From Amycolatopsis coloradensis (GTDB taxonomy: Bacteria > Actinomycetota > Actinomycetes > Mycobacteriales > Pseudonocardiaceae): DNA of 64,000 nucleotides. Numbering within the stretch: position 1 is the stretch's first letter; each line of letters begins with the position of its first letter. The position numbers and the translations under genes are program-made. The DNA lies in assembly GCF_037997115.1 (NCBI RefSeq), contig NZ_CP150484.1, forward strand, positions 1,565,014 through 1,629,013. Reading direction: 5' to 3'. Positions 1 through 64,000 of this stretch are shown here, one piece after another. Below the pieces are notes generated by a model. That model saw nothing but the letters and a program-made list of their open reading frames with translations. It was not told the origin of the DNA and did not search any database.

Positions 1-82
1 TCCGGTGGACCAAACGGTTCGAGTGGATCTCCGACGATCCGGCGGGCCGCTTCTTTGTTGTGGGGGTGAATTACACGCATGG

Positions 83-98
83 CGTTTCACGTGAAACG
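83..98. promoter_or_regulatory. parS site (ParB binding), perfect palindrome
   Basis: The 16-mer CGTTTCACGTGAAACG is a perfect palindrome and matches the bacterial parS consensus TGTTTCACGTGAAACA at the central 14 positions. It lies 134 bp upstream of rsmG and about 1.8 kb upstream of parB, the usual origin-proximal location. Confidence 0.93.
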
Positions 99-114
99 GA
101 CGAGGCGAGTGGAG

Positions 115-123
115 TTGTCCACA
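115..123 (+). promoter_or_regulatory. DnaA-box-like 9-mer
   Basis: TTGTCCACA is the preferred DnaA box of high-GC actinomycetes. It stands alone between the two parS sites. A single box is not evidence of an origin; it may be a titration or regulatory site. Confidence 0.4.
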
Positions 124-177
124 ACTTCGGACTGCCTCCCCGCTTTACGGTCGGCGTCATGGACAATCAGTGGAGCG

Positions 178-193
178 CGTTTCACGTGAAACG
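178..193. promoter_or_regulatory. parS site (ParB binding), perfect palindrome
   Basis: Second copy of CGTTTCACGTGAAACG, identical to the site at 83–98 and only 24 bp upstream of the rsmG start. ParB loaded here could also affect rsmG transcription (inference). Confidence 0.93.
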
Positions 194-216
194 GCGTCGA
201 GGGTTGAGGAGCGAGA

Positions 217-897
217 GTGGGCTTGGACGGGGTCGCCGCATCGGTACGGAGTGCGGCATCGGAAGTATTCGGAGACCGCGTCGAGCAAGCCGTCGGCTAC
301 GTCGAACTCCTGGAGCGGCACGGCGTCGAGCGTGGGCTCATCGGGCCCCGGGAGGTCGACCGGCTATGGGAGCGTCACGTCCTCAACTCCGCCGTGATCG
401 GTGAGCGGATTCCGGACGGCGCCCGCGTGGTCGACGTCGGCTCGGGGGCGGGGCTTCCGGGTGTACCGCTCGCGATCAGCCGGCCGGACCTCGATATCGT
501 TCTGCTCGAACCGATGGCCCGCCGGGTCGACTGGCTGGCCGAGGTTGCCGAGAAGCTGGAACTCCCCATCACCGTTGTCCGCGGGCGCGCGGAGGAGCGG
601 CAGGTACGTGAGGAGCTCGGTGGCGCGGATGTCGTCACCGCCCGGGCGGTCGCTCCGTTGGCCCGGCTCGCGAACTGGTGCCTCCCGCTCGTGCGTCCCC
701 AAGGTGCTCTGGTCGCCCTCAAAGGAGCGAGCGCTGGAGAGGAAATCGAACGCGATCGCGCCGCCGTCCGGAAGGCCGGCGGCGGCGAACCGGAAGTCTT
801 CGAGTGTGGCACCAAGGCGCTCGAGGTTCCGAGCACGGTCGTCGTGATCCACCGTCTGCCCCCGAAACCGTCGCGACAGCGCGGCAGGCGCAGCTAG
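217..897 (+). CDS. rsmG: 16S rRNA (guanine527-N7)-methyltransferase RsmG
   Basis: RsmG (GidB) transfers a methyl group from S-adenosylmethionine to N7 of G527 in 16S rRNA; in several bacteria its loss gives low-level streptomycin resistance. The 226-residue product has the class I methyltransferase SAM loop VVDVGSGAGLPG near residues 70–80, then VLLEP and the VVTARAVAPL segment typical of RsmG. The GTG start at 217 is preceded by GAGGAG five bases upstream. The gene sits directly upstream of parA with a degenerate parS in the 64-bp gap, the conserved origin-proximal order of actinobacteria. Length is normal for the family. Confidence 0.95.
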   Translation: MGLDGVAASVRSAASEVFGDRVEQAVGYVELLERHGVERGLIGPREVDRLWERHVLNSAVIGERIPDGARVVDVGSGAGLPGVPLAISRPDLDIVLLEPMARRVDWLAEVAEKLELPITVVRGRAEERQVREELGGADVVTARAVAPLARLANWCLPLVRPQGALVALKGASAGEEIERDRAAVRKAGGGEPEVFECGTKALEVPSTVVVIHRLPPKPSRQRGRRS

Positions 898-900
898 ACC

Positions 901-916
901 GGTTCCACGTGAAACA
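901..916. promoter_or_regulatory. parS-like site between rsmG and parA
   Basis: GGTTCCACGTGAAACA matches the parS consensus at 14 of 16 positions; the right half is perfect. It lies in the rsmG–parA gap, a position where actinobacterial parS sites are common, and could let ParB influence parAB expression. Confidence 0.75.
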
Positions 917-961
917 ACGCAGAACGACTCTCACGTCCACTACAGAGGAGGCTCGAGACCG

Positions 962-1891
962 GTGACTCCCCCGCCGTCCGACCCTGCGAGCGCCGGCCAG
1001 GAACTCGGCTGGACGCCCATCGCCGAAGAAGCCGTCCGCGCCGCCAGCGTGCTGCACCCCAAGGAGGGTGCGCTCCCCCGGCCGAACCGCCGGCGGGTGC
1101 TGACGGTCGCCAACCAGAAGGGCGGCGTCGGCAAGACGACGAGCACGGTGAACCTCGCCGCCGCCCTGGCCGTGCACGGACTCAAGACGCTCGTGATCGA
1201 CCTCGACCCTCAGGGCAACGCGAGCACCGCGCTCGATATCGACCACCGCTCCGGCACGCCGTCGATCTACGAGGTACTGATCGGCGAGGTGTCGCTCGCC
1301 GAGGCGGCGGCCCAGAGCGAGCAGTCGCCCAACCTCTATTGCGTGCCCGCGACCATCGACCTTGCCGGCGCCGAGATCGAACTCGTCTCCATGGCCTCAC
1401 GCGAGATGCGGCTCAAGGAGGCGCTGTCGTCCGAGATCCTCGACGAGATCGGCGTCGACTACGTCTTCATCGACTGCCCGCCGTCGCTCGGCCTGCTGAC
1501 CGTCAACGCGATGGTCGCCGCGCAGGAGGTGCTGATCCCGATCCAGTGCGAGTACTACGCGCTCGAAGGTCTGGGTCAGCTGCTGAGCAACATCGAGCTC
1601 GTCCAGGCGCACCTGAACCGTGAACTCAGCGTTTCCACGATCCTGCTCACCATGTACGACGGCCGGACGAAGCTGGCCGATCAGGTGACGAACGAGGTCC
1701 GGAACCACTTCGGGGACACTGTTCTCAAGACGGTGATCCCGCGCAGCGTGAAGGTCTCCGAAGCCCCCGGATACGGGCAGACGGTCCTCGCGTACGACCC
1801 GGGTTCCCGGGGTGCGATGAGCTACGTGGACGCGGCCAAGGAGATCGCGCAACGTGGGGTGGAGATGAAGGAAAGGAGCGGTACGGCATGA
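962..1891 (+). CDS. parA: Chromosome-partitioning ATPase ParA (Soj)
   Basis: ParA is a deviant-Walker ATPase that binds nucleoid DNA and moves ParB–parS complexes to segregate newly replicated origins. The 309-residue product has the deviant P-loop [11 protein letters not shown] at residues 51–61, switch [10 protein letters not shown] and Walker [10 protein letters not shown], all intact. A roughly 45-residue N-terminal extension precedes the ATPase fold, as in other actinobacteria. GTG start at 962 with GAGGAGG about ten bases upstream. Its stop overlaps the parB start (ATGA), so the two are translationally coupled. Confidence 0.95.
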
Positions 1892-2904
1892 GCGAGCGCA
1901 GAGGGGGGCTCGGGCGCGGGCTCGCCGCCCTGATCCCCACCGGCCCGCCTCCGGGTTCGGCGACCCCTGCAGAGAACGGCTCCCCTGTCCCGTCCGCGCC
2001 CGCGAGCAAGCCCGCCGGGCCGGACGACAAGGGCTGGTTCGCGGCCAACGGCGCGGCCGGTTCGCACGGCGGAACGGTCGCCGGCGCGGTCTACCGCGAG
2101 GTGCCGGTCAGCCAGATCAAGCCGAACCCGAAGCAGCCGCGGCAGGTCTTCGACGAGGACGCGCTCAACGAGCTGGAGCACTCGATCCGCGAGTTCGGGC
2201 TCATGCAGCCCATCGTGGTCCGGGAGCTCGGCTCCGACGAGTACGAACTCGTCATGGGCGAGCGGCGCCTGCGTGCCTCCCAGCTGGCGGAGCTGGAGGC
2301 GATCCCGGCGATCGTCCGCCAGACCGCCGACGAGGCGATGCTGCGCGACGCGCTGCTCGAGAACATCCACCGCGTTCAGCTCAACCCGCTTGAAGAGGCG
2401 GCAGCTTATCAGCAGCTGCTCGACGAGTTCGCGGTCACGCACGAGGAGCTGGCGAGCCGGATCGGGCGCAGCCGTCCGGTCATCACCAACACGATCCGCT
2501 TGCTCAAACTCCCCCTCGCGGTCCAGCGGCGGGTCGCGGCCGGGGTGCTTTCGGCGGGTCATGCGCGGGCACTCCTCTCCCTCGAAGACGCCGACAGTCA
2601 GGAAGAGCTGGCCGCCCGGATCGTCGCGGAAGGCATGTCGGTCCGCGCGACCGAGGAAGCCGTCACGCTCAAGAAGAGCGAAAAACCGGCCAAGCCGAAG
2701 CCCGCTCCCCGCAAGCCGATCCAGGCTCCCGGTCTCCAGGAGTTGGCGAACCGGCTTTCGGACCGGTTCGACACGCGCGTGAAGGTCGACTTGGGCCGCC
2801 GCAAGGGGCGGATCACGCTCGAATTCGGCTCCGTCGACGATCTTGAACGCATCGTGGCGCTGATGGACCAAAATCAGGCAAATCAGACACGTGAAACCGA
2901 TTAG
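1888..2904 (+). CDS. parB: Chromosome-partitioning protein ParB (Spo0J)
   Basis: ParB is the CTP-dependent DNA clamp that loads at parS and recruits ParA and SMC. Within 338 residues: a low-complexity Gly/Pro/Ala linker near residues 20–70, the N-terminal CTPase domain with the [13 protein letters not shown] segment containing the GERR motif, the parS-reading helix-turn-helix ([24 protein letters not shown]), and a C-terminal dimerisation domain rich in basic residues. The N-terminal GRGLAALIP motif is the short ParA-contacting peptide. The start overlaps the parA stop by 4 nt. Confidence 0.95.
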
Positions 2905-2989
2905 GGATCACCCCGGGCCGTTTTGTCACGGTGACGATAGCTGGGTGTCGACAAGGGAATAACGCTGAGTACTTGAACTGGGGGCAAGT

Positions 2990-3661
2990 ATGAAGGGGTT
3001 GTTCGGCGGTCGAAATCCGCGCGCGGTGATCTTCGACTGCGACGGATTGCTCATGGACACCGAGCCGTGTTGGTCCGTCGCCGAGACCGAGCTGTTCGCG
3101 CGGCGAGGTTTGCCCTTCGGGCCGGACGAGAAGGCATCGATGATCGGCAAGTCGCTCACGGCCGCCGCCGACGCGATGGCGGCGGCGTTCGGCGAACCCG
3201 AGGGCAGCGCCGAGATCGCGGCCGAGTTGCTGAGGTTGGTGACCGAAGTCGTCACCGCGAAAGCGGAGGCGATGCCCGGCGCGCGAGAGTTGGTCGAACT
3301 GACCGCCGCCGCCGTCCCGGTCGCCGTCGCGAGCAACTCGCCCCGGGCGCTTCTCGAAGCCGCACTCAGGCGCGGTGGACTTTCGGCGATGTTTCCCGTG
3401 AAACTGGCCGCCGACGAGGTGGCCGCGCCGAAGCCGGATCCGGAGATGTACTTGACCGCTTGCGCGCTGCTTGACGTCGAGCCCGTCGACGCGTTGGCGT
3501 TCGAGGATTCGATGACCGGTCTCCGGTCGGTGCGAGCGGCCGGGGTGACCGTCATCGGGGTCCCCACACTGAAGCGGGAGGACTTCCCCGCCGATGTCGT
3601 GATCGGCTCCCTGCGCGACGACGAGCTGCTGGCCTGGATCCGCGGCTGGCCTCGGCGGTGA
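2990..3661 (+). CDS. HAD-family phosphatase (beta-phosphoglucomutase-like)
   Basis: Haloacid-dehalogenase hydrolases use an aspartate nucleophile and Mg2+ to cleave small phosphoesters; the exact substrate cannot be read from sequence. The 223-residue product shows motif I FDCDGLLMDTE (nucleophile and acid/base Asp near residues 15–17), motif II ASNSPR, the motif III lysine in APKPDPEMY and the motif IV acidic pair EDSMTGLRS. Size and cap position fit the subfamily of beta-phosphoglucomutase, phosphoglycolate and sugar-phosphate phosphatases. ATG at 2990. Its stop overlaps the GTG of the next, interrupted gene. A parS-like sequence lies inside it at 3390–3405. Confidence 0.88.
   Translation: MKGLFGGRNPRAVIFDCDGLLMDTEPCWSVAETELFARRGLPFGPDEKASMIGKSLTAAADAMAAAFGEPEGSAEIAAELLRLVTEVVTAKAEAMPGARELVELTAAAVPVAVASNSPRALLEAALRRGGLSAMFPVKLAADEVAAPKPDPEMYLTACALLDVEPVDALAFEDSMTGLRSVRAAGVTVIGVPTLKREDFPADVVIGSLRDDELLAWIRGWPRR
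3390..3405. promoter_or_regulatory. Degenerate parS-like sequence inside HAD gene
   Basis: TGTTTCCCGTGAAACT matches the parS consensus at 14 of 16 positions, with one mismatch in the core. It encodes the FPVKL segment of the HAD protein, so it could be coincidence; proximity to parB makes it worth listing. Confidence 0.4.
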
Positions 3662-4041
3662 CCGGTCTCCCCTTCGTCCGCTTCCAGAGCCCGGCCCGCG
3701 ATGAGCGGGGAAACTTCACCGGCGTCTTCGGTCTCGTCAACGGGCTGGCCCGAGCCGGACGCCTGACTGCCGAGCAGGAAGCCTTCCGTCGGGCGAACAA
3801 CGACTGATACGACGCGAATATCATCAACCCGGCACATACCGATCCGAGCGTCTACGACTCGGAGGTCAATCCCGGGGCCGCAGCGTGGTTCAAGACCACC
3901 GCTCGTGTCTTCATCGAGCGGGTCGACGGCTACCTGGCGATTCTGGAGGCGCACGAGATCCCGTGCGAGACCGTCCGGTCGGCGAATCCGGGACGGATCG
4001 TCTACGAAGACGAGTACCAGGTAGTCGTCGTCCAGAACTGA
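3658..4041 (+). pseudogene. Conserved hypothetical gene interrupted by in-frame TGA
   Basis: A GTG at 3658 overlaps the HAD stop and opens a frame of 127 codons ending at TGA 4039–4041, broken only by a TGA at 3805–3807 (codon 50). Both sides have coding-like base use, and the protein reads smoothly through it: ...RRANND-stop-YDANIINPAHTDPSVYD...GRIVYEDEYQVVVVQN. Tryptophan (TGG) is the natural reading of the interrupted codon, since the context looks like an NNxWYDxN motif. I do not recognise a function. It could be a recent nonsense mutation, a sequencing error or, less likely, recoding. Two fragments of 49 and 77 residues would result otherwise. Confidence 0.75.
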
Positions 4042-4046
4042 AAGAC

Positions 4047-4997
4047 TCAGCTCTTGCGGGAAATCGCCCGTCCCACGAGGTCGGCGAAGACCGAGCCGAG
4101 GGTGGCACCGGAGGCCTCGATCGCCACCGGGACGATCGACGTCTCGGTCAGGCCCGGGGACAGGTTCACCGCGAGGAAGTAGACCGTGCCGTCTTCGGCG
4201 ACCACGGCGTCGGTGCGGGAGATGTCGCGAAGCCCGAGTTGCCGGTGCACGGCGACGGCCAGCTCGCTGACCGCCTTGGCGGCGTCGTCGGGGATCCGCG
4301 CGGGGGTGAAGAAATCGGTCAGCCCGGCGGTGTAGCGGGCGGTGTAGTCGTACACGCCGCTCTCCGGCACGATCTCGACCGCGGGCAGGGCCTCGGGGCC
4401 CTCCGCGCCTTCGATGACCGTCACGGCCACCTCAACGCCGGATACGAACTTCTCGGCGAGAACGGTGTCTCCGTAAGCGAAGCAGCCGACCATCGCGCCG
4501 GGCATTTCAGCGGCGTCCTTGACGACCTGGGCGCCCAGCGCCGAACCGCCCTGGTCCGGCTTGAGGATCATGGGCAGGCCCAGCGTCTCGACCATCGAGT
4601 CGAGCACGGCCTGCGCGCCGAGTTCGCGGAAGGTGCTGTGCGGCAGCACGACCCAGTCCGGCGTGGTGAAACCCGCGTCGGCGACGAGTGCCTTGGCCGT
4701 CGGCTTGTCCCACGCGCGGCGGCAGCCCCGCGAACTGGTGCCGACGTAAGGCACATCGAGCATCTCCAGCACCGTCTGCACCGCGCCGTTCTCCCCCTCA
4801 CCACCGTGAAGGGCGACGATGGCCGCGTCAGGCCGCTGGGTGCGCAGGCGTTCGAGCAGGCCCGCGTCGGTGTCCCACTCCTCGACGATGAGACCTTCCG
4901 CCCGCAACGCGACCGAGAGCCGGCGTCCGGAGCGGAGAGAGACATCGCGTTCGTGGGAAAGTCCGCCTGCGAGTACGGCAACGGTGCGGTCGACCAC
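4047..4997 (-). CDS. D-alanine--D-alanine ligase-like ATP-grasp protein
   Basis: Ddl enzymes join two D-alanines with ATP for peptidoglycan. This 316-residue protein has the family's order of motifs: N-terminal AVLAGGLSHERDVSL, LHGGEGENG, the ATP-binding PMILKPDQGGSALG, EKFVSGVEVAVTVIEG, the substrate-loop VYDYTARY and a C-terminal FLAVNLSPGLTETS. In authentic Ddl the last motif reads xxExNxxPGxT with a Mg2+-binding Glu; here that position is Ala, so activity or substrate may differ. The GTG start at 4997 has AAAGGAG five bases upstream; a longer reading would run into the aminotransferase. It lies 34 bp downstream of the aminotransferase, probably in one operon. Confidence 0.8.
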   Translation of the reverse strand: MVDRTVAVLAGGLSHERDVSLRSGRRLSVALRAEGLIVEEWDTDAGLLERLRTQRPDAAIVALHGGEGENGAVQTVLEMLDVPYVGTSSRGCRRAWDKPTAKALVADAGFTTPDWVVLPHSTFRELGAQAVLDSMVETLGLPMILKPDQGGSALGAQVVKDAAEMPGAMVGCFAYGDTVLAEKFVSGVEVAVTVIEGAEGPEALPAVEIVPESGVYDYTARYTAGLTDFFTPARIPDDAAKAVSELAVAVHRQLGLRDISRTDAVVAEDGTVYFLAVNLSPGLTETSIVPVAIEASGATLGSVFADLVGRAISRKS

Positions 4998-5031
4998 CGA
5001 GACTCCTTTGTGCTTGGGGACGTACGGCCGA

Positions 5032-6363
5032 TCAGACCGTGTCCGGAGAGGGGTTCTGCGGCCCCGAGATCGAGCGTGGGCTCGCGTTACCGAAGGTACG
5101 CGCGAGGTCCATTTCGGACTCGAGCACAGCGGCGAGCCGCCGGACACCTTCGCGGATCCGCTCGGGCGTCGGGTAGCAGTAGGAAAGTCGAAGCTGTCTG
5201 CTGCCGAAACCGTCGGCGTAGAAACCGGTCCCGGAGGCGTACGCGACGCGGGCCGTGACGGCCCGCGGCAGCATCGCCTTCGTGTCCACGCCCTCGGGGA
5301 CGGTCATCCAGACGTAGAAACCGCCATCGGGTTTGGTCCAGCTGCAACCGGCGGGCATGTGCTGATCGAGCGCGGACAGGATCGCGTCCCGTCGCTCCCG
5401 GTAGTTTTCGCGGAAGGTCTTGATCTGCCCCATCCAGTCGTGCGTCGAGAGGTATCGCGACACGATCAACTGGTTAAGCGTCGGCGGACAAAGCGTCGCG
5501 GACTCGGCCGCGAGCACGAGTTTCTCCCGGATGGCATGCGGCGCGAGCACCCAGCCGACCCGCAGGCCGGAAGCGAACGTCTTCGAGAAAGAGCCCAGGT
5601 AGACGACGTTGTCGGGGTCGATCGAGCGGAGCGCGGGGTACGTCTGACCGCCGAAGCCGAGCAGTCCGTACGGGTTGTCCTCGACGATGAGGATGTCGTT
5701 CTCCCGGCAGATCTCCACGATCTCCGCGCGCCGCTCGACGGCCAGCGTGACGCCGCCGGGGTTGTGGAAGTTGGGGATCGTGTAGAGGAACTTGACCCGG
5801 CGGCCCGCTTTCCGCGTCTCCGCGAGCGCGGCACGGAGCCCCTCGGGGACCAGGCCGTGGTCGTCCATCGCGACATGGACGACGTCCGCCTGGTACGCGG
5901 CGAACGAACCCAGCGCGCCGACGTACGACGGGCCCTCGGCGATGATGACGTCACCCGGATCGCAGAACAGCCGGGTGACCATGTCGAGCCCCATCTGGGA
6001 GCCGACCGTCACGACGACGTCGTCCGGGTGGGCCTTGATGCCCTCGAGGGCCATGATTTCGCAGATCTGCTCACGCAGCGACGGGATGCCGTGCGCGGAG
6101 CCGTACTGGAGCGCGACCAGGCCGTCTTGGGCGATGAGTTCGCCGACCTGCGCGGACAGCGTGTCCAACGGGAGCGCGGCGAGGTTCGGCATCCCGCCGG
6201 CGAGCGACACCACTTCGGGGCGACTGGCCACCGCGAACAAGGCCCTGATCTCGGAAGCAGTCATCCCGGCCGTACGAGCGGCGTAGCGGTCGAGATGAGG
6301 GTCGAGGTTGTGTCGGCCGGGCTCCGGCCGGACAGGGCGGTTCTCGGTCATCAGGCGCTTCAC
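5032..6363 (-). CDS. PLP-dependent aminotransferase (fold type I, LysN/MocR-like)
   Basis: A 443-residue class I/II aminotransferase related to 2-aminoadipate and aromatic aminotransferases and to the catalytic half of MocR regulators, but without a GntR helix-turn-helix. Visible motifs: VVSLAGGMPN near the N terminus, the PLP-stacking YGSAHGIPSLR, TIPNFHNPGG, VEDNPYG, the Schiff-base lysine in LGSFSKTFASGLRVGW and the carboxylate-binding Arg in RQLRLSYC. The substrate is unknown. Two in-frame ATGs (6363 and 6351) are possible starts. It is upstream of, and co-directional with, the Ddl-like gene, so a D-amino-acid or peptide role is an inference only. Confidence 0.85.
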   Translation of the reverse strand: MKRLMTENRPVRPEPGRHNLDPHLDRYAARTAGMTASEIRALFAVASRPEVVSLAGGMPNLAALPLDTLSAQVGELIAQDGLVALQYGSAHGIPSLREQICEIMALEGIKAHPDDVVVTVGSQMGLDMVTRLFCDPGDVIIAEGPSYVGALGSFAAYQADVVHVAMDDHGLVPEGLRAALAETRKAGRRVKFLYTIPNFHNPGGVTLAVERRAEIVEICRENDILIVEDNPYGLLGFGGQTYPALRSIDPDNVVYLGSFSKTFASGLRVGWVLAPHAIREKLVLAAESATLCPPTLNQLIVSRYLSTHDWMGQIKTFRENYRERRDAILSALDQHMPAGCSWTKPDGGFYVWMTVPEGVDTKAMLPRAVTARVAYASGTGFYADGFGSRQLRLSYCYPTPERIREGVRRLAAVLESEMDLARTFGNASPRSISGPQNPSPDTV

Positions 6364-6546
6364 CCGGCTTCGAAGTGGACATAGTCGCTACCGACTGGTA
6401 GTTCCATCGAGTGTAACCACCCTCCCTTGAGGGGCCCTGGCCTTTCGGTGTTCATCACATCGGCCTATCCTCGGTCTGGACCCCTTCAGTGAGCCCTGCT
6501 CGGGACAAGGCTGCGTCGGGTGTTCCTCATTCAGGGAGGTTTGTCT

Positions 6547-7191
6547 GTGTCGCGTCGCGTCGTGGGCGTAACCCTGGACAACCTCGAGCACCTGCCCAAG
6601 AGCTGCCGCCGCTGCGTGTACTGGGAGCTGGCGCCGCATCTGAAGGCGCAGGCCGAGGAATACGGCGCGACAGAGGTCGAAAAGGAAGCCTGGGTCTCCA
6701 GCGTGCTGTTGGAGTGGGGTTCCTGCGGCCGGATCGTCTACAGCGACACCCTGCCCGTCGGTTTCGTGCTCTACGCGCCACCGAACGCCGTGCCGCGCTC
6801 GCTGGCTTTCCCGACTTCGCCTCCCGGGCCCGACGCGGTCCTGCTGACCGCCTTCCAGGTGCTTCCCGAATTCCAGGGCGGCGGGCTCGGCCGGATGCTG
6901 GTGCAGGCCGTCGCGAAGGACCTCACCAAACGCGGGGTTCGCGCGATCGAGGCCTTCGGGGACGCCAAGCCCGACGAGACCGATCCGGACGGCGGGCACA
7001 GTTGTGTCCTGCCCGCCGCGTTCCTGCAGAGCGTCGGGTTCAAGACCGTGCGGCCGCATCCGCGGTGGCCGCGGCTGCGGCTGGAACTGCGGTCGGCGAT
7101 CTCGTGGAAGGAAGACGTGGAGGCGGCCCTCGAACGGCTGCTCGGCCAGGTCACCATCACGACGGCCGAGCCGAGCATGGGCCGCGCCTGA
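6547..7191 (+). CDS. GNAT-family N-acetyltransferase
   Basis: GNAT enzymes transfer acetyl from acetyl-CoA to an amine. The 214-residue protein has the acetyl-CoA-binding segment AFQVLPEFQGGGLGRMLVQAV (Q/RxxGxG/A type) in the middle and an N-terminal CRRCVYWE Cys pair. GTG at 6547 is favoured because GGGAGG lies seven bases upstream. An orthologous uncharacterised gene occupies the same place between parAB and cwlM in mycobacteria. It is divergent from the aminotransferase gene; the 183-bp gap must hold both promoters. Confidence 0.75.
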   Translation: MSRRVVGVTLDNLEHLPKSCRRCVYWELAPHLKAQAEEYGATEVEKEAWVSSVLLEWGSCGRIVYSDTLPVGFVLYAPPNAVPRSLAFPTSPPGPDAVLLTAFQVLPEFQGGGLGRMLVQAVAKDLTKRGVRAIEAFGDAKPDETDPDGGHSCVLPAAFLQSVGFKTVRPHPRWPRLRLELRSAISWKEDVEAALERLLGQVTITTAEPSMGRA

Positions 7192-7259
7192 CCTTCTTCG
7201 CCCCGCTTTAGCAGAGTTCCAGAGCGCGCGCAGCAGCCATCCCCCTGCCTGGGGACAGC

Positions 7260-7322
7260 TGTGGGTAACCCGTCGAGTTATCCACAGATCGCTGCTAGGA
7301 GCGGTGGAAAATCTGTGGATGG
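7260..7322. promoter_or_regulatory. Cluster of DnaA-box-like sequences
   Basis: Within 63 bp there are TGTGGGTAA (7260–7268, reverse of TTACCCACA), a perfect TTATCCACA (7278–7286) and TGTGGATGG (7314–7322, reverse of CCATCCACA). They lie in the 284-bp space between two convergent genes, GNAT and cwlM, so they are unlikely to be promoter elements. A DnaA-titrating locus is one possibility. The rest of the space (7323–7475) is G-rich with nothing I can name. Confidence 0.4.
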
Positions 7323-7475
7323 GTAGGCTGGACTTGGGGACGCCCCCCGGGAAGGGTGGGGGCTGCGCGCCGGGTGGAGCTAGGGGTGGCGTACTCGGGG
7401 GACGGGGCACACAACCGGTTGTGCCGAGGGCGTCGGCAGAGGGATGTGCGCCCGCGTGCGGGTGTGGAGGACTGG

Positions 7476-8624
7476 CTACTCCGCTTTGGCGAGTTCGTGG
7501 GCCAGGACGTCCGCGAAGGTGAACGTACCGGTCGGCTGGTCGCCTTCGCCGAGGAGGTACAGGCGCTTCACGGCGACCAGGATGCCTTCGGCGACGACGT
7601 CGCGGAAAGCCGGGTCCGCCAGTTTGCGGCTGTCCTCGGGGTTGGTCAGGTAGCCGATCTCGATCCGCACCGCGGGGCAGCGGGTGCGGGTGAAGATCTC
7701 CCAGGTCTTGTAGTGCGTGCGACAGTCGAGCATGCCGGTGCGGGCGGCCAGCTCACGCTGGATGAAGCCCGCCAGCAGCTCACCGACGGTCGACGTGGTG
7801 CCGTTGCCGGTGCCGAAGTGGAAGCTCGCGACCCCCTGCGCCTTGGGCGAGGGGTTCTTGTCGTTGTGCAGCGAGAGGAACAGGTCGGCGCCCGCCTCGT
7901 TCGCGAACTTCGCCCGCTCACCCTCGGTCGGGCTCTGGTTCGGGCCGCGCGAGATCAGCGCCTCCATGCCCGTTGCCTGCATCCGGCCTTCGAGCCGCCG
8001 CGCCAGGTCCCAGGCGATGTCCGCTTCACGCAGGCCGCCCGCGACGACCCCGAAGTCGTCGCCGCCGTGGCCAGGGTCGATCACGATGCGCTTGCCGCGC
8101 AGCCGGGGGCCCGCCTGCCGCACCTGCTCCTGCTCGCGCAGGAAAACGGGGCGGCCGCCGCGGGCACGCGGCGAAGAGAGCCGGTGCAGCTCACGGATGG
8201 TGGCCGGGCCGCACATACCGTCGGCGACCAGGCGCATGTCGCGCTGGAAGGTCTTGAGCGCACGCTCGGTCTGGGGACCGAAGTGGCCGTCCGGGCGGCC
8301 GGCGTCGAAACCGAGCTCGGTCAGCCGCTCTTGGAGCGCGAAGACGTCGTCACCCTGCATGGGGGCGGAGAACATGTAGGTCAGCGGCCGGCTGCCGAGG
8401 TGGAAGCCGGCGCCGCGAAGCGCCTGATAGGTGGCCGGACCCACCAGACCGTCGGTGATGAGCCCACGGCGCTGCTGGAACGCCCGCACGGCATGTTCCA
8501 TCGCCGTGTCGAAGACCTCGTACTCCCCGGATTCGGTCACCGGCGGGAGCAGCTCCATCGCCGCCAGCGTGGACCTGATCTCGGCGACGTCCGGTCCGGC
8601 GTCACCGCGGCGGAGTACCCGCAT
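7476..8624 (-). CDS. cwlM: CwlM-type N-acetylmuramoyl-L-alanine amidase-fold protein
   Basis: Homologue of mycobacterial CwlM, which in mycobacteria is a cytoplasmic, PknB-phosphorylated activator of MurA. The 382-residue protein has two peptidoglycan-binding-1 repeats (AFQQRRGLITDGLVGPAT; TFQRDMRLVADGMCGPAT) and then an Amidase_3 domain starting at GKRIVIDPGHGGDD. The C terminus GTFTFADVLAHEL is the CwlM hallmark and no signal peptide is visible. The four zinc/catalytic positions look intact here: His in DPGHGG, Glu in READ, His in SLHND and Glu in IEIGYLTN. ATG at 8624 follows GAGGAG; a GTG at 8669 would add 15 residues. It lies downstream of trxB–trxA on the same strand. Confidence 0.92.
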   Translation of the reverse strand: MRVLRRGDAGPDVAEIRSTLAAMELLPPVTESGEYEVFDTAMEHAVRAFQQRRGLITDGLVGPATYQALRGAGFHLGSRPLTYMFSAPMQGDDVFALQERLTELGFDAGRPDGHFGPQTERALKTFQRDMRLVADGMCGPATIRELHRLSSPRARGGRPVFLREQEQVRQAGPRLRGKRIVIDPGHGGDDFGVVAGGLREADIAWDLARRLEGRMQATGMEALISRGPNQSPTEGERAKFANEAGADLFLSLHNDKNPSPKAQGVASFHFGTGNGTTSTVGELLAGFIQRELAARTGMLDCRTHYKTWEIFTRTRCPAVRIEIGYLTNPEDSRKLADPAFRDVVAEGILVAVKRLYLLGEGDQPTGTFTFADVLAHELAKAE

Positions 8625-8824
8625 GCACTCCTCGCTCTTCCCTTGGGGCACCGATCGAGCTCGATGCACGACTATGAAAACCCTGCGGGGCGAACCCCGG
8701 TGCTCTATTGTGCCCTGTGAACTCTCGGTGAGCGCGGAGGCCCGGTCGGTGCGTCAAGTCACCGTTCGTGGAGCTCGTCCAGGCGTTCCCGTAACGGAGA
8801 GATCTACCCGTTCCTCGTGACGAC

Positions 8825-8856
8825 GAAACCCGGAGCCTGGGCAGGCCCCGGGTTTC
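8825..8856. terminator. Hairpin downstream of trxA
   Basis: Inverted repeat with arms GAAACCCGG and CCGGGTTTC, a symmetric A/C mismatch and a further GCC/GGC stem around a TGGGCA loop. It begins 19 bp past the trxA stop on the minus strand and has no T-run, as is common in high-GC genomes. It separates trxBA from cwlM. Confidence 0.65.
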
Positions 8857-8874
8857 GGCAGGTGAAACGCGAGA

Positions 8875-9198
8875 TCAGAGGACGTCGGCGAGGTCCGACA
8901 GCAGCGCGGCCTTCGGCTTGGCGCCGACGATCTGCTTCACCGGCTTGCCACCCTGGAACAGGATCAGCGTCGGGATCGACATCACCTGGTAGTCACGCGC
9001 AGTGTTCGGGTTGGCGTCGATGTCGAGCTTGGCGACGGTCAGCTTCTCGCCGTTCTCCGCCGCGATCTCCTCGAGCACCGGGGCGACCATCTTGCACGGA
9101 CCGCACCAGGTCGCCCAGAAGTCGACCAGGACGGGCTTCTCGCTCGTCAGCACGTCGTCGACGAAGCTCTTGTCGGTCACCGTCACGGTGTTGGCCAT
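8875..9198 (-). CDS. trxA: Thioredoxin
   Basis: Cytoplasmic disulphide reductase reduced by TrxB. The 107-residue protein has the thioredoxin fold with active site WATWCGPCK near residues 30–38, the cis-proline loop SIPTLILF and the glycine GG of the C-terminal helix. ATG at 9198 is preceded by AAGGAG. It follows trxB with a 41-bp gap. The trxB–trxA–cwlM order is the same as in mycobacteria (trxB2–trxC–cwlM). Confidence 0.95.
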
Positions 9199-9239
9199 GG
9201 TGTCTCCTTCTGGGTGGTGAAACTCCGGTGTGGGAAAAG

Positions 9240-10235
9240 TCAGTTGGTGGTGGCGCCGTAGCCGCCACCGACCAGCTCAGGGGTCTCCTGGGCGGCCTCG
9301 ACACCGGCGTGCTCCGCCAGCCATCGTTCCGCGTCGATCGCCGCGGCGCAGCCCGAGCCCGCGGCGGTGATCGCCTGCCGGTACGTGCGGTCGACCAGGT
9401 CGCCCGCGGCGAAAACGCCGGGAAGGTTCGTGTACGAGGTGCGGCCCTTGGTGAGCACGTAGCCGTCCTCGTCGAGGTCCACCTGGCCGCGCACCAGTTC
9501 GCTGCGCGGGTCGTGACCGATCGCGACGAAGAAGCCGGTCACGTCCAGCTTGGACTCCTCGCCGGTCACCGTGTCCTTGAGCTTCAGGCCCTCGACCTTG
9601 CCGTCACCTTCGACCTCGGTGATCTGCTTGTTGAGCGCCCACTTGATCTTCTCGTTCTCGCGGGCACGCTCCAGCATGATCTTGGAGGCGCGGAACTCCT
9701 CGCGGCGGTGGACGATCGTCACGGACTTGGCGAACTTCGTCAGGAAGGTCGCCTCCTCCATCGCCGAGTCGCCGCCGCCGGCGACCACGATGTCGTGGTC
9801 GCGGAAGAAGAAACCGTCGCAGGTGGCACAGGCCGAAACACCGCGGCCGAGCAGCTCCTGCTCGCCGGGCACGTTCAGATAGCGGGCCGCGGCGCCCATC
9901 GAGAGCACGACCGCGCGGGCCGCGTAGCGCTGGCCGTTCGCGACGACGTACTTGACGTCACCGGTCAGCTCGACGGACTCGACGTCTTCCTGGCGCAGGT
10001 CGGCGCCGAAACGCTTGGCCTGCTCGCGCATCTCTTCCATGAGGTCGGGACCCTGGATGCCTTCGCGGAAGCCGGGGAAGTTCTCGACCTCCGTCGTCGT
10101 CATCAGCGCACCGCCGAACTGAGTGCCCTCGAACACCAGCGGTTCGAGCTGCGCCCGTGCCGCGTAGACAGCGGCGGTGTATCCCGCAGGACCCGATCCC
10201 ACAATGATCAGGTTCCTGATCTCCTCGGCAGCCAC
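9240..10235 (-). CDS. trxB: Thioredoxin reductase
   Basis: NADPH:thioredoxin oxidoreductase (FAD). The 331-residue low-molecular-weight type has the N-terminal FAD motif [13 protein letters not shown], the redox-active pair SACATCDG, the NADPH-binding [13 protein letters not shown] and HRREEFRAS, and the C-terminal FAD motif [26 protein letters not shown] at 10235 follows GGAGG at suitable spacing. First gene of the trxB–trxA unit. Confidence 0.95.
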
Positions 10236-10409
10236 CCGTGACCTCCGCTCGTAGTGACCTGTTCACCAGGCTCAACACGATCGTAAGGGCCGGTGTTCCC
10301 GGGGTGACCGGCGCTACTTCCCCACCCTGGCGACGGGCGGTAGCAAAGGTCCCTGGTTGCGCGCCGTCCGCGCCGTGCCGGACGGGCAGACCGGGCTCTA
10401 CGACAGCGT

Positions 10410-10446
10410 GGCCTCCTTCCCTACTCTCAAGGTAGGGAAGGAGGCC
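10410..10446. repeat. 15-bp-arm palindrome between trxB and bkdC
   Basis: Perfect inverted repeat: arms GGCCTCCTTCCCTAC and GTAGGGAAGGAGGCC around a 7-nt loop. It ends 16 bp past the bkdC stop, so it can serve as its terminator. It resembles in style the palindromes at 15811–15865 and 46277–46323 (ATGAAGG/CCTTCAT-rich), suggesting a dispersed intergenic family. Confidence 0.8.
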
Positions 10447-10461
10447 TTCACGGACTTTGGG

Positions 10462-11793
10462 TCAGTAGGTGATCGCGACCGCGGGGTCGGCCAGCAGAGC
10501 ACCGACGTCGGCCAGGAACTCCGAGCCCTGCTGCCCGTCGACCACGCGGTGGTCGAAGCTCAGCGAAAGCTGGAGCACCTTGCGCACCTTGATCTCGCCG
10601 TCGACCACCCACGGGGTGTCCTTGATCGCGCCGAGGCACAGGATCGCGGACTCGCCGGGGTTGATGATCGGCGTACCGGTGTCGACGCCGAAGACGCCGA
10701 CGTTGGTGATGGTGATCGTGCCGCCGAGCATGGCCGCCGGGGTGGTCTTGCCCTCGCGGGCGACGTCGGTCAGCTCGGTGAGTGCGATCGCGAGTTCCTT
10801 GAGGGACATCGAATCCGCGTCGCGGACCTTGGGCACGACGAGCCCGCGCGGGGTGGCCGCGGCGATCCCGAGGTGCACGTAGTCCTTGTAGACGATCTCC
10901 TGCGCGGCCTCGTCCCACACCGCGTTGACGTCCGGAGTGCGCTTGGCCGCCAGGCAGACGGCCTTCGCCGCGAAGGTCAGCGGGGTGACCTTGACCCCGG
11001 CGAACTCGCGCGACTTCTTGAGCTTCTCCCGGAATTCCATCATCGGCGTGACGTCGATGGTCAGGAACTCCGTGACATGCGGGGCGGTGTAGGCGCTCTG
11101 CACCATCGCGGCGGCGGTGGCCTTGCGAACGCCCTTGATCGGCACCCGGCGTTCCCGCGTCGCGGGGTCGTAGCCACTGTCCACACTGGACACAGCGGTG
11201 GCCGGTGCGGCGGAACCGTTGGCGGCCGCCCGCACATCGTCACGGGTGATGACGCCGCCCTCGGCGGAGCCGGTGAGCGCGTGCAGGTCGACGCCGAGGT
11301 CCTTGGCGAGCTTGCGCACCGGCGGTTTCGCCAGCGGCACGTATCCGCCCTTCGGTTTCGAAGGGGCGGCAGGCTCGGGCGCCACAGCCACCGGGGCGGC
11401 GGCCGGAGCGGCCGGAGCCGCGCCCTTACGCGCACGCCGCTGCGTGACGACGGCCTTGGAGCCGTAGCCGACCAGCGGCTTCATCTCCTCTTCCGCCGGC
11501 TCCTCCGCCACGGGCGCGGCGATGGTTGCCGGAGCCGCCTTGCCGTCCGGGTCGACGTCGATGGTGAGGATCGGCGCGCCGACCTCCACCGTCTGGCCCG
11601 GTTCGACGAGCAGTTCGGTGATCACGCCCGCCCACGGGATGGGCAGTTCGACGGCGGCCTTCGCGGTCTCGACCTCGACGACGATCTGGTTCACCGTGAC
11701 CTTGTCACCCGGCTTGACCTGCCAGGCGATGATGTCGGCCTCGGTCAGCCCTTCGGCCGTGTCGGCAAGGGGGAATTGTTTGTACTCGGGCAT
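10462..11793 (-). CDS. bkdC: Dihydrolipoamide acyltransferase (E2 of 2-oxoacid dehydrogenase)
   Basis: E2 core of a branched-chain 2-oxoacid dehydrogenase-type complex, moving the acyl group from lipoamide to CoA. The 443-residue protein has a lipoyl domain (residues 1–80, lysine in VEVETAKAAVELP), an Ala/Pro linker, the E1/E3-binding domain PPVRKLAKDLGVDLHALTGS and the catalytic domain ending in SLSFDHRVVDGQQGSEFL with the DHRxxDG active-site motif. ATG at 11793 has GGGGGAAG upstream. Last gene of bkdA–bkdB–bkdC. The lipoyl lysine context (ETAK) is nearer to branched-chain E2s than to pyruvate E2s; E3 is elsewhere. Confidence 0.9.
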   Translation of the reverse strand: MPEYKQFPLADTAEGLTEADIIAWQVKPGDKVTVNQIVVEVETAKAAVELPIPWAGVITELLVEPGQTVEVGAPILTIDVDPDGKAAPATIAAPVAEEPAEEEMKPLVGYGSKAVVTQRRARKGAAPAAPAAAPVAVAPEPAAPSKPKGGYVPLAKPPVRKLAKDLGVDLHALTGSAEGGVITRDDVRAAANGSAAPATAVSSVDSGYDPATRERRVPIKGVRKATAAAMVQSAYTAPHVTEFLTIDVTPMMEFREKLKKSREFAGVKVTPLTFAAKAVCLAAKRTPDVNAVWDEAAQEIVYKDYVHLGIAAATPRGLVVPKVRDADSMSLKELAIALTELTDVAREGKTTPAAMLGGTITITNVGVFGVDTGTPIINPGESAILCLGAIKDTPWVVDGEIKVRKVLQLSLSFDHRVVDGQQGSEFLADVGALLADPAVAITY

Positions 11794-11809
11794 TTCAGGA
11801 ACTTCCCCC

Positions 11810-12802
11810 TTACCAGGCGAGTGAACGGTCGACGGTGTGCAGCACCCGGTCCAGGTCGGGGAGGTAGTGCTCCTCGAGCTTGGCAGGCGGGTACGGCGTG
11901 TCGAATCCGGTCACCCGCAGCACGGGGGCTTCCAGCGAGTAGAAGCATTCCTGCTGCACGCGCGCGGCGATCTCCGAGGTCAGCGACGATTCCGACGGCG
12001 CCTCGCTCAGCGCGATGAGCCGCCCGGTCTTGCGCACCGACTCGAACACCGGCTCCAGGTCGAGCGGGGACAGCGTCCGCAGGTCGATGACCTCGAGCGA
12101 TTTGCCCTCGTCCTCGGCGGCGGCCGCCGCGTCGAGCGCGACCTTCACCGACGGGCCGTACGCGACGACGGTGGCCGTGGTGCCCTCGCGGACGACGCGG
12201 GACTTGAACAGCTCGTCCGGGGTGGCCTCCGTGTCGACCTCGGACTTCATCGCGCCCGAGTGGTACAGCTTCTTCGGCTCGAAGAACAGGATCGGGTCGT
12301 CGGACTTGATCGCCTGCTGGATGCCCCAGTAGGCGTCGACGGCGTTCGAAACCGACACGACCTTCAGGCCGGGTATGTGCGCGAACAGCGACTCCGGCGA
12401 CTCCGAGTGGTGCTCGACCGCGCCGATGCCACCACCGAACGGCACCCGGATCACGATGGGCATCTTGATCTTGCCCTGCGTCCGGTAGTGCAGCTTCGCG
12501 ACCTGGCTGGAGATCTGGTCGAAGCCCGGGAAGATGAAGCCTTCGAACTGGATCTCGCACACCGGGCGGAAACCGCGGACGGCGAGGCCGACCGCGGTGC
12601 CGATAATGCCCGATTCGGCCAGCGGCGTGTCCAGGACGCGCTGCTCGCCGAAGTCCTTCTGCAGGCCGTCGGTGATGCGGAAGACGCCGCCGAGCTTGCC
12701 GACGTCTTCACCCATGATCAGGACCTTCGGGTCCTCTTCCATGGCGCGCCGCAGGCCGAGGTTGATCGCCTTGCCGATGGTGAGTTTCTGGAGGTCGGCC
12801 AT
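11810..12802 (-). CDS. bkdB: 2-oxoisovalerate dehydrogenase E1 beta subunit
   Basis: Beta subunit of the thiamine-diphosphate E1 component. The 330-residue product has the conserved GEDVGKLGGVFRIT, DTPLAESGIIGTAVGLA, FEGFIFPGFDQI and HHSESPESLFAHIPGLKVV blocks. The ATG at 12802 starts one base after the bkdA stop (TGA-A-ATG), so translation is coupled. A longer frame upstream lies inside bkdA and is not used. It ends 16 bp before bkdC. Confidence 0.93.
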   Translation of the reverse strand: MADLQKLTIGKAINLGLRRAMEEDPKVLIMGEDVGKLGGVFRITDGLQKDFGEQRVLDTPLAESGIIGTAVGLAVRGFRPVCEIQFEGFIFPGFDQISSQVAKLHYRTQGKIKMPIVIRVPFGGGIGAVEHHSESPESLFAHIPGLKVVSVSNAVDAYWGIQQAIKSDDPILFFEPKKLYHSGAMKSEVDTEATPDELFKSRVVREGTTATVVAYGPSVKVALDAAAAAEDEGKSLEVIDLRTLSPLDLEPVFESVRKTGRLIALSEAPSESSLTSEIAARVQQECFYSLEAPVLRVTGFDTPYPPAKLEEHYLPDLDRVLHTVDRSLAW

Positions 12803-12803
12803 T

Positions 12804-14009
12804 TCAGTGCTCACCCGCCCCGACGAAACCGTCCAAGTAGGACAAGTACTCTTCGCGCTGCGCGTCCAGCATCGGCGTGGACTCCGCGTACACGTTGGAG
12901 AAGATCCGGTCCGGTGGTGGCTCGGGCATGTTGAAGCAGTAGTCGCGCAGCTCGGCCGCGAACGCGTCCGAATCGGCCTGCACCTGGTCGAAGAACGCCT
13001 GGTCGGCGCCGCCACCGCGGGCGAGGTACGCCCGGACGCGCTCGATCGGGTCCTTCAGCTTCCACTCCTCCAGCTCGTCGGAGAGCCGGTAGCGGGTGGG
13101 GTCGTCGGTGGTGGTGTGCGCGTCCATCCGGTAGGTGAACGCCTCGATCAGTACCGGGCCGTTGCCGTGGCGGCACTCCTCCAGCGCCCAGCGGGAGACC
13201 GCGAGGCAGGCGAGGACGTCGTTGCCGTCCACGCGGATGCCGGGGAAGCCGTAGCCGCGGGCGCGCTGGTACAGCGGCAGGCGCGACTGGCGTTCGGTGG
13301 GCTCCGAGATCGCCCACTGGTTGTTCTGGCAGAAGAACACGAGCGGCGCGTCGTAGACGGCTGCCCAGACGAAGCCTTCGTGCACGTCGCCCTGCGAAGT
13401 CGCTCCGTCACCGAAGTAACAGATGGTCGCTTCGCTGTCGTCGTCGCCGACCTTGCCTTCGAACTTCTGGCCCATCGCGTAACCGGCGGCGTTGAGCACC
13501 TGGTTGCCGATCACGATGGTGTACGGGTGGAAGCCGTGGGCCTTGTAGTCCCAGCCGCTGTGGTCGGTGCAGCGGAAGATGCCGAGCACCTCTTTGAGGT
13601 CGACGCCGCGGGTGTACGCGACACCGTGCTCGCGGTAGCTGGGGAACGCCATGTCCCCCTTCCGCAGCGCGCGGCCGGAGCCGATCTGCGCGGCCTCCTG
13701 CCCGAGCAGCGGCACCCAGATGCCGAGCTGGCCCTGGCGCTGCATCGCGTTGGCCTCGCGGTCCGCGCGGCGGACCAGGACCATGTCGCGGTACAGGCCC
13801 TTGAGGGCTTCGGCGTCGATGTCGTCGACGTAGCGGTCGAATCGCGGCGAAGAGATCCGTTCGCCTTCGGGGGTGAGCAGCTGAGTCAGCTCAGCGCCAC
13901 CTTCGCTCGTTGCTCGCAAACCGGCGATCACCTGTTCGGGGGAAGGCTGCGCCGCTACGGCGGCGGGACCATCTCCAGGCTCCGGGTGCGTCCAGTGTTC
14001 GGACGGCAT
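12804..14009 (-). CDS. bkdA: 2-oxoisovalerate dehydrogenase E1 alpha subunit
   Basis: Alpha subunit of the ThDP-dependent E1 that decarboxylates branched-chain 2-oxoacids from valine, leucine and isoleucine; in Amycolatopsis-type bacteria the products prime branched fatty acids. The 401-residue protein has the ThDP motif GDGATSQGDVHEGFVWAA...NNQWAIS, the phosphorylation-loop-like RMDAHTTTDDPTRYR and the upstream GQEAAQIGSGRAL. ATG at 14009 has AAGGAGAG seven bases upstream. First gene of the operon. Alternative: pyruvate or acetoin E1, less likely from motif detail. Confidence 0.9.
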   Translation of the reverse strand: MPSEHWTHPEPGDGPAAVAAQPSPEQVIAGLRATSEGGAELTQLLTPEGERISSPRFDRYVDDIDAEALKGLYRDMVLVRRADREANAMQRQGQLGIWVPLLGQEAAQIGSGRALRKGDMAFPSYREHGVAYTRGVDLKEVLGIFRCTDHSGWDYKAHGFHPYTIVIGNQVLNAAGYAMGQKFEGKVGDDDSEATICYFGDGATSQGDVHEGFVWAAVYDAPLVFFCQNNQWAISEPTERQSRLPLYQRARGYGFPGIRVDGNDVLACLAVSRWALEECRHGNGPVLIEAFTYRMDAHTTTDDPTRYRLSDELEEWKLKDPIERVRAYLARGGGADQAFFDQVQADSDAFAAELRDYCFNMPEPPPDRIFSNVYAESTPMLDAQREEYLSYLDGFVGAGEH

Positions 14010-14373
14010 GCGCTGCTCTCCTTGATGTCGGCGCCTCTGGCGGCCACTTGTGGCGGCCACAGTGACTGCGCCGGCGGGGACCAGCGCGTCGGATCTGAAG
14101 CGCTGGGTCACCGTCGGCGTTGACGGTTCGTGCGGACATCCTGGCATGCCGGACGCGGTTTTGGTCAGTGGCGGATGCTGATTTGTTGCTGAGAAAGGGT
14201 GCCTGATCAGGGAAAATGCTAGGAAGCCCGAGTGTGGGGCCGCCGAAAGTAGGGAATTCACCCGCGGGCCGACCAGCGGACGACTCGTCCGGACGGGTGT
14301 CCTGTCCGGCTTGGCCGATGACGATCCGTGCCCGCCGCTGTGATCCATCACACCCTCCGCGACCCGTGGCAGG
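14010..14373. other. Intergenic space between bkdA and the M20 peptidase gene
   Basis: A 364-bp divergent intergenic region that must contain the promoters of both neighbours. I see no open frame with convincing codon use, no strong hairpin and no consensus promoter I would defend. No Lrp/AsnC-family gene, the usual bkd regulator, lies in it. Confidence 0.5.
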
Positions 14374-15795
14374 ATGGCGGACGTGGAGCAGAAATCCGTA
14401 CGCGAAACCGTGGTTTCGAACTGGACGAACGACGTCCTTCCCAGCCTGTCCGGCCTGGTGGCGATCCCCGCCTTGTCGCCGGCGTTCGACTCCGAGTGGG
14501 CGAAGACCGGCCATCTGGCCGCCGCCGTCGAGCATGTCCGTTCCTGGATCGCCGCACGGGAGATCCCCGGCGCGACGCTCGAGGTCGTGGAGCTCGAAGG
14601 CCGCAGCCCGTTGCTGGTCGTCGACATCCCGGCGACGTCCGAAGCGGCCGAAAAGGGCACCGTGCTCATGTACGGGCACCTCGACAAGCAGCCGCCGGTC
14701 GGTGGCTGGTCCGAGGGGCTCGACCCGTGGACGCCGGTGATCCGCGACGGGCGGCTGTACGGCCGTGGCGCGGTCGACGACGGCTACTCCGGCTACGCGG
14801 CGACGACGGCGATCGAGGCCGTGCGCGCCGCCGGTGGCGAGCACTCCCGCGCGGTCGTGCTGCTGGAGACCGGTGAGGAATCCGGCAGCCCGGACCTGCC
14901 CGCCTACGTCGAGCACCTGAAGGAGAAGCTCGGCGCGGTCTCGCTGGTCGTCTGCCTCGACGCCGGCGGCACCGACTACAAGCGCCTGTGGCTGACCACC
15001 AGCCTGCGCGGCATGCTGCACGTCAACGTGACCGTGAAGGTGCTCGAGTCCGCGCAGCACTCCGGCATGGCCAGCGGCATCGTGGCGAGCTCGTTCCGCG
15101 TCCTGCGTGTCCTGCTCGACCGCATCGAGAACGCCGAGACCGGTGAGATCAAGCTCGCCGAGCTGAGCGTCGACATCCCGGAGAACCGCGTCGAGGACGC
15201 CCGCGGTGTCGTCGAGATCGCGCCCGGTGCGGCGAAGACGCTCTTCCCTGTGGTCGGCCGGACGGTGTCCGACGACGATCTGGAGCTGCTGCTCAACAAC
15301 TCGTGGCGGCCGACGCTTTCGGTGATCGGCGCGGAGGGCTTCCCGCTCCCGGCCGACGCGGGCAACGTGCTGCGCGACAGCACCACGCTCACCCTGAGCT
15401 TCCGCCTGCCGCCGACCGCCGACGCGCAGGCCGCGATGGAGGCGGTCCGCCGCGTGCTCACCACCGACGTGCCGTACGACGCTTCGGTGGAGCTCGGCGA
15501 TTTCCAGGCGGAGAACGGCTGGAACGCTCCGGACACGGCGCCGTGGCTCGACGAGGTGCTGCACCACGTCAGCGGCGAGGTCTTCGGCGAGCCTCACAAG
15601 AGCTTCGGCATGGGTGGGTCGATCCCGTTCATGGGGCTGCTCGGCGAGAAGTACCCGGACGCGCAGTTCGTGGTCACCGGCGCCTGCGGGCCGGACTCGA
15701 ACATCCACGTGCCGGACGAGTGGCTGAACATCGATTTCGCGCAGCGGGTCACCGAGGCGGTCGCGCACATCCTGGACGCGCACGCGCGGAGCTGA
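14374..15795 (+). CDS. M20-family metallopeptidase (dipeptidase)
   Basis: Zinc-dependent M20/M25/M40 exopeptidase of the carnosine-dipeptidase / CNDP-like branch. The 473-residue product has MYGHLDKQPPVGG (first zinc His and catalytic Asp), GRGAVDDGYSGYA (bridging Asp), LETGEESGSPDLP (general-base Glu and second zinc acid), CLDAGGTDY and the late SFGMGGSIPF. Cytoplasmic, as no signal peptide is visible. ATG at 14374 is used; a GTG three codons downstream is an alternative, as the ribosome site is weak. Confidence 0.88.
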   Translation: MADVEQKSVRETVVSNWTNDVLPSLSGLVAIPALSPAFDSEWAKTGHLAAAVEHVRSWIAAREIPGATLEVVELEGRSPLLVVDIPATSEAAEKGTVLMYGHLDKQPPVGGWSEGLDPWTPVIRDGRLYGRGAVDDGYSGYAATTAIEAVRAAGGEHSRAVVLLETGEESGSPDLPAYVEHLKEKLGAVSLVVCLDAGGTDYKRLWLTTSLRGMLHVNVTVKVLESAQHSGMASGIVASSFRVLRVLLDRIENAETGEIKLAELSVDIPENRVEDARGVVEIAPGAAKTLFPVVGRTVSDDDLELLLNNSWRPTLSVIGAEGFPLPADAGNVLRDSTTLTLSFRLPPTADAQAAMEAVRRVLTTDVPYDASVELGDFQAENGWNAPDTAPWLDEVLHHVSGEVFGEPHKSFGMGGSIPFMGLLGEKYPDAQFVVTGACGPDSNIHVPDEWLNIDFAQRVTEAVAHILDAHARS

Positions 15796-15810
15796 TCTCC
15801 CGGCTCACGC

Positions 15811-15865
15811 TGCAATGAAGGACTCCTTCACCGCAAAATTTGCGATGAAGGAGTCCTTCATCGCA
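15811..15865. repeat. Nested intergenic palindrome (ATGAAGGACTCCTTCAT type)
   Basis: Two 27-nt arms (15811–15837 and 15839–15865) are inverted repeats of each other with two mismatches, and each arm is itself centred on the palindrome TGAAGGACTCCTTCA. It lies 16 bp past the M20 stop and 15 bp before the next start. It can form one long hairpin or two small ones. Related in style to 46277–46323. Confidence 0.85.
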
Positions 15866-15879
15866 CGCTCGGGAGGATC

Positions 15880-16737
15880 ATGTTCGAAGGCTTCGAGCTC
15901 GAAAACGTCGACACCGGCGAAGTGACCTTCAGGGTCCGCCACGGCGGGTCGGGGCCGCCGCTCGTCCTCCTGCACGGACATCCCCGCACGCACACCACCT
16001 GGCACGACGTCGCGCCCCGGCTCGCGGACGCGTTCACCGTCGTCTGCCCGGACCTCCCCGGCTACGGCCAGTCCTCGAAACCCGAGACCACCGAAGACCA
16101 CTCGGCGCACTCGAAACGCGCCATGGCCAGGCACATCGTCGCGCTCATGCGGCATCTCGGCCACGAACAGTTCGCCGTCGCCGGCCACGATCGCGGCAGC
16201 TACGTGGCGCACCGGCTGGCCATGGACCATCCCGAAGCGGTCACCAAGCTGGTCATCCTCGACGGTGTCCCGATCGGTGAGGCGCTCGCCCGCGCCGACG
16301 CGGACTTCGCGCGGAAATGGTGGCATTGGTTCTTCTTCGGCCAGCTCGCGAAACCCGCCGAGCGCGTGATCAACGCCGACCCGGACGCCTGGTACGGCGG
16401 AGATCCCGAGGCGATGGGCGCGGAGAACCACGCCGACTTCCTGCGCGCGGTCCACGATCCCGAGACGGTCCACGCGATGCTGGAGGACTACCGCGCCGGC
16501 CTCGGCCCCGACCGCGAAGCCGACGACGCCGACAAGGCGGCCGGGCGGAAACTCGCCTGCCCGATGCTCATGCTGTGGTCCAGCCGCGACGACATGGCCG
16601 AGCTGTACGGCGACCCGATCGCGGTGTGGCGCGAATGGGCCGACGACGTCCGCGGCTTCGCCGTCGAGTCCGGGCACCACATGGCCGAGGACAACCCGGC
16701 CGACCTCGCGGCGGCGCTGCGGGAATTCCTCGGCTGA
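15880..16737 (+). CDS. Alpha/beta hydrolase, haloacetate dehalogenase-like
   Basis: A 285-residue alpha/beta hydrolase resembling fluoroacetate/haloacetate dehalogenases, which displace the halide with an aspartate nucleophile. Visible: oxyanion segment LLHGHPRTHTTWHDV, nucleophile elbow AGHDRGSYVAHRLA (Asp with adjacent Arg and a second Arg), the WHWFFF segment holding the His-Trp pair that binds halide in that family, and the base His in SGHHMAEDNP. ATG at 15880 follows GGGAGG. An epoxide hydrolase or another dehalogenase is possible; the His-Trp pair favours haloacetate. Confidence 0.75.
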   Translation: MFEGFELENVDTGEVTFRVRHGGSGPPLVLLHGHPRTHTTWHDVAPRLADAFTVVCPDLPGYGQSSKPETTEDHSAHSKRAMARHIVALMRHLGHEQFAVAGHDRGSYVAHRLAMDHPEAVTKLVILDGVPIGEALARADADFARKWWHWFFFGQLAKPAERVINADPDAWYGGDPEAMGAENHADFLRAVHDPETVHAMLEDYRAGLGPDREADDADKAAGRKLACPMLMLWSSRDDMAELYGDPIAVWREWADDVRGFAVESGHHMAEDNPADLAAALREFLG

Positions 16738-16763
16738 CCCGCCGGCCAGGCCGGTACTTTCGC

Positions 16764-16887
16764 GTGACTGGGTGGACGACACGCGTGATCAGGCGGACGA
16801 CAGTTGTGATCAGATGGACGACACACTCGCGGCGGAGTCCCCGCCTCGTGTCGTCCGTCCAATCACGCGTGTCGTCCCTTCGGTCAC
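16764..16887. repeat. Array of 21-nt units, three direct and two inverted
   Basis: Three head-to-tail 21-nt units (16764–16784, 16785–16805, 16806–16826) share the pattern GTGAYnnGnnGGACGACA. After a 19-nt spacer containing GGCGGagtccCCGCC come two units in opposite orientation (16846–16866 and 16867–16887). The whole can fold as a large stem-loop. It fills the space between two convergent genes and probably acts as a bidirectional terminator; the strict 21-nt period is unusual for one. Confidence 0.85.
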
Positions 16888-16905
16888 GCCAAACCGCTCG
16901 GCCTC

Positions 16906-17904
16906 CTAGGCGAACTTGTTCAGCGCGGCGGCGAGTTCCGTCAGCTGCGGCGTGAAGCGCTGGTACGAGAACGGCGTCTCGTTGTTCCACGGGATCAGCT
17001 TCCCGGCCTTCACCGCGGGCAGCTGCGCCCAGGTCGGCACGCCGCCGAGCCCATCCGGGCCGAGGGAGAGCGAACCGCCGCGGTTGTCGTACATGATCAC
17101 GTCGGCGGTGTACTTGCCGATGTTCTCCCAGCTGATCTGCTGGTAGTAGCCGCCCTGGCTCTCGTCCGGCGCCTCCGGCGTGACGAAGTTCAGCCCCTTG
17201 CTCTGGTAGTGCTTCGAGGTCGCGAACTTCGACGCGTTCGAGACGTAGACGGCGTCCTTCTGCGCGGACACGAGGAGGATCTTCAGCCCGGCGGCCTTCT
17301 TCGCCGCTTCGGCGAGCGCGGCGTCGGCCTTCTCGTACTCCTCCTTCGCGGCCTTGATCGCCGGAGTCCCGGTGTCGGCGCCGAGCGCCTTCGCGAGCGC
17401 GATGAACTTCGCGATCCCTTCGGGCATCGAGATGTCCTGCAGCCGGACGCCGACGCTCGGCGCGGCCTTGTCGATCTTCTCCGTCTGCGTGTCCGGGACG
17501 TACCACATCTGGTCCTTGAGGTACATCACGCTGACCAGCAGCTGCGGATTCAACGAGACGAACTTGTCGAAGTTGAACTCGTTCCACACGTTCCCGAGCG
17601 AGGTCACCGCGTTCAGGTCGACGCCGCCCGCCTGCGGGTCCGGCTTGCCGTCGGCGAACTTCGACGGGCCGAAGATCCCGACCGACTTCACGCCGAGGTC
17701 CCACAGCGCCGCCGCCGCGGTCACCTGCGCGACGATCCGCGTCGGCCGTTCGCCTTCCAGCTTGCGGCCGCGATCGTCGGTGAAGGACCAGGTCGCGCCC
17801 GCTCCCTGTGTGGGCGTCTCTTCCTGATAGCCGCAGGCGGTCAGGAGGCCGGTGGCGCCGAGCGCCGCGGTGCCGGCGAGAAAGCCGCGTCGGGAGAGGT
17901 GCAT
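16906..17904 (-). CDS. Iron-siderophore ABC transporter substrate-binding lipoprotein
   Basis: FecB/FepB-type class III binding protein delivering ferric siderophore to the permease pair encoded divergently. The 332-residue precursor has a twin-arginine signal (SRRGFLAGTAALG) and a lipobox LLTAC, so it is predicted to be Tat-exported and membrane-anchored. The N-terminal lobe contains RIVAQVTAAAALWDLGVKSVGIFG, and a long helix with coiled-coil-like heptads follows LAKALGADTG. A near-consensus IdeR box lies between this gene and the permease, so it should be repressed by iron. Confidence 0.88.
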   Translation of the reverse strand: MHLSRRGFLAGTAALGATGLLTACGYQEETPTQGAGATWSFTDDRGRKLEGERPTRIVAQVTAAAALWDLGVKSVGIFGPSKFADGKPDPQAGGVDLNAVTSLGNVWNEFNFDKFVSLNPQLLVSVMYLKDQMWYVPDTQTEKIDKAAPSVGVRLQDISMPEGIAKFIALAKALGADTGTPAIKAAKEEYEKADAALAEAAKKAAGLKILLVSAQKDAVYVSNASKFATSKHYQSKGLNFVTPEAPDESQGGYYQQISWENIGKYTADVIMYDNRGGSLSLGPDGLGGVPTWAQLPAVKAGKLIPWNNETPFSYQRFTPQLTELAAALNKFA

Positions 17905-17940
17905 GGAGATCTTCTTTCGCCGTCGTACCGGATTTCGTCG

Positions 17941-17959
17941 TTAGGCTAGCCTTCCCTTA
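17941..17959. promoter_or_regulatory. IdeR/DtxR-type iron box
   Basis: TTAGGCTAGCCTTCCCTTA matches the 19-bp IdeR/DmdR consensus TWAGGTWAGSCTWACCTWA at 17 positions. It lies between the divergent binding-protein and permease genes, 2 bp before the GTG at 17962, so Fe-loaded regulator would block both directions. Confidence 0.8.
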
Positions 17960-17961
17960 TC

Positions 17962-19002
17962 GTGAGGGCCATGGTCCAGGTCACGGAGCGCGTCAGATCA
18001 CCCAGGGCCGGCGTTTCCGTGCGAACGCTGGTCCTGGTGGGGTCGCTCGTAGCGCTCGCCGCGGTCATCCTGCTGTCGATCGGCTTCGGCTCGAACCGCC
18101 TTTCCCTCGGCGAAGTCCTGCATGCCCTCTTCGCCTACGACGGGAGCTACAACGACGTCGTCGTCCGCGACGATCGCCTGCCCCGCACGGTGCTCGGCGT
18201 CCTGGTCGGGATGGCGCTCGCGCTGGCGGGCTCGCTCATGCAGGCGATCACCCGCAACCCGGTCGCGGAACCCGGTCTGCTCGGCATCAACCACGGCGCC
18301 GCGGTCGCGATCGTGCTCGGCTCGACGCTGTTCTCGGTGACTTCGCCGGGCGAGTACGTCTGGTTCGCCTTCGCCGGGGCGCTCGCGGGCACCGCGCTGG
18401 TCTCGGTGATCGGCGGGACACGTGGTGCGACCAGCCCGCTGAGGCTGGTGCTGGCCGGTGTCGCCATCCAGGCGGTGTTCGTCGGGATCAACCAGGGCAT
18501 GCAGATGGTCAACACGCACAACCTGCAGGCCATGCGGTTCTGGCTGGTCGGCTCGCTGGTGAACCGGAGCCTGGATCAGCTGTCGGTCTTGCTGCCGTTC
18601 TTCGTCGCGGGGGTCGTGATCGCGATCGTGCTGGCCCGCGCGCTGAACGCGCTGGCGCTGGGTGAGGACACGGCCTGCGGTCTCGGCGCGAATCCGGCCC
18701 TCGTCCGCGTCGCCGGGATGGTCGCCGTCGGCCTGCTTTCGGCGTCGGCGACCGCGGCCTGCGGGCCGATCGCCTTCGTCGGCCTGATGATCCCGCACGT
18801 CGTCCGGACGCTGATCGGCCAGGACGAGCGCTGGGTGATGCTGATTTCGGCGTTGCTCGGGCCGGTGCTGCTGCTCGGCTGCGACGTCCTCGGCCGCCTG
18901 CTCGGCTCACCGGGCGAGATCCAGGTCGGCGTGATGACCGACGTCGTCGGCGGGATCGCGTTCGTGATCGTGGCCCGGCGCCTGAAGGCGGTGCGCCGAT
19001 GA
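17962..19002 (+). CDS. Iron-siderophore ABC transporter permease (FecCD family), first
   Basis: Inner-membrane permease of the BtuC/FecCD family with about ten hydrophobic helices across 346 residues. Family marks include RLPRTVLGVLVGMALALAGSLMQAITRNPVAEPGLLGINHGAA near the N terminus and GPIAFVGLMIPHVVR near the C terminus. Start is GTG 17962 or ATG 17971; the first sits against the iron box, so a leaderless transcript or the later start is possible. The stop overlaps the next gene (ATGA). No ATP-binding subunit is encoded nearby. Confidence 0.9.
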   Translation: MRAMVQVTERVRSPRAGVSVRTLVLVGSLVALAAVILLSIGFGSNRLSLGEVLHALFAYDGSYNDVVVRDDRLPRTVLGVLVGMALALAGSLMQAITRNPVAEPGLLGINHGAAVAIVLGSTLFSVTSPGEYVWFAFAGALAGTALVSVIGGTRGATSPLRLVLAGVAIQAVFVGINQGMQMVNTHNLQAMRFWLVGSLVNRSLDQLSVLLPFFVAGVVIAIVLARALNALALGEDTACGLGANPALVRVAGMVAVGLLSASATAACGPIAFVGLMIPHVVRTLIGQDERWVMLISALLGPVLLLGCDVLGRLLGSPGEIQVGVMTDVVGGIAFVIVARRLKAVRR

Positions 19003-20003
19003 CCGCGCTCGTCCGTCGCGAGTCCGGTTTGGACAGACGATCGGTCCTCGTCGTCGCCGCGCTGGCCCTGGTGACGCTGACGCTCGTCGTGCTTTCGGTC
19101 GGCACGGGCGACTACGAGATGAGCCCCGGCGAAGTGCTCGCCACCCTGGCCGGTCAAGGGACGAAGGCGCAGTATCTGGTGGTCATGGGACGGCTTCCGC
19201 GCGTGCTGGTCGCGATCCTCGTCGGAGCCGCGCTGGCGCTGGCCGGGGCGGTCTTCCAGACGATCACCCGGAATCCACTCGGCAGCCCGGACATCATCGG
19301 CTTCACCACCGGTTCGGCGACCGGCGGCATCGTGACCCTGCTGCTCATCGGCTCCGGCCCTGGCCTCGTCTCGCTCGGGGCCCTGGCAGGCGGCCTGCTG
19401 ACCGCGCTGGTCGTGATGACGTTGTGCGCACCGCACGGCCTGCTGAGTTCGCGGCTGGTGCTGCTCGGGATCGCGATCAGCGCGGTGCTGGTCGGCGTGA
19501 ACTCGTATCTGCTGGTGAAGGCGAACCTCGAAGCCGCATCGCAGGCCGTCGGCTGGCTGGTCGGCGACCTTTCCGGCCGCGACTGGAGCTTCTTCGTGCC
19601 GCTGGCCGTCGCGGTGGCGGTGCTCGCCCCGGTCGTATTCGTCAACGGCCGCGCGCTGCGCATGCTGGAGATGGGCGACGACACCGCCACCGGTATCGGC
19701 GTCGACGTCCATCGGGTGCGGCTGACCTTGGTGCTGGTCGCGGTCGCGCTGGTCGCCGCCGCCACCGCGGCGACCGGGCCGCTCCCGTTCATCGCGCTCG
19801 CGGCGCCCCAGCTGGCGCGCCGGATGACGCGCCTGCCGGGACCCAACCTGCTCGCGTCGGCGTTCGTCGGGGCGACGCTGGTCGTCGCGGCGGACTACCT
19901 CGGCCAGCGTCTGCTGGAGTCTTCGCTGTTACCCGCGGGCGTCGTCGCGGCGGCTCTCGGCGGCGCGTATCTGCTCTGGCTGCTGCTGCGGCGCAGGGCT
20001 TAG
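18999..20003 (+). CDS. Iron-siderophore ABC transporter permease (FecCD family), second
   Basis: Second FecCD-type permease, 334 residues, expected to pair with the preceding one as a heterodimer. It has the same RLPRVLVAILVGAALALAGAVFQTITRNPLGSPDIIGF block and GPLPFIALAAPQLARR near the C terminus. ATG at 18999 overlaps the previous stop by 4 nt. It ends overlapping the convergent transglutaminase gene by 4 nt, leaving no room for a terminator. Confidence 0.9.
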   Translation: MTALVRRESGLDRRSVLVVAALALVTLTLVVLSVGTGDYEMSPGEVLATLAGQGTKAQYLVVMGRLPRVLVAILVGAALALAGAVFQTITRNPLGSPDIIGFTTGSATGGIVTLLLIGSGPGLVSLGALAGGLLTALVVMTLCAPHGLLSSRLVLLGIAISAVLVGVNSYLLVKANLEAASQAVGWLVGDLSGRDWSFFVPLAVAVAVLAPVVFVNGRALRMLEMGDDTATGIGVDVHRVRLTLVLVAVALVAAATAATGPLPFIALAAPQLARRMTRLPGPNLLASAFVGATLVVAADYLGQRLLESSLLPAGVVAAALGGAYLLWLLLRRRA

Positions 20004-20842
20004 GTCAGCCGGGTCAGCTGCACCGAGACGTCCAAAGTGGACTGTCCGCCGCCGGTGAAGATGCCCTTGAGCGGCGGCACGTCGGCGTAGTCGCGGCCGT
20101 ACGCGACCCAGACATGCCGCGGCCCGACCGGGATCGCGTTCGTCGGGTCGTAGGCCCACCAGCCGCCGGTCCAGACGTCGACCCAGGCGTGGCTTTCGCC
20201 TTCGACCGTCTCGCCGAGCTTCGCCTCCGGTTTCGTGTGCAGGTAGCCGGAGACGTACCGCGCCGGGACGCCGATCGCGCGCAGCATCACCAGCGTGACA
20301 TGCGCGAAGTCCTGGCAGACCCCTTCGCGCGCACGCCACGCGTCGGTCGCCGTGCTGTGCACGCCGGTCGTCCCCGGCTGGTACTTGAGCTGCTGGTTTA
20401 CCCATTCGCACACCGCGAGCACGGCCTCCGCCGGGTCGAGCCCCTTGCGCAGTTCGCGCGCGACCTTCGACAGCTCCGGATCGCGCGGCGTGTACGGCGT
20501 CGGCGTCAGGTACTCGGTGCGGTGGTCGACGACGGTGTCGCTCCGAAGGTCCTTCCACGTCGCCGAGCGAACCGGCTCGCCTTCGTCGGCCGTCTCGACC
20601 ACCGACGTCGCGAGCACGGTGAACTCGGTGTGCGGCGCGTGAAGGTCGAACGAGGTCACGACGGTGCCCCAGTAGTCCGTGTACCGGTAGGCGCGGGTCG
20701 CCGGCGTCGTCTCGACCCGGTTCACGACCGTGGTCTGCCGCCGGTCGGAGCGCGGGGTCAGCCGCGCCTCGTTGTACGACTGCGTGGCCGGCGTCGCGTA
20801 CCGGTACCCGGTCCGGTGGGCCACCCGAAGCTGCCAGGTCAC
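20000..20842 (-). CDS. Transglutaminase-like cysteine protease family protein
   Basis: A 280-residue bacterial transglutaminase-like domain protein with an N-terminal beta domain (VTWQLRVAHRTGYRYATPATQSYNEARL). The catalytic triad is visible: Cys in REGVCQDFAHV, His in ESHAWVDVW and Asp in WWAYDPTNA. GTG start at 20842 overlaps the alpha-E stop by 4 nt. Third gene of the ATP-grasp / alpha-E / transglutaminase trio, which in other bacteria accompanies the Anbu peptidase; Anbu is not present here. Cytoplasmic; a peptide-bond-making or -breaking role is predicted in the literature but the substrate is unknown. Confidence 0.9.
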   Translation of the reverse strand: MTWQLRVAHRTGYRYATPATQSYNEARLTPRSDRRQTTVVNRVETTPATRAYRYTDYWGTVVTSFDLHAPHTEFTVLATSVVETADEGEPVRSATWKDLRSDTVVDHRTEYLTPTPYTPRDPELSKVARELRKGLDPAEAVLAVCEWVNQQLKYQPGTTGVHSTATDAWRAREGVCQDFAHVTLVMLRAIGVPARYVSGYLHTKPEAKLGETVEGESHAWVDVWTGGWWAYDPTNAIPVGPRHVWVAYGRDYADVPPLKGIFTGGGQSTLDVSVQLTRLT

Positions 20843-21786
20843 AGCGAAACCTCCGCACCGCTCCAGGCCACCCAAGGCGACGAATGGAAGTACTGCACCG
20901 AAACCGCGTCGCCGATGTCCTTGATCGAGGTCTGCAGGGCACCGAGCCGTTTCGGCAGATCCTCCAGCAGATCCGACGGCCGCAGGAACTCCAGCTCGCT
21001 GCGCGCGCGGCCGAGCTGCCGCAGCGCCTCGGACTTCTCGTTGGCCCGCGAGTTGACGCCGGGGTCGAGCCGCTCCAGGCATTCCTCGGCTTGGCGCAAC
21101 GCGTGGAAGACCGAACGCGGGAAGAGCGTGTCCCGCAACAGGAATTGCACGACCCGGGCGGCGTCGAGCGCGCCGCGATAGGTCCGCAGGTACGTGTCCT
21201 GCGCGCCCGCCGAACGGAGCACGGTGATCCAGCCGGGTGACGACGCGCTGTCCTGCACCCGCGAAAGCAGCAGCCGCACCACCATGTCCGCGCGTTCGAC
21301 CGAGCGGCCGAGCACCATGAACAGCCAGCCGTCGTCGCGGCTCATCGTCGAATCGGCGAGTCCGGCGAACATCGCCGCGCGTTCCTCCACGAAGGAGAGG
21401 AACGCGTGCGGCCCGGCGCGGCGCGCGTACCGCTGCCGGTCCGGCACCGCGTTCCACGTCGCGTTCAGGCATTCCCACAGCTCGGTCGAGACGACCTCGC
21501 GGGCGCCGCGCGTGTTCTCGCGGGCGGAGTTGATCGAGCCGACGATCGACGCCGGATTGTCCTTGGCGTAGGCGACCAGTTCGGTCAGCTTCCACACGTC
21601 CAGGGTGTCCATGCCCTCGGGCGAGATGCCGAGGACGGCGAGCAGCTGGCGGCTCGCGTGGTCCGGGTCGACGCTCGCGTCTTCGAGCAGCTGATGCACG
21701 GAGACGTTGAGGATCCGGGAGGTGTCATCGGCGCGTTCGACGTACCGGCCGATCCAGTACAGCGATTCCGCGTTGCGGGCGAGCAC
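20839..21786 (-). CDS. Alpha-E domain protein
   Basis: A 315-residue all-helical DUF403 (alpha-E) protein. The diagnostic N terminus LARNAESLYWIGRYVERADDTSRIL is present, followed by SARENTRGAREVVSTELWE and SVERADMVVRLLLSR. The GTG start at 21786 is chosen because GGGAGG lies five bases upstream; longer readings run into the ATP-grasp gene. The biochemical role is unknown. Its invariable partners are the flanking ATP-grasp and transglutaminase genes, with which it is translationally linked. Confidence 0.9.
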   Translation of the reverse strand: MLARNAESLYWIGRYVERADDTSRILNVSVHQLLEDASVDPDHASRQLLAVLGISPEGMDTLDVWKLTELVAYAKDNPASIVGSINSARENTRGAREVVSTELWECLNATWNAVPDRQRYARRAGPHAFLSFVEERAAMFAGLADSTMSRDDGWLFMVLGRSVERADMVVRLLLSRVQDSASSPGWITVLRSAGAQDTYLRTYRGALDAARVVQFLLRDTLFPRSVFHALRQAEECLERLDPGVNSRANEKSEALRQLGRARSELEFLRPSDLLEDLPKRLGALQTSIKDIGDAVSVQYFHSSPWVAWSGAEVSL

Positions 21787-21797
21787 ATCAACCTCCC

Positions 21798-23459
21798 TTA
21801 TGCCTGTTGCTGCTGCTGTTGCTGGGTGGTGGTCAGCTCCGGACCCTGTTCGGCGACCAGGCCGTCCACTTGGGACAGTGCGCCGAGCGCGGGCCGTTCC
21901 AGTTCCCGCTCCGCCGTCGAAGATCGCGGCGCCAGCACCCAGGTGTCCTTGGATCCGCCGCCCTGCGACGAGTTCACGACCAAGCTGCCCTCCGGGAGCG
22001 CGACTCGGGTCAGCCCGCCAGGCAGGACGAAGATCTCCTTGCCGTCGTTGACCGCGAACGGCCGGAGATCGACGTGCCGCGGCGCCAGCCTGTCGTCCAC
22101 TTTGGACGGAACGGTGGACAGCTGGACCACCGGCTGGGCGATCCAGCCGCGTTTGTTCGCGCGGACCTTGCGCTTCAGCGCGGTCAGCTCGGCCTGTGTC
22201 GCCTCCGGGCCGAACACGATGCCGTACCCGCCCGAGCCTTCGACCGGCTTGATCACCAGCTCGTCCATATGCTGCATGACGTGGTCGAATTCGTCCGGCA
22301 GCCAGCACCGGAAGGTGTCCACGTTGGGCAGCAGCGGCTTCTCGTTGAGGTAGTACTTCACCATCTCGGGCACGTAGGTGTAGACGAGCTTGTCGTCGCC
22401 GACGCCGTTGCCGACCGCGTTCGCGATCACCACGTTGCCCGCGCGCGCCGCGTTCAGGATCCCGGCCACGCCGAGCACGGAATCCGGCCGGTAGTGCACC
22501 GGATCGAGGAACTCGTCGTCGATCCGCCGGTAGATGACGTCGACCTGCCGCTCACCCTCGGTGGTGCGCAGGTACACGACGTTGTCCCGGCAGAACATGT
22601 CGCGGCCTTCGACCAGCTCGACCCCCATCAGCCGGGCCAGCAGCGAATGCTCGAAATACGCTGAGTTGTGCACACCGGGGGTGAGCACGACGACCATCGG
22701 GTCGGCGACGTTCGCCGCGGCCGCCGCCCGGAGCGCACGCAACAGATGCGAAGCGTAATCGCCGACCGGGCGCACCCGGTGCTGGGCGAACAGGTCCGGG
22801 AACACGCGCGCCATCGTGCGGCGGTTCTCCATCACGTACGACACGCCGGACGGGTTGCGGAGGTTGTCCTCCAGCACCCGGAAGGTGCCCTCCTCGTCGC
22901 GCACCAGGTCCACACCGGACACATGGATGCGGACGCCGTTGGGCGGGTTGATCCCGAACGCCTCGCGCTGGAAGTGCTCGCACGAGGTGATCAGCCGTCG
23001 CGGGAGCACGCCGTCACGCAGGATCTGCCGGTCGCCGTACACATCGGCGAGGAAGGCCTCCAGCGCACGGACCCGTTGCGCCACACCGCGTTCGAGTTTG
23101 TTCCATTCGGCGGTGGTGATCACGCGCGGCACCAGGTCGAGCGGGAACGGGCGTTCCTGGCCGGACAGCGAGAACGTGATGCCCTGGTCCACCATGGCCC
23201 GGTCGATCGCCGCCGACCGGGACGAGAGGTCCGCCGACGTCAGCGCGGAGATCGATTCGTACAGCGCGCGGTACGGCTGACGGACCGTGCCGTCGGCGGT
23301 GAACATCTCGTCGTACGCGCCCGCGTGCGGCCGGGACGGCGAGAGATAGCCGTCGAACTGCGCCCCGGGTTTCGCCGCGCGCCGAGCCGACGTCGTCGTC
23401 CGGGGGCGGCGGCCCGCAGGTGGGAGCCGGGGCGCCGAGTTGTTGTTCATGGAGGTCAT
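21798..23459 (-). CDS. Circularly permuted ATP-grasp family protein
   Basis: A 553-residue DUF404/DUF407 (CP_ATPgrasp) protein, predicted to ligate a carboxylate to an amine with ATP. Core segments: [66 protein letters not shown], the permuted lysine-bearing ELVIKPVEGSGGYGIVFG and the C-terminal SLVVNSSQGGGSKDTWVL. The product ends in TTT followed by seven glutamines and Ala, a low-complexity tail I would not expect in the family. First gene of the trio; start ATG 23459 or 23450, neither with a clear ribosome site. Confidence 0.88.
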   Translation of the reverse strand: MTSMNNNSAPRLPPAGRRPRTTTSARRAAKPGAQFDGYLSPSRPHAGAYDEMFTADGTVRQPYRALYESISALTSADLSSRSAAIDRAMVDQGITFSLSGQERPFPLDLVPRVITTAEWNKLERGVAQRVRALEAFLADVYGDRQILRDGVLPRRLITSCEHFQREAFGINPPNGVRIHVSGVDLVRDEEGTFRVLEDNLRNPSGVSYVMENRRTMARVFPDLFAQHRVRPVGDYASHLLRALRAAAAANVADPMVVVLTPGVHNSAYFEHSLLARLMGVELVEGRDMFCRDNVVYLRTTEGERQVDVIYRRIDDEFLDPVHYRPDSVLGVAGILNAARAGNVVIANAVGNGVGDDKLVYTYVPEMVKYYLNEKPLLPNVDTFRCWLPDEFDHVMQHMDELVIKPVEGSGGYGIVFGPEATQAELTALKRKVRANKRGWIAQPVVQLSTVPSKVDDRLAPRHVDLRPFAVNDGKEIFVLPGGLTRVALPEGSLVVNSSQGGGSKDTWVLAPRSSTAERELERPALGALSQVDGLVAEQGPELTTTQQQQQQQA

Positions 23460-23668
23460 CGTGACCCATGGACCCCGTCCGGCGCGAGCTACCTGGGTTG
23501 GCTTGGTGGAATGATCAGCCTGATGCTAGCCTCGCCGGGCGTATTCAAACCTGACTGGGGAAGGTTGGATTCTGTTTCGCGTTTCGCCATGTGTAGAACT
23601 CGATAATTCGCGCATTACCTGCTGGATAAGCAGGCTCTGAATCTTACATGCAATTTTCAAGGGGAATT

Positions 23669-23956
23669 GTGAAGAATCTTGTGAAGGCGTTCATCGTGGC
23701 CGGTGCCGCAGTGGCGGCGTTGGCTGTTCCGGGTGTCGCGATGGCAGCTCAGGACGGTGCCGCGGCGCCGTCGGCCAGTGTCGGCGTAGCGGATGTCAAG
23801 AGTCGTTGGTGCGGTCACAACTACGATAGCTGTGTCCGTGAGCGGAGCGAATTCGCCCGGTATTACAACGTCGGGCCGCTCCAGTACTTCCCTGTCGACC
23901 CCAGTTGTGCGGGTATCTGCTACAACGGCTACGTGTTCGATTATTGGCCCAAGTAA
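23669..23956 (+). CDS. Small secreted four-cysteine protein
   Basis: I do not recognise this family. The GTG at 23669 is preferred because AAGGGG lies just upstream; an ATG at 23648 would add seven residues. The 95-residue precursor has a clear Sec signal peptide (VKNLVKAFIVAGAAVAALAVPGVAMA) followed by a mature part of about 70 residues with four cysteines (WCGHNYDSCVRE...DPSCAGICYNG) that could make two disulphides, and an aromatic C terminus FDYWPK. Its upstream region is noticeably AT-richer than the surroundings. A strong terminator follows. Confidence 0.65.
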   Translation: MKNLVKAFIVAGAAVAALAVPGVAMAAQDGAAAPSASVGVADVKSRWCGHNYDSCVRERSEFARYYNVGPLQYFPVDPSCAGICYNGYVFDYWPK

Positions 23957-23964
23957 TAAGGCGG

Positions 23965-23990
23965 CGGTGGGGCGCTTCGGCGCCCCACCG
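23965..23990 (+). terminator. Rho-independent-type terminator after the small secreted protein
   Basis: Perfect 11-bp stem CGGTGGGGCGC / GCGCCCCACCG with a TTCG tetraloop, followed by TGTTT, nine bases past the stop codon. One of the strongest single hairpins in the window. Confidence 0.92.
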
Positions 23991-24172
23991 TGTTTCACGT
24001 GCTGGGCCAGTCGAACCCCTGTCGGGACCCACCGGGACCGAGGTCGGCTCGATCCCGTCGTCGGGATGATCTTCGCTAGAAACAGCGCTGTAACGTCTCG
24101 GTGCTGTGCTTGCCGCCGGATGAGTGGCAATATGCGTGCTCTCGACACATGGGAACTACGAGGAGTGACGAC

Positions 24173-24982
24173 GTGGCTCGATTCAAAGCGCTCGCCCTGA
24201 TCCCGGCGCTCGCCCTGGCCGCGGGTGCGCTGTCCGCGTGCGGCGAGGAAGGCGGAACCGCGGCCGGCGGCGTCCAGCTCGTCGCGTCCGGCAAGATCAC
24301 CACCTGCACGCACCTGCCCTACCAGCCCTTCCAGGTCAAGCAGGGTGACAAGATCGTCGGTTTCGACGTCGACCTGGTCGACCTGGTCGGCAAGAAGCTG
24401 GGTGTCGAGCAGAGCATCGTCGACATCGCCTTCGAGACCATCGAGTCCGGCGAAGCGATGAACACCGGACAGTGCGACCTCGCCGCCGCGGGCATGACGA
24501 TCACCGACAAGCGCAAGGAGAAGTTCGACTTCTCCGACCCGTACTTCGAGGCGACCCAGGCGCTGCTGGTCAAGACCGGTTCGCCGATCAAGGACCTGTC
24601 CAACGTCGCGGGCAAGAAGATCGGTGTCCAGTCGGCCACCACCGGCGCCGACTACGCCAAGGAGAAGGCCACCGGCGCCGAGATCGTCACCTTCGACGAC
24701 CTCGCGCTGCTGGAGCAGGCCGTCAAGAACGGCACGGTCGACGCGGGCGTCAACGACAACGGCGTGCTCTACGACTTCGCGAAGACGAACCCGGACACGA
24801 CGGTCGTCACCGAGTTCAAGACGAACGAGTTCTACGGCATCGGCGTGAAGAAGGGCAACAGCGCCCTCCTCGGCCAGATCAACGAGGTGCTCAAGGCCGC
24901 CGCGGCGGACGGCTCTTACGCGCAGATCTACCAGAAGTGGTTCGGCAAGGCGCCGACCTGGCAGCCGGGCGGTGCCGCCTAG
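24173..24982 (+). CDS. Glutamate-type ABC transporter substrate-binding lipoprotein
   Basis: Polar amino-acid binding protein (GluB-like) of a three-gene importer. The 269-residue precursor has a lipoprotein signal ending LSAC, then KITTCTHLPYQPFQVKQGDKIVGFDVDLVDLVGKKLG and DLAAAGMTITDKRKEKFDFSDPY, the SBP_bac_3 signature blocks, and QIYQKWFGKAPTW at the C terminus. The GTG start at 24173 has AGGAG seven bases upstream. A hairpin separates it from the permease gene, probably allowing higher expression of the binding protein. Glutamate versus other polar amino acids cannot be settled from sequence. Confidence 0.9.
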   Translation: MARFKALALIPALALAAGALSACGEEGGTAAGGVQLVASGKITTCTHLPYQPFQVKQGDKIVGFDVDLVDLVGKKLGVEQSIVDIAFETIESGEAMNTGQCDLAAAGMTITDKRKEKFDFSDPYFEATQALLVKTGSPIKDLSNVAGKKIGVQSATTGADYAKEKATGAEIVTFDDLALLEQAVKNGTVDAGVNDNGVLYDFAKTNPDTTVVTEFKTNEFYGIGVKKGNSALLGQINEVLKAAAADGSYAQIYQKWFGKAPTWQPGGAA

Positions 24983-25000
24983 CACTAGTTTGAAGCCGCC

Positions 25001-25030
25001 CTGTGGCCGGTGCCAGCGCACCGGCCACAG
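25001..25030 (+). terminator. Intra-operon hairpin between binding protein and permease genes
   Basis: Perfect 13-bp stem CTGTGGCCGGTGC / GCACCGGCCACAG with a CAGC loop, no T-run. It lies inside the operon, 18 bp past the binding-protein stop and 28 bp before the permease ATG, fitting partial termination or mRNA stabilisation that gives excess binding protein. Confidence 0.8.
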
Positions 25031-25058
25031 GCTTGTCGCCACCTGTTTGAGGAGAGAA

Positions 25059-25862
25059 ATGGCTCTGAGCCGCCGCCAGCGACGTTCGGCCTTCCGGACC
25101 GGGCAGTACGTCCTGCTGCTGGTGATCGTCATCGTGCTCGCGCTGCTGGCCGACTGGAGCCGGATCGGCAAGGCGTTCTTCGATCTCGAAGTCGCCGCCA
25201 AGCAGTTCCCGGACGTCATCACCGTCGCACTGAAGAACACCATCGTCTTCACCGCGCTGGGTTTCGCGCTCGGCCTCGGGATGGGCCTGCTGCTCGCCCT
25301 GATGAGACTTTCCTCGGTCGGCCCGTACCGCTGGTTCGCGCGCGGGTACATCGAGTTCTTCCGCGGTCTGCCCGCACTGCTGATCTTCCTCGCGGTCGGC
25401 ATCGGCGTGCCGACGGCGTTCGACACGACCCTGCCGCGCAACGTCGCGATCATGCTGGCGCTGGGCATCGTGTCGTCCGCCTACATGGCGGAAACCATCC
25501 GCGCCGGGATCCAGGCGGTGCCGCGCGGGCAGGTCGAGGCCGCGCGTTCGCTCGGCATGTCGCCGGCCCGCACGATGATCACCGTCGTGATCCCGCAGGC
25601 GTTCCGGATCATCCTGCCGCCGCTGGCCAACGAGCTGATCATGCTGACGAAGGACTCGTCGCTGGCGTTCCTGCTCGGCACCACCCCGGCGCAGCAGGAA
25701 CTCGCGCAGTTCAGCCGTCAGGCGCTGCTGGAGGCCAAGGGCCTGACCCCGATCGTCGTCGCCGGTCTGTGCTACCTGGTCATCACCATTCCGCTGTCGA
25801 TCCTGCAGCAGCGGCTAGAGAAGAAATACGGAGCCGGAGTGCCCGGCGGAGGAACGGTATGA
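25059..25862 (+). CDS. Amino-acid ABC transporter permease (HisM/GlnP family)
   Basis: A 267-residue polar amino-acid permease. Three or more transmembrane stretches are visible, beginning with [17 protein letters not shown]. The HEAT/His-Glu-Arg-type region [22 protein letters not shown] and the ATPase-contacting EAA loop [29 protein letters not shown] are present. ATG at 25059 has GAGGAGAG upstream. The stop overlaps the ATPase start by 4 nt. Confidence 0.9.
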
Positions 25863-26614
25863 GCACCCAGACGATCGTCGAGGTTTCGGGACTGCACAAG
25901 GCGTTCGGCGAACTCGAAGTGCTCAAGGGCATCGACCTGCACGTCGAGCGCGGCCAGGTCGTCTGCATCATCGGCCCGTCGGGCTCGGGCAAGTCGACGC
26001 TGCTGCGCTGCGTCAACCTCCTCGAGGAACCGCAGCAGGGCAAGATCGTGGTCAACGGCAGTGAGATCACCGATCCGGACGTCGACATCGACGGCGCCCG
26101 CACGAAGATCGGCATGGTCTTCCAGTCGTTCAACCTCTTCTCGCACCTGAGCGTGCTCGAAAACCTCACCGTCGCGCAGCGCAAGGTGCTGAAGCGCGGC
26201 AAAGACGAGGCGGAGCGCATCGCACGGGAAAACCTCGCGAAGGTCGGGCTGGCGGAGAAGGAGTCTTCGCTGCCGACGCAGCTTTCCGGCGGGCAGCAGC
26301 AGCGCGTCGCGATCGCCAGGGCGCTGTCGATGAACCCGGACGTCATGCTGTTCGACGAACCGACGTCCGCGCTCGACCCCGAACTGGTCGGTGACGTCCT
26401 CGCGGTCATGCGGCAGCTCGCGCAGGAGGGCATGACGATGCTCGTCGTCACGCACGAGATGCAGTTCGCCCGCGAGGTGGCCGACATCGTGCTGTTCATG
26501 GACGGCGGTGTGGTCGTCGAGCAGGGTTCGCCGGACCAGGTGATCGGGGACCCGCAGGAGGAACGCACGAAGACGTTCCTCTCGCGGGTCCTGAACCCGA
26601 ACCACCAGGGCTAG
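25859..26614 (+). CDS. Amino-acid ABC transporter ATP-binding protein (GlnQ/GluA type)
   Basis: ATPase that powers the importer. In 251 residues: Walker [11 protein letters not shown]-loop [11 protein letters not shown] signature [15 protein letters not shown], Walker [13 protein letters not shown] and the H-loop THEM. The operon is binding protein–permease–ATPase with only one permease gene, so the permease is presumably a homodimer. The last 4 nt overlap the convergent EspG-like gene. Confidence 0.93.
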
Positions 26615-27354
26615 CGTCCCCGCAGCTGCGACTCCAGCTGGACGACCTTCGCGACGATTTCGTGCGGCCCGGCGCCCATGAGGCTCACCCAGCCCTTGGC
26701 GTCCGGGCCGAACACGACGCGGCCCTGTTCGGTGTCCATCCAGCCCGGTGGTCTTTCGACGCGTTTCCGGTTGCCGCCACCGTCACGGATGGCGACGTAA
26801 AGCCTGCCGAAGAAGGTGTGCGGCGACCGGATCCACTGGAGGATCTTCTTCGCGTCACGGATGCTCGGGCCGGTGCCGGTCAGCATTTCGCCCTTCATCA
26901 GGACCTGCAGATCGTCTTCCGAACAGTTCAAAGACGGCGTGCGCGCGGCGGGAGCCTCGGGGAGCAGGCCGGTGAAATCCTGCGCCAGTGTGTCCGGCCG
27001 CGTCGGCGTCAGGTAGACGACTTTGTCGACCAAGACCACCGTGACCGCTTCCCGGCCACTCCCCGCGGCGCGCACGGTCCGCTCACGCCCTTCGGACTTC
27101 ACCCACGAGTAGTACTCCACCGCGGGCCGCTGCAGAAATCGCAGCGTGTCGAGGAATTCGTCGTCGATCCGGCCACGGGTGAGCAGACCCTGTCTGTCCA
27201 ATTCGGACTGCGCGGTGGCCGCGAGCTCGCGACGTTCCTCGGGCAGGTACCACTGCGCGCCGCGGACGAGCGTCGGATGGATGTCGCCGAGATTGTGTTG
27301 GTCCAGCAGGGTTTCGTAGGTCTGAAGCGTCAGCTCGACGGGTTTCCGCAGCAC
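26611..27354 (-). CDS. ESX secretion-associated protein EspG family
   Basis: EspG proteins are cytosolic chaperones that bind PE–PPE dimers and keep type VII secretion substrates soluble. The 247-residue product opens with [24 protein letters not shown], contains the [28 protein letters not shown] strand region and ends [21 protein letters not shown], all typical of the family. GTG start at 27354, 2 bp after the PPE-like stop on the same strand. Position beside PPE-like and PE-like genes supports the call. Confidence 0.85.
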
Positions 27355-27356
27355 GA

Positions 27357-28565
27357 TTACGCGCCGATCACCGGAGGAACCGGCTTGTCCCCGTCGTAGC
27401 CGCCGAAGAGCGAGTCGCCGTCCTCTTCCTGCAGCGTGATCTTGCGCTGGTGCTCTTCGTCCTCGCCGCCCTTGCCCTTGCCGGCACCGGCGCCCATCCC
27501 GCCGCCGCCCATGCCAGGCGCTCCGGGGCGTCCCGCGGCCGCGGGTCCTCCCGCCGGTGTACCGCGCATCGCGCCTTCACCGGGCATACCGGCGCCGACG
27601 CCGCGACCAGGCCCCATGCTCCCCGGCCCGCCCGTCGAGCCACCCGGCCCGAACCCGCCACCGGGCCCGAAGCCGCCGCTGAACCCGCCCGATCCCGGCC
27701 CGAATCCGCTGCCGCCACCAGGTCCGCCGGTGCCTGGCCCACCCGGTCCGAAGTTGGGCGGCGGGAAGTTGCCAGGGCGCCCCTGCACCCGGTCATCCGT
27801 CCTGGACAACTTGGTCCGATCGTTCGGCTGCGGCGAAGGCAGCGGCCGCGGCATCTGCGGAACCCTCGGCGCCGGTGGGACCTGAGGCGGCCTCGGCGCC
27901 TGGTAACCCTCGGCACCCGGAGGAGCGCTGTAGGAACTCGGCCCGCCGGTGTACCCACCGGGACCACCGTGCCGCCCGGAGTCGCCGGGTCCGCCGCTGA
28001 ACCCGCTGACCTTGGTCTGACCGGGATCGATCGGATCCGGCGTGATCGGCCCCGAGGAAACGTTCGGATCATGCGCGGCCGGATAGACCGGCGCGAGCGA
28101 CTGCTGCCGCGGCTGGGTGCTCTGGTAGTACGGCTCGTAAACCTCGACGTTGTGCTTGGTGTCCGCGTCGAACTTCGCCGCCGCGATCTCGTCGTCACTC
28201 GCGCCGATGGACAGGACGTCCTCGGGCCCGCTGTCCCCCGCGCGCTCCTTCTCGACCGGACGGACGTTGCCGCGCGTGTAATGGAAAGAGGCGTTCTGGT
28301 CGAACATCGACTGACGAGCTCGGTCCATGTTCTCGCCCGCGATCTTGGAGGTCGCGATGAGCGGGGCGAGGCCTGCTGTTCCGGAGTCGGCTGCCTTGCC
28401 CTTCCAGAAGGTGCTGAGCGCGCTCTGGCTGTTCTCCATCGCCTTGCTGATGTCCTCGTGGATCACCAACAGTTTGTGCGAAGCGACCTGAGCTCGGTCG
28501 AGGGTTTCTGTCGTTGCGGGGTTGGCGTTGAGCTTGGTGAAGATCTCCCAGCCGCTATAGGTCAT
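27357..28565 (-). CDS. PPE-like ESX substrate with Gly/Pro-rich tail
   Basis: A 402-residue protein whose first 170 or so residues are helical and carry a WxG-type turn (STFWKGKAADSGTAG), as in PPE/WXG-superfamily secreted proteins. A long Gly/Pro/Met-rich low-complexity region (residues about 180–370) follows, ending in a charged tail QRKITLQEEDGDSLFGGYDGDKPV. The last part may be the secretion-linked acidic tail. It lies between a DUF3558 lipoprotein gene and espG, a common arrangement in Pseudonocardiaceae. Its exact role in secretion is unknown. Confidence 0.75.
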   Translation of the reverse strand: MTYSGWEIFTKLNANPATTETLDRAQVASHKLLVIHEDISKAMENSQSALSTFWKGKAADSGTAGLAPLIATSKIAGENMDRARQSMFDQNASFHYTRGNVRPVEKERAGDSGPEDVLSIGASDDEIAAAKFDADTKHNVEVYEPYYQSTQPRQQSLAPVYPAAHDPNVSSGPITPDPIDPGQTKVSGFSGGPGDSGRHGGPGGYTGGPSSYSAPPGAEGYQAPRPPQVPPAPRVPQMPRPLPSPQPNDRTKLSRTDDRVQGRPGNFPPPNFGPGGPGTGGPGGGSGFGPGSGGFSGGFGPGGGFGPGGSTGGPGSMGPGRGVGAGMPGEGAMRGTPAGGPAAAGRPGAPGMGGGGMGAGAGKGKGGEDEEHQRKITLQEEDGDSLFGGYDGDKPVPPVIGA

Positions 28566-28568
28566 CGC

Positions 28569-29174
28569 CTACGCCCCTTTGAGGTTCTTGATCGCCGCGG
28601 CGGCCACCTTGGTGGCCAAGCCGCACGGATCTGAATAGAAGGGGTGGCTTGAAGACAAAAGCGGGATGACGGTGTAGGCGAGGTCGTCTCGAACACCGAC
28701 GGCGAGAGTGCAGGTCCCCTTGCCTTCGCCTCCGTTGGCGTAGATGACGGCCGGGTAGCCGTCGACCGGGGCGACCGGTTTGAACGTGGTCAGCCCACCA
28801 GCCGCGTTCTGTGCGTACAGCGAACTCAGACCGTCTTTGTTGCCGGTGGTGAGCCCGCCGCTGAGGGTGTTCGGCGATTCCTGGAAGACCCACGCGCATG
28901 CGTTGCCCATGGACAGTTGTTCGGTCCCGAAACGCTTGATCTTGCCGCCGATGGACTCGATCTCCGTGGTGGGGATCGTGCTACACGGGTCTGACTCCGC
29001 CTTCGCAGTATCGGCGATGGGGTTCTTCACCGCCGGAGCTCCGTTGGACGGAAGCGCTGCGGACGAGGGTGCACTCGTTGGCGTGGGAGTGCCGGTCTTC
29101 TGATCGCTGCAGCCACCAAGAAGCGCCACCGATGCGAGTGCGGAGATGGCCATGAGTGTGGTGGTGGGTCGCAT
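28569..29174 (-). CDS. DUF3558-family lipoprotein
   Basis: A 201-residue predicted lipoprotein: signal ending LLGGC, a Ser/Thr/Pro linker, then a DUF3558-type domain with paired cysteines (DPCSTIPTTEIESIGG, MGNACAWVFQE, GTCTLAVGV, SDPCGLATKVAAAAIKNL). Such lipoproteins often accompany ESX substrate genes in actinobacteria, but their function is not known. The ATG at 29174 shares a base with the previous stop (TGATG). Confidence 0.82.
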   Translation of the reverse strand: MRPTTTLMAISALASVALLGGCSDQKTGTPTPTSAPSSAALPSNGAPAVKNPIADTAKAESDPCSTIPTTEIESIGGKIKRFGTEQLSMGNACAWVFQESPNTLSGGLTTGNKDGLSSLYAQNAAGGLTTFKPVAPVDGYPAVIYANGGEGKGTCTLAVGVRDDLAYTVIPLLSSSHPFYSDPCGLATKVAAAAIKNLKGA

Positions 29175-29668
29175 CAGCTGACCTTTCCAATCTGGCGGAG
29201 GGCGTCGATCGCCGCCTGGTCTTGCTCTTGGTAAGCAGTCCGGATTTTTCGCAAGGTTTCGAGATACGAAATGGTGTACTGGCGAGCGCCCTCAAGGAAC
29301 GTTTGGTAGGCCGCTCCCGAGTTGACCGCCGCTTGGGTATAGCCCTGACTGCCTACCTCGTCGCCGGGCGGTTTGATCTGCGTCAGCCAGCTGGCTTCGG
29401 TCTTCGCTCGGGTGAAGTTGTTCTCGAGGCAGTCTTCGAGGGACTTGATCACGACGTCCATGGCGGCAGGATCGAACTCCCAGCCACCGTTCGCCGAGGC
29501 GGCCGCGAAGTCGGCCTTCGCCTGACCGCTGCCCAGCTCGCCGTAGTTCGGCGGCGGAGGCGCCGCCGCGGCGCCCTGAATCAAACCTGAGCCCTGCGGC
29601 GGTGCTTGCGGCCCTGGTCCGTTGATCTGGTCGTAGACCCCTTGAGGGCCGCGTCCCGGTCCTGTCAT
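29174..29668 (-). CDS. PE/WXG100-like small helical protein
   Basis: A 164-residue protein with a Pro/Gly-rich N terminus (residues 1–45) and a helical part GWEFDPAAMDVVIKSLEDCLENNFTRAKTEASWLTQI...YQTFLEGARQYTISYLETLRKIRTAYQEQDQAAIDALRQIG. It is probably the partner of the PPE-like protein two genes downstream. Its C-terminal helix-rich region resembles other Pseudonocardiaceae ESX-linked proteins; no strict WxG is seen. ATG at 29668 has GGGAGG six bases upstream. First gene of the four-gene ESX-associated operon. Confidence 0.65.
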   Translation of the reverse strand: MTGPGRGPQGVYDQINGPGPQAPPQGSGLIQGAAAAPPPPNYGELGSGQAKADFAAASANGGWEFDPAAMDVVIKSLEDCLENNFTRAKTEASWLTQIKPPGDEVGSQGYTQAAVNSGAAYQTFLEGARQYTISYLETLRKIRTAYQEQDQAAIDALRQIGKVS

Positions 29669-30119
29669 GACGTGCCTCCCCGCACGGGTCGCGATGGGGC
29701 CGCGACCTACCCGTAGTTCCTCGATGACTCCAAGCGGTGACGATAGCAGCAGGTAAACCGTTGATCAGCACCTTCGGAGAAGATCACCATCGAAAGATGG
29801 GATGGTCGGCGTGATTTGTCTTGAACGACGGTTTCCTGAGCGGGACGCATTGAGGTTCTCGATCGCAGCCGTGGGTACGACCTGCGCATAGCGACCACTG
29901 ACTCCGGTGAGTGACCGTAGCAGCGAACCGCCGCCCCGGCGGCGAATCCGGTCAAGATCACTGCGGCGGACGCAAACGACCTGTTCCAGCACCCGAGGCG
30001 GCCGTTCTGCCGTCGCAGGCACGTGGCAGCTTCCGGTCTACTGCCCTGGGCCACTTGCGAATCCCATGCGTGATCGGCTTCGCTGGTGCCCGAGGAACGA
30101 CGGGGGAGGGAACGAAACG
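29669..30119. other. Divergent intergenic region
   Basis: About 450 bp without a convincing gene. It must contain promoters for the ESX-associated operon and the beta-helix protein gene. Two similar stretches, around 29727–29760 (CTCCAAGCGGTGACGATAGC) and 29896–29931 (CTCCGGTGAGTGACCGTAGC), form an imperfect direct repeat about 170 bp apart and may be binding sites. Nothing else stands out. Confidence 0.45.
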
Positions 30120-32465
30120 ATGCCGGGTTTTCGGCGCAACAACGGGCCGCGCGATCCGGGGGAAGGCGACCAGAACGGCGACACGTCGCTGCCGCCGCTC
30201 GACCCGTTCGATCCGAACCCCGACAAGCGGTACGAGGTTCCGGCGTCCGAGCTGATGAAGCCGGGCTCGACGGGGCTGCTCCGCTGGCGTCGCCAGGCGA
30301 CCAACGCGCCGATCGTGCAGGTCGAAGACGCGTACATCACCGGCACGCTCGATCTGCGCGCGGCCGACATCAAGTATCTGTTCCGGTTCGAGCGGTGCCG
30401 GTTCGAGCATCCGCCGGACGTCCGCGAGGCGCATCTGCTCGGGCTCGTGTTCCGCAAATGCTGGCTGCCCGGGCTCAAGGCGCGCAACCTCCGCACCCGC
30501 AACGACGTCCGCCTCATCCGCAGTGTCGTGCACGTCGACGCCGAGCACGAGATCGAGGAGACCACGGTCCAGCGCGGCGACGATCGCGAGCGCGGGATGC
30601 CGAACGCGGCGGTCAACCTGACCGACGCGGTCATCGAGGGCTCCGTCGTGCTGACCCGCACGGTGATCACGCATCCGCGCGGCAAGGCGATCCAGGCCGA
30701 CCGGGTCAACATCGTCGGCGCGTTGCTGGCGTATCGGTTGGTGGCCAACGGAGAAGTCCGCATCCCGGGGATGCGCGCCGGCGGTAACGTCAACTTCTCC
30801 GGCGCGACGCTGAACAACCGGGACGGGTTCGCGCTCAACGGGAACGGGATCCACATCGGCGGCAGCCTGTTGTGCGAGGTGGACAACTACGGGCCCGCCG
30901 CCCAGCGGAAACGCTTCTCCGCCAGTGGGATCATGTTCCTGCCGAGCGCCACTGTGGACAGTGACATCATTTTGCGCGAGGCAAGGCTTTCGGTGAACCA
31001 GGCCGGGCCGATCGTCGTCGACGCGTGGAAGTCGAACGATCCGTACATCGATCCGCGGCCGGCGCTGGTCGCGGATCGCTCGACGGTCAAGGGGAACCTC
31101 GAGCTGAGCGACGGGATGCAGGCGACCGGGACGCTGCGGATGGTCAACGCCCGGATCGGCGGGTCGCTGCGGCTGGCCGGCGCCGAGGTCCAGGTCGTCC
31201 GCGGGCAGACCATTCCCTACTACGACCGCGCGATCCACCTCGACGGGACCACCATCGGCGGCGATCTGGAGGCGACGAGCCTGCGGGTGCCGTCCGGGCA
31301 GTTGCGCATGGCCGACATCACCGTCGGCGGCAACGTGCTGGCGTGGAACTCGATGTTCCTCCACCCGCGCCGCGACGTCTTTTCCGCGCGACGCGCGAAG
31401 GTCGCGGGCAACTTCCAGCTCACCGACGCGACCGTTCAGGGCACCCTGCGGCTGCAGGGCGCCGAGATCGGCGGCAGCGTGAACCTCTTCGGCACGAGCC
31501 TGACCGAGCCAGGCGCGCGCACGCGCACCAGTTACTCGCTGGACGTCCGCACCGCGCGGATCGGCCGGGACCTGATCCTCACCGAGAACAAGGAACGCCC
31601 GTTCGTCGCGCAGGGCGGGGTCAACCTCGACGGCGCACAGGTCGCGCGGCGCGTCGACTTCCGCGGCGCGCGACTGGGTTCCCTGCCACAGCACGGGATC
31701 GCGCTCGACGGCAGTGATGTCTCGGCCGACGAATTCCTGCTCACGCCCGGCGCTCCGCCGGACGGCCGGATCGTGCTGCGGCGCGCGCATTGCGGGACGC
31801 TGGGCGACAACGAGGCGTTCTGGGCGTCGGCGAGCGGGATCGAGCTGGAGGATTTCCGTTACGACGCACTGCAAGAGGACATCGCGCTCGACGACGACCG
31901 GGCGATCGACCATCGGATCGCCTTGCTGCGCAAGGCGATGGACGGTTACCGCCCGGGGCCCTACGACCAGTTGGCGGCGACGCTGCGCGCGTCCGGTAAT
32001 GAAGAGCACGCGTCCACGGTGCTGCTGAAGAAACAGCAGTTCCGGTACGAGGCACTCGCGAAGGGCTTCAAGTTCTTCGGACCCGGCGTGCACGTGTGGA
32101 GCTGGTTGCAGCGGTCGATGGTCGGCTACGGCTTCCGTCCGGTGCGCGCGCTCGGCTGGCTGCTGACGCTGCTCGTGCTGGGGAGTCTGTGGTTCGGGCT
32201 CGGCGTCGACGACTGCATCACGAACCCCAAGCTCACGGTGAGCGGGCCGCGGTGCCTGGTCAACCAGGACGACACCGGGCTGCAGTGGAACCCGGTGCTG
32301 TACACGATCGACCTCCTGGTCCCGATCGTCGACTTCGGCAACAAGTCGCGCTGGTACATGCACGGCATGGACAACTGGGTCGCGGCCGGGTTCACCGCCT
32401 CGGGCTGGGTGCTGGCGACGACGGTGGCGGCCGGCATAAGCCGGATGCTCCGCCGCGACAACTGA
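30120..32465 (+). CDS. Large membrane-anchored beta-helix repeat protein
   Basis: I do not recognise a function. The 781-residue protein begins with an acidic Pro-rich stretch, then about 500 residues of short repeats with the rhythm of pentapeptide-like or parallel beta-helix rungs (examples: GSVVLTRTVI, GNVNFSGATL, GGSLRLAGAEV, GNLELSDG, GGDLEATSLRV, GTLRLQGAEIGGSVNL, RVDFRGARLG). A helical region and two or three transmembrane segments (WLLTLLVLGSLWFGLGV; LYTIDLLVPIVDFG; ASGWVLATTVAAGI) close it. ATG at 30120 has GGGAGGG nine bases upstream. Streptomyces relatives are labelled membrane-associated oxidoreductase, without visible support here. Confidence 0.7.
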   Translation: MPGFRRNNGPRDPGEGDQNGDTSLPPLDPFDPNPDKRYEVPASELMKPGSTGLLRWRRQATNAPIVQVEDAYITGTLDLRAADIKYLFRFERCRFEHPPDVREAHLLGLVFRKCWLPGLKARNLRTRNDVRLIRSVVHVDAEHEIEETTVQRGDDRERGMPNAAVNLTDAVIEGSVVLTRTVITHPRGKAIQADRVNIVGALLAYRLVANGEVRIPGMRAGGNVNFSGATLNNRDGFALNGNGIHIGGSLLCEVDNYGPAAQRKRFSASGIMFLPSATVDSDIILREARLSVNQAGPIVVDAWKSNDPYIDPRPALVADRSTVKGNLELSDGMQATGTLRMVNARIGGSLRLAGAEVQVVRGQTIPYYDRAIHLDGTTIGGDLEATSLRVPSGQLRMADITVGGNVLAWNSMFLHPRRDVFSARRAKVAGNFQLTDATVQGTLRLQGAEIGGSVNLFGTSLTEPGARTRTSYSLDVRTARIGRDLILTENKERPFVAQGGVNLDGAQVARRVDFRGARLGSLPQHGIALDGSDVSADEFLLTPGAPPDGRIVLRRAHCGTLGDNEAFWASASGIELEDFRYDALQEDIALDDDRAIDHRIALLRKAMDGYRPGPYDQLAATLRASGNEEHASTVLLKKQQFRYEALAKGFKFFGPGVHVWSWLQRSMVGYGFRPVRALGWLLTLLVLGSLWFGLGVDDCITNPKLTVSGPRCLVNQDDTGLQWNPVLYTIDLLVPIVDFGNKSRWYMHGMDNWVAAGFTASGWVLATTVAAGISRMLRRDN

Positions 32466-32486
32466 GGGTATTTCACATACCCTCAG
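32462..32486 (+). terminator. Hairpin overlapping the stop codon of the beta-helix gene
   Basis: Perfect 10-bp stem CTGAGGGTAT / ATACCCTCAG with a TTCAC loop. The stop codon TGA (32463–32465) lies in the left arm. The right arm overlaps a second, mutually exclusive inverted repeat that reaches the next gene's ribosome site. Confidence 0.7.
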
Positions 32487-32500
32487 TACGGAGGTATGTG
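32474..32500. promoter_or_regulatory. Inverted repeat across the ribosome site of the SRPBCC gene
   Basis: CACATACC (32474–32481) and GGTATGTG (32493–32500) are a perfect 8-bp inverted repeat with an 11-nt spacer that contains part of the GGAGG ribosome site and abuts the ATG at 32501. It competes with the hairpin at 32462–32486. It may be an operator for a repressor dimer or an RNA switch. Confidence 0.55.
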
Positions 32501-32998
32501 ATGACGCAGCCCAGCGCCACCGGCAAGATCGCGATCGCCGCCCCGCCCGAGAAGGTGTACGCCCTGGTCAGCGACCCGGGCGCCCTCGCGGACATGGCCG
32601 AGGAGTACGAAGGGCACCGCTGGGTCGGTGCGGCGAAGGAGCCCGCCGTCGGCGCCAAGTTCCGCGGCCGCAACCGCCAGGGGTTCCGCCGCTGGAGCAC
32701 TCTCTCGACGATCACCGACGCCGACGAGGGCAAGCGGTTCGCGTTCGAGGTGACCACCGTCGCCGGTCTTCCCGTCGCGCGCTGGCAGTACGACATCGAG
32801 GCCTCGGGCGACGGCTGCGTGGCCGTCGAAAGCACGTGGGACCGGCGGCCGGGCTGGCTGCGCGGGCCGACGTCGCTGTTCACCGGGGTCTGGAAGCGGG
32901 ACGACGCCAACCGGGCGAACATCGCCGCGACGCTGGCCCGGCTGAAGGCCGCCGCCGAGTCCGTTCACTCCACGAACCGCGACCAGAACTCGACCTGA
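32501..32998 (+). CDS. SRPBCC-family (polyketide cyclase/START-like) protein
   Basis: A 165-residue START-fold ligand-binding protein: N-terminal TGKIAIAAPPEKVYALVSDPGALADMAEEYEG, middle GAKFRGRNRQGFRRWSTLSTITDADEGKRFAFEV and a C-terminal helix NRANIAATLARLKAAAE. The bound ligand is unknown. ATG at 32501 has GGAGG six bases upstream. Its 3' end overlaps the convergent SUKH-like gene by 34 nt, an unusually long antisense overlap. Confidence 0.85.
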   Translation: MTQPSATGKIAIAAPPEKVYALVSDPGALADMAEEYEGHRWVGAAKEPAVGAKFRGRNRQGFRRWSTLSTITDADEGKRFAFEVTTVAGLPVARWQYDIEASGDGCVAVESTWDRRPGWLRGPTSLFTGVWKRDDANRANIAATLARLKAAAESVHSTNRDQNST

Positions 32999-33534
32999 CG
33001 CGGCCCGCCGGACGGCGGCGGGCCCAAGGGCTCGCCACAGAAATCGTGCCGCAGGTATCCCCGCAGGTCGTAGCCGTAGTAGACGATGTCGGTCTGATAC
33101 ACCGACAGCACCGGATATCCCGTGCTCCCGGCGATTCCCGGCAGATACCGGTGCCCGCAGACGGGGACCAGCTGCGGGGCGAGCGCCAGATGCGAGCGGG
33201 CCCGCGAAAGCGCGTCGGCGAGGTCGATCGGGCGCATGCCCCAGTCCGGTAGCCAGAAGCCGTTGTGTTCGACGTCGTACAGCACCCCGTCGACCGGCCA
33301 GTCCAGGCGTTTCCGCAGCTGGTCGGGGTTGCCGCAGCGCCAGTCGGGCCAGCGGTCGCCGATCGGCACCCCGGCGGAGAGGAAGGTGCGGTGGTCGGCG
33401 GCGAACCGGAAGCCGAAGCGGGCTTCGACGTCGTCGAGCTCGGCCTCGCTCAACCCGGGACGCACGGGTTCGGCCAAGCTCGCCTGGAGGTCGTGTGCCT
33501 CCTCGATGGTGAAGGCGTGCTCAACAGTGGACAT
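32965..33534 (-). CDS. SMI1/KNR4 (SUKH)-like protein
   Basis: A 189-residue protein with the SUKH-type opening LSEAELDDVEARFGFRFAADHRTFLSAGVPIGDRWPDWR, where a partly disordered helix meets a strand, followed by WPVDGVLYDVEHNGFWLPDWG and a C-terminal beta region LVPVCGHRYLPG...PVLSVYQTDIVYYG. SUKH proteins are often immunity proteins to toxins, but single chromosomal members exist without a toxin and none is seen beside this gene. ATG at 33534. The gene end overlaps the SRPBCC gene on the other strand. Confidence 0.75.
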   Translation of the reverse strand: MSTVEHAFTIEEAHDLQASLAEPVRPGLSEAELDDVEARFGFRFAADHRTFLSAGVPIGDRWPDWRCGNPDQLRKRLDWPVDGVLYDVEHNGFWLPDWGMRPIDLADALSRARSHLALAPQLVPVCGHRYLPGIAGSTGYPVLSVYQTDIVYYGYDLRGYLRHDFCGEPLGPPPSGGPRQVEFWSRFVE

Positions 33535-33686
33535 GTGTTCGAGCCTAAGTTGCCCAACGCGAAGGCGCCTTCTCTTTTAACACCACTCCCTCGTCACCCA
33601 CATGGGCCTCCTCCCTCGGGGTGAGCTCGCCCTCTCAACGCCTGGACGTCGGAACAGCACGGCCGCGCGTGTAGTTCACTCATGTC

Positions 33687-35522
33687 GTGACTTCCCCACG
33701 AACGCAGTCCCGCGTCCGGGCGCCCGAGCTCGACGGCGACGGGTGGCTCAACACCGGCGGTGAGCGGATCACGCTCGCCGGGCTGCGCGGCCGCGTCGTC
33801 CTGCTGGACTTCTGGACCAGTGGCTGCGTCAACTGCCTGCACGTGCTGGACGAGCTGCGCCCGCTGGAGGCCGAGTTCGCCGACGTCCTGGTGACCATCG
33901 GCGTGCATTCGCCCAAGTTCCTGCACGAGGGCGAGGCGGCCGCGATCGAGGCCGCCGTGCGGCGCTACGAAGTGCACCACCCGGTGCTCAACGACCCGAA
34001 GATGGCCACCTGGTCGCAGTACGCGGTCAAGGCGTGGCCGACGCTGGTCGTCGTCGACCCCGAGGGTTACGTCGTCCACGTCGCCGCCGGTGAAGGGCAC
34101 GCCGAGGCGCTGCGCCGGGTGATCGCCGACCTCGTCGCCACCCACGAGGCCAAGGGCACGCTGCGCCGCGGCGGCAGCCCGTACGTCCCAGCCGAGGAGC
34201 AGCGCACCGAGCTGCGTTTCCCGAGCAAGGCCGTCACCACCGCCGAAGGCCGCATCCTGGTCGCCGACACCGGCAATCACTCCGTCGTCGAGTTCGCGTC
34301 CGACGGCGAGACGATCATCCGCCGCTTCGGCAGCGGAGAGCGCGGCGCGCAGGACGGGCCGTTCGACCTGGCGAGCTTCACCGAGCCGTCCGGGATCACC
34401 CTGTTGCCGTACGAGGTCGCCGAGCGCGCGGGGTACCACGCCGTCGTCGCCGACACGGCCGGTCACCGGCTGCGCGGTATCGACCTGATCACCGGTGAGG
34501 TCTCCACTGTCGCCGGCACCGGCCGTCAGTGGCGCGACGGCGTCGACACCGGCAAGGCGCTCGACATCGACCTGACCAGCCCCTGGGACGTCGCCTGGTG
34601 GGGACCCACGGGCGGTGTCGTGGTCGCCATGGCGGGCAACCACACGCTGAGCGTGTTCGAGCCCGTCTCGGGCACCATCCGCCGCTTCGCCGGCACGACC
34701 GTCGAAGGCCTGCGTGACGGCGACGTCCACGAAGCGTTCTTCGCGCAGACGTCCGGTCTCACGCCCGACGGACGGAAGCTGTGGCTCGCAGACGCGGAGA
34801 CGTCGGCGCTGCGCTGGATCCAGCCCGAGGGCGAGACGTTCACCGTGCACACGGCGGTCGGCGTCGACCTGTTCTCCTTCGGGCACGTCGACGGGCCCGC
34901 GGACAAGGCGCTCCTGCAACATCCGCTCGGCCTCGCCGTGCTGCCCGGCGACACCATCGCGATCGCCGACACCTACAACGGCGCCATCCGCCGCTACGAC
35001 CCGCTCACCCGCCAGGTGACCACGCTCGCGACCGGTCTCGCGGAGCCGTCCGGACTGCTCGTGCACGACGGCGAACTTCTGGTCGTCGAGTCGGCGGGAA
35101 GCCGCATCGGTCCGGTGCCGCTCGGTGAGCAGGCGGTGGCCGGGGACGCGCACGCGGTCCGCCGTCCGCCGACCGTGCTGGCGCCGGGTGAGCTGGAGTT
35201 CTCCGTCGTCTTCACCCCGCCGCCGGGTGAGAAGCTCGACGACCGGTTCGGTCCGTCGACGCGGCTGGAGATCAGCGCGTCGCCGCCGGAACTGCTCGCC
35301 GACGGCGCCGGGGTGGGCACGGACCTGTTCCGCAAGCTCCGCTTCGCCGAGGGCGTCACCGGCGGGGTCCTTCAGGTCGTCGCGCAGGCCGCCAGCTGTG
35401 ACGACGGAGGCGAGCACCCCGCGTGCCGCATCACCCGGCAGGACTGGGGCGTCCCGGTGCGGTTCGAAAAGGGCGGAGAAAGCGTGCTGAGCCTGGTCAT
35501 GGCGGGCGATCCGGGTAAGTAG
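33687..35522 (+). CDS. NHL-repeat thioredoxin-like protein (NHLRC2-like)
   Basis: A 611-residue three-part protein. Residues 1–150: thioredoxin-like domain with redox pair WTSGCVNCLHVLDELRPLE and cis-Pro AWPTLVVV. Residues 165–470: NHL beta-propeller blades (RILVADTGNHSVVEF; HAVVADTAGHRLRGID; TIAIADTYNGAIRRYD). Residues 480–611: C-terminal beta domain. This is the architecture of animal NHLRC2. No signal peptide, so cytoplasmic. GTG at 33687 lacks a ribosome site and may be leaderless. The GroES-like gene follows after 10 bp. Confidence 0.87.
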   Translation: MTSPRTQSRVRAPELDGDGWLNTGGERITLAGLRGRVVLLDFWTSGCVNCLHVLDELRPLEAEFADVLVTIGVHSPKFLHEGEAAAIEAAVRRYEVHHPVLNDPKMATWSQYAVKAWPTLVVVDPEGYVVHVAAGEGHAEALRRVIADLVATHEAKGTLRRGGSPYVPAEEQRTELRFPSKAVTTAEGRILVADTGNHSVVEFASDGETIIRRFGSGERGAQDGPFDLASFTEPSGITLLPYEVAERAGYHAVVADTAGHRLRGIDLITGEVSTVAGTGRQWRDGVDTGKALDIDLTSPWDVAWWGPTGGVVVAMAGNHTLSVFEPVSGTIRRFAGTTVEGLRDGDVHEAFFAQTSGLTPDGRKLWLADAETSALRWIQPEGETFTVHTAVGVDLFSFGHVDGPADKALLQHPLGLAVLPGDTIAIADTYNGAIRRYDPLTRQVTTLATGLAEPSGLLVHDGELLVVESAGSRIGPVPLGEQAVAGDAHAVRRPPTVLAPGELEFSVVFTPPPGEKLDDRFGPSTRLEISASPPELLADGAGVGTDLFRKLRFAEGVTGGVLQVVAQAASCDDGGEHPACRITRQDWGVPVRFEKGGESVLSLVMAGDPGK

Positions 35523-35532
35523 AGTCGTACTC

Positions 35533-35856
35533 GTGTCAGATCGGCCGAAACTCGAGATTCAGATGCTGCAGGACAGGGTGCTCGTGAAGCTGTCCCCCGA
35601 GGACGGGGAGCGCCGAAGTTCCGGCGGCATCGTCATCCCCGCCACCGCGCAGGTCGCGCGGCGGCTCGCGTGGGGTGATGTACTGGGCGTGGGCAACAGT
35701 GTGCGGAACGTCAAGACCGGCGACCGGGTGTTGTTCAACCCGGACGACCAGCACGAGGTCGAGATCCAGGGTGAGGGACACCTGGTGATGCGGGAACGCG
35801 ACATCCACGCCGTGGCGACCGAACGGACCGAACACGGCACGGGGTTGTACCTGTAA
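35533..35856 (+). CDS. GroES-like (Cpn10 fold) protein
   Basis: A 107-residue Cpn10-family protein: IQMLQDRVLVKLSPEDGERRSSGGIVIPATAQ, GDVLGVGNSVRNVKTGDRVLFN and VMRERDIHAV match GroES strands and the mobile loop. It is not beside a groEL and is one of the stand-alone GroES-like proteins of actinobacteria, so a chaperonin role is uncertain. The GTG at 35533 is 10 bp after the NHL gene, suggesting one transcript. Confidence 0.82.
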   Translation: MSDRPKLEIQMLQDRVLVKLSPEDGERRSSGGIVIPATAQVARRLAWGDVLGVGNSVRNVKTGDRVLFNPDDQHEVEIQGEGHLVMRERDIHAVATERTEHGTGLYL

Positions 35857-35876
35857 CTCGAGCCACGGGAGGGGCG

Positions 35877-37715
35877 GTGCGCGAAGACCGTGACGAGCCG
35901 GGTGCCGGCCTGTTCACCGACGATCTCCTCCCGGACTCCGACCAGGGCCTGGTGGACGAGCTCTTCGAGGGTGACAGGGTGGTGCATCCGCCGCCCACGC
36001 CCGCGTCGAAGTTCCGCCGGGGACTCGGCAAGGCCCTCATGGTCACCGGGGTGCTCATGGGCCTGTTCGTGGTCGCGTACGCGGTCGATCTGATCGTCAG
36101 CGCCGGGGACGTCCCGCGCGGCGTCACGGTCGCGGGGATCGACGTCGGCGGCCTCACGCACAAGGAGGCGGAGTCGAAGCTCCGCCGTGAGCTGGAGCCC
36201 AGGCTGATCGAGCCGGTACGGGTGCGGGCCGGCGACGTCCGGACGGTGCTGTACCCGACGTCGTCCGGTCTCGGCCTGGACTGGCCGCAGACGCTCGGGC
36301 GCGCCGGTCATCAGCCGCTGAGCCCGTACACGCGGCTGATGTCGTTCTTCAGCAGCCGCGAGGTCGGTGTCGTCACCTGGACCGACGCGCCGAAGCTCGA
36401 AAAGGCCGTCTCGGACCTCGCCGCCGCGCAGCTGAACCGCCCGCCGGTCGAAGGGAACATCACGTTCCAGCCCGTCGCGGGCAGCGACGGCGGCGTCGTC
36501 GCCACCGCGGTCGAGCCGCGGAACGGGCAGACGCTCGCCGACGTCAAGGAGGCGGTCACCGCGGTCATCGACCGCTGGCTGGGCGACGAAGGTGTCGAGC
36601 TGAAGGTGGACGTCGCGCCCGTGAAGGCGACTTCGCTCGGTGTACACGCAGCGCTCGTCAAGATAGTCGTCCCCGCGGTCGCGAAACCGCTCGTCATCCG
36701 CGGCGAGGGCAAGGACGCGACACTGAAACCCGCCACGATCGCGGAGTCCTTCCAGTTCGCCGCACGCGACGACGGCAACCTCGAAGTCCGCATCGACCAG
36801 GGCAAACTGCGCGCGGCCGCGCAGCCTCAGCTCAAGGAGACCGAGACCGACGGGGCGGACGCGCAGATCGTCTTCGTCGGCGACAGGCCGGCGGTGCAGC
36901 CGTCGAAGGACGCGCGGAAGATCAACTGGGACCACACGTTCTCGATGCTGACTTCGGTGCTCGCGAAGAGCGAAGAGCGGGAGCTGAAGGCGGTCTACGA
37001 CGCCAGCAGCCCGGCCGTCAGCACCGACGCGGCGAACGTCCTCGGCATCAACGAGATCATCGGCGAATTCACCACGTCGGGCCTGAGCGGGCCGGCGATG
37101 ACGAACGTGCAGGCGCTGGCGAGCAGGGTCTCGGGCGCCATCGTGAAGCCGAATGAGACGTTCAGCCTCGGCGCGCGGTCCGGAGCGAGGACGGCGGACG
37201 TGGGGTACGTCCCCGCTCCGGTGAACGAAGACGGCACCGGACCGGTCGTGGTCGGCGGCGGCGTCTCACAGCTCGCGACGACGCTCTACAACGCCGCGTA
37301 CCTGGCGGGGCTGGCCGATGGCGGGCATCTGGAACACGACCACTACCTCGACCGCTATCCGGTCGCGCGCGACGTGAAGGCGATCAACAACGACGGCTCG
37401 CCGGTCGAGCTGCAGATCGTCAACGACGCCCCGACCGGGATCGCGATCCAGGTGATCCCCGCCAACGGTTCGGTGACCGTGCGGATCTGGGGCACCAAAC
37501 GGTTTTCGGTGCAGAGCGTCGGCGGGGAGAGGCACTCCTACGTCCCCCAGCCCGTGCAGATGGGCTCTGGCCCCGGGTGCGTACCCGATCCCGGCGCGGC
37601 CGGGTTCAGCACCTCGGACACCCGCGTGCTCGTCGACGTCGTCACCGGGACGGAGGTCCGCCGGGAGACCCGCAACGCGACCTACTCGCCGCGGGCCGCG
37701 ATCATCTGCACCTGA
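35877..37715 (+). CDS. VanW-family membrane protein with PG-binding-4 domains
   Basis: A 612-residue predicted membrane protein. An acidic cytoplasmic N terminus precedes one transmembrane helix (KALMVTGVLMGLFVVAYAVDLIV), so the rest is extracellular. GVTVAGIDVGGLTHKEAESKLR and related segments are PG_binding_4 repeats. The C-terminal VanW domain contains VSGAIVKPNETFSLGARSGART...GTGPVVVGGGVSQLATTLYNAAYLAGL. VanW occurs in some vancomycin-resistance clusters, but the family is broad and its function unknown; no van operon is present here. GTG start 35877 with GAGGGG upstream. It ends 3 bp from the convergent LRR gene. Confidence 0.88.
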   Translation: MREDRDEPGAGLFTDDLLPDSDQGLVDELFEGDRVVHPPPTPASKFRRGLGKALMVTGVLMGLFVVAYAVDLIVSAGDVPRGVTVAGIDVGGLTHKEAESKLRRELEPRLIEPVRVRAGDVRTVLYPTSSGLGLDWPQTLGRAGHQPLSPYTRLMSFFSSREVGVVTWTDAPKLEKAVSDLAAAQLNRPPVEGNITFQPVAGSDGGVVATAVEPRNGQTLADVKEAVTAVIDRWLGDEGVELKVDVAPVKATSLGVHAALVKIVVPAVAKPLVIRGEGKDATLKPATIAESFQFAARDDGNLEVRIDQGKLRAAAQPQLKETETDGADAQIVFVGDRPAVQPSKDARKINWDHTFSMLTSVLAKSEERELKAVYDASSPAVSTDAANVLGINEIIGEFTTSGLSGPAMTNVQALASRVSGAIVKPNETFSLGARSGARTADVGYVPAPVNEDGTGPVVVGGGVSQLATTLYNAAYLAGLADGGHLEHDHYLDRYPVARDVKAINNDGSPVELQIVNDAPTGIAIQVIPANGSVTVRIWGTKRFSVQSVGGERHSYVPQPVQMGSGPGCVPDPGAAGFSTSDTRVLVDVVTGTEVRRETRNATYSPRAAIICT

Positions 37716-37718
37716 GGC

Positions 37719-38435
37719 TCACCGCAGCACCATGCAGCCGCGAGCCTCGAAGTCCGCGAGCCACGACGGCTCCCGCAACTCCTTGTTCCAGCGCAGGTCC
37801 AGTTTGTCCAATTTGGACAGCCGGGCGATGGACGACGGCAGCGAAGTGAGCTTGTTCTCGCGCAGGTCCAGCTGACGCAGCTCGCTCAGCTCTCCGAGAG
37901 AGGACGGTAGGGAAGTCAGCAGGTTCTTTCGCAGGTGTAGTTCGCGTAACGCGGAAAGCGTCCCGATCGATTCCGGTAGTTCGGTCAACCCGTTGCCGTA
38001 CAAGCGGAATTCGCGCAACGAGGCCAGCCCGGAGAGGTCTTCCGGAAGTGTGGAGATGCGATTGTCCGTGCAGCCCAGGTATTTCAGCCGTCCGAGCGAG
38101 CAGAGCGCGGCGGGGAACTCGGTGAGCCGGTTGTCGCTCACGTAAAGGTATTCCGTCAGCCCGGACAGCTCGCCGAGTTCGTCCGGCAGGGTCGAAAGCT
38201 CGTTGTGCCCCAGATCCAGGGTGTGCAGATTCCGCAGGGCGCCGATCGAGGGCGAGACGGTGGTCAGCCGGTTGGCGGCCAGATTCAGCACACGGAGCCC
38301 GGACAGGGACCACAGCTCGTCGGGAACGGACGTCAGCCGGTTGTCGTACAGGTCCAGGTACTCCAGCGAGGCAGGGAGAGGGAGGTCGCGCAGGGAGGTC
38401 AGCCCCTGGCCACCGAGATCGAGTCGAGTGGTCAC
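37719..38435 (-). CDS. Leucine-rich-repeat protein
   Basis: A 238-residue protein that is almost entirely 23-residue leucine-rich repeats (LxxLxLxxNxLxxLPxxxxxLxxL), about nine copies from residue 20 to 220, with no signal peptide or membrane segment. This is the plant-intracellular/Ras-suppressor type of LRR, used for protein binding. Such proteins are scattered in actinobacteria; the partner is unknown. ATG 38435. Confidence 0.88.
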   Translation of the reverse strand: MTTRLDLGGQGLTSLRDLPLPASLEYLDLYDNRLTSVPDELWSLSGLRVLNLAANRLTTVSPSIGALRNLHTLDLGHNELSTLPDELGELSGLTEYLYVSDNRLTEFPAALCSLGRLKYLGCTDNRISTLPEDLSGLASLREFRLYGNGLTELPESIGTLSALRELHLRKNLLTSLPSSLGELSELRQLDLRENKLTSLPSSIARLSKLDKLDLRWNKELREPSWLADFEARGCMVLR

Positions 38436-38456
38436 AGGGGCCGACCGTAGCCCCGG

Positions 38457-38753
38457 TCAGGTCACGGCGCGGTGACCGCCGCCCTTGACCTTCGCGTAGA
38501 TGGCGGCCGCGGCGATGACGCCGACGACGGCCGCGCCGACCTGGAAGGCGTGCCGGATCCAGTCGATGCCCGGGGTGTCACGGACACCGAACACACCGGC
38601 CAGCCAGTTGCCGATGAAAGCGGCGATGATGCCGACCACGATCGTCAGCCACATCGGGATCTTCTGATCGCCGGACGCCAGCATCCGGCCGATGACACCG
38701 AGGATCAGCCCGACCACGATCGTGGTGATGATGCCCCAAAGGCCACCCAACAT
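38457..38753 (-). CDS. GlsB/YeaQ/YmgE-type small membrane protein
   Basis: A 98-residue transglycosylase-associated-protein family member with three Gly-rich transmembrane helices (LWGIITTIVVGLILGVIGRML; MWLTIVVGIIAAFIGNWLAG; VGAAVVGVIAAAAIYAKV). Family members in other bacteria are stress-induced; the mechanism is unknown. ATG at 38753 follows AAGGAGG. It is a tandem paralogue of the next gene upstream. Confidence 0.88.
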   Translation of the reverse strand: MLGGLWGIITTIVVGLILGVIGRMLASGDQKIPMWLTIVVGIIAAFIGNWLAGVFGVRDTPGIDWIRHAFQVGAAVVGVIAAAAIYAKVKGGGHRAVT

Positions 38754-38824
38754 GGTTCCTCCTTCGCTGGAGATCGATGAGCCCACGGTGACACCGATTC
38801 GGGCTCATCGCGCCTCAAGACCCC

Positions 38825-39100
38825 TTACCGGGTGACACCGCGGCGTCCGTAGAGGTTCGCGGCCAGGGTCACCCCGATACCGGCGATGACGATCTGGGTG
38901 ATGAGTTCGAGCCAGTCGAAGCCCTTCGTGTCCGCGTAGCCGAGTCCACGGGCGATCGCCGTACCGATGAAGGCGGCGACGATACCGACGATGATGGTCA
39001 GCCAGATCGGGATGGACTGCTTGCCGGGGGCGAAGAACCTGCCGAGCACCCCGAGGATCAAACCGACCACGATCGCCGTGATGATGCCGGTGACTGTCAT
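38825..39100 (-). CDS. GlsB/YeaQ/YmgE-type small membrane protein (paralogue)
   Basis: A 91-residue paralogue of the adjacent gene, sharing the GIIT–IVVGLILGVLGR, IPIWLTIIVGIVAAFIG and C-terminal GVTLAANLYGRR pattern. ATG at 39100 with AAAGGAG six bases upstream. The pair is probably co-transcribed; a tandem duplication is the simplest explanation. Confidence 0.88.
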   Translation of the reverse strand: MTVTGIITAIVVGLILGVLGRFFAPGKQSIPIWLTIIVGIVAAFIGTAIARGLGYADTKGFDWLELITQIVIAGIGVTLAANLYGRRGVTR

Positions 39101-39180
39101 TGAAGACTCCTTTGCCGAGGTCTCCGCCCGCGGGCGGACTCAGCACGGAAATGCCCCCGGAAAACCGCCTCGAAACCACG

Positions 39181-39211
39181 AAGAGCCCCCTCCGGACCGG
39201 AGAGGGCTCTT
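39181..39211. terminator. Terminator hairpin downstream of fadE5
   Basis: Arms AAGAGCCCCCTCCGG and CCGGAGAGGGCTCTT pair over 15 bp with one mismatch and a single-base apex, ending in CTCTTCG. It lies 15 bp beyond the fadE5 stop on the minus strand. Confidence 0.85.
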
Positions 39212-39225
39212 CGTCACTAAACCGT

Positions 39226-41070
39226 TTAGAACGCGGCTTCGGGGATCTCCATGAGGCTGTTGTCCGCGGCTTCGACGATCGCGCGGCGCGACGTCAGCTC
39301 CGGCAGCACGTTCTTCGCGAAGAACGACGCCACGGCGAGTTTGCCCTCGTAGAACGGGACGTCCTTCGCGGACGCGCCCGCGTCGAGCTTGCCGATGGCG
39401 ACCTCGGCGTGCTTGATGAGCTGCCAGCCGATGAGCAGGTCGCCGACCGACATCAGCAGGCGGACCGTGTGCTGGCCGACCTTGTTGATGTTCTGCGGGT
39501 CTTCCTGCGACGAGGTCAGGTAGCCGATCAGCGAGCCGAGCATGCCCTGGGTGTCTTCCAGCGCCTGCTTGAGCAGGGCGCGCTCGTTCTTGAGCCGCCC
39601 GTTGCCGATCTCCGACTCGATGGTCTTCGTGATCTCCCCGGCGACGTAGGCCAGCGAAGCGCCCTTGTCGCGGACGATCTTGCGGAAGAAGAAGTCCAGC
39701 GACTGGATGGCCGTGGTGCCTTCGTACAGCGAGTCGATCTTCGCGTCACGGATGTACTGCTCGATCGGGTAGTCCTGCAGGAAGCCCGACCCGCCGAGGG
39801 TCTGCAGCGACTGCACGAGCTGCTCGGTCGCGCGCTCGGAACCGACGCCCTTGACGATCGGCAGCAGCAGGTCGTTGACGCCGTGCGCGATCTTCTGCGA
39901 CGCCTCGTCGCCCTCGCCGGTCCACACCTGGTCCTGGAAGGTCGCGGTGTAGAGGTACACCGCGCGCAGGCCCTCGGCGTACGCCTTCTGCAGCATCAGC
40001 GAGCGGCGGACGTCCGGGTGGTGGGTGATGGTGACGCGCGGCGCCGCCTTGTTCAGCATGTTCGGCAGGTCGGCGCCCTGGACGCGCTCCTTGGCGTACT
40101 CGAGCGCGTTGAGGTAGCCGGTCGACAGCGTCGCGATGGCCTTCGTGCCGACCATCATGCGGGCGTACTCGATGACCTGGAACATCTGCGCGATGCCGTC
40201 GTGCACCTCGCCGAGCAGCCAGCCCTTGGCGGGCGTGCCGTGCTGGCCGAAGGTCAGCTCGCAGGTGGTGGAGGCCTTGATGCCCATCTTGTGCTCGACG
40301 TTGGTGACGAAGGCGCCGTTGCGCTCGCCCAGCTCACCGGTCTCGCCGTCGAAGTGGAACTTCGGCACGAGGAAGAGCGAAAGGCCCTTGGTGCCGGGCC
40401 TGGTCTCGATGCCGGGGCCCTCGGGACGGGCCAGCACCAGGTGCATGATGTTCTCGACCATGTCGTTCTCGGCCGAGGTGATGAACCGCTTCACGCCGTC
40501 GATGTGCCAGGAGCCGTCCTCCTGCTTGACGGCCTTGGCGCGGCCGGCGCCGACGTCGGAACCGGCGTCGGGCTCGGTGAGCACCATGGTGGCGCCCCAG
40601 CCGCGGTCGATCATGATCTGCGCCCAGCGCTTCTGCTCGTCGGTGCCGTTCTTGTCGACGATGCCGGCGAAGTTCGGGCCCGCCATGTACATGAACAGCG
40701 GCGCGTTGGCGCCGAGGATCAGCTCGGCCGCGGCCCACTGCACGGTCGGGGGCAGGCCGAAGCCGCCCAGCTCGTTCGGCAGGCCCAGCCGCCACCATTC
40801 GCCGTCCATCAGCGCCTGGTAGCTCTTCTTGAACGACTCGGGGATCTTCACCGAGAAGGTCTTCGGGTCGTACACCGGCGGGTTGCGGTCCGCGTCGGCG
40901 TACGAGTCGGCGAGGGGACCGGAAGCGAGCTTGTTCAGCTCGGTCAGCACGCCGCGGGCGGTCTCCTCGTCGGATTCCGCGAGGACGCCCTTGCCGAGGC
41001 GGTCCTGCACGCCGAGTACCTCGAAGAGGTTGAACTCCAGGTCTCGGACGTTGCTCTTGTAGTGGCCCAT
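39226..41070 (-). CDS. fadE5: Acyl-CoA dehydrogenase FadE5
   Basis: FAD-dependent first step of beta-oxidation. The 614-residue protein belongs to the long, DUF-extended acyl-CoA dehydrogenases typified by mycobacterial FadE5, with which it shares [18 protein letters not shown] at the N terminus, [67 protein letters not shown] and [26 protein letters not shown] (catalytic Glu region). It ends EIPEAAF. Upstream lies a cluster of GGTAA/TTACC half-sites, a likely fatty-acid-responsive operator. ATG at 41070 with TGGAGT upstream. Confidence 0.95.
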
Positions 41071-41121
41071 TTCGTCACTCCAATGTGTTCGGCTCCCCGG
41101 CCGGGCACACGTCCCCTACTC

Positions 41122-41158
41122 GCCGGTAACTTCAGGATATTACCTGTGGGTAACCGGC
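41122..41158. promoter_or_regulatory. Candidate repressor operator upstream of fadE5
   Basis: GCCGGTAAC (41122–41130) and GTAACCGGC (41150–41158) form an inverted repeat with one mismatch. Inside are GGTAA, TTACC and the short palindrome TTACC-TGTG-GGTAA (41140–41153). It is 52–88 bp upstream of the fadE5 ATG and overlaps a TAATAT-like -10 on the minus strand. A TetR-family fatty-acid regulator is the natural candidate (inference). Confidence 0.55.
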
Positions 41159-41208
41159 GGCAAGTGAATGGCCACTGTTGTGATGTGTAAATCAGCAATA
41201 TGGGGGGC

Positions 41209-42009
41209 TCAGCGGGAGGACGGCGCGATCGAAGTGGTCGCGGGCGGCTCGACCGGCGTGTGCGCGTCGTCCGGGTTCGTGACCAGGATGCCGGAGCGGA
41301 ACGCGATCGTCACCGCGTGTGTCCGGTCGCGGGCCGAAAGCTTGCGCAGGATGCTCTTGACGTGCGTCCGCACGGTTTCCACGGACAGGAACAGGATCTT
41401 CGCGATCCCGGAGTTCTCCAGCCCTTCCGCCACCAGTTGCAGGACCTGGTACTCGCGTCGGGACAGCGGCATCAGGCCGCGCGCGGTCGCCGGTTTGGGG
41501 GCGTCGCCCGGCTTCGGGAGCACGGGCTGGCGTTTCGGCCGCGCGGTCAGCGCCGCCAGCGTCGGGTCGATGTAGCGGCGGTCGCTGTGCGCGCGCCGGA
41601 TCGCCTCGGTCAGGTGCCGCCCGTCGGTCGCCCGCGGCACGATCGCGTGCACGCCCGCCGCGATCGCCGCGGCGAGGTACTGCTGGGTGCGGTTGGTGTC
41701 CCTGATCATCGTGATGATGACCAGGGCCGGGTCGCCGCCGCTGAGCAGGCGGGACAGGTGGCAGTTCGGGTCGAGCGCCGAATCCAGCACGATGACGTCC
41801 GGTTTGAGCTGTTCGCACAGTTGGAGCGCCGCGTGATGGCTGGTCGCGTGCCCGAGCCACTGCAGGCCCGGTGTGCGGTGGACCAGCGAGCTCAGGCCCT
41901 CGCAGAAGATCGGGATCGGATCGACGGCGGCCACGCCGAGTCCGCGACCGCCTGGTGACAGTCCGCCAGGCCTGCCGGCCTGTGTTCGGTTCGGCTCGAT
42001 GCTTCGCAT
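41209..42009 (-). CDS. LuxR-type response regulator
   Basis: A 266-residue receiver-like plus LuxR helix-turn-helix regulator. The receiver (residues 25–150) has AAVDPIPIFCEGLSSL and the phospho-acceptor-like aspartate in DVIVLDSALD; the acidic pair at its start is reduced, so phosphorylation is uncertain. The C-terminal HTH is LSRREYQVLQLVAEGLENSGIAKILFLSVETVRTHVKSILRKLSARDR. No histidine kinase gene is adjacent. ATG 42009 (or GTG 42012), with GGAGGGG upstream. A perfect palindrome at 42142–42158 lies upstream of its start. Confidence 0.88.
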   Translation of the reverse strand: MRSIEPNRTQAGRPGGLSPGGRGLGVAAVDPIPIFCEGLSSLVHRTPGLQWLGHATSHHAALQLCEQLKPDVIVLDSALDPNCHLSRLLSGGDPALVIITMIRDTNRTQQYLAAAIAAGVHAIVPRATDGRHLTEAIRRAHSDRRYIDPTLAALTARPKRQPVLPKPGDAPKPATARGLMPLSRREYQVLQLVAEGLENSGIAKILFLSVETVRTHVKSILRKLSARDRTHAVTIAFRSGILVTNPDDAHTPVEPPATTSIAPSSR

Positions 42010-42141
42010 CACGGACCCCTCCGTTTTCCTGCCCCGCCATCTCCGGACGAGAAGACTCGAAAGCCATTCGGTGACCACCGCCCCCCGGCGTGGTCACCCT
42101 CGTCAACCGGTCCCCCCTGCGGGACCGGACAGAGATGACAC

Positions 42142-42158
42142 CTCGTAACTATTACGAG
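42142..42158. promoter_or_regulatory. Palindrome upstream of the luxR-type gene
   Basis: CTCGTAA-CTA-TTACGAG is a perfect 7+3+7 palindrome, about 133 bp upstream of the regulator's start. It is AT-richer than its surroundings and shaped like a dimeric repressor operator. The rest of 42010–42291 shows no gene. Confidence 0.6.
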
Positions 42159-42291
42159 TCAGTAGGTCGGATCACGTGACGCGATATCCCCCTCATAGAT
42201 GTATCGCCGCGTCGCGGCAAACTCTGCGTATCAGCTGGTTGTGGATCTCTTGCTCAAATGAGCCCGCTAAGGGCGGAACTTGACATGTTCG

Positions 42292-42843
42292 CTACTCAGA
42301 GTGGACTTCGGTGCGAAGGCGGCCGAATTCGTCTCCGAGTGCCGCGGGCGTCCAATGCGCGTTCAGCCCGCTGGGATTGGGAAGGACCCAGACCCGTGCC
42401 CCGCCGATCTCGCCGTCCTGCGGGCCGATCTTCGCCTTCGGCAGCCCGAACGCCGTCCGGAAGGCCGTGATCCCGACCACGGCGAGCCAGCGTGGCCGGT
42501 ATTCGGCGACCCTCGCCGCGAGGAGGCGCCCGCCTTCACGGAATTCGTCCGGGGTCAGCTCGTCGGCCCGCGCCGTCGTCCGCGCGACGACGTTCGTGAT
42601 GCCCAGGCCGAGGCCGAGCAGTTCGTGCTGCTCACTGGGGTCGAGCAGGCGCGGGGTGAAGCCGCCGCGGTACAAGGCGGGCCAGAACCGGTTCCCCGGC
42701 CTGGCGAAGTGCAGGCCGAGCGCGCCCGAGTAGAGGCCCGGGTTGATCCCGCAGAACAGCACGTCCAGATCGGGCGCGATGACGTCGTCGATGGTCTTGC
42801 CGTAGGCGGCGGCAAGCTCGTCCTTGGTCGGCTTGGTCCTCAC
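42292..42843 (-). CDS. mug: Mismatch-specific DNA glycosylase Mug (G:T/U)
   Basis: Removes uracil or ethenocytosine opposite guanine. The 183-residue product has the Mug/TDG active-site block VLFCGINPGLYSGALGLHFARPGNRFW (Asn in GINPG) and the later LPNPSGLNAHW that inserts into DNA. The GTG at 42843 gives the usual length; a GTG at 42891 would add 16 residues (MNAPCSIPAGVPETGG). Monocistronic. Confidence 0.92.
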   Translation of the reverse strand: MRTKPTKDELAAAYGKTIDDVIAPDLDVLFCGINPGLYSGALGLHFARPGNRFWPALYRGGFTPRLLDPSEQHELLGLGLGITNVVARTTARADELTPDEFREGGRLLAARVAEYRPRWLAVVGITAFRTAFGLPKAKIGPQDGEIGGARVWVLPNPSGLNAHWTPAALGDEFGRLRTEVHSE

Positions 42844-43101
42844 CCCGCCAGTTTCCGGCACGCCGGCGGGTATGGAGCAGGGGGCGTTCACGGCCGACGG
42901 CTTCTGGATCTGAGGCGCCGGCTACCGCCCTGGCCAGGGCAGACCTGACCTTCGAACGCTGGTGTACCGGCGACCGGACGTGGTTCTCGGCGACCCCGGC
43001 GTGACCTGGGACACCCGCATTCGTCTCAAGGGGTGGTCAAGTCACCACGATATGCGTACTGTTTGTGATCTCGCACACAAGGTCGTCTTCGAGGAGGCGT
43101 T

Positions 43102-43278
43102 TTGCAGCTCTCGCTCATCCTCGGCCTGGTCGCGTTGATCTTCGTGGTGGCCACCGTGCTGGTGATCGCGGAAGACCGGCGGGCCGCGCGGCGCGCGGCC
43201 CAGCGACGGCAGGCGAGGCTAGCGGACCTGGGCGAGGTCGACCCGCTCGCCACGCAGCGGCTGCAGCTCGATCGTTGA
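43102..43278 (+). CDS. Small single-pass membrane protein
   Basis: A 58-codon frame starting with TTG at 43102, preceded by GAGGAGG at good spacing. The product is one transmembrane helix (LSLILGLVALIFVVATVLVIAED) followed by a very basic segment RRAARRAAQRRQARL and LGEVDPLATQRLQLDR. Third-position GC is high throughout. Its last 60 bp overlap the convergent vanZ-like gene. An imperfect TTGTG-N8-CACAA repeat lies at 43073–43090. No family recognised. Confidence 0.6.
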   Translation: MQLSLILGLVALIFVVATVLVIAEDRRAARRAAQRRQARLADLGEVDPLATQRLQLDR

Positions 43279-43866
43279 GGGAACGGGCTTCCGCACGAGG
43301 CTGAGCAGCAATGCCCCGGCGATCCAGCCGAGCATCGCGCCACCGGTGTTGTTGAGCAGGTCGTCGACGTCGAAGATCCGGTACACGTAGGGCGCGGTGC
43401 CGAAGTTCGCGGTCAGCTGCGTGATCTCGATCAGCAGCGACGCGGCGAGCCCGATCAGCGTCGTGCCGATGAGGCCGCGCTTCCAGAGCGTCCTGGCGAA
43501 GAAGCCGAGCGGGACGAACAGCAGCACGTTCATGGTGGCCTGCTGGAAGGTCTGGGTGGTGAACCAGTCGGCCATCGGCAGCCCGTGCTTGAGCAGTTCG
43601 GTGTGGATGTCGGTGACCCACTGGAACGGATGCAACTGCACGGTCTGACTCAGCCGTTTGACTCCGGGCCCGGGAAGCGGCAGGAAGGTCACCGCCAGGG
43701 TCATGGTGATGTAGAGCAGCACGGCGGCCATGGTCAGGACGGGACGAAGCCGCACCCGGCCGTACCGCGCGTGCAGGACGATCAGCTGCGGGATCAGTAC
43801 CGTCGCCCAGAGCGCGAAGAAGCCGATCAAGCCGTACTGCAGGGCGGTGACCTGTGCGTTCGTCAT
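43219..43866 (-). CDS. VanZ-family membrane protein
   Basis: A 215-residue VanZ-like protein with five predicted transmembrane helices. VanZ gives low-level teicoplanin resistance in enterococci, but most family members are of unknown function. Typical segments: LLYITMTLAVTFLPLP, HPFQWVTDIHTELLKHG, ATMNVLLFVPLGFFARTLWKR and IEITQLTANFGTAPYVYRIFDVDDLLNNTGGAMLGWIAG. ATG at 43866; another in-frame ATG seven codons upstream is possible. The 3' end overlaps the small membrane-protein gene. Confidence 0.87.
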   Translation of the reverse strand: MTNAQVTALQYGLIGFFALWATVLIPQLIVLHARYGRVRLRPVLTMAAVLLYITMTLAVTFLPLPGPGVKRLSQTVQLHPFQWVTDIHTELLKHGLPMADWFTTQTFQQATMNVLLFVPLGFFARTLWKRGLIGTTLIGLAASLLIEITQLTANFGTAPYVYRIFDVDDLLNNTGGAMLGWIAGALLLSLVRKPVPSTIELQPLRGERVDLAQVR

Positions 43867-44016
43867 GGCCACGACGTTATGGATCATGCGGGTGCGGCCA
43901 CTTCGGTCGAAGGGCCGCCGCTGCCGGTGGCGGATCGGCCGAGTGGCCGACCCCGATCTTGGCCGATCGGCGATATTCGTTCCCTGATCCGCCGGTGGAC
44001 GTGGGATTCTGCCCGG

Positions 44017-44493
44017 ATGGTGCTCGTTCGACGGCTCATCCCCGCGGACCTCGACCTCTTCCGTGAGATCCGCCTGCGTGCCCTGACGGACACGCCCGAG
44101 AACTACGGTTCGATCGCCGCGGCCGAACGCGCGCAATCCGACGAGGAGTGGCTCGCGAAACTGACCGGGGACGTCTGGTTCGCCGCCTTCGACGACGGGC
44201 GTCCGGTGGGTCTCGTCGCCGGTCGGGCGCGGGACGACGGCTGGATCCTTTACTCGATGTGGGTCGCGCCCGAAGCCCGTCGCCGGGGGGTGGGCACCAA
44301 GCTGATGGGTGAAGTGCGGTCGGTCGCCGAGGAAGACGGTGCGCGCGAGGTGTGGCTGCACGTCGCGGAGGACAACGACCACGCGCGGCAGCTGTACCTG
44401 CGGCTGGGATTCATCGCGACGGGGGAACTGGAGCCGATGCCGAATGACGTCACCCGGCGGCGCGAACGTCTTTATCTGCCTGTCGCCGTGTGA
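44017..44493 (+). CDS. GNAT-family N-acetyltransferase
   Basis: A 158-residue GNAT: VRRLIPADLDLFREIRLRALTDTPENYG at the N terminus, the acetyl-CoA pyrophosphate loop VAPEARRRGVGTKLMGEV and the C-terminal AEDNDHARQLYLRLGFIATGE. This subgroup is often annotated as RimI-like but the substrate is unknown. Divergent from vanZ. Confidence 0.85.
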   Translation: MVLVRRLIPADLDLFREIRLRALTDTPENYGSIAAAERAQSDEEWLAKLTGDVWFAAFDDGRPVGLVAGRARDDGWILYSMWVAPEARRRGVGTKLMGEVRSVAEEDGAREVWLHVAEDNDHARQLYLRLGFIATGELEPMPNDVTRRRERLYLPVAV

Positions 44494-44576
44494 CGTTTGC
44501 CTATCGTCCTGCTTTCTGCCCTGGTGAAGGTCAAATCCGCAAGGCAGACTCCTCCGCCGTGCGAATCGGAGGAAGC

Positions 44577-46262
44577 ATGAAACTCTCTACCCGGCTGGCC
44601 GTAGTCGCCGGCGCCGCGCTGACCGCGCTGGCCGCCGTCGCCGCGCCCGCGTCCGCCACGTCGGCGACCACCGACGTCCGGCTGATCACCTTCAACGATT
44701 TGCACGGCAACCTCGAACCGCCGTCCGGTTCGAGCGGCCGTGTCACGCTGCCCGACGGCACGACCGTCAACGCGGGCGGCGCCGCCTACCTCGCGACGCA
44801 CCTGAAGAAGCTTCGCGGCGAAGCGCGCAACTCGGTCACCCTTTCGGCAGGTGACAGCATCGGCGCGTCGCCGGTGATCTCGGCGCTGTTCCACGACGAG
44901 CCGACCGTCGAACTGCTGAACCAGCTCGGTGTCGAAGCTTCCGTGGTGGGCAACCACGAATTCGACGAGGGTCTCGAGGAACTCCGCCGGATGCAGCACG
45001 GCGGCTGCCACCCGACCGACGGTTGCCAGTTCCGCGAGTCCTTCAAGGGCGCGAACTTCCCCTTCCTCGGGTCCAATGTGTACTACGAGAACGGCTTCCC
45101 GGTGTTGCTGCCGTTCAGCATCGAGTTCTCCGGCGGCGTCCCGATCGGCGTCATCGGCGCGACGCTGAAGGATCTGCCGCAGGTCGTCACCCCGGAGGCG
45201 ATCAAGGGCCTGAAGTTCGGCGAAGAGGTCCAAGCCATCGACCGCACCGCCAAGCTGCTCGACCTGGTCGGGGTCAAGGCACAGGTCGTGCTGCTGCACC
45301 AGGGCGACAACTCCGAGACCGCGGGTCCGGACGAATGCAAGGTCAAACCGGGCGCGGCGACCGAGATCGCGCGACGGGTGACGTCCACAGTGGACGCCGT
45401 CTTCACCGGGCACAGCCACCAGCAGTACAACTGCGTGATCGACGACCCCGCGGGCAACCCGCGCCCGGTGATCCAGGGCGCGTCGTTCGGCCGTCTGCTG
45501 TCGGTCGTCGACCTGAAGATCGACCGCCGCACCCTTGACGTCGTCCGTGGTGAAACCAAGGCGCACAACCAGATCGTCACCCGCGACGTCACGCCGGACG
45601 CCGACGTGCTGAAGCTGATCGACGAGGCGAAGACCAAGGCCGCGCCGATCGCGAACAAGGCCGTCGGCACCATCACCGCGGATCTGGTCGCCAAGGGCGC
45701 CGCCTCCGGCGAATCGCCGCTCGGCGACGTCATCGCGGACGCCCAGCTCGAAGCCACGAAGTCGAACGGCGCCCAGATCGCCATGACGAACCCGGGCGGC
45801 ATCCGCACGGACTTCACCTACGCGTCGTCACCCGCCGGCGAAGGCGACGGTGTCGTGACCTACGGCGAGGCGTTCGCCGTGCAGCCGTTCGCGAACATCA
45901 TGCAGACGATCACGCTCACCGGGGCGGACCTGAAGAACGTGCTCGAACAGCAGTGGCAGGCCAACGGGGTCGTGCGGATCCTGCAGATCTCGAAGTCGCT
46001 CAAGTACTCGTACTCGGCGTCGGCGGCCCAGGGAGCACGCGTCTCGAACCTGACGCTCGACGGCACGCCGATCGACCCGGCGGTGTCGTACCGCGTTTCG
46101 GTGAACAACTTCCTCGCCGCCGGCGGGGACGGCTTCACCGAGTTCACGAAGGGGACCAACCTGTCGGGTGGTCCAGTGGACCTGGACGCGCTGATCGCGT
46201 ACTTCGGCGCGCACCCGGGTATCGCTCCGCCCGCCGCGGACCGGATCACCGTCCTGCCGTAG
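44577..46262 (+). CDS. Secreted 5'-nucleotidase / 2',3'-cyclic phosphodiesterase (UshA-like)
   Basis: A 561-residue extracellular metallophosphatase for nucleotide salvage. Sec signal KLSTRLAVVAGAALTALAAVAAPASA; metallophosphoesterase domain (30–330) with ITFNDLHGNLEP, LSAGDSIGASP, VVGNHEFDEG and FTGHSHQQY metal ligands; 5'-nucleotidase C-terminal domain (350–561) with MTNPGGIRTDF and NFLAAGGDGFTEF substrate-binding motifs. ATG at 44577 has GGAGGA upstream. A palindrome follows the stop. Confidence 0.93.
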   Translation: MKLSTRLAVVAGAALTALAAVAAPASATSATTDVRLITFNDLHGNLEPPSGSSGRVTLPDGTTVNAGGAAYLATHLKKLRGEARNSVTLSAGDSIGASPVISALFHDEPTVELLNQLGVEASVVGNHEFDEGLEELRRMQHGGCHPTDGCQFRESFKGANFPFLGSNVYYENGFPVLLPFSIEFSGGVPIGVIGATLKDLPQVVTPEAIKGLKFGEEVQAIDRTAKLLDLVGVKAQVVLLHQGDNSETAGPDECKVKPGAATEIARRVTSTVDAVFTGHSHQQYNCVIDDPAGNPRPVIQGASFGRLLSVVDLKIDRRTLDVVRGETKAHNQIVTRDVTPDADVLKLIDEAKTKAAPIANKAVGTITADLVAKGAASGESPLGDVIADAQLEATKSNGAQIAMTNPGGIRTDFTYASSPAGEGDGVVTYGEAFAVQPFANIMQTITLTGADLKNVLEQQWQANGVVRILQISKSLKYSYSASAAQGARVSNLTLDGTPIDPAVSYRVSVNNFLAAGGDGFTEFTKGTNLSGGPVDLDALIAYFGAHPGIAPPAADRITVLP

Positions 46263-46276
46263 CCCTCGCGAGTGCC

Positions 46277-46323
46277 ATGAAAGGTCCCTTCCTTGCGAAA
46301 TTTGCGAGGAAGGGGCCTTTCAT
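46277..46323. repeat. Intergenic palindrome downstream of the nucleotidase gene
   Basis: Arms ATGAAAGGTCCCTTCCTTGC and GCGAGGAAGGGGCCTTTCAT pair with three mismatches around a GAAATTT centre. Similar in size and composition to 15811–15865. Likely terminator and member of the dispersed family. Confidence 0.82.
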
Positions 46324-46362
46324 TGCGTCTACGGGGTGGTTTTGTCAGTGACCCAGGGCACA

Positions 46363-46710
46363 ATGGCCGCCATGACGACCTGGGAAGAAGTCGTGGAACT
46401 GGCGGGCAGGCTGCCTGAGGTCGAGGAGTCCACGTCGTACCGCACGCCGTCGCTCAAGGTCGCGGGCAAGAGCTTCGCCCGGCTGCGCACCGAGGCCGAG
46501 GGCGGGCTGATGCTGCTGTGCGAGCACGCGGAGAAGGAGGCCCTGCTGGCCTCCGGCGACCCCGCGTACTTCACCACGCCGCATTACGACGGCTACGGCG
46601 CGATCCTCGTCGACTTGGAGAAGGTCGAGAAGACGCAGCTGCGCGAACTCATCGAGGAGGCCTGGCGGATGAAGGCGCCCGCCAGGCTCACGAAAGGACT
46701 GAACGACTAG
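46363..46710 (+). CDS. MmcQ/YjbR-family protein
   Basis: A 115-residue protein of the DUF419 MmcQ/YjbR fold: TTWEEVVELAGRLPEVEESTSYRTPSLKVAGKSFARL, YFTTPHYDGYGAILVDLEKV and ELIEEAWRMKAPARLTKGL. Double-wing DNA-binding-like fold, function unknown. ATG 46363 (AGGG upstream) or 46372. Convergent 4-nt overlap with the next gene. Confidence 0.87.
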   Translation: MAAMTTWEEVVELAGRLPEVEESTSYRTPSLKVAGKSFARLRTEAEGGLMLLCEHAEKEALLASGDPAYFTTPHYDGYGAILVDLEKVEKTQLRELIEEAWRMKAPARLTKGLND

Positions 46711-47234
46711 CGGAGTTCTCCTTCGAGCAGGCTCATCAGATACTCGTCGTGCCACTCGCCGTTCTGGCCGCGGAACGACTGCCGGTGCCTGCCGTCCACC
46801 TGGAACCCGAGCTTCTTGTAGACGTGGATCGCGGCCTCGTTGTCGACCACGACCCACAGCGCGATCATGTGCAGCCGCATCATGTCGAAGCCGTAGCGGC
46901 AGAGGGTGCGCATGGCGTCGGTGCCGTAGCCGCCGCCCCAGTGGTCCTTCTCGCCGAGATAGATGTCGAGTTCCGCGCGTCCCTGCTCCGGGGTGGCGTC
47001 GCGCAGCGTGCAGGTGCCGATCAGCGTGCCGACGGCGAGGCTCTCGATCGCGAAGTTCGCCTGGCTGAAGCTGTTGGGCTTCCGGTGGGCGAAGCGCTCG
47101 CGGATCTGGGCGAGGGATTCCGGGTGGTCCGCGGTCAGCCAGCGCGTGACCTCCGGGTCGTTGTGCCAGCGCCACAGCGTGTCCGCGTCCTCGGGTTCCA
47201 GCGGGCGCAAGCGGATCAGTTCACCGGTCAGCAT
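46707..47234 (-). CDS. RimJ/RimL-type GNAT N-acetyltransferase
   Basis: A 175-residue GNAT of the AAC(6')/RimJ type: LTGELIRLRPLEPEDADTLWRWHNDPEVTRWL, DIYLGEKDHWGGGYGTDAMRTLCRYGFD (acetyl-CoA loop) and VVVDNEAAIHVYKKLGFQVDGRHRQSF. Substrate could be an aminoglycoside, a ribosomal protein or another amine; no resistance context is visible. ATG 47234. Confidence 0.85.
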   Translation of the reverse strand: MLTGELIRLRPLEPEDADTLWRWHNDPEVTRWLTADHPESLAQIRERFAHRKPNSFSQANFAIESLAVGTLIGTCTLRDATPEQGRAELDIYLGEKDHWGGGYGTDAMRTLCRYGFDMMRLHMIALWVVVDNEAAIHVYKKLGFQVDGRHRQSFRGQNGEWHDEYLMSLLEGELR

Positions 47235-47269
47235 CGTCCATCCCAAAGATCGGTATCGGACTTTCCAGA

Positions 47270-47662
47270 CTATTGGGCGACACCCGCGAGCAGCCACCGC
47301 TTAACGGGGACTTCCAGCAGCACCCTGGCGCCGAACGGCTCGATCTCCTCGCCTGCCGCCCAGCCGTCGTACTTCGCCGCCAGGGCCGCCAAAACGTCTT
47401 CGCGCAGGGCTCCGCCATGGAGGCGTGCCAGGCCTTCGGCGACAACCGGCGCGTCACCGTCTTCCAGCGCGAGGCTGACGCGCGGATCGTTGCCGACGTT
47501 GCGCACCTTCACGTTCCGCTCGCCGCTGCCGATCCAGAAGACGTCGTCGAGGTACACGAACCACACCGGCGTGACGTGCGGCGATCCGTCCGCCCGGAGC
47601 GTGCACAACCAGGCGTTGCGCTCCCGCGCGAGTCGTTCGATAAGCGATTGGTCACGTTTCAC
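47270..47662 (-). CDS. Pyridoxamine-phosphate-oxidase-fold (F420/FMN) protein
   Basis: A 130-residue split-beta-barrel flavin/F420-binding protein: ARERNAWLCTLRADGSPHVTPVWFVYLDDVFWIGSGERNVKVRNVGNDPRVSLALED is the PPOX-class F420-dependent signature region. Substrate unknown. GTG start at 47662; longer readings continue into the oppositely oriented DUF4279 gene and are rejected. Confidence 0.82.
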   Translation of the reverse strand: MKRDQSLIERLARERNAWLCTLRADGSPHVTPVWFVYLDDVFWIGSGERNVKVRNVGNDPRVSLALEDGDAPVVAEGLARLHGGALREDVLAALAAKYDGWAAGEEIEPFGARVLLEVPVKRWLLAGVAQ

Positions 47663-47698
47663 CTGGTCAGCCTGCCCGAAAGCTAGGGTGCCGGGCGT

Positions 47699-48100
47699 AT
47701 GAAGGTCCACCAGTACTGCTACTTCGCCTTGAAGAGCGAAACCGTGTCCGCCGGGGAGATCACCGCGCGGCTCGGCATGGAGCCCGACGAGGTCCTGGTA
47801 CTGGGTTCGCGGTCCGCCGAACACCGGTTGCCGCGGATGCACGCCTGGAAGGTGACGCACCGCGGTTCGGAACCGGTCGACGACCAGATCGAGAGCGTGA
47901 TCGGCAGGCTCGCCCCGGTCCGCCCGGAAATCCGGAAGCTGGTGGACGAAGGCGCGAGCGCGGTGCTGCAAGTGGTGCGGTATTTCCATCACCGTGACGG
48001 CGGCGAGGAGTTCGGCTGGCACCTCTCGCCCGCCGTGCTCGCGTTCCTCACCGAAGCCGCCGCCGCGCTCGACGTCGACGAGTACGACCTCAGCGAATGA
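47699..48100 (+). CDS. DUF4279 family protein
   Basis: A 133-residue protein with the DUF4279 pattern: YCYFALKSETVSAGEITARLGMEPDEVLVLGSRSAEHRLPRMHAWKVTHRG, then DDQIESVIGRLAPVRPEIRKLV and the WHLSPAVLAFLTEAAAALDVDEYDLSE C terminus. Function unknown; some members sit beside toxin or immunity genes. None is seen here. Confidence 0.75.
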   Translation: MKVHQYCYFALKSETVSAGEITARLGMEPDEVLVLGSRSAEHRLPRMHAWKVTHRGSEPVDDQIESVIGRLAPVRPEIRKLVDEGASAVLQVVRYFHHRDGGEEFGWHLSPAVLAFLTEAAAALDVDEYDLSE

Positions 48101-48184
48101 GCTTCCGCCGGTCCGGTGCGCGGCGGGAACGCCGAAGATGGTGGGATGGTGCCCCACAGCCGGACAACCCGTTGGGAGCCCAGC

Positions 48185-48838
48185 ATGTCGAGCGAGAACT
48201 GGCCGCTGAGTCAGGATCCCGAGTCGCCGGTGATCATCTCCCGGTCGCTGGTGGAGGACCCGTCGAACCTCGCGTTCGTCGTCCTCGACGACGACGGTGA
48301 CTGGTTCATCAGCGACGGCAACGAGTTCTCCGAGGACATGGAGGAGAACAAGGACGCGTTCGGCGCGCTGCCGCTGCGGGAAGCGGTGGAGCTCATCCCC
48401 GAACTCGCCGCGCTCGCCGGCCTGCCCACCGGCATGGCCGCCGACTGGGATCCGGAGCGGCGCTCGTGGCTGCTGAGTTCGGTCGCCGACTCGGACGACG
48501 ACGAGGAAGACCTCCTGGTGCGCGCCGCCCGCCTCGCCGCGTGGACGCATCCGGGCTCACCGCTGGAAGAAGTCCAGGTGAGTACTGAACTCGCCGAGAT
48601 CTCCACCGACCCCGCCGCCCCGGCCCGCGCCGTGCGCCAGGTCGTCCGCGAGGCCGACGGCAGCTGGCTGCTCGTCGGCTTCCAGGTGCCGGAGAACGAG
48701 GACTTCGAGGTCGAAGCCCTCGAAATGGAGCACGCCGTCACCCTGTACCCGGACGTCGCCCTGGTGCTGAGCGCCGCGCCCGGCCAGGTGTACGACCGGC
48801 CGAGCGCCGACGCCCCCTGGGAACTCGTCGAAGGCTGA
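48185..48838 (+). CDS. Conserved hypothetical acidic protein
   Basis: No family recognised. A 217-residue acidic cytoplasmic protein: NLAFVVLDDDGDWFISDGNEFSEDMEENKDAFGALPLREAVELIPELAALAGLP, an Asp/Glu-rich patch SDDDEEDLLV and a C-terminal HAVTLYPDVALVLSAAPGQVYDRP. ATG at 48185 has GGGAG upstream. It ends 4 bp from the convergent GNAT gene. Confidence 0.75.
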   Translation: MSSENWPLSQDPESPVIISRSLVEDPSNLAFVVLDDDGDWFISDGNEFSEDMEENKDAFGALPLREAVELIPELAALAGLPTGMAADWDPERRSWLLSSVADSDDDEEDLLVRAARLAAWTHPGSPLEEVQVSTELAEISTDPAAPARAVRQVVREADGSWLLVGFQVPENEDFEVEALEMEHAVTLYPDVALVLSAAPGQVYDRPSADAPWELVEG

Positions 48839-48842
48839 CCCC

Positions 48843-49331
48843 TCAGCCGAAGTCGCAGTACATGACGTGCAGCCCGATGCGCCCCAGCGTCGGGTGCTCG
48901 AACGCGCCCGGCACCGTGCCGACGATCTCGAACCCGAGCCGCTCGTAGATCCGGACCCCGGCCACGTTCGATTCGGCGACCGCGTTGAACTGCATCCCCG
49001 CGAAACCCTGCTCCCTGGCCCACTGCAGAGCGTTCGCGCACAGCGCACCGCCGATGCCCTTGCCGCGAACTTCCTTGTCCACCATGAAACTGGCCGTCGC
49101 CACATGCGACCCGGGTCCGCCGCGGTTCGGCCCCATCTTGGCCGTGCCGAGCACACGGCCGTCCTCGACCGCGACCACCGTCCGGCCAGGCGAAGCCTCG
49201 ATCCAGCTCGCGCGCGCGGCGTCCTCGGTGAGGTCCGGGTCGTAGGTGTACGTGTCCGCGGCCCGCACGACTTCGCGCACGATCGGCCAAACCTGCGCCC
49301 AGTCCTCTTCGGTGAATTCCCGGATCTCCAT
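48843..49331 (-). CDS. GNAT-family N-acetyltransferase (phosphinothricin-type)
   Basis: A 162-residue GNAT: EIREFTEEDWAQVWPIVREVVRAADTYTYDPDLTEDAARASW, ATASFMVDKEVRGKGIGGALCANALQWAREQGFAGMQFNAV (acetyl-CoA loop) and YERLGFEIVGTVPGAFEHPTLGRIGLHVMYCD. The C-terminal HPTLGRIGLHVMY block is shared with many L-amino-acid or phosphinothricin-type acetyltransferases. ATG 49331; a GTG three codons upstream is possible. Confidence 0.85.
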   Translation of the reverse strand: MEIREFTEEDWAQVWPIVREVVRAADTYTYDPDLTEDAARASWIEASPGRTVVAVEDGRVLGTAKMGPNRGGPGSHVATASFMVDKEVRGKGIGGALCANALQWAREQGFAGMQFNAVAESNVAGVRIYERLGFEIVGTVPGAFEHPTLGRIGLHVMYCDFG

Positions 49332-49358
49332 ACCCGGCACGGTAACAACGCTGGGAAA

Positions 49359-49778
49359 TCAATAACCGGTTCGCGGTTCTGCCGCCATCGCCAGACGAAG
49401 TCGGAAAGCAAGAGCAGGCCGGTGACCGTCAAACCCGAGCCGATCCAGATTTGCGTCGAGCCGGATTCCCGCTCGACGCGGCCTGGACAGAACGATGGTC
49501 GAAAACGCTCAGATCGCCGTCTTCCGCCAACGTGGCCAGCAAGCGGCGAACCTCGTCGTTCTGCTGTCGGGAGAAACCCGGGGAATTCAAGCGAGGCGTC
49601 CCGGAGCACTCCCGGACCCGTACATCTCAGCGGTTCCCCTGTGGACGCGTCGAGATATTGCCCTGTCGCCCCGCATTCGTCACCCGCCTTGGCGAAAACG
49701 ACGGTGTACGGCCCAGGGGTGCTGCCCGTGTTCAAGCCGACGATGAGGAAGATCCCCGCCGACCAGGAGGAGCGGCAC
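49359..49778 (-). pseudogene. Decayed small membrane-protein gene with several frameshifts
   Basis: Three partial frames on the minus strand together read like one protein: VPLLLVGG, then IFLIVGLNTGSTPGPYTVVFAKAGDECGATGQYLDASTGEPLRC, then PGFSRQQNDEVRRLLATLAEDGDLSVFDHRSVQA and finally SGSTQIWIGSGLTVTGLLLLSDFVWRWRQNR. Each lies in a different frame from the last, so at least three indels are needed. The whole resembles an actinobacterial two-helix membrane protein with an extracytoplasmic Cys pair. No intact copy is seen. Confidence 0.5.
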
Positions 49779-49853
49779 GCGCCAGAAGCCAGCCGCTCAG
49801 CGAGGGACGGGTCCCCGGCTTCGGCTCAGGTCGCGACAGGGCCGGTGACGCGG

Positions 49854-49900
49854 GACTGTGTGGATTTTGGGACATCTGACGTCCCGAAATCCACACAGTC
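49854..49900. terminator. 20-bp-arm hairpin at the end of the ydcF-like gene
   Basis: GACTGTGTGGATTTTGGGAC (49854–49873) and GTCCCGAAATCCACACAGTC (49881–49900) pair with one mismatch around ATCTGAC. The right arm overlaps the stop codon end of the ydcF-like gene (49899). Strong terminator candidate. Confidence 0.85.
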
Positions 49901-50564
49901 ACCAGTCCTGAGGCAAAAGGCGTTCTCTGAAGCCAACCTGGACCAAACGATCGTAAGCCTCGGCGACGTTGTTCGGGATGTCCTGCTGGACAGCGAAACC
50001 GCGCTCGGCATAGACGGTGATCCGTTGCGTGTCACCGACGAGCATGGTGATGACGCGGTCCACGTCGCCGATGCTCGCGACGTAGTCATCCAGCGGCAAC
50101 GGTCGGGAAGCGCAGATGACGTCGACCCCTGGCCAGAGTTTCTTGCAGGTCGCGTAAGCGCGCCGCTGCTGGTACGGCCGCGAGATGAGGACGACAGATC
50201 CCACCTCGATGCCGCGAGAATCTAGCAACGCGCGCGTGAGCGTGATGTTGTCCCCCGTGTTCCGTGCCTCGGGCTCGACCAGGATGGCGTCGTCCGGCAC
50301 GCCCAGCTCAAGTGCGTGTTCGCGGTAGTGCACTGCCTCGCCGCGAGGGAACCGTTCGACAGTGGTCGGCGCGTTCGCCCCGGTGAAGACGATGAGCGGG
50401 AACATCCCGGCATGGAACAGTTCCGCGGCGTAGGTGGCGACGCCGAGGTCGTGGCTGCCGAGTCCGATGCCGACGTCGGCGGGCCGGAGTTCGTGGTGCA
50501 TGTCGTGGTAGTCCCAGAGCGTCCGGACGTCGGCGCGAAGATCGTCCGGCAAGGTTTCGGTCAT
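49899..50564 (-). CDS. YdcF/DUF218-family protein (chromosomal copy)
   Basis: A 221-residue DUF218 (YdcF/SanA/ElyC) fold protein: ADVGIGLGSHDLGVATYAAELFHAGMFPLIVFTGANAPTTVERFPRGEAVHYREHALELGVPDDAILVEPEARNTGDNITLTRALL...VVLISRPYQQRRAYATCKKLWP. In E. coli YdcF binds SAM; no enzymatic role is proven. No signal peptide or membrane helix, unlike SanA. ATG at 50564 has GGAG upstream. A close paralogue (about 80% identical by eye) is carried by the adjacent element at 54565–55227. Confidence 0.88.
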   Translation of the reverse strand: MTETLPDDLRADVRTLWDYHDMHHELRPADVGIGLGSHDLGVATYAAELFHAGMFPLIVFTGANAPTTVERFPRGEAVHYREHALELGVPDDAILVEPEARNTGDNITLTRALLDSRGIEVGSVVLISRPYQQRRAYATCKKLWPGVDVICASRPLPLDDYVASIGDVDRVITMLVGDTQRITVYAERGFAVQQDIPNNVAEAYDRLVQVGFRERLLPQDW

Positions 50565-50582
50565 CGGGGACTCCGAAGCAAA

Positions 50583-50631
50583 GCGAAAGCCCCAGGTCCT
50601 CAGTGGACATCCACTGAACTGGGGCTTTCGC
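50583..50631. terminator. tRNA-Gly terminator hairpin, chromosomal (left) copy
   Basis: GCGAAAGCCCCAG / CTGGGGCTTTCGC arms enclose a second palindrome CAGTGGACATCCACTG. This was the terminator of the tRNA-Gly gene before the element inserted. It is nearly identical to 62774–62822. Confidence 0.85.
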
Positions 50632-50635
50632 GAGA

Positions 50636-50677
50636 GAGCGGATGACGGGAATCGAACCCGCGTATTCAGCTTGGGAA
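50636..50677. repeat. attL: truncated 3' part of tRNA-Gly
   Basis: This 42-bp sequence is identical to 62827–62868, where it is part of the intact tRNA-Gly(CCC). Sequence similarity ends abruptly at 50677, inside the anticodon arm. It is the left attachment site of the integrated element and leaves a 41-nt tRNA remnant on the minus strand. Confidence 0.93.
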
Positions 50678-50762
50678 CCAGGGTGATCATGCTGGAAAGT
50701 GCCCCTGACCTGCGGATTAGCCTGCCTCGCTGTGCCCGCCGTTGACCTTGGTTGACCGGCCC

Positions 50763-50783
50763 TAATGGCACGCTAATGGCATG
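50763..50783 (+). repeat. Left arm repeats TAATGGCAYG (x2)
   Basis: TAATGGCACGC followed directly by TAATGGCATG, an 11-bp period. The same double repeat occurs at 62731–62752, and each pair lies about 75–85 bp inside its att core. They are good candidates for integrase arm-type or Xis binding sites. Nearby GTTGACC is repeated at 50741 and 50751. Confidence 0.6.
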
Positions 50784-50922
50784 ACCTGGGCTCTGCCCAC
50801 ACCTCCCCCGCCATCCCGATACGAAGCCAGCACGCGGCCGGTGGTGCCGGGTCAAGGCACGCTTTCCCGCCTTGACGCGGTGCTACCGGCCGTAGTCATG
50901 ATCCGGCTTCGGGGTGGTGGCT

Positions 50923-51150
50923 CTAGCGTTCGGGAAGCTTGCGGCTAAGCGTGTCCATGGCGCCAGCTAAGTCGGCTGCGCCCCGGAGGGTGATCGAGTC
51001 GTCTTGCATGTGCTTCAGCTGGTGATACACCGCCAGGATGCCCTCGACGCCGGCCAGCTGGATCGGGTCCGCGTTGTCTCGGCCATGTTCGAGGGCTTCG
51101 CGTGCTGCGGAGGCGTGTGCTTCTGCTGCGGAGCGGTCTGAGGTCGGCAT
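50923..51150 (-). CDS. Small hypothetical protein
   Basis: A 75-residue helical, charged protein (RSAAEAHASAAREALEHGRDNADPIQLAGVEGILAVYHQLKHMQDDSITLRGAADLAGAMDTLSRKLPER) with no membrane segment and high-GC third positions. Element-encoded; no family recognised. ATG 51150. Confidence 0.6.
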   Translation of the reverse strand: MPTSDRSAAEAHASAAREALEHGRDNADPIQLAGVEGILAVYHQLKHMQDDSITLRGAADLAGAMDTLSRKLPER

Positions 51151-51246
51151 GAGATCGACCCTGCCAGCGGCACTGGGCTGCGTAACTAGGCCGATGAGTT
51201 GATCGTCGTCAGCGGTGGCGCGCTGTGCGGTCTACCGGTCCGGCGA

Positions 51247-51309
51247 GCCCACCCGGCGGGCGGCGGCCGGAGCGGAGCGGCAGGCCGTCCGTCCCGCAAG
51301 CGGGTGGGC
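51247..51309. ncRNA. Candidate structured RNA or replication/transfer origin hairpin
   Basis: GCCCACCCG-GCGGG (51247–51260) pairs with CCCGC-aag-CGGGTGGGC (51293–51309): 14 bp with a 3-nt bulge. The 32-nt loop has an inner GGCGGCC/GGCCGTCC stem. The type label is tentative: it could be an RNA, a single-strand origin or a double-strand origin for RepSA. Confidence 0.35.
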
Positions 51310-51329
51310 CGACGAACGGGAGGTGACGT

Positions 51330-51352
51330 GCGCGCCGCCGCCGGCGGCGCGC
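51330..51352. repeat. GC palindrome
   Basis: GCGCGCCGCC-GCC-GGCGGCGCGC, perfect 10-bp arms and a 3-nt centre, 20 bp downstream of the larger stem-loop. Terminator or part of the same structured element. Confidence 0.6.
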
Positions 51353-51563
51353 CTTGATCCCAGAGAGCCAAGTTCGGCAGACCTCCGTGTCCTGGTCGGG
51401 TTGCGCTGTGTGTGCGAGCCATCAGAGCTAGCCAGCTAGCACTTAAGCCGGGGTTGACACGCCGGACTGCTACAGGCATGCGGATGCCGAGTTGGTGATC
51501 GGTCCATTGTATTATGGGCAGTTAGACAGGAGCGGCACGCGTACTCGGGCTACAGGGGTGAAG

Positions 51564-52646
51564 ATGTCTAAGGCACAAAAGGTGGTCGAACCTTCGGCCG
51601 ATGACATCTTAGCGGCTGAAGCTCAGATCGTAAGTCAATCAAAAAGGATCGAGTTCTACATTACGGAGTATTCCGTTGAGATCCTTGCGATGAAGGTGCG
51701 AGACGGCGAGTACGAAGTCCCTGCCTACCAGCGCGAATACACTTGGGAAGACGAGAGAAAGTCTCGGTTCATCGAGTCTCTGCTTATGGGGCTTCCGATA
51801 CCATTCATCTTCTTCTGGGAGATGCCTGATGGTCGCCTTGAAATTGTTGACGGATCACAACGTCTTCGGACGATCGAAGAATTCATCTTCGGCGGCTTTC
51901 GGCTTGGCCCGCTGGAGCAACTTACTCATGTAACGGGTCTGACCTTTAAGGATTTGCCGCAGTCTAGGCAGCGAAAAATACTAAATCGTTCGATTCGCGG
52001 AATAATCTTAAATGAGCATGCAGATGAAGCTGCTCGTTTCGATATGTTCGCAAGGATCAATACCGGAAGCAAGATCGCAAACACTGCAGAGGTCCGCCGC
52101 GGTGCATTGATAGGCCCCTTCTTGGATATGATCATCGATTTGTCTACTAGTCAAGAATTTGTTGCAATGACTCCGATGTCTACCAAGAGTGTGCGCGAGC
52201 GTGAGCGCGAAGAGTTGGTAACTCGATTCTTTGCATACGGTGATGGACTCGATGATTACCGGGATCGACCGTCAGACTTCTTGTTTCAGTACTCGCGCAA
52301 AATGAACGAGACGTTCAAATCCGATCCAGCGCTTGTCGACGAATATAAGCGTCGATTCTATGCAACAATGAAGTTTGTTAGCCAAGTTTTTCCGAACAAC
52401 TTCTCTAAGACTGCGCGGAGCTCGGCTACGCCGCGGGCTCGATTTGAATCTATCGCTATAGGGGCCGCAAGTGCCCTAGTGGAAGACCCCGCGATCGCGA
52501 GCAAGACGACGGCTGAGCTTGGGATTGCCGACTGGATTGAAGATCCAGGCTTCATAAAGGTGACAAACTCCGATGGCGCAAATGCGCGGTCCAGGCTTCG
52601 CGATCGCATCGAATTTGTTAGAGACAAGTTGGTGGGCAAGTCGTGA
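51564..52646 (+). CDS. DUF262 domain protein (cargo operon gene 1)
   Basis: A 360-residue protein with an N-terminal DUF262 (ParB/Srx-like nucleotide-binding) domain: PAYQREYTWEDERKSRFIESLLMGLPIPFIFFWE at residues 53–86 and EIVDGSQRLRTIEEFIFGGF at 93–112. The family's usual DGQQR motif is DGSQR here. GmrSD-type restriction enzymes pair DUF262 with a DUF1524 HNH nuclease; no HNH motif is visible in this shorter protein. ATG at 51564 with AGGGG upstream. GC content is far below the flanks. Its stop overlaps the HEPN gene start (GTGA), so the operon is translationally coupled. Likely a sensor or regulator of a defence system (inference). Confidence 0.88.
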   Translation: MSKAQKVVEPSADDILAAEAQIVSQSKRIEFYITEYSVEILAMKVRDGEYEVPAYQREYTWEDERKSRFIESLLMGLPIPFIFFWEMPDGRLEIVDGSQRLRTIEEFIFGGFRLGPLEQLTHVTGLTFKDLPQSRQRKILNRSIRGIILNEHADEAARFDMFARINTGSKIANTAEVRRGALIGPFLDMIIDLSTSQEFVAMTPMSTKSVREREREELVTRFFAYGDGLDDYRDRPSDFLFQYSRKMNETFKSDPALVDEYKRRFYATMKFVSQVFPNNFSKTARSSATPRARFESIAIGAASALVEDPAIASKTTAELGIADWIEDPGFIKVTNSDGANARSRLRDRIEFVRDKLVGKS

Positions 52647-53398
52647 ATAGCGCTGACTTGCTTTCATTCTTTGACGATCGTTTCGCTGAAATTGAAGATT
52701 ATGTTTCATTTCTAGAGGACGTCGAGAAGGCCGCTCAGTTGGGTGCTCCAAAGATCGGTTCTTTTGCTGCCCGGATAAGCCCGGCGCAACAGAAAATCTT
52801 GTACTCAAGTCTATATTTGCAGCTCTATAATCTGGTAGAAGCTGCCGTCTCACTATGTGTGGATTCAGTTGTTGAGTCTGCGGTGCGCGACGGACGTTGG
52901 CGGGTTGACGATCTTAACGAGAGCATGCGACGCGAATGGGTTCGCTCTATGGCTCGAACCCATCAGTCTGACATGGCTCCAGATAATCGCCTTAATAGCG
53001 CATTGAAAATGTGTGAGCATCTCATAAATCAGCTGCCGGTGGCGAGCTTCCAGGTTGAACGTGGTGGTGGTGGAAACTGGGATGACGAAAGTATCTACGA
53101 GATTACTAAAAGACTTGGCTGCAAGCTTTCGATTTCCCCTGCCACAAACGCTCTCGCGAAACGCTCGATACGTGATAATTTGGGGCCCTTGAAGCTCGTC
53201 AAGGATCGAAGGAACGGGCTAGCTCATGGCTCTGTTTCTTTCGCTGACTGCGCTGATGGGGTTACGGTTTCTGAGTTAAAAATGGTAGCTGAGGCAGTGG
53301 GCAAGTACTTGCGTGAGGTTATCACCTGTATTGGAACTTATGTTGATTTGAAAGAATTTCTCAATCCCGCTGGCATGCCTGCGAGCGTGAATCAGTGA
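52643..53398 (+). CDS. HEPN-type nuclease, MAE_28990/MAE_18760 family (cargo gene 2)
   Basis: A 251-residue helical protein resembling the MAE_28990/MAE_18760 HEPN-like family. The HEPN RNase motif RNx3H is exact: RNGLAH at residues 190–195, preceded by LVKDR. An early helix YSSLYLQLYNLVEAAVSLCVDSVVESAV fits the HEPN core. HEPN domains are mostly RNases used as toxins in defence. GTG start 52643 overlaps the DUF262 stop by 4 nt and its own stop overlaps the methyltransferase start by 4 nt. Low GC like its neighbours. Confidence 0.82.
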   Translation: MNSADLLSFFDDRFAEIEDYVSFLEDVEKAAQLGAPKIGSFAARISPAQQKILYSSLYLQLYNLVEAAVSLCVDSVVESAVRDGRWRVDDLNESMRREWVRSMARTHQSDMAPDNRLNSALKMCEHLINQLPVASFQVERGGGGNWDDESIYEITKRLGCKLSISPATNALAKRSIRDNLGPLKLVKDRRNGLAHGSVSFADCADGVTVSELKMVAEAVGKYLREVITCIGTYVDLKEFLNPAGMPASVNQ

Positions 53399-54462
53399 GT
53401 CAAAAGAAGGCGTCGACACGTCGAATCCGTGCAGTTGATCTATTTTGCGGCGTTGGAGGGCTTACGCATGGCCTCGTGCGAGGAGGGATAGAAGTCGCTG
53501 CTGGGGTAGACCTGGATCCACTATGCCGCTTTCCTTTTGAGGCTAACAATAAGGCAAAATTCATTGAGGCTGACGTAAAAGAGATTGACGTAGACCTGAT
53601 CGGCTCCTTCTACGATGGCGCCGAGTACAGCCTTCTTGCTGGTTGTGCCCCCTGTCAACCATTCTCCTCGTACAGTCAGGCTGGACGCAAGGGTAAGCGT
53701 TCGGGCGATTGGGACTTGGTTGGCAGCTTCGGCGAATTGGTCGAGAAGATCCAGCCGGACCTGGTTACGATGGAAAACGTCCAGCAGCTTTCTACGCATT
53801 CGGTCTTCGCGGACTTCCTGAAAAGTCTGAAGGGTTACCATGTGCGGTGGAGCATCGTGGAATGTGCGACCATTGGCGTTCCTCAGTCGCGAAAGCGTCT
53901 AGTGCTGTTCGCCTCCAAGCTGGGGAGCGCTGGGCTCGAAATAACTTCGTCGCGTCGGCGGATCAGGACTGTGAGGCAGACTATCGGGTCTTTGCCTAAT
54001 ATTGCCGCAGGCGAAAAGCATGTTGACGATCCTCTCCATGCCTCTTCCCGGCTCAGTCAGATCAACTTGAGGCGCATTCAAGCCTCAAAACCTGGCGGGA
54101 CTTGGCGAGATTGGGAACCGGGTTTGCAAGCTGCATGCCATCAGAAGGAGTCCGGTGCGAACTACTCCAGCGTCTACGGGCGAATGGAGTGGGATAAAGT
54201 AGCGCCGACCATCACGACCCAATGCTTCGGTTTTGGGAATGGGCGATTTGGTCACCCTGAACAGGATCGAGCTATTTCATTGAGGGAAGCGGCAATGCTG
54301 CAGACATTTCCCCGGTCGTACAAATTTGTTCGCCCGGACCAAGCGGTACGCTTTAGTCAATTGGGTCGTCTGATTGGGAACGCGGTACCTGTTCGGCTCG
54401 GCGAAGTGATTGCGGAGACTCTCGTCGATCATGTGGCTATGCACAGCAACTCCGTTGAATAG
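53395..54462 (+). CDS. DNA (cytosine-5)-methyltransferase (cargo gene 3)
   Basis: A 355-residue C5-cytosine methyltransferase with the motifs in canonical order: I VDLFCGVGGLTHG (14–26), IV GCAPCQPFSSY with catalytic Cys87, VI TMENVQ (126–130), VIII QSRKRLVLFA, the variable target-recognition region and X RLIGNAVP near the C terminus. No cognate restriction endonuclease of ordinary type is present; the DUF262 and HEPN proteins take its place in the operon. The recognition site cannot be inferred. GTG 53395 overlaps the HEPN stop. Confidence 0.93.
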   Translation: MSQKKASTRRIRAVDLFCGVGGLTHGLVRGGIEVAAGVDLDPLCRFPFEANNKAKFIEADVKEIDVDLIGSFYDGAEYSLLAGCAPCQPFSSYSQAGRKGKRSGDWDLVGSFGELVEKIQPDLVTMENVQQLSTHSVFADFLKSLKGYHVRWSIVECATIGVPQSRKRLVLFASKLGSAGLEITSSRRRIRTVRQTIGSLPNIAAGEKHVDDPLHASSRLSQINLRRIQASKPGGTWRDWEPGLQAACHQKESGANYSSVYGRMEWDKVAPTITTQCFGFGNGRFGHPEQDRAISLREAAMLQTFPRSYKFVRPDQAVRFSQLGRLIGNAVPVRLGEVIAETLVDHVAMHSNSVE

Positions 54463-54564
54463 TAACTATGTGCGGCGACGCTTCAACAGCTTGAGTACTT
54501 GAAGGAAGGTGCCGCTTCGCTTGGTCGACTTGCCTAAGAATGGGAAGCTTTCTTGACTCGGCAG

Positions 54565-55227
54565 TCAAAGTAAACGCTGCGTGAAGCCATGTTTCACCAA
54601 CTGGTCGTACGAGTCTTTGACTTCTGCGGGAATTTCTTGGGCAATCGCGAAGCCGCGTTCGGCGTAGACGGTGATGCGCTGGGTGTCGCCGACCAGCATG
54701 TTGATGACGCGGTCCACGTCGCCGATGCTCTCGATGTACTCGTCCAGCGGGAGCGGCCGCGAAGCGCAGATGACGTCGACCTCGGGCCAGAGCTTCTTGC
54801 AGGTCGCATACGCGCGTCGCTGCTGGTACGGCCGAGAGATGAGAACGACCGACCCGACCTCGATGCCGCGTGACTCCAGCAGCTTTCGAGTGAGCGTGAT
54901 GTTGTCTCCAGTGTTCCGCGCCTCGGGCTCTACCAAGATCGCGTCATCGGGTACGCCCAGCTCAAGCGCATGTCCGCGATAGTGCACTGCCTCACCGCGC
55001 GGGAAGCGTTCGACGGTCGTCGGCGCGTTGGCCCCGGTGAAGACGATGAGCGGGAACATCCCGGCGTGGAACAGTTCCGCGGCGTAGGTGGCGACGCCGA
55101 GGTCGTGGCTGCCGAGTCCGATCCCGACGTCGGCGGGCCGGAGTTCGTGGTGCATGTCGTGGTAGTCCCAGAGCGTCTGGACGTCGGCGCGGAGGTCGTC
55201 CGGCAGGGTGGTCGAACGCTCGGGCAT
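54565..55227 (-). CDS. YdcF/DUF218-family protein (element copy)
   Basis: A 220-residue close paralogue of the gene at 49899–50564, with long identical runs such as LWDYHDMHHELRPADVGIG, differing mainly at the N terminus and in the last 40 residues. ATG at 55227 has GGAG upstream. It is downstream of the GntR gene on the same strand with a 14-bp gap, so the pair is probably co-transcribed. Role in the element unknown. Confidence 0.88.
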   Translation of the reverse strand: MPERSTTLPDDLRADVQTLWDYHDMHHELRPADVGIGLGSHDLGVATYAAELFHAGMFPLIVFTGANAPTTVERFPRGEAVHYRGHALELGVPDDAILVEPEARNTGDNITLTRKLLESRGIEVGSVVLISRPYQQRRAYATCKKLWPEVDVICASRPLPLDEYIESIGDVDRVINMLVGDTQRITVYAERGFAIAQEIPAEVKDSYDQLVKHGFTQRLL

Positions 55228-55241
55228 CTGGGTCTCCGGGG

Positions 55242-56009
55242 TCAGTCGGGGATCTTGAAAGTGTAGGTCCAGGAGAACCGGCTTGCGGCGTGCACGCCTC
55301 GTGCGAACTCGACCACGCGGCCGTCCTCGGTGTACGTGCGGCGTTGCAGGACCATGACGGGTTCGCCTGCGGGCAGTTCGAGCTGTTCCGCCTCGTCGGG
55401 CGTCGGCATCCGCGCGTAGAAGGTCTCGGTCATGGTGTCCGGCTCAAGACCTTGCAGGGTGAGGACCAGAAACCCGCCGCCTCGTCCGGCTGGGCCGGGG
55501 GTTGGGTCGACGATGGGCGTGCCTTCGACGTCGGCGGGCCGGTAGTAGCTGGTGAGTACATGGGTGGGCTGGCCGGCGTCCTTGACCAGTCGTGCCCGCT
55601 CGTAGACCGGTGATCCGACGATGACACCGAGGGCGTCGGCGACCTCTCGGTCAGCTTCGATCTTGGCGACGGTCTGCGTCTGGTCGGTCGGCTTCCAGTC
55701 TCGGCCGGACGCTTCACGGTCTGCGACGAAGGCGACGGTATCGCCGTACTTCCACTTGCTCTTCGCGTACCGATCTTTGCCCAGGCGCTTCATGGGCGGG
55801 CGTGCACGAACGACTGTCCCGCGTCGTCTGATCGGCGTGACCAGTCCTTCGGCTTCGAGGACCCCAACGGCCTTGCGAACGGTGTTGACGTTGACGTCGT
55901 ACTCGTTGGCCAGCTCGTCTTGCTTGGGCAGCGTGGTGTCCGGGGCGTAGTCGCCCCGCTGGATCGCGTCTCGCAGGATCGCGGCCAGCTCTCGGTAGCC
56001 AGTGCCCAC
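55242..56009 (-). CDS. GntR-family repressor (KorSA-like), HTH plus UTRA
   Basis: A 255-residue GntR/HutC regulator: N-terminal winged helix YRELAAILRDAIQRGDYAPDTTLPKQDELANEYDVNVNTVRKAVGVLEAEGLV and a C-terminal UTRA ligand-binding domain ending VVEFARGVHAASRFSWTYTF. In pSAM2 the GntR protein KorSA represses pra and so keeps the element integrated. Here the gene is divergent from a Pra-like gene whose promoter is covered by a 14-bp inverted repeat, which supports the same circuit. GTG start 56009 with AGGAGG five bases upstream. Confidence 0.88.
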   Translation of the reverse strand: MGTGYRELAAILRDAIQRGDYAPDTTLPKQDELANEYDVNVNTVRKAVGVLEAEGLVTPIRRRGTVVRARPPMKRLGKDRYAKSKWKYGDTVAFVADREASGRDWKPTDQTQTVAKIEADREVADALGVIVGSPVYERARLVKDAGQPTHVLTSYYRPADVEGTPIVDPTPGPAGRGGGFLVLTLQGLEPDTMTETFYARMPTPDEAEQLELPAGEPVMVLQRRTYTEDGRVVEFARGVHAASRFSWTYTFKIPD

Positions 56010-56075
56010 CTGGTCCTCCTTCGTCGGTCGATAACGCTAGCGGTATCACCCCATCATGGTCTACGGAGCCCGATA

Positions 56076-56127
56076 GAGATAGTTCTATTGACAACTTGCG
56101 CAGCGAAGCGCTTAATAGAACTACCTC
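56076..56127 (+). promoter_or_regulatory. pra promoter with inverted-repeat operator
   Basis: GAGATAGTTCTATT (56076–56089) and AATAGAACTACCTC (56114–56127) are inverted repeats with one mismatch. The left arm overlaps a perfect -35 TTGACA (56088–56093), the right arm a -10 TTAATA (56112–56117), with 18-bp spacing. A dimer or tetramer of the neighbouring GntR repressor bound here would block RNA polymerase. Confidence 0.75.
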
Positions 56128-56177
56128 TAACAGGTGCAAGTCCGGTAGGGCTCCAGAGACGACAGGAGACAGACGAC

Positions 56178-56663
56178 ATGGCGATCGCCAAGGGACACCG
56201 TTTCGAGATCGACTTTGATGCCGCGTTCCCGCTAGGGCTGGTGATGGTCGGAGAGGTCGCGCCGGACAACGAGTACCAGTCGCGGGAAGACCGCTCCGCA
56301 GGCCGACCTGTTCGTCAGCGGGTCGACGAAGTGACGGGCAAGCGGCAGTGGAAGGCCACGGTCACCGACCCGAGCGAGACCAACTCCAAGCGCGCGTCTT
56401 ACGACGTCACGTTCCTGGCCGATGTGCAGCCAGTGCCGACCACGTCGGAGGTGCTGCCGGGTATGCGGCCGATCGAGCTGGATGGCTTGACGGCTGAGCC
56501 GAAGGTGGCTGGTCAGGGCGAGTTCAAGTACCAGTCCTACGTCTTCCGCGCGACCGGTTTCAAGGCTGCCGCATCGGTGGCGCATCCAAGTCGGGCCGTG
56601 CATCCAACGCTGCCGAGTCCACGCCCAAGGCGGCGTGATGACGGGCCGGGTGCCTGGCACTGA
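56178..56663 (+). CDS. Pra-like replication/integration/excision activator (probable 3' frameshift)
   Basis: The first 130 residues (MAIAKGHRFEIDFDAAFPLGLVMVGEVAPDNEYQSREDR...PVPTTSEVLPGMRPIELDGLT...YQSYVFRATGF) resemble the Pra family that activates replication and excision of pSAM2-type elements. The tail after KAAAS is unlike coding sequence in this frame. One base added near 56575 would give GGASKSGRASNAAESTPKAA and a stop at 56636–56638 that overlaps the next ATG, the usual layout. ATG 56178, GGAG upstream. Functional loss is unlikely, because only the Ser/Ala tail changes. Confidence 0.78.
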   Translation: MAIAKGHRFEIDFDAAFPLGLVMVGEVAPDNEYQSREDRSAGRPVRQRVDEVTGKRQWKATVTDPSETNSKRASYDVTFLADVQPVPTTSEVLPGMRPIELDGLTAEPKVAGQGEFKYQSYVFRATGFKAAASVAHPSRAVHPTLPSPRPRRRDDGPGAWH

Positions 56664-57168
56664 GGGCGTGGCCGTGGTTCCACCGCACCTGGTCCAGAGC
56701 TGGGAGGTGGCGTATCGCCACTACGGCGCGATGACGCAGCGGACTGCGCAGGGCGGGGATGCCCTGGCGGCGCATGACATGGCTGTCGCTTCCTGGGCGG
56801 TGGCGTCGGCGTGGCGGGAGCTGGCGGCTCAGGGTCAGTTGCCGTGGTGGGTGCTGGCTGCGGTGTCGGCGGCTGCTGAGGGGTTCGAGGAGAACGCGCG
56901 GTCGTGGGAGATGCGCGCCTACAGCGAGGAGAGTCAGGGCCGTGGCGTTCAACGCGATGTGGAAGCCGGGGCGGCAGGCGGTCGCGGGGATGCAGGGCAA
57001 TGGTTCGGCGAACCCGGCTCTGGTGATCTACCTGGATCCGGACAGCCTGGCGATCCTGCCGCCGTCCGATCCGGCCGAGTGGCCGGAATTCATCCGGCTC
57101 CTTCGCCAAATCCGCGACAGCGCGGACGAACTGGCCGTGTTCCTCGACAAGCACAAGGCGGTGCGTGA
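56638..57168 (+). CDS. Hypothetical element protein (3' end doubtful)
   Basis: The first 100 residues (TGRVPGTEGVAVVPPHLVQSWEVAYRHYGAMTQRTAQGGDALAAHDMAVASWAVASAWRELAAQGQLPWWVLAAVSAAAEGFEENARSWEMRAYSEES) look real and helical. After about base 56940 this frame loses GC3 bias while the overlapping frame of the next gene gains it, so the true C terminus may be nearer 56940 and an indel is possible. ATG 56638 (or GTG 56635). Function unknown. Confidence 0.55.
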   Translation: MTGRVPGTEGVAVVPPHLVQSWEVAYRHYGAMTQRTAQGGDALAAHDMAVASWAVASAWRELAAQGQLPWWVLAAVSAAAEGFEENARSWEMRAYSEESQGRGVQRDVEAGAAGGRGDAGQWFGEPGSGDLPGSGQPGDPAAVRSGRVAGIHPAPSPNPRQRGRTGRVPRQAQGGA

Positions 57169-57190
57169 TGACGACGCCCGGCCGGAATGA
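56942..57190 (+). CDS. Hypothetical element protein
   Basis: An 82-residue frame from GTG 56942 with GAGGAG eight bases upstream and strong GC3 bias: VAFNAMWKPGRQAVAGMQGNGSANPALVIYLDPDSLAILPPSDPAEWPEFIRLLRQIRDSADELAVFLDKHKAVRDDDARPE. It overlaps the 3' part of the previous frame. No family recognised. Confidence 0.6.
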   Translation: MAFNAMWKPGRQAVAGMQGNGSANPALVIYLDPDSLAILPPSDPAEWPEFIRLLRQIRDSADELAVFLDKHKAVRDDDARPE

Positions 57191-57422
57191 ACCCCAAACC
57201 CTCCGAGACGCGCACGCGGTCGCCTCGGCCCGCAGGCCGAAGCCGGGTTCGAACCTGGAGACGTGGCTGAAGTTCCACAAGGAGAACGCGCGCATGTACC
57301 GCGCTGTGTCCGATGTGGACCGAGGACATCACCACGAACTTCGTTACTGGGTGGGCTATGAGGAGCGGATGGCCGAGGAGGTGGCCGCGCAGATCCAGAA
57401 GGGGAAGTCGCAAGCCAGCTAG
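57168..57422 (+). CDS. Hypothetical element protein
   Basis: An 84-residue charged protein: TPGRNEPQTLRDAHAVASARRPKPGSNLETWLKFHKENARMYRAVSDVDRGHHHELRYWVGYEERMAEEVAAQIQKG. Helical, no membrane segment. ATG 57168 (or GTG 57165) overlaps the previous gene by 23 nt. Similar small proteins precede traB in AICEs; function unknown. Confidence 0.6.
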   Translation: MTTPGRNEPQTLRDAHAVASARRPKPGSNLETWLKFHKENARMYRAVSDVDRGHHHELRYWVGYEERMAEEVAAQIQKGKSQAS

Positions 57423-57446
57423 AAACTGAATGACAGAGCGAAAAAC

Positions 57447-57487
57447 GCGCGTGGGGACGTGCGGCGTGCAAACACGTCCTCACGCGC
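57447..57487. repeat. Hairpin 1 upstream of the transfer genes
   Basis: GCGCGTGGGGACGTG (57447–57461) and CACGTCCTCACGCGC (57473–57487) pair over 15 bp with one mismatch. Followed 17 bp later by a second hairpin. Terminator, attenuator or cis-acting transfer locus are all possible. Confidence 0.7.
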
Positions 57488-57504
57488 TGTGCAAGTCCCG
57501 TAAG

Positions 57505-57549
57505 GCGCAGAACCGGTAACTGGCCTAGGAAACCTCGCCGGTCCTGCGC
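57505..57549. repeat. Hairpin 2 upstream of the transfer genes
   Basis: GCGCAGAACCGG (57505–57516) and CCGGTCCTGCGC (57538–57549) pair over 12 bp with one mismatch around a 21-nt loop. It ends 25 bp before the ATG of the small zinc-binding protein. Confidence 0.7.
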
Positions 57550-57574
57550 TGTCCACAACCTCTGGAAGTGAACA

Positions 57575-57736
57575 ATGACAACGCTAAACGATGGCAACAA
57601 GCGTCCGCTAGACGGGGTCACCCGAACGCGCTGCACGGTCTGTAAGCGGTTCGCGAAGCTCCTGTCCGGTGAGACCGAATGTGCTCCCTGCCGGGGAATG
57701 CTGCCGCTGGACCTGACCGGCGGTGGTCGCCGATGA
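57575..57736 (+). CDS. Small CxxC-CxxC zinc-ribbon-like protein
   Basis: A 53-residue frame, ATG 57575 with GGAAG upstream, ending in a TGA that overlaps the traB ATG (ATGA). The product has two CxxC pairs: TRCTVCKRFAKLLSGETECAPCRGM, the spacing of a small zinc ribbon. Good codon bias and translational coupling to traB argue it is real. Role unknown. Confidence 0.7.
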   Translation: MTTLNDGNKRPLDGVTRTRCTVCKRFAKLLSGETECAPCRGMLPLDLTGGGRR

Positions 57737-59310
57737 ACGCTAACGGGATCGGTCTTCTCCTCGTCGGCGGCGGGGTGCTGGGTGTGGTGGTGTGGCTGCT
57801 GCACAAGCTCGGCCGCGCCCTGGCCACGATCGCGGAAGTCCTCGCCGCCGCTATGGTCGTCTTCATCGCCCTGTGGTCGGCCGTGAAATTGCTGGGGTGG
57901 TTGGGAAAGCAGGTATTCCAACACTGGCGGACCAGCCTCGGCGTGCTCGCTGCGGTGGCCTGGTGGCAGTGGCTCGGCTGGCCGTCGCTGGCCATCACGA
58001 CGGGTTCGGTCAGCGTGGTGCTGGTGGGGTGGCGGCTGCTCGACGTGGTGTCGTTCGACCGGTGCTGCGGCCGGTTCCTACGGGCGTGGTGGCTGCGCTG
58101 GTTCACCTACGCCCGGAAACTGTCCGGCTGGCTGCACGCCTGCGGCCTCTCTATATCCGACGGCACCGTGCCCGTCGAAGTCACGGTCAACCTCGTCGGC
58201 CGCCGTCGCAAGGCGGTTTCTCATGCTGCGGCGGGTAGTGCTGCGATGCAGGTGCCGAAGGTGCTGGGGGTGAAGTCGGGGCCATCCTGGGATGAGGTCC
58301 GCATCCAGCTCGTACCGGGACAGAAGCCGGAAGACTTCGACGATGCCGCCCGTGCGTTGGCGGTCGCTCGTAAGGTCACGCGGTGCCAGGTGCGAGAGCT
58401 GGAACCCAACGTCGTCTCGCTGGATTTCCAGCGTCGTGACCTCCTCAAGGCTTCGGTGGACTGTGCGGAGCTGCCCGACCTGGCGGCCGTCGACGGCGCG
58501 GATCTGCGGCGGGTGTTCGCCGGACGGACCGAGTACGGGAAGGACTGGCGGCTGCCGCTGACCGGTCCGGGCGCGCACATGCTCGTCGCCGGGGCCACCG
58601 GAGCCGGAAAGAACTCGGTCATGTGGTGCCCGCTTGTGTCGGCGGCGTCGGCGATCCGGGCCGGGACGGTGCGTATCTCGGGGATCGACCCGAAGGGGAT
58701 GGAACTCGCCTACGGACGCGGGATCTTCGCCCGCTACGGGGTCGCGGGGAAGGACGCGATCGAGGTCCTGGACGACCTGCTCGACGGCCTTGAGACCCGC
58801 AAGCGCGAGTTTGCCGGATTGACTCGTGAGGTTCCGATCTCCAAGGAAAACCCGTTGGAGGTGCTGGAGTTCGACGAGATCGGGGCACTGACCAAGTACA
58901 CCGACCGCAAGACCCGCGAAGCCATCGTCGAACGGGTCGCCATCCTGACCACGCAAGGTCGGGCACTGGGTTACACGGTGCGTGGCTACGTGCAGGAGCC
59001 GACGAAGGACACGGTCCCGGTTCGGGAACTGTTCCCGCGTCGAGTGTGCTTGCGTGTCACCTCGAAGACGCACGTCGGGATGGTCCTCGGTGATGGCGCC
59101 TACGAACGGGGTGCCTGGGCCAATCGCATTGAGGAATCCACGGCTGGCGTCGGCTACATCTGGGGCGAAGGCATCCGCGAACCGCTGCGGGTCCGGGCTG
59201 GCTGGGTGCCGGACGAGACGGTCAAAGCCTTGGAGAACTACGTCACCAACGGCGGCGCCCACGTGGTCGACCTTCCTGTCCGCCGTGGTGGCGAGGAGGT
59301 GGCGGCGTGA
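57733..59310 (+). CDS. traB: TraB-like FtsK/SpoIIIE DNA translocase
   Basis: Single-protein conjugative DNA pump of actinomycete elements, which moves double-stranded DNA between hyphae. The 525-residue protein has three or four N-terminal membrane helices (residues 3–110), a basic linker and an FtsK-like ATPase with Walker A AGATGAGKNS (286–295) and Walker B LEVLEFDEIGAL. The Walker A Lys is followed by Asn where FtsK has Gly/Ser or Thr. RVAILTTQGRALGYTVRGYVQEPTKD matches the FtsK/TraB core. The start overlaps the zinc-ribbon gene stop. Confidence 0.9.
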   Translation: MNANGIGLLLVGGGVLGVVVWLLHKLGRALATIAEVLAAAMVVFIALWSAVKLLGWLGKQVFQHWRTSLGVLAAVAWWQWLGWPSLAITTGSVSVVLVGWRLLDVVSFDRCCGRFLRAWWLRWFTYARKLSGWLHACGLSISDGTVPVEVTVNLVGRRRKAVSHAAAGSAAMQVPKVLGVKSGPSWDEVRIQLVPGQKPEDFDDAARALAVARKVTRCQVRELEPNVVSLDFQRRDLLKASVDCAELPDLAAVDGADLRRVFAGRTEYGKDWRLPLTGPGAHMLVAGATGAGKNSVMWCPLVSAASAIRAGTVRISGIDPKGMELAYGRGIFARYGVAGKDAIEVLDDLLDGLETRKREFAGLTREVPISKENPLEVLEFDEIGALTKYTDRKTREAIVERVAILTTQGRALGYTVRGYVQEPTKDTVPVRELFPRRVCLRVTSKTHVGMVLGDGAYERGAWANRIEESTAGVGYIWGEGIREPLRVRAGWVPDETVKALENYVTNGGAHVVDLPVRRGGEEVAA

Positions 59311-59693
59311 ACCGCGTTCTGGTGTTCCTCGATGCGATCCGCGATCACCTCGACTCCTACGCTTTTCCGCCGGTTGCGTCCGTGCGGGTCGGGTTCGGCC
59401 CGGACCCGGTGTCTGTCCAGCTCGATGCCGATGGTCTGACGGACGTGGCACGGAGCCTGGTCGTCTGGGCGGATTCCCTGGACAACGTGACCGCCTCGAT
59501 TTGGCGGGTGCCTCATGGAGGGAGCGTGCACCTGGAAGTCCAGGGCCGGACTCCCTGCGGCATCCCGGTCGCGGTCTACGGCGGTGTCCAGTTCGACGAA
59601 GCGACCTTCCCGGACCTGCCTGCGGGGATGCGGCAGGAGATGCCGGTGTTCGTGCTGCGGCAGTGGAACACGCCTGGGGAGGTGGCGGCCTGA
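59307..59693 (+). CDS. Hypothetical element protein between traB and repSA
   Basis: A 128-residue protein, GTG 59307 overlapping the traB stop by 4 nt and with its own stop sharing a base with the repSA ATG. RVLVFLDAIRDHLDSYAFPPVASVRVGFGPDPVSVQLDADGLTDVARSLVVWADSLDNVTASIWRVPHGGSVHLEVQGRTPCGIPVAVYGG is an alpha/beta sequence without a recognised family. Genes of this size sit at this position in many AICEs. Confidence 0.75.
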   Translation: MNRVLVFLDAIRDHLDSYAFPPVASVRVGFGPDPVSVQLDADGLTDVARSLVVWADSLDNVTASIWRVPHGGSVHLEVQGRTPCGIPVAVYGGVQFDEATFPDLPAGMRQEMPVFVLRQWNTPGEVAA

Positions 59694-61315
59694 TGAGTAC
59701 GAATGAAGCCGCGGTGACCCCGCCGGCCAACTCTCGGGCCGCTCGGATGCGGGAACCCCTGGCCTCCGACGTGGTGAAAGCGACCGCTGAGAAGCACGGC
59801 GTGTGCGTTCGGCCGTTCACGATGGAGGTGGGCGACACCGACACCGGAGAACTCCGCTACGTCCCGGTTCCCTGCGGCTCGACCGTCGAATCGGTCTGCC
59901 TGCCCTGTGCCCGCAAGGCCAAGGCGCTCAGGCAAGTCCAGTGCCGCGAGGGCTGGCACATGACCGAAGAACCCGACTTCACCGCAGAGCCACCGTCCCA
60001 GATGCAGACGGAGCTGCTGGCGTTCCGGGCCGACCTCGTCGCCGCCTATCGGCAAGAGACGGACCAGGCCGAAGCGGAGGAGCTGCGGGAGGAGATCCAA
60101 GGAGTCGACGACGAACTTCGGCAACTCGGCATGCGGGGCCGTCTCCCCTCGATCGACCTGCCCATGAAGAAGGCGGTGAAGCGGTCAACGAAGCGGCGAC
60201 AGGACGCGCCGAATCTGCCTCGGCGCAAGGTCGCGAAGACCACGGTCGGACGTGAGTACGCGGGGCGTTTCCGGCCGTCGATGTTCGTCACACTCACATG
60301 CGACACCTACGGCCCGGTCCGCTCCGACGGCGCACCGGTCGACCCGGCGACTTACGACTACCGGCGGGCCGCTCGGGACGCGGTCCACTTCTCCGCACTG
60401 GTGGACCGGTGGTGGCAGAACCTCCGGCGCGTGGTCGGCTGGGACGCGCAGTACTTCGCGACCGTCGAACCCCAACGGCGCGCGGCGCCCCATCTGCACG
60501 CGGCGATTCGGGGATCGGTCCCGCATGACGTGATCCGCCAGGTCACAGAAGCGACCTATCACCAGGTCTGGTGGCCCAACCATGACCAGGTCGTCTACGT
60601 CGACCGGATGCCGGTCTGGGACGGCGACACCAGAGTGTTCGTCGACCCGGACACCCGCGAACCGCTGACCGATTGGAACGACGCGATAGAGGCCGTGGAG
60701 CACCCGGCGTACGTGGTCACCTTCGGCCGTCAGGTTCACTCGAAGGGCATCCTCGGCGGCTCCGAAGAGGCTGGGCGGCACATCGGCTATCTGACCAAGT
60801 ACCTCACCAAGTCCACGGGTGAGGTGGTCGAAGCCGACACGGCGAGACAGAAGGATCACCACGACCGGTTGCACGCTGAGCTGTCGGTGACACCCTGCTC
60901 GCCTCGGTGCGCGGTGTGGTTGCTCTACGGCATCAATCCCAGGGGCGCCAACGGGAAAACGACTCCGGGGCATTGCAAGGGGCGGGCTCACCGGCGGACC
61001 ACGCTCGGCCTGCCGGGGCGTCGAGTGCTGGTGTCGCGCAAGTGGTCGGGCAAGACGCTCGTCGACCACAAGGCGGACCGGAAGGCGTTCGTCCTGCAAG
61101 CGCTGGCGGCGGTCGGGATCGAGAAACCGGCACCGGACCCGGCGCGGCTGGTCTGGCGCAAGGTCGATTCGAGCGACGCGAACGTGCCTCCTCGGGACCA
61201 CCTGGTGATGCACGCGATCTCTGAACGGATCACCTGGAAAGCCGAGTACGACAGGGCGCTACTCGCTGCGCAGAGTCCGCCGGATCTTTCGGCAACTCAG
61301 GGTGTGGCTGCTTAG
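59693..61315 (+). CDS. repSA: RepSA-type rolling-circle replication initiator
   Basis: Starts rolling-circle replication of the excised element. The 540-residue protein has an N-terminal Cys-rich segment (VESVCLPCARKAKALRQVQC), FVTLTCDTYGPV (motif I type), the HUH motif PHLHAAIRG with His267 and His269, and a YLTKYLTKS helix with two candidate nicking tyrosines (366 and 370). C-terminal CSPRCAVWLLYG. ATG 59693 shares a base with the preceding TGA. Order repSA–xis–int is that of pSAM2. Confidence 0.9.
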   Translation: MSTNEAAVTPPANSRAARMREPLASDVVKATAEKHGVCVRPFTMEVGDTDTGELRYVPVPCGSTVESVCLPCARKAKALRQVQCREGWHMTEEPDFTAEPPSQMQTELLAFRADLVAAYRQETDQAEAEELREEIQGVDDELRQLGMRGRLPSIDLPMKKAVKRSTKRRQDAPNLPRRKVAKTTVGREYAGRFRPSMFVTLTCDTYGPVRSDGAPVDPATYDYRRAARDAVHFSALVDRWWQNLRRVVGWDAQYFATVEPQRRAAPHLHAAIRGSVPHDVIRQVTEATYHQVWWPNHDQVVYVDRMPVWDGDTRVFVDPDTREPLTDWNDAIEAVEHPAYVVTFGRQVHSKGILGGSEEAGRHIGYLTKYLTKSTGEVVEADTARQKDHHDRLHAELSVTPCSPRCAVWLLYGINPRGANGKTTPGHCKGRAHRRTTLGLPGRRVLVSRKWSGKTLVDHKADRKAFVLQALAAVGIEKPAPDPARLVWRKVDSSDANVPPRDHLVMHAISERITWKAEYDRALLAAQSPPDLSATQGVAA

Positions 61316-61334
61316 GAACTGGGGGAGGGAACAC

Positions 61335-61553
61335 ATGGAAGCCAAGTATCTGACGGTCGAAGAGGCGGCTGCCTACCTGAACACTGGTGTCCGGCTCGTG
61401 CGGCGGCTGATCGCGGAACGACGCATCGCCTTCCATAAGGCGGGGGTCCATGTCCGTGTCGCTCTCGGGGATCTGGAGAGCTTCATGCAGGCAGGGCGGG
61501 TAGAGCCGATCACGCGCGCATCGGTCCGCCGTGACCTGGGAAGGGCGGCCTGA
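61335..61553 (+). CDS. xis: Excisionase (Xis), helix-turn-helix MerR/HTH_17 type
   Basis: A 72-residue winged-helix protein: YLTVEEAAAYLNTGVRLVRRLIAERRIAFHKAGVHVRVALGDLESFMQAGRVEPI. Needed with Int for excision in related elements. ATG 61335 has GGGGGAGGG upstream; the int ATG begins one base after its stop, so the two are coupled. Confidence 0.92.
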   Translation: MEAKYLTVEEAAAYLNTGVRLVRRLIAERRIAFHKAGVHVRVALGDLESFMQAGRVEPITRASVRRDLGRAA

Positions 61554-61554
61554 G

Positions 61555-62733
61555 ATGGCGAACAAGCGTGGGCATCGTGGGTTCGGGACCGTTCGGCAAC
61601 TTCCGTCCAAGCGGTGGCAGGCTCGCTATCCCGGTCCAGACGGAATCATGCGACCGGCGCCGGACACGTTCGATACGAAGCGGGCCGCCGAACGCTGGCT
61701 GTCGTTGACGGAAACGCAGGTCACACAAGGCGAGTGGATCGACCCGGAGCGGGCAAAGCGCAAGCTCGGCGACTACGCGGACCAGTGGATCACCCAACGG
61801 CCGGGGTTTCGTCCGCGTACGGTCGAGCTGTACAAATGGTTGCTGCGTAAGCACATTGCGCCGGACCTCGGCGGGGTCGAGCTGGGCAAGCTGTCCACGG
61901 CGATCATTCGGCAGTGGCGTGCTGACCGGCTGACGGTTGGTGTTTCGGAGTCTGTGACGGCCAAGTCCTATCGGCTGTTGCGGGCGATCCTGAATACAGC
62001 AGTGGAGGAGGACAAGATCCTGCCTCGCAACCCGTGTCGGGTCCGTGGGGCCGATCGCGAGAATCCGGACGAACGACCGGTGATCACCGTGGCCCAAGTG
62101 TTCGACCTGGCTAGCCGGATGCCGGAGCGCTTCCGCGCCCTGGTGCTCCTCGCTGCGTTCGGGTCGCTGCGGTGGGGCGAGGTGACCGCATTGCGTCGGT
62201 GCGACGTCGCCGAAGATGCAGGCTGGGTTCGGGTGTCGCGCGCGATGGTCGAGGTTCCCGGTCGCGGGCTTGTAGTCGGGCCGCCCAAGTCGAGGGCGGG
62301 TGTCCGGACGCTGATCATTCCGGCGGCGGTCCGGCCTGACCTTCTGCGTCACCTGGAGACGTGGGTCAAGCCTGAGCAAGACGCGCTGCTCTTCACCGGT
62401 GAGCGAGGTGGGAACGCGGTACGTCGGCCGAATTTCAGTCAGCGGACGAAGTGGGTCGAGGTCGTGGAGAAGATGGGCCTCAAGGGCCTGCACTTCCACG
62501 ACCTCCGGCACGCGGGGAACATCTGGGCGTCGAAGGCGGGCACGTCGACCAAGGACCTCATGGCGCGGATGGGGCATGACGACATGCGGGCGGCCCTCAT
62601 CTACCAGCGAGCGACGAGTGAGGCCGACGCGCAGATCGCGGACCGACTGTCCAAGCTCGTCGACCGACACCGCAAGGGCACGACTCCGGACGACGACGAA
62701 GATCAGGACGGCCAACCGGTCCCGGTCGGCTAA
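61555..62733 (+). CDS. int: Tyrosine recombinase (integrase)
   Basis: Integrates and excises the element at tRNA-Gly. The 392-residue protein has an N-terminal arm-binding domain (GFGTVRQLPSKRWQARYPGPDG), a SAM-like core-binding domain (residues 70–155) and the catalytic domain with Arg206 (SLRWGE), HDLRH (315–319, His/Arg), His341 (GHDDM) and the nucleophile Tyr350 (ALIYQRAT). The stop codon TAA is the first base triplet of the arm repeat. It lies 94 bp from the att core. Confidence 0.95.
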   Translation: MANKRGHRGFGTVRQLPSKRWQARYPGPDGIMRPAPDTFDTKRAAERWLSLTETQVTQGEWIDPERAKRKLGDYADQWITQRPGFRPRTVELYKWLLRKHIAPDLGGVELGKLSTAIIRQWRADRLTVGVSESVTAKSYRLLRAILNTAVEEDKILPRNPCRVRGADRENPDERPVITVAQVFDLASRMPERFRALVLLAAFGSLRWGEVTALRRCDVAEDAGWVRVSRAMVEVPGRGLVVGPPKSRAGVRTLIIPAAVRPDLLRHLETWVKPEQDALLFTGERGGNAVRRPNFSQRTKWVEVVEKMGLKGLHFHDLRHAGNIWASKAGTSTKDLMARMGHDDMRAALIYQRATSEADAQIADRLSKLVDRHRKGTTPDDDEDQDGQPVPVG

Positions 62734-62752
62734 TGGCACGTTAATGGCACGC
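62731..62752 (+). repeat. Right arm repeats TAATGGCACG (x2)
   Basis: TAATGGCACGT followed by TAATGGCACGC, the counterpart of 50763–50783. The int stop codon is inside the first unit. Same orientation at both ends of the element. Confidence 0.6.
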
Positions 62753-62773
62753 GAGCACCGGCGGCCAGGCAAA

Positions 62774-62822
62774 GCGAAAGCCCCAGGTCCTCAGTGGACA
62801 TCCACTGACCTGGGGCTTTCGC
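62774..62822. terminator. tRNA-Gly terminator hairpin, element-borne (right) copy
   Basis: GCGAAAGCCCCAGGT / ACCTGGGGCTTTCGC-type stem (one interruption) enclosing CAGTGGACATCCACTG. It serves the restored tRNA-Gly on the minus strand. Compared with the left copy it differs by a single base inside the hairpin. In this copy the stem is slightly better paired. Confidence 0.88.
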
Positions 62823-62826
62823 ATCT

Positions 62827-62868
62827 GAGCGGATGACGGGAATCGAACCCGCGTATTCAGCTTGGGAA
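62827..62868. repeat. attR: 42-bp repeat inside intact tRNA-Gly
   Basis: Identical to 50636–50677. It covers the 3' end through the anticodon loop of the tRNA, so insertion restores a functional tRNA with element-derived 3' sequence. Confidence 0.93.
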
Positions 62869-62898
62869 GCTGATGTTCTACCATTGAACTACATCCGC
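62828..62898 (-). tRNA. tRNA-Gly (anticodon CCC)
   Basis: On the minus strand the 71 nt fold as a cloverleaf: acceptor GCGGATG/CATCCGC, D-arm GTTC..GAAC, anticodon stem TCAGC/GCTGA with loop TTCCCAA (anticodon CCC), T-arm GCGGG-TTCGATT-CCCGT. No CCA is encoded. Decodes GGG. Only copy in the window; the 3' half was supplied by the element. Confidence 0.96.
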
Positions 62899-63009
62899 AG
62901 TGCGTGGCAAGCATACATGGTCCGGATCTCCCCTTGCCAAGACCCACCCCATCCTTGACGTCGCCCGCGAAAGTGACAACACTTGTTGTCGAACTCGGAG
63001 GTGATCCGG

Positions 63010-64000
63010 ATGGGCGAGCGGCTGCCTGATCCCGAACTGTTCCGTCAAGGCGGGTTCCGGGTCGCGTCGAGGTTGTTCATCGAGGGCGACATCAGGGGCG
63101 ACGAGCGCCAGGTGGACCGGTTGCGGCGATTCGCGCAGCGGGAGGATCCGGCGGCCGACGTGCTGGTGCCGCTGTTGCGCGAGGGTGCTCAAGGCCAGTT
63201 CGAACAGGCGCTGCGGCAAGGCATCGACAGCGTCGAGAGTCCGCCGGAGGCGCTCGAAGCCTTCTTCCGCGACGTCGAGGCGACGCCGTACTGGGTCGAT
63301 TCGGACCGGTTGGATCGCGGAGCCCGTGCGATCACGCGCGCCGGGTTGCTCGGTCTGTTCCCGCTCGGCGACGTTTCGCTGATGGGCGGCTACCTCGCGT
63401 CGCGCGCCACGAAGGCGCTCGTCGGCACCGGCGAGATCGAGTACAAGGCGGCGCGGCGCCTCGTCGAGACGGCGACGTGGTGGATCCACGTGACGACGCC
63501 CGGCGCGCTGGTGCCCGGCGGGCGCGGGTACGAGTCCGCGTTGCGGGTGCGGATCGTGCACGCGCACGTCCGCGCGGCCATGAACCGCCGCAAGGACTGG
63601 GATTACGCCGCTTGGGACAAGCCGGTCAACCAGGTCCAGACCGCGGGCACGCTCCTGCTCTTCTCGCTCGTCTACGTCTTCGGCACGCAACTACTCGGGC
63701 TCCGCTACAGCGCCCGCGAGCGCGCCGACATCCTGCACCTTTGGCGTTACGTCGGCTGGCTGATGGGCGTCGACGAGGAACTCCTGCCCGCCGGCGAGGA
63801 CGACGCCTGGCGTCTGCTGTGGCTGCTCGCCACCACCGAGTTCATCCCCGACGACGATTCCAAACGGCTCGCCGCGGCGCTCATGAAGTCCCACGCCGCG
63901 ATCGGCGAGGGCCGGGGCGCGGTCGGCAAGGTCCTTTCGCACGTTTCGGTCGCCGGGCACGGGGCGATCAGCAGGCTCCTGCTGGGCAAGACCAACGCCG
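63010..64000 (+). CDS. DUF2236 / MpaB-family oxygenase-like protein (partial)
   Basis: At least 330 residues, running off the right edge. Helical DUF2236 protein, a family including latex-clearing protein and mycophenolic-acid MpaB, some of which are haem b oxygenases. Visible: FRDVEATPYWVDSDRLDRGARAITRAG, ATWWIHVTTPGALVPGGRGYESALRVRIVHAHVRAAM (probable haem-contact His) and DDAWRLLWLLATTEF. ATG 63010 follows GGAGGT; GTG 63001 is an alternative. Substrate unknown. Confidence 0.82.
   Translation, partial: MGERLPDPELFRQGGFRVASRLFIEGDIRGDERQVDRLRRFAQREDPAADVLVPLLREGAQGQFEQALRQGIDSVESPPEALEAFFRDVEATPYWVDSDRLDRGARAITRAGLLGLFPLGDVSLMGGYLASRATKALVGTGEIEYKAARRLVETATWWIHVTTPGALVPGGRGYESALRVRIVHAHVRAAMNRRKDWDYAAWDKPVNQVQTAGTLLLFSLVYVFGTQLLGLRYSARERADILHLWRYVGWLMGVDEELLPAGEDDAWRLLWLLATTEFIPDDDSKRLAAALMKSHAAIGEGRGAVGKVLSHVSVAGHGAISRLLLGKTNA

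Follow-up and report, generated by a model that had tools for sequence, protein, structure and literature searches.

A conserved DUF262, HEPN and C5-methyltransferase gene trio on mobile elements as a candidate defence cassette

Three adjacent genes encoding a DUF262 protein, a HEPN protein and a C5 cytosine DNA methyltransferase (MTase) form a conserved unit carried on mobile elements. We analysed this trio in Amycolatopsis coloradensis, within a 64,000-nucleotide stretch of contig NZ_CP150484.1 (hereafter the window), where it is carried by a pSAM2-type element (AICE) of 12.2 kb, bounded by 42-bp att repeats at a tRNA-Gly gene. With slightly better than even confidence, we read the trio as a defence cassette on an integrative element. 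The observed basis for this reading is the gene set, its conservation, the co-divergence of the proteins, the intact active-site motifs, the mobile and hotspot locations, the Vsr neighbours in some loci, and a sister system with a different methylase. We infer the individual roles, namely that the MTase marks self DNA, the DUF262 protein senses by reading the mark, and HEPN acts as an RNase whose RNA cleavage leads to abortive infection.

The three genes (51564-54462) lie on the same strand, and each neighbouring pair overlaps by a 4-bp GTGA. An alternative in-frame TTG start for the DUF262 ORF is found at 51492, upstream of the ATG. The GC contents of the DUF262, HEPN, and MTase genes are 0.501, 0.489, and 0.547 (0.515 for the trio overall), against 0.661 in the element stretch 54565-62880 and 0.680 in positions 1-49000 of the window. 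Third-position GC follows the same pattern, with 0.546, 0.480, and 0.576 for the trio versus 0.831 for the FtsK-like gene and 0.796 for the integrase. The sequence-only reading had described a single strand, 4-nt overlaps, and low GC, and all of these descriptions held, coordinates included; the trio has about 51% GC in a 66-68% background. The host element shows the AICE features: an integrase, a small HTH protein (xis), RepSA, an FtsK-like gene for transfer, and tRNA att repeats.

Features of the trio and its host element (window positions)
Feature	Position	Strand	Remarks
Attachment-site copy, element's other end	50636..50677	.	42 bp, identical to tRNA-Gly end
DUF262 / GmrSD_N gene	51564..52646	+	360 aa; ATG start; Pfam PF03235, PADLOC
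HEPN gene, MAE_28990 family	52643..53398	+	251 aa; GTG start; Pfam PF18737
C5 cytosine DNA methyltransferase gene	53395..54462	+	355 aa; GTG start; Pfam PF00145
GntR/UTRA regulator of host element	55242..56009	-	Pfam
FtsK-like (TraSA-type) DNA translocase of host element	57679..59310	+	
RepSA replication initiator, pSAM2 type	59846..61315	+	PF20199, 321.7 bits
Small HTH_17 protein, probable excisionase	61302..61553	+	
Tyrosine integrase	61531..62733	+	
Attachment-site copy within tRNA-Gly	62827..62868	.	tRNA-Gly = 62827-62898, strand -

The DUF262 protein matches GmrSD_N at 90.3 bits (Pfam cut-off 33.2), the only domain that Pfam finds at E 0.1. Neither HNH/DUF1524 nor any other nuclease domain appears, which agrees with the earlier statement that the protein has no HNH domain. 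Among PDB sequences, it matches 7p9k (E 1e-9), which we take to be BrxU, and SspE (6jiv, E 0.005). The protein is probably an NTP-dependent sensor. The HEPN protein matches HEPN_MAE_28990 at 91.2 bits (cut-off 26.8) and retains an intact catalytic motif, RNGLAHG (R190, N191, and H195), of which R, N, H, and G are invariant across 45 aligned rows. It is probably an RNase effector. A search of PDB sequences with the HEPN protein gave nothing significant. The MTase is complete, with a DNA_methylase match of 179.2 bits across residues 12-343 and a PCQ motif whose cysteine is Cys87. The motifs and Pfam matches together bear out the YQREY and DGSQR motifs, the RNx3H motif, and the complete MTase that had been read from the letters.

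All three genes are present in 83 of 87 loci, which were gathered by HEPN similarity with query patterns that favour this HEPN clade; the other four loci are interrupted by a contig end. Chance juxtaposition is ruled out by this count, and the proposed refutation, that the genes would not co-occur elsewhere, failed. The three proteins co-diverge (Mantel r 0.84-0.90, with host descent uncorrected), and their mean pairwise identity is highest for DUF262 (0.61), followed by the MTase (0.59) and HEPN (0.47). When we sought a fourth conserved gene among the flanking ORFs, the largest cluster covered just 7 of 75 loci. The E. coli copies inspected are in prophages or plasmids, and other copies are on plasmids or viral contigs, in a check of loci other than the 48 genome loci. 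Some E. coli copies occupy the Q-A hotspot of P2 prophages. This hotspot holds tested defence systems and also non-defence genes, such as partition genes. The window HEPN had no match in a phage collection, a viral scan using the E. coli plasmid HEPN confirmed no relative, and neither did a genome scan with a single protein.

The operon association is already known from one table line of 2013, and the DUF262 and HEPN core is akin to PD-T4-2. Table 1 of Anantharaman et al. (2013; PMC3710099) lists the MAE_28990 HEPN as 'In operon with a ParB nuclease and DNA methylase genes', sharing with the trio the HEPN family and the association with a ParB nuclease and a methylase. That single line carries no name, function test, MTase type, distribution, or co-evolution. 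PD-T4-2 is a tested anti-T4 defence in which a DUF262 protein occurs with a HEPN (PF18735) protein, and PADLOC has its components A and B only. The trio DUF262 matches component A (PD-T4-2_A, 94.5 bits, E 1.6e-27), whereas the window HEPN has no match to component B (PD-T4-2_B) at E 0.1, and one of nine plasmid homologues matches it weakly (E 0.017). The earlier claim that the genes match no named system was too strong in view of the 2013 entry and the PD-T4-2-like core. What stands is that no named or tested system with the full trio architecture was found in the literature searched or in PADLOC 2023, and the supplementary tables of PMC9122126 may list the trio as a hotspot arrangement. The accompanying defence interpretation is likewise supported in part, by the conserved unit on mobile elements and by those copies that sit among tested defence systems in a prophage hotspot. 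Its scheme of a marking methylase with DUF262 and HEPN as responders is also the one we favour.

In the proposed mechanism, the C5-MTase would keep one target sequence methylated in the resident DNA, while the DUF262 protein, a putative NTPase of the ParB/Srx fold, would inspect DNA and hold HEPN inactive. On meeting the target in unmethylated form, in phage DNA that is entering the cell or replicating fast, the DUF262 protein would bind or hydrolyse NTP and change its shape. The altered protein would then release or activate HEPN, which would cleave RNA and halt the infection, probably at the cell's expense. We hold a little short of even confidence in a further reading: restriction-modification logic with an RNase arm, in which the DUF262 NTPase reads the methylation state and accordingly permits HEPN to cleave RNA, and no DNA is cut. 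The core would be a plug-in that has joined with different self-markers, be it a C5-MTase of one clade, a C5-MTase of another type, an N4/N6 MTase, or no methylase at all. If true, DNA self-marking would be tied directly to an RNA-cleaving effector, a position between restriction-modification and abortive infection. Versions of one core with a C5 methylase, with an N4/N6 methylase, and with none would then be a comparison set for mark reading by DUF262. Copies of the trio are spread over at least five bacterial phyla, and as many as 122 of 5,426 complete E. coli genomes carry it (with overlap between counts left in), so that it is testable in K-12.

The DUF262 protein may instead cut or nick unmethylated DNA itself, with HEPN as a second-line RNase that is freed when restriction is blocked, as in PrrC. 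Anantharaman et al. (2013) used the name 'ParB nuclease' for the partner and argued for such PrrC-like gating where HEPN proteins are associated with restriction-modification genes. Within the trio, DUF262 shows the highest conservation, and it also matches the PADLOC type II REase model (REase_II) at 40 bits. However, Pfam recognises no nuclease family in the trio beyond DUF262, published work on GmrS and SspE assigns the (I/V)DGxQR motif to an NTP pocket, and the cutting domain of GmrSD, BrxU, and SspE is the half absent here. We regard this explanation as rather unlikely. The trio shares the N-terminal DUF262 domain with GmrSD, BrxU, and SspE and lacks their DUF1524 HNH nuclease domain. Membership in GmrSD was rejected, as the GmrS DUF262 domain is present in the 360-aa protein and the GmrD DUF1524/HNH half is absent.

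The MTase is probably a self-marker, with predicted activity and a predicted cognate role such as a complete C5-MTase would have in type II restriction-modification. A sister system in the same genus pairs with an N4/N6 methylase instead of the C5-MTase, which supports the marker role. The trio MTases are conserved between motifs VIII and IX, which predicts a single target motif common to the different phyla. The family MTase is found in 85 of 87 loci, the remaining two ending at a contig end, yet in one locus (L091) its frame is split while DUF262 and HEPN are whole. Two genomes of the same order (L139 and L140) have the DUF262 and HEPN pair with the C5-MTase absent within 15 kb stretches. 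In an enterobacterial plasmid lineage, the pair has IS genes at the expected MTase place (3 of 8 E. coli loci inspected). At least 80% of this plasmid pair is present in 8 of the 5,426 E. coli genomes, and Salmonella plasmids also match it (by match only). The MTase is therefore not always required. Beyond this clade, HEPN proteins of the wider family show no fixed link to a methylase. The methylase-free pairs, the split MTase, and the non-defence genes of the Q-A hotspot count against our main reading, as does PD-T4-2, a two-gene system that defends and is not known to include a methylase.

GmrSD and BrxU respond to modified cytosine, not unmodified, which also counts against the cassette reading and would suit a type IV-like sensor. 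Here DUF262 and HEPN would answer modified phage DNA, and the MTase would be used otherwise, for example for protection from other restriction systems. The Dazbog DUF262 is linked to methylated-DNA recognition, and pairs without the C5-MTase fit this idea. A 5mC-responsive sensor would, however, attack a host marked by its own MTase, and the near-constant presence of the MTase also argues against it; we consider this explanation improbable. Restriction-modification modules can also act as addiction modules, and the trio might serve a mobile element by killing cells that lose the MTase through HEPN and DUF262, with phage defence secondary. The AICE, prophage, plasmid, and viral-contig locations are compatible with that role, but the plasmid copies persist without the MTase and trio copies are located in the P2 hotspot, so we think addiction equally improbable.

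The best PADLOC match of the trio DUF262 is NsnA (205.3 bits). We take the Nsn names to be components of Menshen. A Menshen-like locus (L016) has a strong NsnA beside an NsnB ATPase (351 bits), where the trio has HEPN and the MTase instead; this locus and L017 branch outside the trio clade. Menshen membership was rejected, as the trio has no NsnB neighbour. The trio MTase resembles DrmMII of DISARM class 2 (273.1 bits in PADLOC), with no DISARM core gene among the identified adjacent genes. DISARM membership was rejected, as these are DUF262, HEPN, DUF218, and GntR, with no DrmA helicase or DrmB DUF1998 among them. CCWGG, reportedly the MTase target in a 2018 DISARM paper, was considered as the target because of the DrmMII-like match and the Vsr genes that neighbour the trio in some loci. 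It was dropped, since the account of a Serratia DISARM C5-MTase gives another target motif, and 3lx6 and 3me5, presumably Dcm-type MTases, matched the catalytic half only, in one stretch. A Microvirga relative of the MTase adjoins drmD, with Vsr in between. An MTase tree built by a quick method is compatible with a single origin of the trio MTases as well as with several: 47 trio MTases are intermixed with 8 that have other partners, and the best tree has five changes, of which the starred branches force only one.

The trio lies on one strand, with a GTGA overlap between the consecutive reading frames at both junctions and a GC content of 0.49-0.55 against a background of 0.66-0.68. The sequence-only reading had described three overlapping same-strand genes of low GC, coding for a DUF262 protein without HNH, a HEPN protein and a C5 DNA methyltransferase (MTase), and this description is borne out by the ORF coordinates, Pfam (which finds no HNH half in the window DUF262 protein) and GC content. 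The HEPN family is present as a single copy in the 9.06 Mb genome. Table 1 of PMC3710099 lists the gene association, the NCBI label for the HEPN protein in plasmid and E. coli records that carry annotation is 'MAE_28990/MAE_18760 family HEPN-like nuclease', and the window HEPN matched none of the PADLOC 2023 defence-system models at E 0.1. We therefore regard the trio as a PD-T4-2-like DUF262-HEPN pair plus a C5-methylase kept in nearly all of the clade, uncharacterised as far as the literature and PADLOC 2023 were searched.

Trio genes and related features of the carrier element in the window
Feature	Position	Strand	Remark
GmrSD_N/DUF262 protein, 360 aa	51564-52646	+	Pfam, well over cut-off
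HEPN_MAE_28990 protein, 251 aa	52643-53398	+	Pfam, well over cut-off
C5 DNA methyltransferase, 355 aa	53395-54462	+	Pfam, well over cut-off
42-bp identical repeat (att), left copy	50636-50677		element end
42-bp identical repeat (att), right copy	62827-62868		element end
tRNA-Gly	62827-62898		adjoins element
Outer DUF218 gene	49899-50582	-	directly beyond left att
Inner DUF218 gene	54565-55227	-	
40-bp sequence	62769-62808		near int
40-bp sequence, repeat	50578-50617		beside outer DUF218 gene

Whether the three genes co-occur elsewhere had been set as a check, and they do. The comparison set comprised 87 HEPN-found loci, 48 from GTDB genomes (five-sequence HEPN alignment as query) and 11, 10 and 18 from three viral-contig HEPN scans, a fourth scan giving zero loci. 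Profiles built from homologues, applied to all 87, detected DUF262 in 85, MTase in 85 and the complete trio in 83, which are not independent events because many viral loci are near-copies. The remaining four are at contig ends: the contig begins within the HEPN gene in L074 and L079 and stops 5 and 9 bp past the HEPN match in L088 and L089. The order DUF262-HEPN-MTase occurs in 41 genome loci, MTase-DUF262-HEPN in three genome loci and one viral locus, and a convergent MTase in one genome locus and 37 viral loci. By phylum labels and record titles, complete trios are found in Actinomycetota, Pseudomonadota, Cyanobacteriota, Bacteroidota and Planctomycetota; L066 (Candidatus Manganitrophaceae, split DUF262 frame) and L088 (Lentisphaeria, contig ending ahead of any MTase) may add two further phyla. 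Frames are split in 5 of the 87 loci (DUF262 in L066 and L089, MTase in L085 and L091, HEPN in L087), and one of the searches also splits the DUF262 frame of L085. The DUF262 of L104 may be incomplete, since its match is limited to positions 118-358. Among 11 plasmid loci fetched via the DUF262 protein, nine hold the complete trio; the other two are L013 (Sinorhizobium), whose C5-MTase is of a distant type, and L015 (E. coli), which lacks an MTase. L068 (2634-3834) keeps both HEPN and MTase, yet the two lie about 1.5 kb apart, with intervening ORFs that resemble TnpB by eye.

The three proteins appear to have diverged together. Over the 42 loci common to the alignments of HEPN (45 rows), DUF262 (44) and MTase (44), each including the window, pairwise distances correlated at r 0.90 (HEPN-DUF262), 0.84 (HEPN-MTase) and 0.86 (DUF262-MTase), values to which shared descent contributes because host phylogeny is not taken into account; the maximum in 2,000 label shuffles per comparison was 0.33. 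DUF262 shows the highest mean pairwise identity (0.61), ahead of MTase (0.59) and HEPN (0.47). The MTases may recognize one common target sequence, since mean entropy between motifs VIII and IX is low (1.02 at 216-250 and 0.60 at 251-290), compared with 0.30-1.06 in the catalytic motifs and 1.97 at 177-215. MTase PCQ and ENV and DUF262 D96, G97, Q99 and R100 are kept in the 44-row alignments. HEPN R190, N191, H195 and G196 are invariant in 45/45 aligned rows, including L096, where the motif scan of the loci caught a different stretch. Wherever that scan caught the motif it reads RNx[LI][AGS]HG; L088 is cut ahead of it, and it is lacking from one fragment of the disrupted L087.

In SspE the DUF262 domain is described as a sensor that hydrolyses NTP and switches on an attached nuclease domain; BrxU likewise depends on NTP (PMC10952713). 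This attached domain is present in SspE, whereas it is missing from the trio DUF262, and the adjacent HEPN protein would stand in for it; PD-T4-2 is alike in having HEPN in its place. We lean, at slightly better than even confidence, towards a methylation-gated RNase. The strongest rival, which follows a 2013 proposal (PMC3710099) and is compatible with the sequences, makes DUF262 itself the DNA-cutting enzyme and HEPN the backup.

The link to the methylase is a property of the trio clade. A HEPN search at phylum level gave four matches in 396 genomes, including the window: in L002, HEPN and MTase are present and the DUF262 side runs off the contig; in L003, neither DUF262 nor MTase was detected alongside HEPN within 3.6 kb; L004 falls under the family cut-off. 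In L139 and L140, from the same order as the window, a search for the C5 type found no MTase within 15 kb of DUF262-HEPN. The wider HEPN family is thus not tied to a methylase, and the trio clade is. In L013 (Sinorhizobium pSymA), the MTase convergent with the pair is also of the C5 type but belongs to another subfamily, with 20% identity to that of the window. In the window's genus, L141 (6374-9415) combines DUF262 and HEPN with an N4/N6 DNA methylase in convergent orientation, a sister system whose probable self-marker differs; an FtsK-like gene with 77% identity to the one in the window lies about 4 kb away. Related MTases in L128, L129, L131, L132, L134 and L135 adjoin a protein annotated as ATP-binding or with a HATPase domain, possibly another methylase-based system. 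Both scanned partners, in L128 (Haloplanus) and L134 (Listeria), have the HATPase domain, and the short ATP-binding partner in L129 adjoins a transposase.

A DUF262 tree of 71 proteins (53 chosen trio rows, L013, L015, L016-L019 and 12 others) has one branch (100/99) separating the trio rows, L013 and L015 from the rest. L013 is nested among the trio rows, and L015, an E. coli plasmid locus, lies outside them on a long branch. On the other side are the NsnA-type L016 and L017, which we take to be Menshen-like, L018 with a HEPN_RiboL-PSP partner (41.7 bits), L019 with a weakly HEPN-like partner, and the 12 others. Because many of the rows beyond the trio clade are short or sit on long branches, relations there would be unsafe to read.

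In E. coli, four trio types reach >=80% query coverage in 9, 106, 4 and 3 of 5,426 complete genomes, up to 122 in total with overlap between types included. The type with nine such genomes had 204 matched genomes overall, mostly with partial matches (30 of the 204 listed). Three types lie between portal gene Q and replication gene A of P2-like prophages (four loci inspected), and the remaining one is in a lambdoid-type prophage (one locus inspected). The Q-A locus is a hotspot from which eight further systems were cloned, three of them giving defence in addition to old-tin and an AC1 system, and genes of other roles are found there too (Rousset et al. 2022, PMC9122126); the hotspot section of that paper does not name the trio. 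A plasmid-type pair occurs in 8/5,426 E. coli genomes, and MTase absence was checked in three of these loci (L015, L039 and L040). There DUF262-HEPN is intact, about 12 bp are common after the HEPN stop before the sequences diverge, IS21-family genes (two loci) or IS26 (one) come next at the MTase position, and no MTase trace was found (best tblastn E 0.33). On E. coli plasmids, at least, cells evidently tolerate the pair in the absence of its own MTase. Strain YZ22PE106 combines such a plasmid with a trio on its chromosome. The same DUF262 gene also turns up in Salmonella records. A TEM-30 gene is near the pair in L040.

In the window, the trio is cargo of a 12.2-kb pSAM2-type integrative element with genes for a GntR/UTRA regulator, an FtsK-like translocase, RepSA (321.7 bits), a small HTH protein and a tyrosine integrase. 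Clustering of flanking ORFs across 75 loci found no fourth recurrent gene near the trio. The largest cluster covers seven loci, all actinobacterial (L042, L043, L045, L046, L050, L074 and the window), and its longest member (L042 2359-3324) is GntR-regulator-like by eye, so related elements may often carry the trio. The two DUF218 genes are 89% identical over 216 residues. The outer one and the 40-bp repeat beside it probably remain from an earlier, related element that had occupied this tRNA-Gly.
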